A model generated the notes under the pieces. It searched no databases. It was not told the DNA's origin and was given only the letters and a program-made list of their open reading frames with translations. Shown here one piece after another: positions 1 through 25,035 of a stretch of 25,035 nt of DNA (the stretch's first letter is position 1; every line of letters starts with the position of its first letter). Location: positions 1 to 25,035 of the IMG/VR virus record IMGVR_UViG_3300025118_000138, one strand, 5' to 3'. The DNA is from a virus. A program made the position numbers and the translations under genes.

Positions 1-3000
1 GGAATATTTCTAAATCACCACCCGTTCCAAATATAGCTTTAGCACTATCAGCAAATTCAAGAGCATTATCTGATTTATCCCAAACAACATTATTAGCAGC
101 ACCGGTAAATGTTACATCACCATCAATAGTTAACCCAGTAAGAGTTCCAAGACTAGTAATTGCAGATTGAGCAGCACCAGTAACAGTTGCAGCACTTCCA
201 CTCGTATTACCTGTGACGTTTCCAGTTAACGCACCAACAAAGCTTGTAGCTGTTAACGCTCCAGAACTAGAGTTAAAGGTTAAATTACTTCCAGATTTAG
301 CTCCTAGATCGCCTGTTGCAGCAGTCGCAAATAATGGGAAACAAGTCGTATCAGATGATTCATCAGCAACCGTAATTGCAGTTGCTACGGCTGCTGTTCC
401 AGTACATGAGCCTGACGATCCAGAAGCATTACCTGTTACATTTCCAGTTAACGCACCAACAAAGCTTGTAGCTGTTAACGCTCCAGAACTAGAGTTAAAG
501 GTTAAATTACTTCCAGATTTAGCTCCTAGATCACCTGTTGCAGCAGTCGCAAATAATGGGAAACAAGTCGTATCAGATGATTCATCAGCAACCGTAATTG
601 CAGTTGCTATGGCTGCTGTTCCAGTACATGAACCTGACGATCCAGAAGCATTACCTGTTACATCTCCAGTTACATCTCCAGTTACATCTCCAGTTACATC
701 TCCAGTTACATCTCCAGTTAAAGTAGCTGTTATTCCTGAACTATTTACTGTACATTTTGTAGATCCTCCAACCTGTAAAAGAATATCCCCAGTACCAGCG
801 TCATTTATAACTGAATGACTAGCATTATGGAATATTTCTAAATCACCACCCGTTCCAAATATAGCTTTAGCACTATCAGCAAATTCAAGAGCATTATCTG
901 ATTTATCCCAAACAACATTATTAGCAGCACCGGTAAATGTTACATCTCCATCATGTGTAGCTCCATCATCTACAACTGTGCCAGTTACATCGATGCCTCC
1001 AGTAACCGTGTCTAATTTTTTACTTCCCTCATAATATAACTCTGCAGTCGTTGCTGTTGTTCTAATTAAATCATTACCAGCGCTATCTTCTATCGTGAAA
1101 GTGTCACTCTGTACAATAATCGCACCCGTACCGGCATCAGTTATATAGCTATTACTTCCATCATGATAAATTTGTAAATCTGAACCAGTACCAAATGCAG
1201 CTTTAGCATTATCATTGAATATCAAATCATCAACTGACTTATCCCAAGTAACGTTAGCAGCATCACCAGTAAATGTGACATCTCCATTAAGAGTAGTAGC
1301 TCCAGTGACTGATAAAGGTGTAGCAGGATTAGTAAGTCCTATTCCAACATTACCCCCTGAGAAATAAATATCATCCCCTGTTGTTACCCACTGTCCACTA
1401 GGATCAGAAATCCAAGAAAGTGTCCCACTACCATCCGAAGCTAATATGTAATTTGCTCCCGCAGCGTCAGCAGCTGGTAACGTATAAGTGATATTGCTAG
1501 CAACAGTACTTGGAGCTTTAAAAGAGATATAATTACTTGAATCAGCATCCGCATAACGCAACTCATTCTGAGCATTAATCTGGATATCCCCAGTTACATT
1601 GACACCCCCAGTAACCGTTTCTAACTTCTTACTACCGTCATAATATAATTCTGCAGCAGTTGCTGTCGTATTGATTAAATTATTACCGGCACTATCTTTT
1701 ACAGTAATAGTGTCACTTTTCAGAATAAGAGAACCAGTACCGGTATCAGTTATATAACTATTACTTCCATCATGATAAACCTCTAAACCATCGCTACTAG
1801 TACCAAATACAGCTTTAGCATTATCATTGAATATCAAATCATCAACTGATTTATCCCAAGTAACGTTAGCCGCTGCACCTGTAAATATTACATCTCCATC
1901 ATGTGTAGCTCCATCATCTACAACTGTTCCAGTTACATTTATTCCTCCAGAAACAGTCTGAAGCTTACTTGAATTGTCATAATAAAGATTTACAGCCCCA
2001 TCGAGTGTGCAATCTATATAATTCTCTCCACTTGCACTTTCTAAAATAAGATTACTGGCCATGACATGGAGATTTCCAGTTCCAGCGTCTTTGACATAGC
2101 TATTACTTCCGTCGTGGTAAATTTCTAAATCACCACTTGTTCCAAATACCGATTTAGCATTATCGTTAAATATTAAATCATCAGCTGACTTATCCCAAGT
2201 AACGTTAGCAGCATCACCAGTAAATGTGACATCTCCATCGTGTGTTGCACCATCATCTACAACTGTTCCAGTTACATTTATTCCTCCAGAAACAGTCTGA
2301 AGCTTACTTGAATTGTCATAATAGAGAGCTACAGCACCGTCAGCTGCGGCTGTGAAGAAAGTCTCACTACCAGCTGCATTAGCTAAGATATAACTATCAG
2401 TCCGGGGTCTAATAACTGTACCTTTGAGAATTAAATCGCCTGTACCCCCATCTTCTACATAACTGTTACTTCCGTCGTGATAAATCTGTAGATCTGAACC
2501 AGTACCAAATGCAGCTTTAGCATTATCATTGAATATCAAATCATCAACTGACTTATCCCAAACAACGTTGGCAGCAGCACCAGTGAACGTTACATCTCCG
2601 TCGTGTGTCGCACCATCATCTACGACTGTTCCGGTAATATTTATACCTCCAGTTACCGTCTGAAGTTTACTTGAATTGTCATAATAAATAGCTACTGAAC
2701 CATCCGAAGTACACTCTATATAGTTCTCTCCACTTGCATTCTCTAAAACAAGATTAGTCCCCATAACCTGGAGATTCCCAGTTCCAGCATCTTTGATATA
2801 ACTATTACTCCCGTCGTGATATATCTGTAAATCATTAGCTGATCCTACCTGAATCTTTTTATTATCTGGGAAATTAAATCCATTCCCATCCATAGTGAAA
2901 ATCTGGGTCCCATTAGCAGTAAGGCCTACTGTTCCACTAGAAACTGAATACAATCCTGTATCAGTATCATTACTAAAAGTAATACTTGGTGCAGTTTCAC

Positions 3001-3325
3001 TACCAGAAGGAAATTCTGTACCTACCGTGACATAATCTGCACCTGATAAAATTACACCAAAAAATGCATGCCCACCAGTAGGAGCAGAGCTGAATACAAT
3101 ATTGTTCCCTAATACTTTGAAACCTGAACTACCAGTCGGATCTGGTTCCTGTACAATATTGTTAACCGAAATATAAATCTGCTGAGTATTAATTGGAAAG
3201 GGTATAGGAACTACACCACCAACCAGTAAAGCGAATGATGTCGTACTCCCATTAAAGCTAGAGCTTATATCATCAATAATCCGATTACCTGATTCAGCAA
3301 CCTGCAGATCATTCCCAATATACAT
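1..3325 (-). CDS. Large repeat-built tail fibre protein, C-terminally partial
   Basis: The frame is open from an ATG at 3325 to the left edge, giving at least 1108 residues. An in-frame TAA lies 6-8 nt upstream of the ATG, which fixes the start. The product is low-complexity, rich in Gly, Asn, Ser, Thr and Asp. It carries at least five copies of a D-L-x-I-Y-H-D-G-S-N-S-Y motif (near 2815, 2475, 2110, 1770 and 1165) and two degenerate versions (near 830 and 20). These alternate with segments like V-V-D-D-G-A-T-H-D-G-D-V and V-W-D-K-S. This repeat style is typical of cyanophage tail fibres and fits a long beta-structured trimer used for host binding. The residues near the left edge repeat those around 829-946, so the array probably continues beyond the window. 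A NATAAATA box lies 42 nt upstream. The role is inferred from repeat style and position. Confidence 0.85.
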   Translation of the reverse strand, partial: MYIGNDLQVAESGNRIIDDISSSFNGSTTSFALLVGGVVPIPFPINTQQIYISVNNIVQEPDPTGSSGFKVLGNNIVFSSAPTGGHAFFGVILSGADYVTVGTEFPSGSETAPSITFSNDTDTGLYSVSSGTVGLTANGTQIFTMDGNGFNFPDNKKIQVGSANDLQIYHDGSNSYIKDAGTGNLQVMGTNLVLENASGENYIECTSDGSVAIYYDNSSKLQTVTGGINITGTVVDDGATHDGDVTFTGAAANVVWDKSVDDLIFNDNAKAAFGTGSDLQIYHDGSNSYVEDGGTGDLILKGTVIRPRTDSYILANAAGSETFFTAAADGAVALYYDNSSKLQTVSGGINVTGTVVDDGATHDGDVTFTGDAANVTWDKSADDLIFNDNAKSVFGTSGDLEIYHDGSNSYVKDAGTGNLHVMASNLILESASGENYIDCTLDGAVNLYYDNSSKLQTVSGGINVTGTVVDDGATHDGDVIFTGAAANVTWDKSVDDLIFNDNAKAVFGTSSDGLEVYHDGSNSYITDTGTGSLILKSDTITVKDSAGNNLINTTATAAELYYDGSKKLETVTGGVNVTGDIQINAQNELRYADADSSNYISFKAPSTVASNITYTLPAADAAGANYILASDGSGTLSWISDPSGQWVTTGDDIYFSGGNVGIGLTNPATPLSVTGATTLNGDVTFTGDAANVTWDKSVDDLIFNDNAKAAFGTGSDLQIYHDGSNSYITDAGTGAIIVQSDTFTIEDSAGNDLIRTTATTAELYYEGSKKLDTVTGGIDVTGTVVDDGATHDGDVTFTGAANNVVWDKSDNALEFADSAKAIFGTGGDLEIFHNASHSVINDAGTGDILLQVGGSTKCTVNSSGITATLTGDVTGDVTGDVTGDVTGDVTGNASGSSGSCTGTAAIATAITVADESSDTTCFPLFATAATGDLGAKSGSNLTFNSSSGALTATSFVGALTGNVTGNASGSSGSCTGTAAVATAITVADESSDTTCFPLFATAATGDLGAKSGSNLTFNSSSGALTATSFVGALTGNVTGNTSGSAATVTGAAQSAITSLGTLTGLTIDGDVTFTGAANNVVWDKSDNALEFADSAKAIFGTGGDLEIF
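219..662 (-). repeat. Two tandem 222-nt near-identical repeats inside the fibre gene
   Basis: Positions 219-440 and 441-662 are nearly identical at a 222-nt shift (74 codons, in frame); by eye only a few substitutions separate them. Each encodes a segment with the motif A-D-E-S-S-D-T-T-C-F-P-L-F. The near identity suggests recent duplication or ongoing homogenisation. Confidence 0.9.
660..719 (-). repeat. Five perfect 12-nt tandem repeats (T-G-D-V) in the fibre gene
   Basis: The unit acatctccagtt (plus strand) occurs five times without interruption and encodes Thr-Gly-Asp-Val repeats on the minus strand. It directly follows the 222-nt duplication. A 12-nt period keeps the frame whatever the copy number, so slippage would change fibre length without breaking the gene. 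Confidence 0.9.
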
Positions 3326-3366
3326 TTGTATTTAGTAACTTATTATTCTCTATTGTATTCTGCCCT

Positions 3367-3374
3367 TATTTATC
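3367..3374 (-). promoter_or_regulatory. Candidate T4-late-type promoter box (GATAAATA)
   Basis: The minus strand reads GATAAATA, matching the NATAAATA late-promoter consensus described for T4-like cyanophages. It lies 42 nt upstream of the fibre ATG in the correct orientation. In a genome this AT-rich such octamers also arise by chance, so this is tentative. Confidence 0.35.
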
Positions 3375-3396
3375 TATCTAACCTAATCTACTAAAA

Positions 3397-3738
3397 CTAT
3401 GTCTGATCAAGATAGCTCACAGTTAAATCAATCGCAGATGCAGTATCCGCACGTGCTCTAAGAATGTCATCAGATTCAAGAACAAGCTTACTTCCAACAG
3501 TTAATTCCAAAGATGATCCAGCTGGAATTGGTACACTCTTCAAAAGATAGACGTTGTCTCCACTACTTGGTACTAAATAAACATCTATATTCGCATTAGT
3601 ACCTGTCTTGTTAGCCGCTAATACGTTAATTATGACAAGCGTCGAAGAAGAACCGGCGGTCACAATATTTGTATCAGCACTAGCCACTGCTGAAGTAGAT
3701 AAGCTGGACTTAGTTGCTTGTTTAAAAGTATTGGCCAT
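3397..3738 (-). CDS. Small beta-rich structural protein
   Basis: This 113-residue protein has no signal peptide or TM segment. It is rich in Ser, Thr, Val and Ala and alternates hydrophobic and polar residues, as in a single beta-sandwich. It starts with M-A-N-T-F-K, a style common in small cyanophage virion proteins. Its ATG directly abuts the TGA stop of the upstream fibre-like gene (TGAATG), so translation is probably coupled. It sits between two fibre genes, so a fibre accessory or virion decoration role is likely. The general style resembles the 114-residue protein at 22718-23062. I do not recognise a named family. Confidence 0.6.
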   Translation of the reverse strand: MANTFKQATKSSLSTSAVASADTNIVTAGSSSTLVIINVLAANKTGTNANIDVYLVPSSGDNVYLLKSVPIPAGSSLELTVGSKLVLESDDILRARADTASAIDLTVSYLDQT

Positions 3739-4143
3739 TCAAGCTAATGCTATGGTGATATTGATGTTGTCATTAGAGTTGAACAATCCATCCACAGTTA
3801 AACTCCCTGTAATAGAAGTATTGCCTGGAATAGTAATTGATCCTGACCCATCTATTGTAAGTCTAGCAACACCACCAGTAACTACAGAAACTTGATCGGC
3901 ACCAGGGGATATTATTCCTGTATTAGGATCACCTGCAAATTTAAATGCACAACTATTTACCGCCCCTAAAGAGAAAGAACAATTAGTCCCATCTTCTCTT
4001 AAAAGAGGAAAACCACCAGCATTAGTTCCATCGTGGATAACACAGACTTGTTTATCTGTATCTACAGTAACCTCACCTGCAGCCCCCGTAAAAAGGCCTG
4101 TTTCATTAGATGTGCCTCGCCGGAATTGTACTTGAGTTGCCAT
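3739..4143 (-). CDS. Short tail-fibre-like protein with Mtd-N-type start
   Basis: This 134-residue protein starts M-A-T-Q-V-Q-F-R-R-G-T and continues with G-A-A-G-E, a D-T-D segment and I-H-D-G-T-N. That pattern is typical of the N-terminal module of many phage tail fibres (the major tropism determinant N-terminal family). Its second half contains D-P-N-T-G-I-I-S-P-G-A-D-Q-V and a T-I-D-G-S-G-S-I motif, also common in cyanophage fibres. It is much shorter than usual fibres of this kind, as if only the virion-proximal modules remain. It lies directly upstream of the gene at 3397-3738 and close to the giant fibre gene. The fibre assignment is fairly secure; attachment site and ligand are unknown. 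Confidence 0.7.
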   Translation of the reverse strand: MATQVQFRRGTSNETGLFTGAAGEVTVDTDKQVCVIHDGTNAGGFPLLREDGTNCSFSLGAVNSCAFKFAGDPNTGIISPGADQVSVVTGGVARLTIDGSGSITIPGNTSITGSLTVDGLFNSNDNINITIALA

Positions 4144-4173
4144 ACCTAATTTTACGTGTAAGAAACTTACTCT

Positions 4174-4407
4174 TTAAAAAAGTAAGCTAGGAGTAACACC
4201 AAACTCTTCATATCCTAGAGGAGACATATCTGATCCATCTGCAAACTCACCCTGGCTATACATACTTCCAGTAGGAATATGAGTCCCACTTTGACTATAA
4301 GATGATGAACCACTCCGATATTCTTTCCATTTAGAAGCCTTATCTTTAGCTTCATCCCAGCCGCCATTAGCCATTACAATGGGAAAATCATTGTCACCCA
4401 TCGTCAC
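4174..4407 (-). CDS. Hypothetical small protein, structural neighbourhood
   Basis: A protein of about 75-77 residues, acidic and rich in Ser, Gly, Tyr and Met. A GTG start at 4407 overlaps the TGA stop of the upstream gene as GTGA; an ATG two codons later at 4401 is equally possible. It has no TM segment or signal peptide and looks partly disordered. The tight coupling to its neighbour and its place among fibre genes suggest a minor virion or assembly protein. I do not recognise it. Confidence 0.5.
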   Translation of the reverse strand: MTMGDNDFPIVMANGGWDEAKDKASKWKEYRSGSSSYSQSGTHIPTGSMYSQGEFADGSDMSPLGYEEFGVTPSLLF

Positions 4408-4640
4408 GCCACACCACCAAGTTGGTGCAGAAATTCACCAACCTTATCTCTTATTCCGATACCCTGAGAAGCAGCATTCATAGGGTTAGTTTTTGCTGCT
4501 GCAGCCATATTAGCAGCTGCGTAAGGAGCACTAACAGCCTGACCCTGAGTTACATAACCACCAGGTAACTTTGATTGACGACGAGGATCACCCAAAGCCG
4601 TCATATCAAATCCAGCTTGATCAAAACCGTCGCCGTTCAT
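4404..4640 (-). CDS. Hypothetical small Ala/Gly-rich protein
   Basis: This 78-residue protein has an Ala-rich middle (roughly residues 38-50) and a short amphipathic C-terminus, with no clear signal peptide or TM helix. The ATG at 4640 lies 13 nt downstream of a TATAAATA box on the same strand, so it may head a late transcription unit with the gene at 4174-4407. It is probably a virion-associated protein by context. I do not recognise a family. Confidence 0.5.
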   Translation of the reverse strand: MNGDGFDQAGFDMTALGDPRRQSKLPGGYVTQGQAVSAPYAAANMAAAAKTNPMNAASQGIGIRDKVGEFLHQLGGVA

Positions 4641-4652
4641 TACTTTATAGAC

Positions 4653-4660
4653 TATTTATA
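4653..4660 (-). promoter_or_regulatory. Candidate T4-late-type promoter box (TATAAATA)
   Basis: The minus strand reads TATAAATA exactly, 13 nt upstream of the ATG at 4640 and inside the only intergenic gap between 4641 and 4688. It is correctly oriented for the downstream genes. No other promoter elements are evident. Confidence 0.45.
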
Positions 4661-4688
4661 TTAATTATAAAGCTATAACTATCTATAA

Positions 4689-5894
4689 TTAACCAAACAT
4701 TCCAGGCGGTGGAGTCCAGCTACCTCCCACAGGGGTAGGAACATTACCTCCCACAGAGGCAGCAGGCATAAAGTCCCCATGAGTAAAAGGTCTACCATGA
4801 CCTCTCTGCCATTGCTGATCACCTAAATGTGTTTGCCATCGTTGATCATTACTAAATGCACCTGACTGTGCAGCTGGACTGTTAGCAGTTGCATCAAGCC
4901 ATTGGTCACGCGCCTGAATTTCAGCAGGGCTCATTGCTTCCTGTAACATCTGAGCTTCTAAATTAGCCTCATTTTCTAATTGTTGGCCAAGTTCGAGTCG
5001 CCTTAAAGCAATTTGCCTGGCACCGCCACCTCTTTGGTAAAAAGCACTAGAACCTTGCAACTGGTCTAACTCCCCTAGAGTTCTGATATCACTAAGTCCT
5101 CCTCCTTGTAAGGCTTGATTCTTAGGAATATCTATAGTTGGAGATATATCACCTAAGGGAATTTGGAATTTAGTACCTGGAATACCGATTGATCGATCAG
5201 TATACTTTCCAAGCCCACCAGTTCTTGAATGAACCGTACCTCCACCTACAACAGGTCTAGTATCTTGAAAAGAACCACCAGGTTGACCTTTGACAGGAAT
5301 CCCAGCTGAAGTTGTCATTCCAGGTGGAATGTATGCGCCTTGCCTCAGACGTTCCTGAAGTTCATAATCTTTAGTTCCTACAGGAATATTTGCCATTCCT
5401 GTATTAATAGCATTACTATTATTCACTCCCTTTGGTGGAACAAGTTTATCAAAAAGTCTCCCACCTGCTTCCCAACCAGCTCCACCTCCAGCTGTAGCTA
5501 GCGCAAAATCAGCAACAGGTAAAAAAGGAGAATCAGCAAAAAATCCAGTAGCACCTCCTAAAGCAGTTCCTAAAATACCTCCTCCAAACTGAGCTGCCGG
5601 ACGTCCATAAGCCCTCAAAGGCCCCTCTTCTGATTGGTTAGCAAGACCAATACCTGCAGTACCAGTTGCTGCAAGACCTTTCTCCCAACCCGGCGTCTTA
5701 ACAAGATTACTAGCAAATTTCTGAAGAAATTGAGGAGACCTATCATATGCAGGTCTAAGCATCTCTTTACCCCACCGCCAAGCTGCAGGATTAGAACCCA
5801 TCGCTGCCCGTTGACCTGCCATATTCCTAGCAAGCCACAACTTGTTCATAAGCTGTGGACCTAATACCCTAGCTCCCTCATAAATAGTTTTCAC
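4689..5894 (-). CDS. Glycine-rich virion-associated protein, unknown family
   Basis: This 401-residue protein uses a GTG start at 5894 (V-K-T-I-Y-E-G); no ATG lies nearby upstream. Residues ~74-150 are Gly/Ala-rich and hydrophobic with small-residue repeats, suggesting glycine-zipper helices that could contact membrane. Residues ~285-320 are Glu/Gln/Leu-rich and probably helical. The C-terminus (from ~370) is rich in Pro, Gly, Trp and Phe. Large proteins of this build in phage structural blocks are often internal virion or DNA-ejection proteins, but that is inference. It is divergent from the plus-strand gene at 5947, with only 52 nt between them. I do not recognise a named family. Confidence 0.55.
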   Translation of the reverse strand: MKTIYEGARVLGPQLMNKLWLARNMAGQRAAMGSNPAAWRWGKEMLRPAYDRSPQFLQKFASNLVKTPGWEKGLAATGTAGIGLANQSEEGPLRAYGRPAAQFGGGILGTALGGATGFFADSPFLPVADFALATAGGGAGWEAGGRLFDKLVPPKGVNNSNAINTGMANIPVGTKDYELQERLRQGAYIPPGMTTSAGIPVKGQPGGSFQDTRPVVGGGTVHSRTGGLGKYTDRSIGIPGTKFQIPLGDISPTIDIPKNQALQGGGLSDIRTLGELDQLQGSSAFYQRGGGARQIALRRLELGQQLENEANLEAQMLQEAMSPAEIQARDQWLDATANSPAAQSGAFSNDQRWQTHLGDQQWQRGHGRPFTHGDFMPAASVGGNVPTPVGGSWTPPPGMFG

Positions 5895-5936
5895 GAGATC
5901 TTGTATACCTTTCTTATAATAATATCATCGGGAAAT

Positions 5937-5944
5937 AATAAATA
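5937..5944 (+). promoter_or_regulatory. Candidate T4-late-type promoter box (AATAAATA)
   Basis: The plus strand reads AATAAATAAG immediately before the ATG at 5947. It matches NATAAATA, but it is so close to the start codon that a transcript from it would be nearly leaderless. It sits in the 52-nt divergent gap with the gene at 4689-5894. Confidence 0.3.
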
Positions 5945-5946
5945 AG

Positions 5947-6117
5947 ATGACAACTTTCACCCACGGAACAACATTAGAAACCTTTGAAAATAGAGGACAT
6001 AAAACCCGATTAGTTTGCTGTCCAGGAGGTGGCATGTGCCGCTATGCAAAAGATGAGTATGAAGCAGAGGATTTTGCTCGAATGTTCGAAGAATTTTTTG
6101 AATATCATTGTGCCTAG
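5947..6117 (+). CDS. Small Cys-rich protein (56 aa)
   Basis: An ATG at 5947 opens a 56-codon frame ending in TAG at 6115-6117. The product begins M-T-T-F-T-H-G-T-T-L-E-T-F and contains C-C-P-G-G-G-M-C-R-Y. It then has an acidic, aromatic helix (Y-E-A-E-D-F-A-R-M-F-E-E-F-F-E) and ends H-C-A. Four cysteines plus His suggest a small Zn- or disulfide-stabilised fold. The codons read sensibly, while the opposite frame is unconvincing. The stop codon is also the first triplet of the left arm of an inverted repeat. Function unknown. Confidence 0.6.
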   Translation: MTTFTHGTTLETFENRGHKTRLVCCPGGGMCRYAKDEYEAEDFARMFEEFFEYHCA

Positions 6118-6170
6118 GTATCTGAGTGTCATATAGTTTTCCTTGAGAATTAACAGTCACATACCTAACC
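6115..6170 (+). repeat. Inverted repeat 1 (TAGGTA...TACCTA hairpin), also direct repeat with 6342-6387
   Basis: The left arm at 6115-6131 (TAGGTATCTGAGTGTCA) is imperfectly complementary to 6152-6167, with a 7-bp perfect outer stem and further 3-bp blocks. The segment 6151-6170 (TAACAGTCACATACCTAACC) recurs exactly at 6368-6387. It begins on the stop codon of the 56-residue gene. It could be a hairpin at the transcript end or a protein-binding operator. Confidence 0.7.
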
Positions 6171-6184
6171 CAAAATCATAAAAA

Positions 6185-6192
6185 TATAAATA
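6185..6192 (+). promoter_or_regulatory. Candidate T4-late-type promoter box (TATAAATA)
   Basis: An exact TATAAATA on the plus strand, 15 nt after inverted repeat 1 and about 310 nt upstream of the next plus-strand gene (6502). If active it would give a long leader or a separate small RNA covering 6200-6500. A weaker version (GTAAATA at 6407-6413) follows inverted repeat 2 at a similar spacing. Confidence 0.35.
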
Positions 6193-6238
6193 AGTGTAAA
6201 AACAGTCGAAAAAACAGGGTGGGGAAGTCGCCTTTTTC

Positions 6239-6315
6239 AACCGTCCTCCGCTGAAATCCGTTCTCCCAGAATCGATTTACTATCAACACCCAAGTTCAGA
6301 AAAAAAAGGGCGGTT
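6239..6315 (+). ncRNA. Possible structured RNA in the leader region
   Basis: AACCGTCC (6239-6246) can pair with GGGCGGTT (6308-6315) over 8 bp with one G-U. Nested inside, CTGAA (6251-6255) can pair with TTCAG (6295-6299). This lies downstream of a TATAAATA box and is GC-richer than its surroundings. The pairing was found by eye without energy calculation, and no known RNA family is recognised. Confidence 0.25.
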
Positions 6316-6341
6316 TCACTTAGGTACGTATATGTTGTGGA

Positions 6342-6387
6342 TAGGTAGTTGACTGTATATAAAGAGTTAACAGTCACATACCTAACC
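6342..6387 (+). repeat. Inverted repeat 2 (TAGGTA-nn-TGACTGT hairpin)
   Basis: TAGGTA (6342-6347) pairs with TACCTA (6379-6384), and TGACTGT (6350-6356) pairs with ACAGTCA (6370-6376). The two stems are separated by a 2-nt internal mismatch and the loop is 13 nt. The right arm matches that of inverted repeat 1 over 21 nt (6367-6387 against 6150-6170). It lies 115 nt upstream of the ATG at 6502. Confidence 0.7.
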
Positions 6388-6501
6388 TCACTTTTCTTAG
6401 AAGTAAGTAAATAAGCCTAAAAAAAATTGAATTTGGCTGTTGAATGAGTTAGGTTGCTACAGCTGGGATCTAAGTAGTTCACTCCTTGCACCCTACTTAA
6501 T

Positions 6502-7608
6502 ATGCTTAAAGGATCCGTATTTCTCTATGAAAATCTCACTCCTTACGATCAAATTACATTCGCAAAAGCATTTCAAATAGCCCTGCAGTTATGGGATAAA
6601 GATGAATGTTGGTGTATGAAAGAAAAAAATCACAACGTATTTAAAGGCTTCAATACAAGTAAACCAAATCGCCTCCTCTATAAAAAGCGAGATGCCAGAA
6701 TTCTTATGCTTGCTATGACGAATCGTTTCTATAGTGAAGAAAAACCTATTATTGTTAGATCTGGAAAATGTAAATCACAACACTGTCTAAACCCATCCCA
6801 TTACTATTGGGGGACAAGAAAAGACGTAGCCCAAGAGAATACAAATCGTAAAGATAATGGGATTAATAAGGAATTAATAACTGAACTAAGAACTAAAAAT
6901 AAAGAAGGAATTAATAGTTTAAAGTTATCAAAAATCTATAAAATTCCTTATCATATAGTTAGGCGAATCTGTAATAATGAAACTTATAACAGCATTGCAC
7001 AAGAACTACAATCAGATAGTCTATGGGAGACAACATTAGCGGTATGTGAAAGTCTCACAACCACATATCCCTTAGAAGCAAAAAAATTCAATCTGACTTA
7101 TCACGTGACAAACGAACTTGAATGCCCCTGGCATCGACAATCTGAATCTAAACATAAAGGTAACTTCGGCTTAATGGGCGAATGCCTAGATTGTTTAGAA
7201 GAAATCAAAAATGGACGCTGTACAGTAGATGTTCGAAATTTCGATTTCCAATGGTATTGGCAAGTCAAGCGCTTCTGGGATCAAGTTGATATAGGAGATT
7301 CAGATCTCTGCTGGAAATGGAGAGGCGCTACCAGGAAAAACAATACGGAATCAACTGCATATTTTCCATCTCCGTTTCACGCAGCAAAAACCCAGTCTGC
7401 TTCAAGGATTGCATTCTGGTTAAGCCGTGGCTATACAGGGAAATATAGAATTTTCAGTAAATCCTCTTGTGAATCATTCTGCTGCAACCCAACACACCTT
7501 ACAATCAAAGAACTCAAAGATTGCCCCACTCCAAATGAAATTGAGAGAATCCGTCTTGCCCATGGAAATATCTTTCAGCACTACAAAGAGAAAGAAGATA
7601 GTTGCTAA
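6502..7608 (+). CDS. Duplicated HNH-like zinc protein with central HTH and zinc ribbon
   Basis: This 368-residue protein has four parts. Residues ~33-112 form an HNH-like module (C-W, then C-K-S-Q-H-C-L-N-P-S-H and W-G-T-R). Residues ~122-165 resemble a helix-turn-helix of the kind that follows HNH domains in homing endonucleases (L-K-L-S-K-I-Y-K-I-P). Residues ~208-232 carry a C-x2-H...C-x2-C zinc-ribbon pattern. Residues ~266-336 form a second HNH-like module (D-L-C-W-K-W, then C-E-S-F-C-C-N-P-T-H-L). The modules share the order D-x-C-W, R-x-A-x, S-x-C-x4-C-x-N-P-x-H, so one probably arose by duplication. In HNH proteins a catalytic Asp-His normally precedes the first Cys of the C-x4-C-x-N-P motif. 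Here Ser-Gly-Lys and Lys-Ser-Ser occupy that place, so nuclease activity is doubtful and DNA binding more likely. It is preceded by the repeat-bearing leader. Confidence 0.65.
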   Translation: MLKGSVFLYENLTPYDQITFAKAFQIALQLWDKDECWCMKEKNHNVFKGFNTSKPNRLLYKKRDARILMLAMTNRFYSEEKPIIVRSGKCKSQHCLNPSHYYWGTRKDVAQENTNRKDNGINKELITELRTKNKEGINSLKLSKIYKIPYHIVRRICNNETYNSIAQELQSDSLWETTLAVCESLTTTYPLEAKKFNLTYHVTNELECPWHRQSESKHKGNFGLMGECLDCLEEIKNGRCTVDVRNFDFQWYWQVKRFWDQVDIGDSDLCWKWRGATRKNNTESTAYFPSPFHAAKTQSASRIAFWLSRGYTGKYRIFSKSSCESFCCNPTHLTIKELKDCPTPNEIERIRLAHGNIFQHYKEKEDSC

Positions 7609-7933
7609 AGAAAGTTCTATAGAGCCAAGCAATTATCATTTAGGCGATGATAGGCAATATGCGGCTCTTGTAGCTATAAATGACAAAGTAACTTTCTCAA
7701 ACTGGTATGACACTAAAGAAGAGGCTGAAAGAGCAAAAGTATTTTTAGAAGCAGCATTAGATTATGGCTCTTATATAACTATGGAAGAAGAAGGTACATA
7801 TCCTGAGCGCGCTACAATAATGAGAGAAAGATATGAAAAATCCGGTAGAGATGATCCAAATCATCCTATGCATGGATTTTACACTGGATTAGCAACAGAA
7901 CATGAGCAGATTTCTAACAACAATCCCAAATAA
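7562..7933 (+). CDS. Hypothetical acidic protein
   Basis: About 123 residues from an ATG at 7562, overlapping the end of the HNH-like gene by 47 nt. The frame stays open further upstream, but only inside that gene. The conserved-looking part begins around D-D-R-Q-Y-A-A-L-V-A-I-N-D-K-V. It is followed by a helix rich in Lys, Glu and Ala (T-K-E-E-A-E-R-A-K-V-F-L-E-A-A-L) and the motif G-R-D-D-P-N-H-P-M-H-G-F-Y. The product looks small and soluble, alpha plus beta. Its end overlaps the next gene by 32 nt. I do not recognise a family. Confidence 0.5.
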   Translation: MEISFSTTKRKKIVAKESSIEPSNYHLGDDRQYAALVAINDKVTFSNWYDTKEEAERAKVFLEAALDYGSYITMEEEGTYPERATIMRERYEKSGRDDPNHPMHGFYTGLATEHEQISNNNPK

Positions 7934-8576
7934 CTCAGGATTCTATAATTTTGGAACTATTGAAGCATATCCAACAGGAGGAACAGGGCCTACAGCATAT
8001 GGACCAACTTCGTATTATGGCTCTGATCCTCTACCAGCAAACACTGGGGATAGTCTTAATAACCCAGTAGATTTAGGTACTTTCCCATCTATATTTCGAT
8101 CAATTCCAATAAAGAATACACATGGTGGATTATCCAGAAAGCAGACAACTTTTTATAAATTAAAACTACCAGGAGCACGGGCAGTTCAATTTACTCAAGA
8201 TTATTCACAATTTTCTTATGAAAAGAATACAAATAAAAATACTTTACTAGCTTTTTATCGAATAACTGAAGATAAACTGAGAGAAGAGCTACCTATAAAT
8301 GATGAGGGCTATGTATATACAGAAAGTGCAATTGATTATTTAGATGAAAGTGTAATAAGCGGCGTTGAATCAGAATATCCGACAACAAACTTAGCTGCAG
8401 GAGACTATTTATTTCTAATTACAAATGATATTCGATATTTAGAGACAACTTATTCAATAACTCTAAATATTAATCTTCTCGATTGGGGGAAAGTTATTGA
8501 TGAAGTTGATGCTTCAATACTATTTGAATTTGTAACTGATGTAGTCACAGATGCCCTTGACTTTGAAAACGTTTAA
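7902..8576 (+). CDS. Beta-sandwich protein, PPC-like, cyanophage type
   Basis: A 224-residue protein. Residues ~45-210 (D-S-L-N-N-P-V-D-L-G-T, F-Y-K-L-K-L-P-G, L-A-A-G-D-Y-L-F-L-I-T-N, Y-S-I-T-L-N-I) follow the plan of bacterial pre-peptidase C-terminal (PPC) beta-sandwich domains. These domains often occur in secreted or surface proteins. There is no signal peptide; the first ~30 residues are Gly/Pro/Tyr-rich. I have a general memory of similar proteins in marine cyanophages, without known function. Its TAA stop shares a TTAA palindrome with the stop of the convergent Hint-domain gene. A virion surface role is possible but unproven. Confidence 0.5.
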   Translation: MSRFLTTIPNNSGFYNFGTIEAYPTGGTGPTAYGPTSYYGSDPLPANTGDSLNNPVDLGTFPSIFRSIPIKNTHGGLSRKQTTFYKLKLPGARAVQFTQDYSQFSYEKNTNKNTLLAFYRITEDKLREELPINDEGYVYTESAIDYLDESVISGVESEYPTTNLAAGDYLFLITNDIRYLETTYSITLNINLLDWGKVIDEVDASILFEFVTDVVTDALDFENV

Positions 8577-9664
8577 GCGCACTCACGGAGCCCCTTAACA
8601 AAGAACGCAACTTCGGCTAATGCATCATTAACTTCAGTACTTTCTAATGGAGCAATATCAACTTTAAGACGTTCATCACATAAACCTAAGAAACCACCGC
8701 CGCCGCCGCTATCGTCAGCCAAAGGTGCTCTATCAGGATAGAAAACATCTGGCTTAGGATCTCTAGGTTCAACATAGATATTTCTATCTCTCCAGTCCTC
8801 ATAGATAGGCTCCCAATCCATATCAGCCCAAGCGGGTTCTCTAAATTCTTCAGTTGGTTGGAATCCAGTAGCAATTTCTTCATCTCTCCGACTCTGCGCT
8901 AAGTCATAAGCTCTTTGAGCTCTTAAAGTTCTCTCAGAAGGCTCTCTGTCTTGTGCCATCTCAAAAGCTTCTTTCCCTGAATAACCTGCATTACGTAACT
9001 CTCGTTTATGACTTCTGGCATCAGTCCTATCTTCCTTTTGTGCATACGCTAACTCTGTTCTATCCCGGTTTAAGCGTTGCTGTAGTGGAGTTACACCACG
9101 ATCAAAATCCTTTTGCTCAAGATTTTGTCTAAGTTCATGATTCCGTCTCATCACATCAGCCATTTGCTGATATGTTGCTTTTGGAGTTATCTCATGAACA
9201 ATAGTCGGAGGAGTAGGTGCAGAAGGGACAAAAACAGGTGGTGGAGGACCAACCTGTTCTTTATTTCCATTATGTAGAAGTACTCCATCACATACGTATG
9301 TATGTGCACCTTCGACTATTATTTCAACTGAATCGCCTGTCCCTAATTTCTCTGAATCAGTAAATTCTAATTCACCATCCAATTGAGAAACTTTATCTCC
9401 TTCCTCTAAATCAATTGCACTAAGCCAACTTTTCCTACTAGGAGAATAAAAACGATCTTCTTCTGAACAAGTAAATTTCCTACCTGAGAAGTTAAGATTA
9501 ACTAAAGGAGATTCAACAATTCGAACATAGCTAATCTCAGCCTCACCTCTTTTTAAAGTATGTTGATGAAGAGTATCTAATTTATCGCCTATTTTTAGAT
9601 CTCTTATCGTTTTAGTAACGCCTCCTGCTAAGAGGACCTCCATATCAGGTACGCGGACACCCAT
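8573..9664 (-). CDS. Hint-domain protein with short C-terminal S74-like motif
   Basis: A 363-residue protein. Residues 1-135 read as a Hint (intein/hedgehog-type) domain: P-D-M-E-V-L-L-A-G-G, D-L-K-I-G-D-K, a C-S-E-E-D-R-F block, a D-L-E-E-G-D-K-V loop, and the terminal G-V-L-L-H-N-G. The final His-Asn typical of these domains is present. The N-terminal Cys is absent (V-R-V-P-D), and the block-B T-x-x-H is changed to S-E-E-D. Residues ~160-320 are charged, helical and coiled-coil-like. The C-terminus has a poly-Gly run, then C-D-E-R-L-K-V-D-I-A-P-L. That resembles the S-D-x-R-L-K-x-x-I start of peptidase S74 intramolecular chaperones, with Cys in place of Ser. Only ~37 residues follow, far short of a full S74 domain. 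Similar C-D-E-R-L-K endings occur, to my memory, in cyanophage structural proteins. Confidence 0.65.
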   Translation of the reverse strand: MGVRVPDMEVLLAGGVTKTIRDLKIGDKLDTLHQHTLKRGEAEISYVRIVESPLVNLNFSGRKFTCSEEDRFYSPSRKSWLSAIDLEEGDKVSQLDGELEFTDSEKLGTGDSVEIIVEGAHTYVCDGVLLHNGNKEQVGPPPPVFVPSAPTPPTIVHEITPKATYQQMADVMRRNHELRQNLEQKDFDRGVTPLQQRLNRDRTELAYAQKEDRTDARSHKRELRNAGYSGKEAFEMAQDREPSERTLRAQRAYDLAQSRRDEEIATGFQPTEEFREPAWADMDWEPIYEDWRDRNIYVEPRDPKPDVFYPDRAPLADDSGGGGGFLGLCDERLKVDIAPLESTEVNDALAEVAFFVKGLRECA

Positions 9665-9719
9665 TGTACTACTTTAATTTAATCTCTATACTGATTCTAT
9701 CTGTCACAAACCCATGTAA

Positions 9720-10133
9720 ATGTTGGACCCCTATCCACCCAACAGGCAAAAGTGCCAGGACCAGAATCAATTCAGCGTAAGTGATGGGGCGACGCATAAT
9801 AATGAACAGTATCCTTTCCTTAGAGAGTTTAGCGACCTTATCACTAGATTGTCCAGAAAAGAGTTAGAGCCGTTATTATCTCATCAACAAAAATTATTTG
9901 CAACAGCAATTTGGGAAGCAGAAAATTATGGAGGATCGACTAAAAAATGCCGAGATCGGCTAACAGAACTGTATGGTCCTCATTTTAAGCAAATCTTATC
10001 CAGCGAAGAACTAAGAGAACACATGACCCCTATCGAAGAATATTACAGATACGTTCTTCGATTAGATCATAAAAGACAGTGGGATAATCAAAAAAAATTC
10101 GCTAAACTCGCTTCAAGTAAGGACTCCGAATGA
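9720..10133 (+). CDS. Hypothetical helical protein
   Basis: A 137-residue protein, first of five closely packed plus-strand genes. The first ~30 residues are polar and poorly ordered, so a later start is possible, although the only other ATG is far downstream. The rest is charged and helical (F-S-D-L-I-T-R-L-S-R-K-E-L-E, A-I-W-E-A-E-N-Y-G-G, M-T-P-I-E-E-Y-Y-R-Y-V-L-R-L). Its TGA stop overlaps the next start as ATGA. No family recognised. Confidence 0.5.
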   Translation: MLDPYPPNRQKCQDQNQFSVSDGATHNNEQYPFLREFSDLITRLSRKELEPLLSHQQKLFATAIWEAENYGGSTKKCRDRLTELYGPHFKQILSSEELREHMTPIEEYYRYVLRLDHKRQWDNQKKFAKLASSKDSE

Positions 10134-10729
10134 CAACTATCAATAAAGAAGAATGGTTAGTCATCTTAAATCAAAACGAATATATACCAATAGAGCGTGA
10201 TGCCAACCTATATCAAAGTTATAGATTCTCAGAACTCAATATAGATACAGTCACAATAGAAAATTACAAAGATCTACTTGTTCCATCACTCTGCAAACAA
10301 ATTGAGATATTTATCCCACCATCAGGAAGTTTCGAAACACCTGATCTCAGACGATATCTAGAGCTGATTTGCAGTTACGAAACCAGTACAACTGATGCAG
10401 TGCTAGGACTCTCCTTAGCGGATCAAATTCGACTGACCTTTAGTGATATGCAAACTAGTACAATCTGTGATCGCTACCCTGAAATAAATTTGACAGAAAA
10501 ACGGCGATATCGATGCGTTGCAGAGTATTTAATACGACAAGAAGAGCTAACCAAGCTTAGAGATAGTGATGGCAAACTAATCAAAAAAATCGGAAATATG
10601 CAAAAAGCTGTAGTTCTTTATCGACCGCTACCAAAACTATTAGAAACTCTAAAAAAATCTGGCTTAGGGCATCTAATTAAATCAATACCAAAAGTTGCGA
10701 ATGCCCCTGTAAAAGAAGAAAAAACTTGA
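10130..10729 (+). CDS. Hypothetical protein (199 aa)
   Basis: A 199-residue soluble protein with mixed alpha/beta character. Its start overlaps the upstream stop by 4 nt (ATGA), indicating translational coupling. The C-terminal ~50 residues are basic (K-L-I-K-K-I-G-N-M-Q-K-A and further Lys runs), which may suggest nucleic-acid contact. No catalytic motif or family is recognised. It sits in the plus-strand cluster that ends with nucleotide-modification genes. Confidence 0.5.
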   Translation: MTTINKEEWLVILNQNEYIPIERDANLYQSYRFSELNIDTVTIENYKDLLVPSLCKQIEIFIPPSGSFETPDLRRYLELICSYETSTTDAVLGLSLADQIRLTFSDMQTSTICDRYPEINLTEKRRYRCVAEYLIRQEELTKLRDSDGKLIKKIGNMQKAVVLYRPLPKLLETLKKSGLGHLIKSIPKVANAPVKEEKT

Positions 10730-10754
10730 TACACTTAATCAGATCTAATTAATT

Positions 10755-11165
10755 ATGACTAATAGACGAAGCAAATTACTCACAAAACTATTACAAGGAG
10801 TAAAAGGAGAAGACGAAGCAAAGCTCCTAAAACTCACAATCGAGCGCATCTGCGCAGATATGTGTGAATTTTATACAAAGTTCTATGAAAAAGAAGGCCC
10901 AGGGGCCATGGTTTACGTCCCGGATGCAGAAGATGAGAAAAAAAGTATGTTTTATCTCACGGTTGATCACTTAATAAACGCTCTTAACGACTTCAATAAT
11001 AGGAGTATGAGTGGTGTTGCAGAAGTAATGCAAAAAGCTATAAATCGTGCTGAACAAATCGAACCTGATAAAGAATCACTATTTATCATTCAAGATCAAG
11101 AAAAGATGCAACTTGTGCATTATAAACACGATAGTGAGGGCGCTGATTTTATAAAAATAACGTGA
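10755..11165 (+). CDS. Hypothetical helical protein
   Basis: A 136-residue protein starting M-T-N-R-R-S-K-L-L-T-K-L-L-Q-G. It is mainly helical up to residue ~105, with acidic stretches (Y-V-P-D-A-E-D-E-K-K) and a short beta-like C-terminus. There is no signal peptide or TM segment. Its stop is overlapped by the GTG start of the methyltransferase-like gene (GTGA), so the two are probably co-translated. I do not recognise a family. Confidence 0.5.
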   Translation: MTNRRSKLLTKLLQGVKGEDEAKLLKLTIERICADMCEFYTKFYEKEGPGAMVYVPDAEDEKKSMFYLTVDHLINALNDFNNRSMSGVAEVMQKAINRAEQIEPDKESLFIIQDQEKMQLVHYKHDSEGADFIKIT

Positions 11166-11788
11166 AAAAAAGAAAATTACGGTGGTCTGACTATAAATTC
11201 GTACTAGGACGAATAGCACACTTAAATAGTGATTGGATAACACCAGCAGACTATCTACCTTACATTTATGCGCTATTAGGTGATGTTGACCTGGATCCCT
11301 GTTCAACACATCATGCAAATGTAGAATTCGTGCGTGCTAAGAAGATTTATACACTAGAAGAAGACGGATTAAACATTCAAGAACCCTGGACTGGTAAAAC
11401 CTATCTATTTCCCCCTACATTTGGTCGTTGTTCTTTCAGTAAAACTCGCGGAACGTGGAAATGGAGCTTAAGAGCTGGTGCATCAGCAAAAGCACCGTCA
11501 GTAATTTGGTTTCGACGCCTAGTAAAAGAGTGGAAACTCAGAAATATTCCTGAAGCTCTGTTTTATACGATTTACCCTGAAATGATTAGAACATGCCCTG
11601 AAATGTGGGATTTTCCAGTCTGTATTCCAGAAGATCGAGCTAATTTAATCCATGGTAAAAAACTATTTACTTTAAAAACACCGATGTTTTGGGGTTATTT
11701 CATATATTTGCCAAATCTTGAGTTCGGTTTTGATCAAATTGAGAGATTTAAAGATATATTCTCTAATTTAGGGAAAATTATCTGTTAA
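11162..11788 (+). CDS. Phage Dam-type N6-adenine methyltransferase homologue, altered motif
   Basis: A 208-residue protein with a GTG start overlapping the upstream stop by 4 nt. Residues 25-86 match the plan of the phage DNA N-6-adenine-methyltransferase (Dam) family: W-I-T-P (25-28), L-D-P-C-S (44-48), Y-T-L-E-E-D-G-L (63-70) and W-T-G-K (76-79). F-P-P-T (83-86) follows where the catalytic N/D-P-P-Y/F is expected. Residues ~150-166 contain F-P-V-C-I-P-E-D-R, another feature of the family. The changed residues flanking Pro-Pro make activity uncertain. If active it would methylate adenine in phage or host DNA. The adjacent downstream gene belongs to a nucleotide-modification-associated family, supporting a DNA-modification theme. 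Confidence 0.6.
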   Translation: MKKRKLRWSDYKFVLGRIAHLNSDWITPADYLPYIYALLGDVDLDPCSTHHANVEFVRAKKIYTLEEDGLNIQEPWTGKTYLFPPTFGRCSFSKTRGTWKWSLRAGASAKAPSVIWFRRLVKEWKLRNIPEALFYTIYPEMIRTCPEMWDFPVCIPEDRANLIHGKKLFTLKTPMFWGYFIYLPNLEFGFDQIERFKDIFSNLGKIIC

Positions 11789-11816
11789 ATTGTATTTTTA
11801 TAAGCTAAATATCGTT

Positions 11817-12125
11817 ATGACAAAAACACAGTTTGAAATCGCCAAGATATGTGACGACGTAAAGGAACTCCTTTTATATAAAAATGAGAGATATGGTGAT
11901 TCTGCGTTAAATCCTTGTCGAATATTCAGTAAAGCAAGTCCTGTAGAGCAATTACTCGTCCGAATTGACGATAAAGTCAATAGAATTCATAAAGGAGTAG
12001 GATTGCTAGATACTGACGAAGACATTATTATAGATTTAATAGGATATTTAGTACTACTTAAAATTGGACTAAAAAATCAAAAGCAACCTTTAGAAATTCT
12101 GCCATCATGCGATACGAGGCACTAA
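11817..12125 (+). CDS. DUF1599 / nucleotide modification associated domain 1 protein
   Basis: An ATG at 11817 gives a 102-residue protein (M-T-K-T-Q-F-E-I). The frame extends upstream to a TTG at 11790, but the ATG is preferred. The product matches my memory of the DUF1599/NMAD1 family: L-L-L-Y-K-N-E-R-Y-G-D-S-A-L-N-P, I-F-S-K-A-S, L-L-V-R-I-D-D-K and a final D-L-I-G-Y-L-V-L-L helix. The family is all-helical, MazG-related in style, and found in phages with modified nucleotides. No catalytic proof is visible. It directly follows the Dam-like gene. Confidence 0.65.
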   Translation: MTKTQFEIAKICDDVKELLLYKNERYGDSALNPCRIFSKASPVEQLLVRIDDKVNRIHKGVGLLDTDEDIIIDLIGYLVLLKIGLKNQKQPLEILPSCDTRH

Positions 12126-12173
12126 TAGAAAACTATTCTCCCAACCTTCAATTAATAGATACATTAGAAATGT

Positions 12174-12920
12174 TCAAACATTTCGAACCGAACGCGGCGG
12201 AGATCCTAGACCACTGGGCTTTTGAGTCCAATAACGAAAAAAACGACGTAGAACTTCCCCAGAAGGGTCCCAATCAAGCAGCTTTTTCTCAAGATATTCA
12301 ATTGCTTTCAACTGATTGGGAGCCCCAGTATAAGTCTCAGGGAGATTTAGTAGGCATCTCTTCACCCGACAACGATGAGGTACTAACGTGGGAATCTCTT
12401 TATCTGCAGCGTAATAGATATCCAATTCAACACGACGTTTATCTATCATTAGATCACCACCAGATGTCCAAAGACGATTGATATAAGGACTCCATTCTCG
12501 GATAATCTTATTCTTCCCTGAAGAAGTATTTATCAACTCCAATAAACGACAAGTCTTGAATGAAGATATTCCAATACTATGAGCGAAACTGAGTAATGCT
12601 GCTTTTCGATTAGTATTTAAAGGAACTAGAACATATTGCGCCACTAAATCAGAAAACTCTTTCAAGTCTTCTTCGAGTTGGAGGTCTATTTCTTCCTTAG
12701 TTGCCTTATCAACAGAATTAAGCCATCTTTTACCAAGCTTTTTACTTCCATAACCAATCCGCCATATACTTTCTCCATAATCTTTATAAGAAGCATAACG
12801 ACCCATACCAAGATGAGTACGAGGTAAAGTATGCTGCTTTATTAAATTAATACCTTTTCGAGTTAGGAAAGGATGCTCTTTCCATCTAGTCTGTATTTTC
12901 CGTTTCTTATGGGACGACAA
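12174..12920 (-). CDS. GH24-like phage lysozyme (endolysin), cyanophage type
   Basis: A 248-residue protein with a TTG start overlapping the upstream gene by 14 nt. Residues ~42-60 (Y-K-D-Y-G-E, R-I-G-Y-G) and ~100-131 (L-N-T-N-R-K-A-A-L-L-S-F-A, then L-L-E-L-I-N) match T4-type muramidases of family GH24. The C-terminal extension (~165-240, L-N-L-P-E-T-Y-T-G-A-P) matches my memory of a lysozyme family in marine cyanophages. In T4 lysozyme the triad is Glu11-Asp20-Thr26. Asp47 is conserved here, but I see Leu/Gly rather than Glu nine residues before it, and Arg instead of Thr before I-G-Y-G. It may use another acid, or be structural. It should act on host peptidoglycan if active, with the holin-like protein at 15232-15690. 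Confidence 0.65.
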   Translation of the reverse strand: MSSHKKRKIQTRWKEHPFLTRKGINLIKQHTLPRTHLGMGRYASYKDYGESIWRIGYGSKKLGKRWLNSVDKATKEEIDLQLEEDLKEFSDLVAQYVLVPLNTNRKAALLSFAHSIGISSFKTCRLLELINTSSGKNKIIREWSPYINRLWTSGGDLMIDKRRVELDIYYAADKEIPTLVPHRCRVKRCLLNLPETYTGAPNQLKAIEYLEKKLLDWDPSGEVLRRFFRYWTQKPSGLGSPPRSVRNV

Positions 12921-13290
12921 CGCTACCGCTGTAATTAACCTCAGAATAGCCGTCTAACTTTAATAAAACAACGTAATTTTTGGCTGCATTTGTCACTGTT
13001 ACCCCAACTACACCCTTACCTTTACCATCACGAGCAATGTTTGTAAACTTTTTATACCCAGTAGGAGCACTTCCCCCTGTATAAGCATCTTCTTGAAAAA
13101 TTTCCATAGTATTAATTCCACTACTCTTATCAAGTGTCACCTTGATATCCCCAGTACCACCAGGATTTACACGAAATCCGCGGATAGCTTCTCCGGGATT
13201 GTTTGCTGCAGTAGACCCAAGATAAGTAACCTCAGATCCGGTATCAACGCTTTGAGTATCTAGAGTGCCGTCAATAGTACGAGTAGCCAT
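12907..13290 (-). CDS. Small beta-rich protein, probable virion component
   Basis: A 127-residue protein starting M-A-T-R-T-I-D-G-T-L. It is Gly, Thr and Val rich with alternating strands and a basic G-K-G-K turn at ~90, with no TM segment or signal peptide. It resembles small cyanophage virion proteins such as those at 3397-3738 and 22718-23062 in overall style. A CTAAATA motif overlaps the stop codon of the upstream NblA-like gene just before its ATG. Its 3' end overlaps the lysozyme start by 14 nt. Function is inferred only from composition. Confidence 0.55.
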   Translation of the reverse strand: MATRTIDGTLDTQSVDTGSEVTYLGSTAANNPGEAIRGFRVNPGGTGDIKVTLDKSSGINTMEIFQEDAYTGGSAPTGYKKFTNIARDGKGKGVVGVTVTNAAKNYVVLLKLDGYSEVNYSGSVVVP

Positions 13291-13295
13291 GGTAT

Positions 13296-13511
13296 TTAGG
13301 AAATTTGCTCCATCGTGGAAAGATTGAATTTAATGTCAGCATCTATACCATGATCCTTTAAAATATTAAAGAACATCTGGCGATCCAGAGCTTTTTGATG
13401 AAGCATTTCAACAAATGCTTCTTCTAAAGAACTGCGATCAAGATTCTGAATTGCAAGAGAAGCAGCGTGAATTGAAAATTCTACGTCAACTGGAAGCTCT
13501 AATGCATCCAT
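13296..13511 (-). CDS. NblA-like phycobilisome-degradation adaptor
   Basis: A 71-residue helical protein. Residues ~6-53 align without gaps to the NblA pattern: L-P-V-D-V-E-F-S-I at the start (NblA: L-S-L-E-Q-E-F-K-L), I-Q-N-L in the centre, then L-E-E-A-F-V-E-M, a conserved Gln, and F-F-N-I-L-K. NblA is a small dimer that bridges phycobiliproteins to the Clp protease and triggers phycobilisome breakdown. Homologues are known in freshwater cyanophages and have been reported in uncultured marine cyanophages. The gene follows a TATAAATA box by 18 nt, which suggests late expression. The C-terminal ~15 residues (D-I-K-F-N-L-S) extend past the usual end. The alignment is by eye, so an unrelated short helical protein cannot be excluded. 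Confidence 0.55.
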   Translation of the reverse strand: MDALELPVDVEFSIHAASLAIQNLDRSSLEEAFVEMLHQKALDRQMFFNILKDHGIDADIKFNLSTMEQIS

Positions 13512-13528
13512 AAAAAATTAAAACCTTA

Positions 13529-13536
13529 TATTTATA
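13529..13536 (-). promoter_or_regulatory. Candidate T4-late-type promoter box (TATAAATA)
   Basis: An exact TATAAATA on the minus strand, 18 nt upstream of the NblA-like ATG and just after the stop codon of the 46-residue gene. Orientation and spacing suit the NblA-like gene and the genes after it. Confidence 0.45.
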
Positions 13537-13677
13537 TTACCAGCGCTGAACTGAGGTGGCAATTATTCTTCTAGAGTAGCTCTCTCTATGCTTTTCCATA
13601 GTACGCCTGAGAAGTAACGTACTAAACCCATAACTCCCACTAAAAAGAATTGCAAAACTGAGAACAATAGCTTCCAT
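13537..13677 (-). CDS. Small single-TM protein (46 aa)
   Basis: The ATG at 13677 lies one nucleotide after the stop of the upstream gene. The product begins M-E-A-I-V-L-S-F-A-I-L-F-S-G-S and has one hydrophobic segment (~3-25), followed by a basic tail (R-R-T-M-E-K-H-R-E-S-Y-S-R-R). An inner-membrane anchor with the basic tail in the cytoplasm fits the positive-inside rule. It lies among lysis-related genes, so a lysis accessory role is possible, but nothing specific is recognised. Confidence 0.5.
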   Translation of the reverse strand: MEAIVLSFAILFSGSYGFSTLLLRRTMEKHRESYSRRIIATSVQRW

Positions 13678-13678
13678 A

Positions 13679-13867
13679 TCAAGTATTAATGACTTTATCG
13701 TCCATCTTTTCTCGAACAGTATTAGGCTTCTTACCTTTTAATGCACGCTCACCAATATTGACATCACGTTCAGTCCTATGCTCTTCCATCTCTCGACCGA
13801 CTGCTATTGCTCTGTCACGTAGAAATTTATAAGGATCTCGATTAGGTGTAACTTCTGGATCGGCCAT
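13679..13867 (-). CDS. Small charged hypothetical protein
   Basis: A 62-residue protein (M-A-D-P-E-V-T-P-N-R-D-P-Y-K-F-L) that is strongly charged, with a central helix (R-A-I-A-V-G-R-E-M-E-E-H-R) and a basic C-terminus. It is followed after 1 nt by the small TM protein gene. No family recognised. Confidence 0.5.
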   Translation of the reverse strand: MADPEVTPNRDPYKFLRDRAIAVGREMEEHRTERDVNIGERALKGKKPNTVREKMDDKVINT

Positions 13868-13899
13868 CGTTAATCTACAAAATAAATAAACTTCCTAAC

Positions 13900-14127
13900 T
13901 TAGTTTAGCAAAGCCCCCTCTTCTTCTACCTCTTTAGCAGGATCATAATCGGCATCCTCTAAAAGTTTCAGTAAATAGTAATGAATTCGTCCTGTAACCC
14001 AACGTAAATCATCATCACTAATATCACAAATAATAGCGTCAATAGAGAGCGCACGAGACGGGGATCGTACATGCTCAGCAAGGAGCTCAAGTGCACGATA
14101 TCTGTCTTTCGTAAGTTCTCCTAACAT
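13900..14127 (-). CDS. Hypothetical helical protein
   Basis: About 75 residues from the ATG at 14127 (M-L-G-E-L-T-K-D-R-Y-R-A-L-E). A TTG further upstream would overlap the previous gene. The ATG gives a 4-nt gap and is preferred. The sequence is helical, with Asp-rich stretches (C-D-I-S-D-D-D-L) and an acidic end (E-V-E-E-E-G-A). No family recognised. Confidence 0.5.
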   Translation of the reverse strand: MLGELTKDRYRALELLAEHVRSPSRALSIDAIICDISDDDLRWVTGRIHYYLLKLLEDADYDPAKEVEEEGALLN

Positions 14128-14131
14128 GACA

Positions 14132-14338
14132 TCATGAGCCCTCAACTACTTCTGTACTGTCATCTGTAGAAGATTCAGCCTGTTGTTGTTGAATCGTAGC
14201 AAACTCAAGAGCTCCCATAACTTTCAAGTATTGTTCTTTCGAACGAGCAATAGACAATTCTCCCTCTCTAATTTGATTTTCTAGCTGCTGTCTCTGAGTT
14301 TGTAGTTGCTCTACTAAATCAGGAGTAGTCTCGGACAT
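14132..14338 (-). CDS. Small coiled-coil protein
   Basis: A 68-residue protein, almost entirely helical. It has heptad-like Leu spacing and many Gln, Glu and Arg residues (L-V-E-Q-L-Q-T-Q-R-Q-Q-L-E-N-Q-I), ending in an acidic, Ser-rich tail. Short coiled-coil proteins of this type are common in marine cyanophages. It probably mediates oligomer contacts; its specific function is unknown. Confidence 0.5.
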   Translation of the reverse strand: MSETTPDLVEQLQTQRQQLENQIREGELSIARSKEQYLKVMGALEFATIQQQQAESSTDDSTEVVEGS

Positions 14339-14397
14339 AATTCAAAAATTTATAATATCTGAATTGAGTATAACTCTTTACAGCTTGTATTGCTATA

Positions 14398-15195
14398 TTA
14401 GTGTTCTCTAAAATTAACCCAACACCAACCAGAAGCTCCTCCACTTGCAAATAATCTTGGATTCATATTTTTAAAACTATATTGAACATTCTGTCCTGAG
14501 AACTGGCTTCTATCAGACCATAAACCATTAACTAAATCCATTTTTCCAAAAGGATCCTGAACTTGCCAATAGTCTTTACCATATCCGGTAATCGCTACAA
14601 GATGAGTCCCACGAATGGGATTAGTAACATCACCTCTAACTAATAAACTTGCAGCAACAGGGCGCCCACTATGCAATTCTTCTTGAATATCTAAAGAATC
14701 CGCAGATAAAGTAAAGTTCGCATTCATTCCAAATTCATTTAAAGTTTTCTTATGTGCCTCTCTAGAAGACCCCTTACCATGCTTATTAAGTACTTCTAAA
14801 TAATCCATAACCCCATTAATACCAGGGGTATCGAGATACTTCAAACACATAGCAAGAGTAAATACTTGACTATTATTCCATCTATTCGAGGCCTGTGGGT
14901 AATAAGGGAAACCTCTTAAGTAGATCAAATCTCTATCAATTGAATAAGGTAATTGACGTTTCTCATCTGTTAAACCATCCCAGTGTTCATCATCAATCCA
15001 CCAATCTCCTAAACCTGTTCTTAAATATGTATGATTACTATCTCGATCTAGAACTTGACAGCGACGTATAGATCTAGCTGATAAAATTTCAGCTTTATCA
15101 CCAGAAGTGAGTTCTGACACATCAATGGGTCTTTTCTTCAACCATGTTCGACATCGAGATATAACAGAAACCCATCCCCAATGAAGGTTAGGCAT
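14398..15195 (-). CDS. C39-like cysteine peptidase-fold protein, probable lysis or wall-active
   Basis: A 265-residue protein. Residues ~32-75 form a small SH3-like region ending D-W-W-I-D-D-E-H-W. From ~95 it follows the C39-like peptidase plan: F-P-Y-Y-P-Q, then N-N-S-Q-V-F-T-L-A-M-C-L-K-Y-L (107-121). The expected His comes in G-T-H-L-V-A-I-T-G-Y (His198) and Asp in Q-D-P-F-G (Asp214). In my alignment the nucleophile position, normally Cys before x-V-T-x-L-A-M, is Ser109. The nearby Cys117 is a different position, so activity is uncertain. Similar proteins occur in cyanophages as putative wall-cleaving enzymes. It lies just downstream of the holin-like gene, which supports a lysis role. 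The start is assumed to be the ATG at 15195. Confidence 0.5.
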   Translation of the reverse strand: MPNLHWGWVSVISRCRTWLKKRPIDVSELTSGDKAEILSARSIRRCQVLDRDSNHTYLRTGLGDWWIDDEHWDGLTDEKRQLPYSIDRDLIYLRGFPYYPQASNRWNNSQVFTLAMCLKYLDTPGINGVMDYLEVLNKHGKGSSREAHKKTLNEFGMNANFTLSADSLDIQEELHSGRPVAASLLVRGDVTNPIRGTHLVAITGYGKDYWQVQDPFGKMDLVNGLWSDRSQFSGQNVQYSFKNMNPRLFASGGASGWCWVNFREH

Positions 15196-15231
15196 GGAAA
15201 ATTTTAATACTGCTCACATACTACAACATTG

Positions 15232-15690
15232 CTACATAGTGTACGTAGTTTTTTCTGAAGGATCTTCAGCCTTAATTACTAATGGAGCCTGCTCAATCCT
15301 AATAGTTTGTACAGCAGAATTTGCTGCAGCTTTTTCAATCATCTGCTCCATATCTTTCTTACTAACTTGGCCATTACTATCACCATTCATTTTCATCGTG
15401 CCATCACCCTTTTTAGAGGCTGTAGCAATCCCAAAAGACGCCAAAACTCCCGTGAACACTGAAGCTATGAAGGTTGGATCTATCTTCTGTTGAGGAACTC
15501 CTGGAATAGCAACGTAATTTAAAGTTAATATTCCTCCGCTCCAAACCAATACTCCAATTCTGACCATTGTGGAGATGATTGCAGCCTGTTCTTCCTGATC
15601 AGGTAATAGTGCATCTTTGACTTTGCCAAGCACACTTTTCTTTTTAGGAGAATCCTTTTTCTTAGGATCCTCAATCACATTTTCAGACAT
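15232..15690 (-). CDS. Two-TM holin-like membrane protein
   Basis: A 152-residue protein with a lysine-rich N-terminus (K-K-K-D-S-P-K-K-K). It has two hydrophobic segments at ~37-63 and ~72-92, separated by a short P-G-V-P-Q-Q loop, and a long hydrophilic C-terminal tail. Size and topology suit a class II-like holin or antiholin, and it is followed by a putative wall-active enzyme. Cyanophage membrane proteins of this sort are often hypothetical, so holin is the best guess rather than a recognition. The gene starts 72 nt from the divergent plus-strand gene at 15762, with a perfect hairpin between them. Confidence 0.5.
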   Translation of the reverse strand: MSENVIEDPKKKDSPKKKSVLGKVKDALLPDQEEQAAIISTMVRIGVLVWSGGILTLNYVAIPGVPQQKIDPTFIASVFTGVLASFGIATASKKGDGTMKMNGDSNGQVSKKDMEQMIEKAAANSAVQTIRIEQAPLVIKAEDPSEKTTYTM

Positions 15691-15711
15691 CGTATAGTAG
15701 CAATACGTATT

Positions 15712-15733
15712 AAGTTTACCCTCAGGTAAACTT
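15712..15733. promoter_or_regulatory. Perfect 9-bp inverted repeat with 4-nt loop in a divergent promoter gap
   Basis: AAGTTTACC (15712-15720) and GGTAAACTT (15725-15733) are exact reverse complements around CTCA. The element sits between the holin-like gene (minus, start 15690) and the secreted trio (plus, start 15762). No T-run follows on either strand, so an operator is more likely than a terminator. Confidence 0.6.
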
Positions 15734-15761
15734 ATATTGAATTGAGATATTAACTGCCACT

Positions 15762-16274
15762 ATGTGGAAACTTCTACCGTTTTTAATATTACTTATTTCA
15801 CCAACTGCAAAAGCAGATCTGGTTCACCGCCTATCAACGAGTACTCAGCTCACAGTTAATGGAGCAGCAACCGTTGCAGACCGTGTAGGAAGTACATATA
15901 CAGTGTCGGGTTCCAACATAAAAGTAGGCGCCGGAAATAGTGATGTATTTGGAGGCTTAACAGCTGGTAGTGCAACAACAGCAGCAACTATGAAAGCAGG
16001 AACTTATGATGTAAATACCGCAGGATCTGCATTCAGTTTTTCTGAATCATGGACCCAAGGTGATGCTGTACCAGCAATAGGAGCTGGTGTTGATGTTACT
16101 ACTGGAGTCGTCACAGATATGCCAGCATTCGGATCAACAACAACACAATCTGGTGGTGTTGCTGGTTCTTTAGCAGGTACAGTTACGTCCGCTGGAATTG
16201 TTACTCTAACTGCAGGAGGTGCAGGCACAACAGCAACAGGACAATTCGTTAGTGAAATAACTGTCGGAGATTAA
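15762..16274 (+). CDS. Secreted cyanophage protein, first of a trio
   Basis: A 170-residue protein with a clear signal peptide (M-W-K-L-L-P-F-L-I-L-L-I-S-P-T-A-K-A, cleavage probably after A-K-A at ~18). The mature part is Gly, Thr and Ala rich with a repeated V-x-G style. It ends G-A-G-T-T-A-T-G-Q-F-V-S-E-I-T-V. I recognise this family from marine T4-like cyanophages, where it is followed by the same two proteins as here. Its function is unknown. Export across the cell membrane is implied by the signal peptide. The gene is the first after the hairpin-bearing divergent gap. Confidence 0.7.
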   Translation: MWKLLPFLILLISPTAKADLVHRLSTSTQLTVNGAATVADRVGSTYTVSGSNIKVGAGNSDVFGGLTAGSATTAATMKAGTYDVNTAGSAFSFSESWTQGDAVPAIGAGVDVTTGVVTDMPAFGSTTTQSGGVAGSLAGTVTSAGIVTLTAGGAGTTATGQFVSEITVGD

Positions 16275-16281
16275 AAAGATC

Positions 16282-16713
16282 ATGAAACAGCTATTAACGC
16301 TGTTATTTTTTATATTTATACCAAAAGCTTCAGCAATTCCGGTGGTGCCTAATTTCACCCAAGGAAGTATGACATCCCATACAGAAACAACATCCAAAGT
16401 AACTGAGACGATAAACTCAATGGATTACGCAACTGGATGGCAGTATACTGTAACTGGCACAAATGTCGATCACTCAGGATCAACTATTTCGCCTACGTCA
16501 ACAACTGGTAATACCAATACTCTGCAAGGTGTCACAACAACATGGTCGGGCTTGGATCTATCAAACAAACCAAATTGGAACATGGTAGTTCCTGGCAACA
16601 GTTTTCAATTTACAGAATCATATCAAGCTCCAGGTTTAGTCAATCAAACAATAATCCAACGAGAAACAGAAATAAGAAGTGTCACCGATACAACCTCTGT
16701 CTTCTCCAACTAA
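16282..16713 (+). CDS. Secreted cyanophage protein, second of a trio
   Basis: A 143-residue protein with a signal peptide (M-K-Q-L-L-T-L-L-F-F-I-F-I-P-K-A-S-A), followed by I-P-V-V-P-N-F-T-Q-G-S-M-T-S-H-T-E-T-T. The mature part is Thr/Ser-rich with repeated T-x-T motifs and ends in E-I-R-S-V-T-D-T-T-S. This matches my memory of a conserved marine cyanophage family. It starts 7 nt after the first trio gene, with a GGAG motif ~13 nt upstream. It was probably part of a single transcript with its neighbours. Function unknown. Confidence 0.7.
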   Translation: MKQLLTLLFFIFIPKASAIPVVPNFTQGSMTSHTETTSKVTETINSMDYATGWQYTVTGTNVDHSGSTISPTSTTGNTNTLQGVTTTWSGLDLSNKPNWNMVVPGNSFQFTESYQAPGLVNQTIIQRETEIRSVTDTTSVFSN

Positions 16714-16760
16714 AATATCTTTTTATAACACTTTTAAATACAATAATATTTACACCAACA

Positions 16761-17558
16761 ATGGCTTTGGCAACTGATGTTGGAGGAGTATCAGCAACTG
16801 CAAATCCGGTCGCAAACTCCTCAGGAAGCGTTACTAATCAAGCTATACAAGTTCTACAAGGTCCATATATAACTAATACTTATGGAGATGGAATCAGTTG
16901 TCAGGGTCCTACCCTCAACATCACGCCCTTCTTAGCTGATAGTAAATCTTGGCAGATTCCTAAGGAAGAATATTATGATCAACCTGTCTATGACATGACA
17001 ACTGATGATGATGGGAACTTAAAAAATCCAGGAGATATTGTTTATTACGTACCTACTAGAACTGGTCAAAAAGATACTTTTAACTTTAATTGGGGAATAT
17101 CAGCAACTATAGCTGTCCCATTAGATGAGCAATTACAAGATCAATGTAAACAATCTGCAAACAGTCAAATATCCTACAGAAATCAATTAGTAGCAAATAA
17201 AAGATTAGATTTTGAATTAGCCAGGCTTAAAAATTGTGGGGACTTAATGAAAGAAGGAATTCAATTCCATCCGAAATCACAATATGCAGCTATCTGTGCA
17301 GACGTAATGCTGACACCTATCCCTGGGAAAGTTACACCTCATATACACTCTATTTCCGCATTGCCCGACGAAGCTCCATCACTGCCCGATTCCGAGATCT
17401 CTGAGCAAGAATCCGCTCCCTCAGAGAAAGTTCCTTCGGCTCCTTCCCAAGGATTTTTTGGATTTTTCCGATCACTTTTTTCACGGCAGGCTTCACAACC
17501 TTTAGAAGAAGATCAGCCAGAGGTTTTGCTAGGAGGGCCGATGTCGTTGCCACAGTAG
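16761..17558 (+). CDS. Third secreted protein of the trio; start uncertain
   Basis: The body (V-S-A-T-A-N-P-V-A-N-S-S-G, I-Q-V-L-Q-G-P-Y-I-T-N-T-Y-G, C-Q-G-P) is a conserved cyanophage protein to my memory; homologues have a signal peptide. Here the in-frame residues just upstream of the ATG at 16761 read L-K-Y-L-F-I-T-L-L-N-T-I-I-F, a good signal core. However, no ATG, GTG or TTG exists between the previous stop (16711-16713) and 16761. A start at 16542 would lie deep inside the preceding gene. Using 16761 gives 265 residues without the signal core, and no Shine-Dalgarno is seen. The last ~69 residues, rich in Pro and Ser, overlap the antisense gene at 17350-18108. Confidence 0.55.
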   Translation: MALATDVGGVSATANPVANSSGSVTNQAIQVLQGPYITNTYGDGISCQGPTLNITPFLADSKSWQIPKEEYYDQPVYDMTTDDDGNLKNPGDIVYYVPTRTGQKDTFNFNWGISATIAVPLDEQLQDQCKQSANSQISYRNQLVANKRLDFELARLKNCGDLMKEGIQFHPKSQYAAICADVMLTPIPGKVTPHIHSISALPDEAPSLPDSEISEQESAPSEKVPSAPSQGFFGFFRSLFSRQASQPLEEDQPEVLLGGPMSLPQ

Positions 17559-18108
17559 CAATAGCGGCAGTAGTAGCTACAATCTGTGGTGCTGGTAAAT
17601 ATTGCTCAGCAATTCCAATATTTTCATACAAAGTAATACAAGTTTTACCGTCTTTACTTAACTCGAATCCAGATACTTTTTCTTCTTTACTCTGTGTAAC
17701 ATCCCCTATGCGAGGAGCATTAGGTCCTGGACATTCAACTTTTTCCGTTGGTTTAGTAAGAGACGAATCAGGAGGTGTAGGGGGAGGAGCTTTAGGTTGT
17801 TGATAAGCCGGAGGTTCTGCAACAGTTGTATATAACAACTCCTCAGGAGAATAATCCATTGCATGAAAAGATGGGTATTCACCATGAGGACATAGTGTCC
17901 TAATACCTTTAGGATCTTCTATAAGTAAATTACCTGCTCTTTTATCATCAGGATGCCATTCAACACAGCCTGGAAGGTCAACTATAGGAAATCCTATAGA
18001 CGTTGTAACTGGAGGGCTTACAACAAGACTAGAGGGTGGTTTAACAGACCAAAAAGGAATCTGATGAATAGTTAGATTCCTAATTGGAACATCAGGAATT
18101 TCTTCCAC
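17350..18108 (-). CDS. Cyanophage membrane protein, unknown function
   Basis: A 252-residue protein. The N-terminal half is Pro-rich (P-K-A-P-P-P-T-P-P-D) with scattered Cys. A hydrophobic segment at ~175-200 (V-A-T-T-A-A-I-A-T-V-A-T-T-S-A-L-L) is followed by a strongly basic amphipathic C-terminus (V-V-K-P-A-V-K-K-V-I, R-N-R-A-V-M-E-L-R-R). This layout, next to the small LPG-rich TM protein at 18108-18359, is familiar from marine cyanophages. Its last ~69 codons overlap the end of the plus-strand secreted protein, so at least one of the two C-termini is constrained by the other. The one-nucleotide overlap at 18108 couples it to the upstream gene. Confidence 0.6.
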   Translation of the reverse strand: MEEIPDVPIRNLTIHQIPFWSVKPPSSLVVSPPVTTSIGFPIVDLPGCVEWHPDDKRAGNLLIEDPKGIRTLCPHGEYPSFHAMDYSPEELLYTTVAEPPAYQQPKAPPPTPPDSSLTKPTEKVECPGPNAPRIGDVTQSKEEKVSGFELSKDGKTCITLYENIGIAEQYLPAPQIVATTAAIATVATTSALLAKPLADLLLKVVKPAVKKVIGKIQKILGKEPKELSLRERILAQRSRNRAVMELRRAMRK

Positions 18109-18359
18109 TAAAACCCAGGTAAACCTAAGCCTTTAGGAACCCCAGGGATAGATTTTACCCCTGGAAGGGCTCCTCCAGTAGAACCAGGTAGTTTTGAATC
18201 AACTAACCCAGGAAGTGATCCAGTGACCGATTTAAGTACCTGAGACTTAATACTATCAACGAGTTTATCTCGCTGTAAGTATACATATAAGCCACTCCCA
18301 ACAACGGCAAGAGATACGACACCAGCCGACACTGCGATGACATTTACAACTTTTTGCAT
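18108..18359 (-). CDS. Small membrane-anchored LPG-repeat protein
   Basis: An 83-residue protein with one N-terminal TM segment (V-I-A-V-S-A-G-V-V-S-L-A-V-V-G-S-G-L). A short charged stretch and a Pro/Gly/Leu-rich C-terminus follow, repeating L-P-G (S-L-P-G-L-V, K-L-P-G-S-T, A-L-P-G-V, G-L-P-G-F). I recall closely similar proteins in marine T4-like cyanophages. The function is unknown; it may be a type II anchor facing the outside or the lumen. It forms a pair with the gene at 17350-18108. Confidence 0.6.
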   Translation of the reverse strand: MQKVVNVIAVSAGVVSLAVVGSGLYVYLQRDKLVDSIKSQVLKSVTGSLPGLVDSKLPGSTGGALPGVKSIPGVPKGLGLPGF

Positions 18360-18391
18360 AACTGACTTAGAAATTAGAAATTAGAATTCCT

Positions 18392-18724
18392 ATGAGAATT
18401 ATAACAATTGGTGATATTGGAAAATCTTATAAAAATATTCATAACTCAATTAGAATAAAAATAGCTCAAAGTAAAAAAGTGTCCACGGAATTAATTGCTG
18501 CAATCATATCAGGAAGTATTGGTGCCTTTGCAGGCTTATCAAGAGCACTATCCAATTTTAATCAGAAATTAGACAAACGATTCGAAATAGTGGAACGTGA
18601 TATCGATAGCTTACATGAGCGAGTAATTAGGGACTATGTTTTAAAAGAAGACCTATTAAGAGAAATGCAAGCTGTACACACAAAATTAGATCGCATCTTC
18701 GATCATTTACTTAGCCATAGTTAA
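18392..18724 (+). CDS. Membrane-plus-coiled-coil protein
   Basis: A 110-residue protein. Residues ~34-50 are hydrophobic (L-I-A-A-I-I-S-G-S-I-G-A-F-A-G-L) and ~51-108 are a coiled coil (F-N-Q-K-L-D-K-R-F-E-I-V, L-D-R-I-F-D-H-L-L). This architecture recurs in cyanophage proteins of unknown role. It is a lone plus-strand gene between two minus-strand blocks. Its stop shares a TTAA with the convergent gene at 18721-19146. Three 7-nt direct repeats (agaaatt-like, ~18370-18386) lie just upstream of the ATG. Confidence 0.55.
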   Translation: MRIITIGDIGKSYKNIHNSIRIKIAQSKKVSTELIAAIISGSIGAFAGLSRALSNFNQKLDKRFEIVERDIDSLHERVIRDYVLKEDLLREMQAVHTKLDRIFDHLLSHS

Positions 18725-19146
18725 ATAGATACCCAGGCTGTAGTCCCCAAATTATACATATAAAGAGTACTAGTTGATTGATTGTAATGCAATTGACCAT
18801 CAATTGGATTAGCAGGATACCCAGCAGAATTAGAAACGACTGCCTTCACTGTCTGCCAATTACTGCCATCAAAAATTTTATGTACCTGTGTGCTGGCAGT
18901 ATCTAACCAAGATTCACCTTTACTAAGAGAAGTAAAACCAGCTGGAGAAGTGTTTGGAGCTGTAGAACCTACAAATGTAGGTCCAACTTTAATTAAACCT
19001 GTTGAAGGAGAAGCTGTATTGTCAGCAAAAAAAAGTCCTGGCTCCCCTGCATTGTTATTAATAGCCAGCTCAGCAGCCCCAAGACGAATAGGATAAGGCC
19101 GATCACGGAGAGTATTAGAACGACGAGAAAGAATTTGTACAGCCAT
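18721..19146 (-). CDS. Short tail-fibre-like protein
   Basis: A 141-residue protein starting M-A-V-Q-I-L-S-R-R-S-N-T, then G-A-A-E-L-A-I-N-N-N-A-G-E-P-G-L-F-F-A-D. This is a fibre or collar module familiar from phage structural proteins. Two later segments (F-D-G-S-N-W-Q-T and N-L-G-T-T-A-W-V-S-I) share the style of W-containing beta-turns seen in tail fibres. It probably functions in the virion near the 753-residue protein, which is 2 nt upstream in the same operon. Confidence 0.6.
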   Translation of the reverse strand: MAVQILSRRSNTLRDRPYPIRLGAAELAINNNAGEPGLFFADNTASPSTGLIKVGPTFVGSTAPNTSPAGFTSLSKGESWLDTASTQVHKIFDGSNWQTVKAVVSNSAGYPANPIDGQLHYNQSTSTLYMYNLGTTAWVSI

Positions 19147-19148
19147 AT

Positions 19149-21410
19149 TTAAATATTAATATAAAGATCAGCATCAACAACTGTATCCTGATCAGTAATA
19201 GGACTATAAGTACTACTGTCTATTGTACTGGTGGAAGCTGAATCTTCAACTGGGGTACCATTAATATATTCGCCTGCGTCAATTAATCCGACTTCAAACT
19301 CAGAGGTGTATTCGTCAATAGGCTTATCAACAATGCCGAATTTTATATCTTTTAATAAAGTAGGAGATCGATTAAACAACTTATTAATTAATGTAATCAT
19401 TCGATTTGTCGTATTAACATCTTTCCCAGTTCGACTTAAACGACCGTCTGCATCACGTTTTAAACCGTCTGTCAAAGTCATTCCAATAACAGATGGATCA
19501 AAATCTGCTATTGATTGAGGTTGATTCCGATTACCAGTAATATCTTTACCTCCACTCCATTTTGTATTTTGCCTTGTCAATAACAACGTATTAAAAGCAT
19601 CTTCTAGACGTGTTTGCTCCTTTTCAAAAGTTTTTTCAAAATGTACCAAACCTGCCCCAACTGGTTTATCACTTGGCTCTAACAACCAAGAACGAACATA
19701 ATCGTGCTTTTTTAAATTACTAACAGTGCAATAACCACTAGTGGTACTAGTGAAAGGATAGATAATAACAAAACTATTTGGATCAGGAACTGAAGTAATT
19801 GTGTATTCACCAGAAACTGCATTCCCACTCGTAAAAGTGATTTCTACTTTAGTATTAGACTCTAACCCATGATTGTCAACATCAACTGTTATATTTACAC
19901 CAGATTGAGTGTACTTCGCTATTAAATTAATTGGTTCATTACCTTCGTCATGAGTTAAAGCGAACATTGCTGCATAAATATGCTTACACCATCTCAACTG
20001 ATAATACATTAAACTTTGCGCTGAATTTTCAGCAGTATCTTTATAACTAGGAAGTTGATAAAAACTGTTAATTGCTACAAATCCTAAATCTCTAAAAGTA
20101 CCTGGTATATCACGTTCGTCACTTAAAGTTCCATCAGGTTCCAAAACTTGACCAGGCTTTGTTGAACGAACTGTTGTTCTTGGAAAGCGGTCACTCCGTA
20201 AATCACTATATAAATCATAACTATCCCGTCGAGAAAAATCTTGACAAGAGCATTGCCATCTTAACTCAGTAGTTAAATAACGCCCTACAAGAAAGCCACG
20301 TTGAGCTGGAACCACAGTAGATGTTTTTTCATCAGCTGTAGTTGCTCCATAACTGTCTTTACGTTGGAAAATTATTTCTTTTGTTGCTGCATCTAATCCC
20401 TTAACTGTATAACCAACATAATTTTTATAATCACGACCACGCAGTAATCTACTAAGTGTTAAATTACCAGAAGTGGTTCCACTAGTAATTGTTGTTAGCG
20501 TGAATTGAGTAGGACTGGTAACAGTAACTGTACATCTACCAGAAGAGACGTCGCCACTACTAACATCAATAAAGACTTTATTTCCACTAGATAAACCATG
20601 GACAGAAGCACAGGTAACAGTAACAGTAGATCCACTTCTCGAATATGTCGAGGAAACACCAGGATCTTTTTCAATAATACGATCAGCTAGACGTTCGCCT
20701 GTAAAGAAAGAAAGTTCTGTAGGCAAATAACGAAGGCGAGCTCGTGTAGTGGTCCAACGTGAATCCCCAAAAGTAGTCGATAAATAATAAGTAACGTTCC
20801 CGTCATTTGTCCCTGATGCAGATGTAGTTACAGTAAATGTATTTTGTGTAGTACTAACAATTGAGAGAGTTTCATCAACACCTCCACCAGTTGAAATATC
20901 TAACCAAACACTCTCTCCAGGATACAATCCATGGTCTTGTTTAGTTACAACTAAAGTAGTACCTGATTGACTATATGTTCCACTTACTGCATCCCCTAAA
21001 TATCTAACTGCAAGGATTGGTAAACCAAAATCATAAAAATTAAATGCGTCAGTGTCACGCATGCCAACCATTTGCTCACCTAATTCTTGTCGAGTAGATG
21101 GAAAAGTGTAAATCCTGGCAGGTATAAAAACACCAGGAAATTGTTGGAAAGTAAAGTATACTCGATAGTCCCCACGACGTTGTCTTTCTCCAGCTGTAGA
21201 CCCCAACATACTTTGGGTCATTGTATACAATTCGTATCCTCTACGCCAACGACTCCATAGAGAATCCTTATTATAAAAGCTAATTTCACTGTTTTTATAA
21301 CTTCTTCCACCACTCTCAACAATAGAGAATGGTCCTCCTCCACCAATATTTTTTGAAAAATCTTTGTCAAATCTTGAAGGATTATTAAACTTACCTATCC
21401 CAAAAGGCAT
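19149..21410 (-). CDS. Large virion protein with SWIM-like zinc motif and Ig-like repeats
   Basis: A 753-residue protein. Three ~68-residue beta modules occur at ~141-210, ~252-320 and ~497-565. Each begins Y-S/T-Q/R-S-G-x-x-x-x-V, then has H-G-L, x-V-x-(I/L)-x-(F/V) and a T-x-F-x-(V/L/I) strand. Residues 385-391 read W-Q-C-S-C-Q-D, and 474-480 read W-C-K-H-I-Y-A. Together they give the C-x-C...C-x-H pattern of SWIM zinc fingers, but with ~85 residues between the halves, longer than usual. The C-terminal ~180 residues look helical and acidic. The protein lies in the middle of the minus-strand virion block and is probably a large head/neck or tail component. Which one is not recognisable. Confidence 0.6.
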   Translation of the reverse strand: MPFGIGKFNNPSRFDKDFSKNIGGGGPFSIVESGGRSYKNSEISFYNKDSLWSRWRRGYELYTMTQSMLGSTAGERQRRGDYRVYFTFQQFPGVFIPARIYTFPSTRQELGEQMVGMRDTDAFNFYDFGLPILAVRYLGDAVSGTYSQSGTTLVVTKQDHGLYPGESVWLDISTGGGVDETLSIVSTTQNTFTVTTSASGTNDGNVTYYLSTTFGDSRWTTTRARLRYLPTELSFFTGERLADRIIEKDPGVSSTYSRSGSTVTVTCASVHGLSSGNKVFIDVSSGDVSSGRCTVTVTSPTQFTLTTITSGTTSGNLTLSRLLRGRDYKNYVGYTVKGLDAATKEIIFQRKDSYGATTADEKTSTVVPAQRGFLVGRYLTTELRWQCSCQDFSRRDSYDLYSDLRSDRFPRTTVRSTKPGQVLEPDGTLSDERDIPGTFRDLGFVAINSFYQLPSYKDTAENSAQSLMYYQLRWCKHIYAAMFALTHDEGNEPINLIAKYTQSGVNITVDVDNHGLESNTKVEITFTSGNAVSGEYTITSVPDPNSFVIIYPFTSTTSGYCTVSNLKKHDYVRSWLLEPSDKPVGAGLVHFEKTFEKEQTRLEDAFNTLLLTRQNTKWSGGKDITGNRNQPQSIADFDPSVIGMTLTDGLKRDADGRLSRTGKDVNTTNRMITLINKLFNRSPTLLKDIKFGIVDKPIDEYTSEFEVGLIDAGEYINGTPVEDSASTSTIDSSTYSPITDQDTVVDADLYINI

Positions 21411-21418
21411 GATTCTCT

Positions 21419-22207
21419 TTAGTAATATCCTCCTTGTACATTACAATAGAAACCATTAGTTAATGCAGTTGCTCCACTAACAGAGACATATAAAGCTTGA
21501 CCACGTGAAAGCATTAAACCACGTTGTTTAGGAGCTATTTCATTATTAGCAGATCCAAAATTAGAGCCTGCTTGAACAACAGGATGATTCACAAATGGCA
21601 GAATCTCTTTCAATGTAAGACTGCAATATTGTTGTGCAGCAACAGAATCAATACTGGCAACAAATAGAGGAAAGAATTGGTTAATGTTAGTAACTGAACC
21701 AGTGCTAACTAAATAGAAACAAAAATCAATTGGATCATAAACACTTACATTACCTGTAATAGTACTGCCCACAGCAGGAATTGTGACAGTGAATGTTGTC
21801 GGAGTAACGGTAACAATTGTAAATGTCCCATCAATTGGAACAGTGCCTGCGCTGTAACTTGTGAAATCTAAAAAGACACTTTGACCAACTTCTAAATTAT
21901 GACCGCCACTAATCGTTATTGTGGCTGTAGTTGAAGCAGCTGAATATGTACCAGAAGTTGCAGTTTTTGCATCAATCTTCTCGATTACCCGTTTACTATA
22001 ACGGAACCATATATCATCAATATAAGCACCACTAATTGAAGTATCTGTTAAAGCAGAGTCAGCATCAAAAACCTTTGTAGCATTACCTACAGCAGTTGGA
22101 ATTAAACTGGTAGAAAATGCTTGCCCTGAAGCAACAGTTAAGAGCGTCGAAGTTGTCGCTGGACGATCAACCATCAATGGTTGTTTATTTGAACTACTGC
22201 TTGACAC
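21419..22207 (-). CDS. Virion protein sharing the Ig-like repeat
   Basis: A 262-residue protein with a GTG start at 22207 (V-S-S-S-S-S-N-K-Q). Residues ~84-157 are one copy of the same beta module found three times in the next gene (G-T-Y-S-A-A-S, G-G-H-N-L, V-F-L-D-F, T-F-T-V-T-I-P). The rest contains hydrophobic beta strands and a C-terminal segment ending N-G-F-Y-C-N-V-Q-G-G-Y-Y. It sits between the 50-residue protein and the 753-residue protein and is probably a virion component. No named family recognised. Confidence 0.6.
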   Translation of the reverse strand: MSSSSSNKQPLMVDRPATTSTLLTVASGQAFSTSLIPTAVGNATKVFDADSALTDTSISGAYIDDIWFRYSKRVIEKIDAKTATSGTYSAASTTATITISGGHNLEVGQSVFLDFTSYSAGTVPIDGTFTIVTVTPTTFTVTIPAVGSTITGNVSVYDPIDFCFYLVSTGSVTNINQFFPLFVASIDSVAAQQYCSLTLKEILPFVNHPVVQAGSNFGSANNEIAPKQRGLMLSRGQALYVSVSGATALTNGFYCNVQGGYY

Positions 22208-22252
22208 GTTTATTTACAGATAGACTTAAAAATCATTATAGCGGAAGGGTTT

Positions 22253-22405
22253 TTACTCCTCTCTCATTTTATTCTTTTCTTCTAAACGTAAACGTGCTTT
22301 ATTAAGTGCTTCTTCTCTCTTCTCATTATCATTTTTAGATGAGTCTGTAGCTTTATCCTTTTTAAGAAGTTCTAATATTTCTAATGATTTTCGTTTTTTA
22401 ACCAT
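22253..22405 (-). CDS. Small charged coiled-coil protein (50 aa)
   Basis: An ATG at 22405 inside the end of the upstream gene (8-nt overlap) opens a 50-codon frame ending TAA at 22253-22255. The product is M-V-K-K-R-K-S-L-E-I-L-E-L-L-K-K followed by Lys/Glu-rich sequence (N-E-K-R-E-E-A-L-N-K-A-R-L). It is highly charged with heptad Leu spacing. The overlap and lack of any competing frame support a real gene. Function unknown. Confidence 0.55.
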   Translation of the reverse strand: MVKKRKSLEILELLKKDKATDSSKNDNEKREEALNKARLRLEEKNKMREE

Positions 22406-22715
22406 AAGGTCTATTTTCGTAAGGATCTAAATTTTCATCAAACGTCTGCCAAGGTGTAGGACTATCTTCTACTTCCCAAGCATCACGTTCTTCTGGAACA
22501 AATCCACGACCAACTCCATAAGGGGCATCCAGTTGACCTGATCTAGCCGTAGCTAATCTGACGTCTCCAGCCATCCTAGGAATAGGCGCACGACCTTGTT
22601 GAAATCTTCTACCAGTATCAGGTCCTTCAGACTCCCAAGGGATATTGTTTCTCCTAGCGCCAAACATATAACCAGTCCTAGTTGTAGGTTGAACAGCGCC
22701 AAAACGACCAGCCAT
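22398..22715 (-). CDS. Hypothetical Arg/Gly/Pro-rich protein
   Basis: A 105-residue protein rich in Arg, Gly and Pro (M-A-G-R-F-G-A-V-Q-P-T-T-R). It has D-A-P-Y-G-V-G-R-G-F in the middle and an acidic, aromatic end (D-E-N-L-D-P-Y-E-N-R-P-Y-G). It is probably poorly folded alone and binds other virion parts. Its ATG follows the upstream stop after 2 nt. No family recognised. Confidence 0.5.
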   Translation of the reverse strand: MAGRFGAVQPTTRTGYMFGARRNNIPWESEGPDTGRRFQQGRAPIPRMAGDVRLATARSGQLDAPYGVGRGFVPEERDAWEVEDSPTPWQTFDENLDPYENRPYG

Positions 22716-22717
22716 CT

Positions 22718-23062
22718 CTATGCAGCTGCTACACTAAAAGTGACTGTCGCGGCAGTCCCACCCGCTTCACTAACCCACTTTGTTCGAACCCACCTAACAG
22801 GTCTATTAGCGACACTATATACGGTTGTCCCGTTAGCAGTTATTGTTTGATTTGCAATTATAGGTGCATAATTAGTACCATCAATACTTCCTTCTAAACA
22901 TACAATTACATTTGTATCAACAGATGCCACAGTCACTATCAATGTGTAGTCCGTTGTAGAAAAAAGATTAGTATCAGCAACTTTTAATGCAGTACCAGTG
23001 GCAGGAGCTGTGAGTGCGCTTCCTGTAGTAAAAATTGTATCTTGAAAATAAGTTACCGCCAT
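22718..23062 (-). CDS. Small beta-sandwich virion protein
   Basis: A 114-residue protein starting M-A-V-T-Y-F-Q-D-T. It is Thr/Val/Ala-rich with alternating strands (L-I-V-T-V-A-S-V-D-T-N-V-I-V-C-L-E-G-S-I-D-G-T-N-Y) and a W-V-R-T-K-W-V turn. It resembles decoration or fibre-associated proteins. A GTAAATA motif lies 17 nt upstream. Its role is inferred from composition and location next to the neck-type protein gene. Confidence 0.55.
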   Translation of the reverse strand: MAVTYFQDTIFTTGSALTAPATGTALKVADTNLFSTTDYTLIVTVASVDTNVIVCLEGSIDGTNYAPIIANQTITANGTTVYSVANRPVRWVRTKWVSEAGGTAATVTFSVAAA

Positions 23063-23117
23063 GAAAATACCCTGAGCCTATTTACTAGAATAACAGGGGG
23101 AAATGTGCTTCTCTCTA

Positions 23118-23597
23118 TTAACGATGAGAGTTTTCAAGAACAAGTCTTGTTCCAACTGCAACATCAGCAGGTCCAGGTAGAGCTTGAATAAATTCAGCAC
23201 CTTCCCTATTGAAACGATATCGAGCTTGTTCTGGATTTCGATAGTTTGGAACATATAAATGCAGAGCTAATCGGTCTGTTTCATATAAATAAATCTGTGT
23301 CCAAGTTCTCAATGTCTCCTTAAAATCTGATGTAGAAATTGTCCGGTCAACGTCACCTAAAATACTTTCAACCCGACTTTTAGGAATTGAATTATTATTG
23401 ACACTACCTGTCATGTCAGTTCGCTTTTCAGCTTCGTCACAACGACCGATCTGTTCAACAATCTTGTCGTACCAGAACGAATCTTGAATATTATTCAATG
23501 CTTCCTCGAGACGTGCTAAGTCACCGCCGGGAATTGATGTTAAATTGTAACCTAAATGCCAACGGACTTTAGATTGTAAATACGTATCGAGCTTCAT
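23118..23597 (-). CDS. Neck/connector-type protein
   Basis: A 159-residue helical protein (M-K-L-D-T-Y-L-Q-S-K-V-R-W-H-L-G-Y-N, L-A-R-L-E-E-A-L-N-N-I, C-D-E-A-E-K-R). It resembles, in my memory, head-tail connector or neck proteins in cyanobacterial siphovirus-type clusters, where it follows the capsid gene. The C-terminal part has a short beta region. It lies 20-odd nt downstream of the helix-hairpin-helix gene. Family naming is uncertain. Confidence 0.45.
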   Translation of the reverse strand: MKLDTYLQSKVRWHLGYNLTSIPGGDLARLEEALNNIQDSFWYDKIVEQIGRCDEAEKRTDMTGSVNNNSIPKSRVESILGDVDRTISTSDFKETLRTWTQIYLYETDRLALHLYVPNYRNPEQARYRFNREGAEFIQALPGPADVAVGTRLVLENSHR

Positions 23598-23623
23598 TAA
23601 TCAACATTAGAACAAGCCTAGTA

Positions 23624-24064
23624 TTAGTCTACGCGAACTAAGTTCTCTTTAAAAATTTCATCCCAATCAACTCGTTTAATACTTCTTAATTGCTCCAACT
23701 TTTGGAATTTTTCTCCTGACTGAGAAGTCTGAAGATCTTTAATGTCACGAGCAGTTTTAATACCTACACCAGGTACAGCGTCTGCAATTTGGCGTGCAGA
23801 TGCATTATTAATATTGACACGTGTATCAATAGGGAATGTTTCTCTAGTAGTTAGCTTAGGTGGATCAACACCATCAGCTGCTAATTCAGCGGTAAGCCTC
23901 TCCTCAGTCCTCATCTTCTCATTAGTAGCATCTAGATGCGGAGTTAAATCCTCTTCATTTACGTAAAGGACTTCATCTTGGGCATCTAAACACATCATGA
24001 TGCCTTCACCATGCTTAGATATAACCTCTACCAGACCTCCGGTGATTTTGTATTGGTACAACAT
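23624..24064 (-). CDS. Helix-hairpin-helix protein (ComEA-like)
   Basis: A 146-residue protein. Residues 83-110 carry a helix-hairpin-helix motif (V-N-I-N-N-A-S-A-R-Q-I-A-D-A-V-P-G-V-G) of the ComEA type, which binds DNA non-specifically. The first ~45 residues are a small beta domain and the middle ~48-65 a charged helix. A second, weaker hairpin may follow at ~113-135. Next to the capsid-type gene it may contact packaged DNA or complete the head, but this is inference. Confidence 0.6.
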   Translation of the reverse strand: MLYQYKITGGLVEVISKHGEGIMMCLDAQDEVLYVNEEDLTPHLDATNEKMRTEERLTAELAADGVDPPKLTTRETFPIDTRVNINNASARQIADAVPGVGIKTARDIKDLQTSQSGEKFQKLEQLRSIKRVDWDEIFKENLVRVD

Positions 24065-24113
24065 AAATTAGATCAATAGTCTTTGATTAGCTTACCAAAG
24101 TAAATCTTTGTTT

Positions 24114-24206
24114 TCAACCAGGATGATTAGGATGGGAATTATCGTAAAACAGGAAACAAAAATAAATAAGAATTGCCAGGATAAGCAAAACAGTAATAGG
24201 AATCAC
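24114..24206 (-). CDS. Tiny single-TM protein (30 aa)
   Basis: A GTG at 24206 opens a frame ending TGA at 24114-24116. The product starts M-I-P-I-T-V-L-L-I-L-A-I-L-I-Y-F and continues C-F-L-F-Y, then a short polar end D-N-S-H-P-N-H-P-G. It lies in the gap between the terminator and the helix-hairpin-helix gene. The clean hydrophobic core argues for a real small membrane protein, but with no ATG or Shine-Dalgarno it is uncertain. Confidence 0.35.
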   Translation of the reverse strand: MIPITVLLILAILIYFCFLFYDNSHPNHPG

Positions 24207-24244
24207 AAATCAATTAGGATGAATACCTCTGAATATATAGCATG

Positions 24245-24278
24245 AAAAAGCGGGCTATTAAAACCCGCCTTTTCTTTT
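24245..24278 (-). terminator. Rho-independent terminator after the capsid-type gene
   Basis: AAAAAGCGGG (24245-24254) pairs with CCCGCCTTTT (24264-24273) around a 9-nt loop. On the minus strand it reads as a GC stem followed by a T-run, 18 nt after the stop of the capsid-type gene. On the plus strand it is also followed by T-rich sequence, so it could act in both directions. Confidence 0.75.
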
Positions 24279-24295
24279 AAAGAGTTATTCCGCTC

Positions 24296-25035
24296 TTATT
24301 CGTCGTTACCACCTACCTGGGAAGCAAAATCAATGAATCCTTGGATATCATTCCAGGAAACATTAGCAGCAGGACGGAGATAGTTGACACGAGCAAGAAT
24401 ATATCCTACACGGCCAGCATCAGAGTCATCCTGGCTAATGTATACACCGTCACCAGATACAGAAGTATTGGTAATAGCGTCGACATTATAGATTTTGAAA
24501 GTCGTGTCGGCTACGACTTTATACATCATGGAGTCGGCTGCGTCAGCACGAGCAATCGTAGATGTTACGCTTGACCAGAAAGGTAGATTACCTGTAGTTG
24601 TGTCAGCGGCGCCTTGAGCAAAAGCACTAGAAGCAGCAGTAATTGAAGCACTAGCTGCAGCGTTACCTAGAAGCTGAGTAGAAGGAACACCAATAGGAGA
24701 TCCACCGTTGTCAGGACCTAGGAGCAAAAGCTCAGTAGATGTAGCACCTAAATCAGCTGTTACAGGAGCAGCAGGGAATCCTGCACGATCTTGAGCAGCT
24801 GTAGGAACATCCTGGCCAATAGCGATTGAAGCGCCATAGACATAAGCAGGACGTGCAGCAGAAGCTTGTACTACGAGACTGGTACGATCATTACGAACCC
24901 TGTCACCAGAACGGCGGTCAGGAGAAGGTACTGTAAGGCTGAAGCTCTTATAGGAAGCCTTATCGGCTGCTACGTTTGATACCTTGGCATAGCCAACGAG
25001 TTCAAAAGCTTCAACTCCAGGGAGTCCGTAAACAC
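24296..25035 (-). CDS. Probable major capsid or major head protein, N-terminally partial
   Basis: The frame is open from the right edge to a TAA at 24296-24298, giving at least 245 residues. An internal TTG at 24727 could be mistaken for a start, but in-frame coding continues upstream (V-E-A-F-E-L-V-G-Y-A-K-V). The protein is Ala, Ser and Gly rich, with beta stretches and an acidic end (S-Q-V-G-G-N-D-E). The gene looks noticeably richer in G+C than its neighbours, as highly expressed capsid genes in AT-rich cyanophages often are. A strong terminator follows, and a DNA-binding and a neck-type gene come next. I do not recognise it as T4 gp23 or T7 gp10, so capsid is inferred from context. A decoration or other abundant virion protein is the main alternative. 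Confidence 0.45.
   Translation of the reverse strand, partial: VYGLPGVEAFELVGYAKVSNVAADKASYKSFSLTVPSPDRRSGDRVRNDRTSLVVQASAARPAYVYGASIAIGQDVPTAAQDRAGFPAAPVTADLGATSTELLLLGPDNGGSPIGVPSTQLLGNAAASASITAASSAFAQGAADTTTGNLPFWSSVTSTIARADAADSMMYKVVADTTFKIYNVDAITNTSVSGDGVYISQDDSDAGRVGYILARVNYLRPAANVSWNDIQGFIDFASQVGGNDE

Follow-up and report, generated by a model that had tools for sequence, protein, structure and literature searches.

A conserved NblA-like gene near a lysozyme gene in a marine virus lineage related to cyanophage S-EIV1

We analyzed a 25-kb IMG/VR virus record (25,035 nucleotides in full, hereafter the window). An open reading frame (ORF) on its minus strand, at positions 13296-13511 with the stop codon included, starts with ATG and encodes a protein of 71 aa. 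Residues 5-52 (13356-13499, minus) make up an NblA-like domain, delimited by hhalign and AlphaFold, and residues 53-71 (13299-13355, minus; DHGIDADIKFN...) make up a conserved C-terminal tail that is predicted to be disordered. NblA is a cyanobacterial adaptor that feeds the light-harvesting antenna, the phycobilisome, to a protease. The NblA-like gene belongs to a minus-strand run that consists of a peptidase C39-like protein (14398-15195), small ORFs, the NblA-like gene itself, a 127-aa protein directly downstream (12907-13290), and a lysozyme (Phage_lysozyme; 12174-12920), and this order was kept in most relatives. The nearest upstream neighbor on the same strand is an ORF of 46 aa (13537-13677), the end of which overlaps a promoter-like element. 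Just upstream of this lysis-type run lies a DUF6450 protein (15232-15690, minus; E 1.6e-33) that is possibly holin-like, judging by a hydrophobic stretch.

The window was 99.99% identical over 20 kb to a longer record, G296 (80,952 bases), which can therefore stand for the genome of the window virus. The lineage is related to the cultured phage S-EIV1, as its best protein matches were 54-70% identical over their full length (up to 58% for proteins of the window) and terminase, structural, and replication genes were common to both. An S-EIV1-like prophage is described in S. elongatus UTEX 3055 (PMC9239245). Its DNA polymerase A is one protein of 609 aa related to that of S-EIV1, and identity with the Flores-Uribe and Nadel 2019 lineage, which reportedly has a split DNA polymerase and an integrase, was therefore not favored. 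Whether the NblA-like gene is core was examined in 19 contigs, drawn from 80 near relatives listed, few of them long, with the lineage reached via a structural gene and not via the NblA-like gene. All 10 contigs in which roughly 25 kb or more followed the structural gene on its downstream side carried the NblA-like gene, as did one shorter contig of the 19. Because 10 of 10 suitable contigs have it, the gene looks core in this marine lineage.

Related ORFs were found in at least 226 viral stretches. The close relatives were all 71 aa long with an identical type of tail, and those aligned were 77-93% identical to the window protein. The median dN/dS was 0.077 over 777 pairs; the gene is thus under strong purifying selection, with dN/dS about 0.08. 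The original prediction had described a C-terminal extension of about 15 residues as unusual. The extension exists and comprises 18-19 residues, but its length is not clearly unusual, since tails in cyanobacterial NblA ORFs measured 0-18 residues (median 11), which places that of the window at the long end. The tail following the domain was conserved within the window family (KDHGIDA...), and part of it matched homologs of the S-EIV1 clade described below.

Upstream of the start codon, a conserved AAGG (13524-13527, minus; 12 nt before the ATG) is the likely ribosome-binding site. It is preceded by a sigma-70-like element at 13534-13562 (minus), consisting of TTGCCA and TAATAT 17 nt apart; a TG precedes the second hexamer, and the spacer holds CAGCGCTG. 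The element was conserved in relatives, in the general form TTGC-N16/17-TAAGAT with CAGCGCTG within the spacer. Thirty-three diverse upstream regions had TTGC...T-A-TTCAGCGCTGgTAagATA in common at -50 to -22, and the same regions carried 1.28 bits per column over -40 to -16 versus 0.15 further upstream. Across the window and four long relatives, the NblA-like gene was the only one preceded by close matches to the element (at most 3 mismatches in 18). This arrangement resembles a sigma-70-like promoter whose -10 is of the extended type, and its spacer contains an 8-base palindrome. As the element was noticed in the same sequences, this is a description and not a test, and as the element overlaps the end of the upstream ORF in the window, coding constraint may contribute there. 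A late-type promoter box had been predicted 18 nt upstream of the gene. The octamer in question, TATAAATA, does occur 17 nt before the ATG (13529-13536, minus). Its six copies in the window versus 2.4 expected (8 of 100 shuffles reached six) are no more than chance, however, and it stood upstream of the gene in only 7 of 72 distinct relatives; the conserved feature is the sigma-70-like element. That the octamer is a T4-type late promoter of the NblA-like gene is very improbable, and this reading was rejected because of the near-chance count and the lack of conservation; the conserved element also overlaps the octamer, and the lineage, which has a family A DNA polymerase, resembles S-EIV1 and not T4.

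Relationship to NblA (PF04485) was assessed at the level of the single sequence and of the family. On its own, the window protein had no NblA match in Pfam or PHROG searches, and tblastn against named phages with the window protein, a consensus-like family sequence, or Anabaena NblA returned nothing useful. When the window protein was searched against the PDB with phmmer, NblA structures ranked first and second (E 0.05 and 0.14), and a profile of 20 relatives had the NblA structure 3cs5 as its top match (E 0.0015). An NblA profile built from 142 matches (81 distinct) in cyanobacterial loci placed all family members above every other ORF in a set of 2,176 from related viral loci, with E 4e-4 for the best member and 0.5 for the next ORF, the members being mutually non-independent. 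The first match of the window-family profile in cyanobacterial genomes was an NblA locus (E 0.001); its weaker matches there were mostly non-NblA. A significant HMM match to PF04485, which the original prediction had asked for, was thus obtained with the family and not with the single sequence: the window protein fell below the curated Pfam cut-off for NblA (25 bits), and the best lineage member scored 20.4 bits.

Column shuffles with hhalign showed that the gap-free match to NblA proposed from the sequence, some 48 residues long, was beyond chance. The window family aligned to the NblA family without gaps over 47 columns (P 9e-6, score 28.7), and the maximum in 200 column shuffles was 22.9. 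With divergent lineage members added, the score rose to 32.2 (P 1.6e-6; maximum of 300 shuffles 19.9), and with the S-EIV1 clade also added P was 2.9e-9; the shuffle controls cover the first two comparisons. AlphaFold was run on single chains with viral-only alignments, and the two models had mean pLDDT values of 71 and 75 and pTM values of 0.39 and 0.45. Helices were predicted at about residues 8-21 and 26-53 with a loop between them, and the tail was of low confidence. The short-then-long helix-loop-helix expected for an NblA helix pair was therefore obtained, for a single chain; this predicted arrangement is the NblA layout, though a simple one. A PDB fold search with the first two-helix model gave no informative match.

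All of the residues named in the original prediction are present (E11-F12, I21-Q22-N23-L24, V34-E35, Q39, and I50-L51-K52). Among 17 non-redundant NblAs, L2, E5, and Q6 of the domain were invariant and F8 nearly so. At the corresponding N-terminal position the window protein has LPVDVEF for LxxEQxF, with L and F kept, E replaced by D, and Q replaced by V; the N-terminal motif that marks NblA members is thus not intact. In L489, a divergent member of the lineage, the sequence is LSVDQEF, near the canonical LSLEQQF. At the other end, I50-L51-K52 aligns with the C-terminal L-L-K of NblA, and K52 was invariant in 20 aligned members. Conserved NblA motifs near the N-terminus and near the C-terminus have been reported to bind ClpC and phycobiliproteins, respectively (PMC4103541); by our reading, the ClpC-binding motif is LxxEQxF. 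Because E5 and Q6 are replaced, we refer to the window protein as NblA-like and not as a canonical NblA. It shares with NblA (structures 1ojh and 3cs5) its size, the gap-free alignment over the whole domain, the helix-loop-helix, the conserved L, F, and Gln, and the C-terminal I/L-L-K, and it differs in its score below the Pfam cut-off, its N-terminal motif, its conserved tail, and its status as a viral core gene.

A homolog in S-EIV1 provides a bridge between the two families. AHV82245.1 (KJ410740, 73902-74222; L318, 33902-34222) lies directly after lysozyme and is annotated as hypothetical, and relatives of it were found in other viral contigs. It was recovered by the window-family profile (E 2.9e-5) and by the NblA profile (E 0.0013). 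Comparison of the S-EIV1 clade with the window family gave P 1.5e-6, with part of the tail included, and one clade member (L344) passed the Pfam NblA cut-off alone (26.2 versus 25 bits). A profile of the clade had matches in 61 of 386 cyanobacterial genomes; those compared by eye lay at PF04485 loci, with one exception that was not among the loci listed. AHV82245.1 and its freshwater viral relatives resemble the window protein in the homologous domain, part of the tail, the lysozyme neighbor, and the relatedness of the phages, and they differ in being about 25% identical, in a longer acidic C-terminus, and in the absence of the C-terminal Lys; their motif, LPLEMQF, is nearer to that of NblA than is the window's. 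On the basis of the profile-profile comparison, the bridging homolog over the Pfam cut-off, and the predicted secondary structure, the window protein is very probably homologous to NblA.

Viral NblAs are already known from freshwater and marine phages, T7-like phages among them, and those of other phages act in, and bleach, cyanobacteria (PMC9602691). The freshwater phages Ma-LMM01, MaMV-DC, and PaV-LD carry an NblA of their own, as the window virus carries an NblA-like protein; unlike the window protein, the NblA of Ma-LMM01 is reported to retain all highly conserved NblA residues (PMC4103541). The T7-like marine cyanophages S-TIP37 and P-SSP7 likewise have marine phage genes that are scored by the NblA profile, but these belong to another phage group and another gene neighborhood and were missed by the window-family profile. 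In S-TIP37, an unannotated ORF (L508, 12287-12706, plus) exceeded the Pfam NblA cut-off if translation was taken to start at an internal Met, and it probably corresponds to the viral NblA already known from this phage group. A 2017 survey listed hli and ptoX, and no nblA, for G238, the group of S-EIV1 (six environmental genomes; PMC5332604).

The likely host was approached through psbA, which the lineage carries. In a tree of 16 sequences, psbA of three lineage genomes, including G296, fell inside the Prochlorococcus-phage side (support 100/99), with weaker support for their position within it; psbA of at least one Synechococcus phage, S-TIM4, was about as close. The G+C content was 40%, versus 46% in S-EIV1. 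Phycobilisomes and nblA are reported to be absent from Prochlorococcus (PMC7439483). Nothing about the host could be read from tRNA genes or Rfam families; a tRNA-Leu (taa) gene was found in one lineage record (G303; L315, 1515-1599, plus), and none in the window or in the three remaining long records. Prochlorococcus retains remnant phycoerythrin genes. We infer Prochlorococcus as host of the lineage from psbA with moderate confidence, since psbA is exchanged between phages.

The best explanation is that the gene product is probably a divergent viral adaptor for proteolysis, of the NblA type; the likelihoods that we attach to homology, adaptor function, and a phycobilisome target overlap, and their sum is not one. 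As such an adaptor, the protein would fold as an NblA-like hairpin, probably as a dimer, its N-terminal segment would engage the host ClpC-ClpP protease, and helix 2 and the tail would bind a host protein. Host light-harvesting or related proteins would then be degraded during infection, which might yield amino acids or alter how photosystems supported by the phage's own psbA are excited. The substrate would be phycobiliproteins if the host is Synechococcus and something else if it is Prochlorococcus. Because of the conserved upstream element, the gene may have a promoter of its own that is used by host-type RNA polymerase. Counting against an adaptor are the lack of a Pfam match for the single protein, the replaced E and Q of the N-terminal motif, the mostly non-NblA weaker matches of the family profile, the uninformative fold search, and a psbA that suggests Prochlorococcus hosts. 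Dismantling of the host antenna, the role first proposed for the gene, is plausible, although it is complicated by the degraded N-terminal motif and by a psbA that points to phycobilisome-free Prochlorococcus.

How the protein would act divides into readings of unequal standing. The canonical function, in which the protein sets off the breakdown of phycobilisomes in a Synechococcus host, has somewhat less than an even chance in our estimation: homology to NblA, retention of the C-terminal I-L-K, the Synechococcus host of S-EIV1, and the bleaching of cyanobacteria by other viral NblAs (PMC9602691) all fit it, but the N-terminal motif is degraded and the psbA of the same virus groups with those of Prochlorococcus phages. 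That last observation, along with the lower G+C content than in S-EIV1, the altered N-terminal motif combined with a conserved tail, and the reported absence of phycobilisomes and nblA from Prochlorococcus (PMC7439483), would suit an NblA-derived protein retargeted in Prochlorococcus, where it might steer ClpC-ClpP to non-phycobilisome proteins or occupy ClpC and so block host proteolysis. We consider such retargeting possible but doubtful, because the psbA evidence is weakened by exchange between phages and by the comparable closeness of S-TIM4, and because the remnant phycoerythrin genes of Prochlorococcus could be the target; that a core NblA-derived adaptor of Prochlorococcus phages directs host Clp proteolysis against a new target outside the phycobilisome is just as doubtful. 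Still less likely is a protein that is no adaptor at all but a small helical late-gene product, accessory to lysis or to the virion, with NblA as its ancestor or with a mere resemblance to it. A fixed place among late genes beside lysozyme, core status, the ease with which two-helix proteins are resembled, and the lack of a Pfam match for the single sequence are compatible with such a product, but the shuffle controls, the bridging homolog over the Pfam cut-off, and the gene's own promoter-like element speak against it.

A viral NblA is a recognized phage route to cutting light harvesting, and a divergent NblA that is a core gene of a lineage, and not an occasional accessory, would widen that effect. 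The comparison also offers a likely, testable identity for an unannotated gene of the cultured phage S-EIV1. If the marine branch infects Prochlorococcus, a role of NblA without a phycobilisome becomes directly testable.

Other features of the window were observed. An open-ended, tail-fiber-like ORF (2-3325, minus; 1,108 aa or more) contains near-identical blocks and long tandem repeats whose units measure 222 and 339 bases; the repeats may confuse assembly. A 363-aa protein (8573-9664, minus), for which Pfam gave no match, has first 130 residues that appear Hint-like (intein-like) by eye and end in LLHN. When named phages were searched with megablast, the window had a single match, the short stretch at 17132-17275, which showed 77% identity to a hypothetical gene in the T4-like phage S-SM2.
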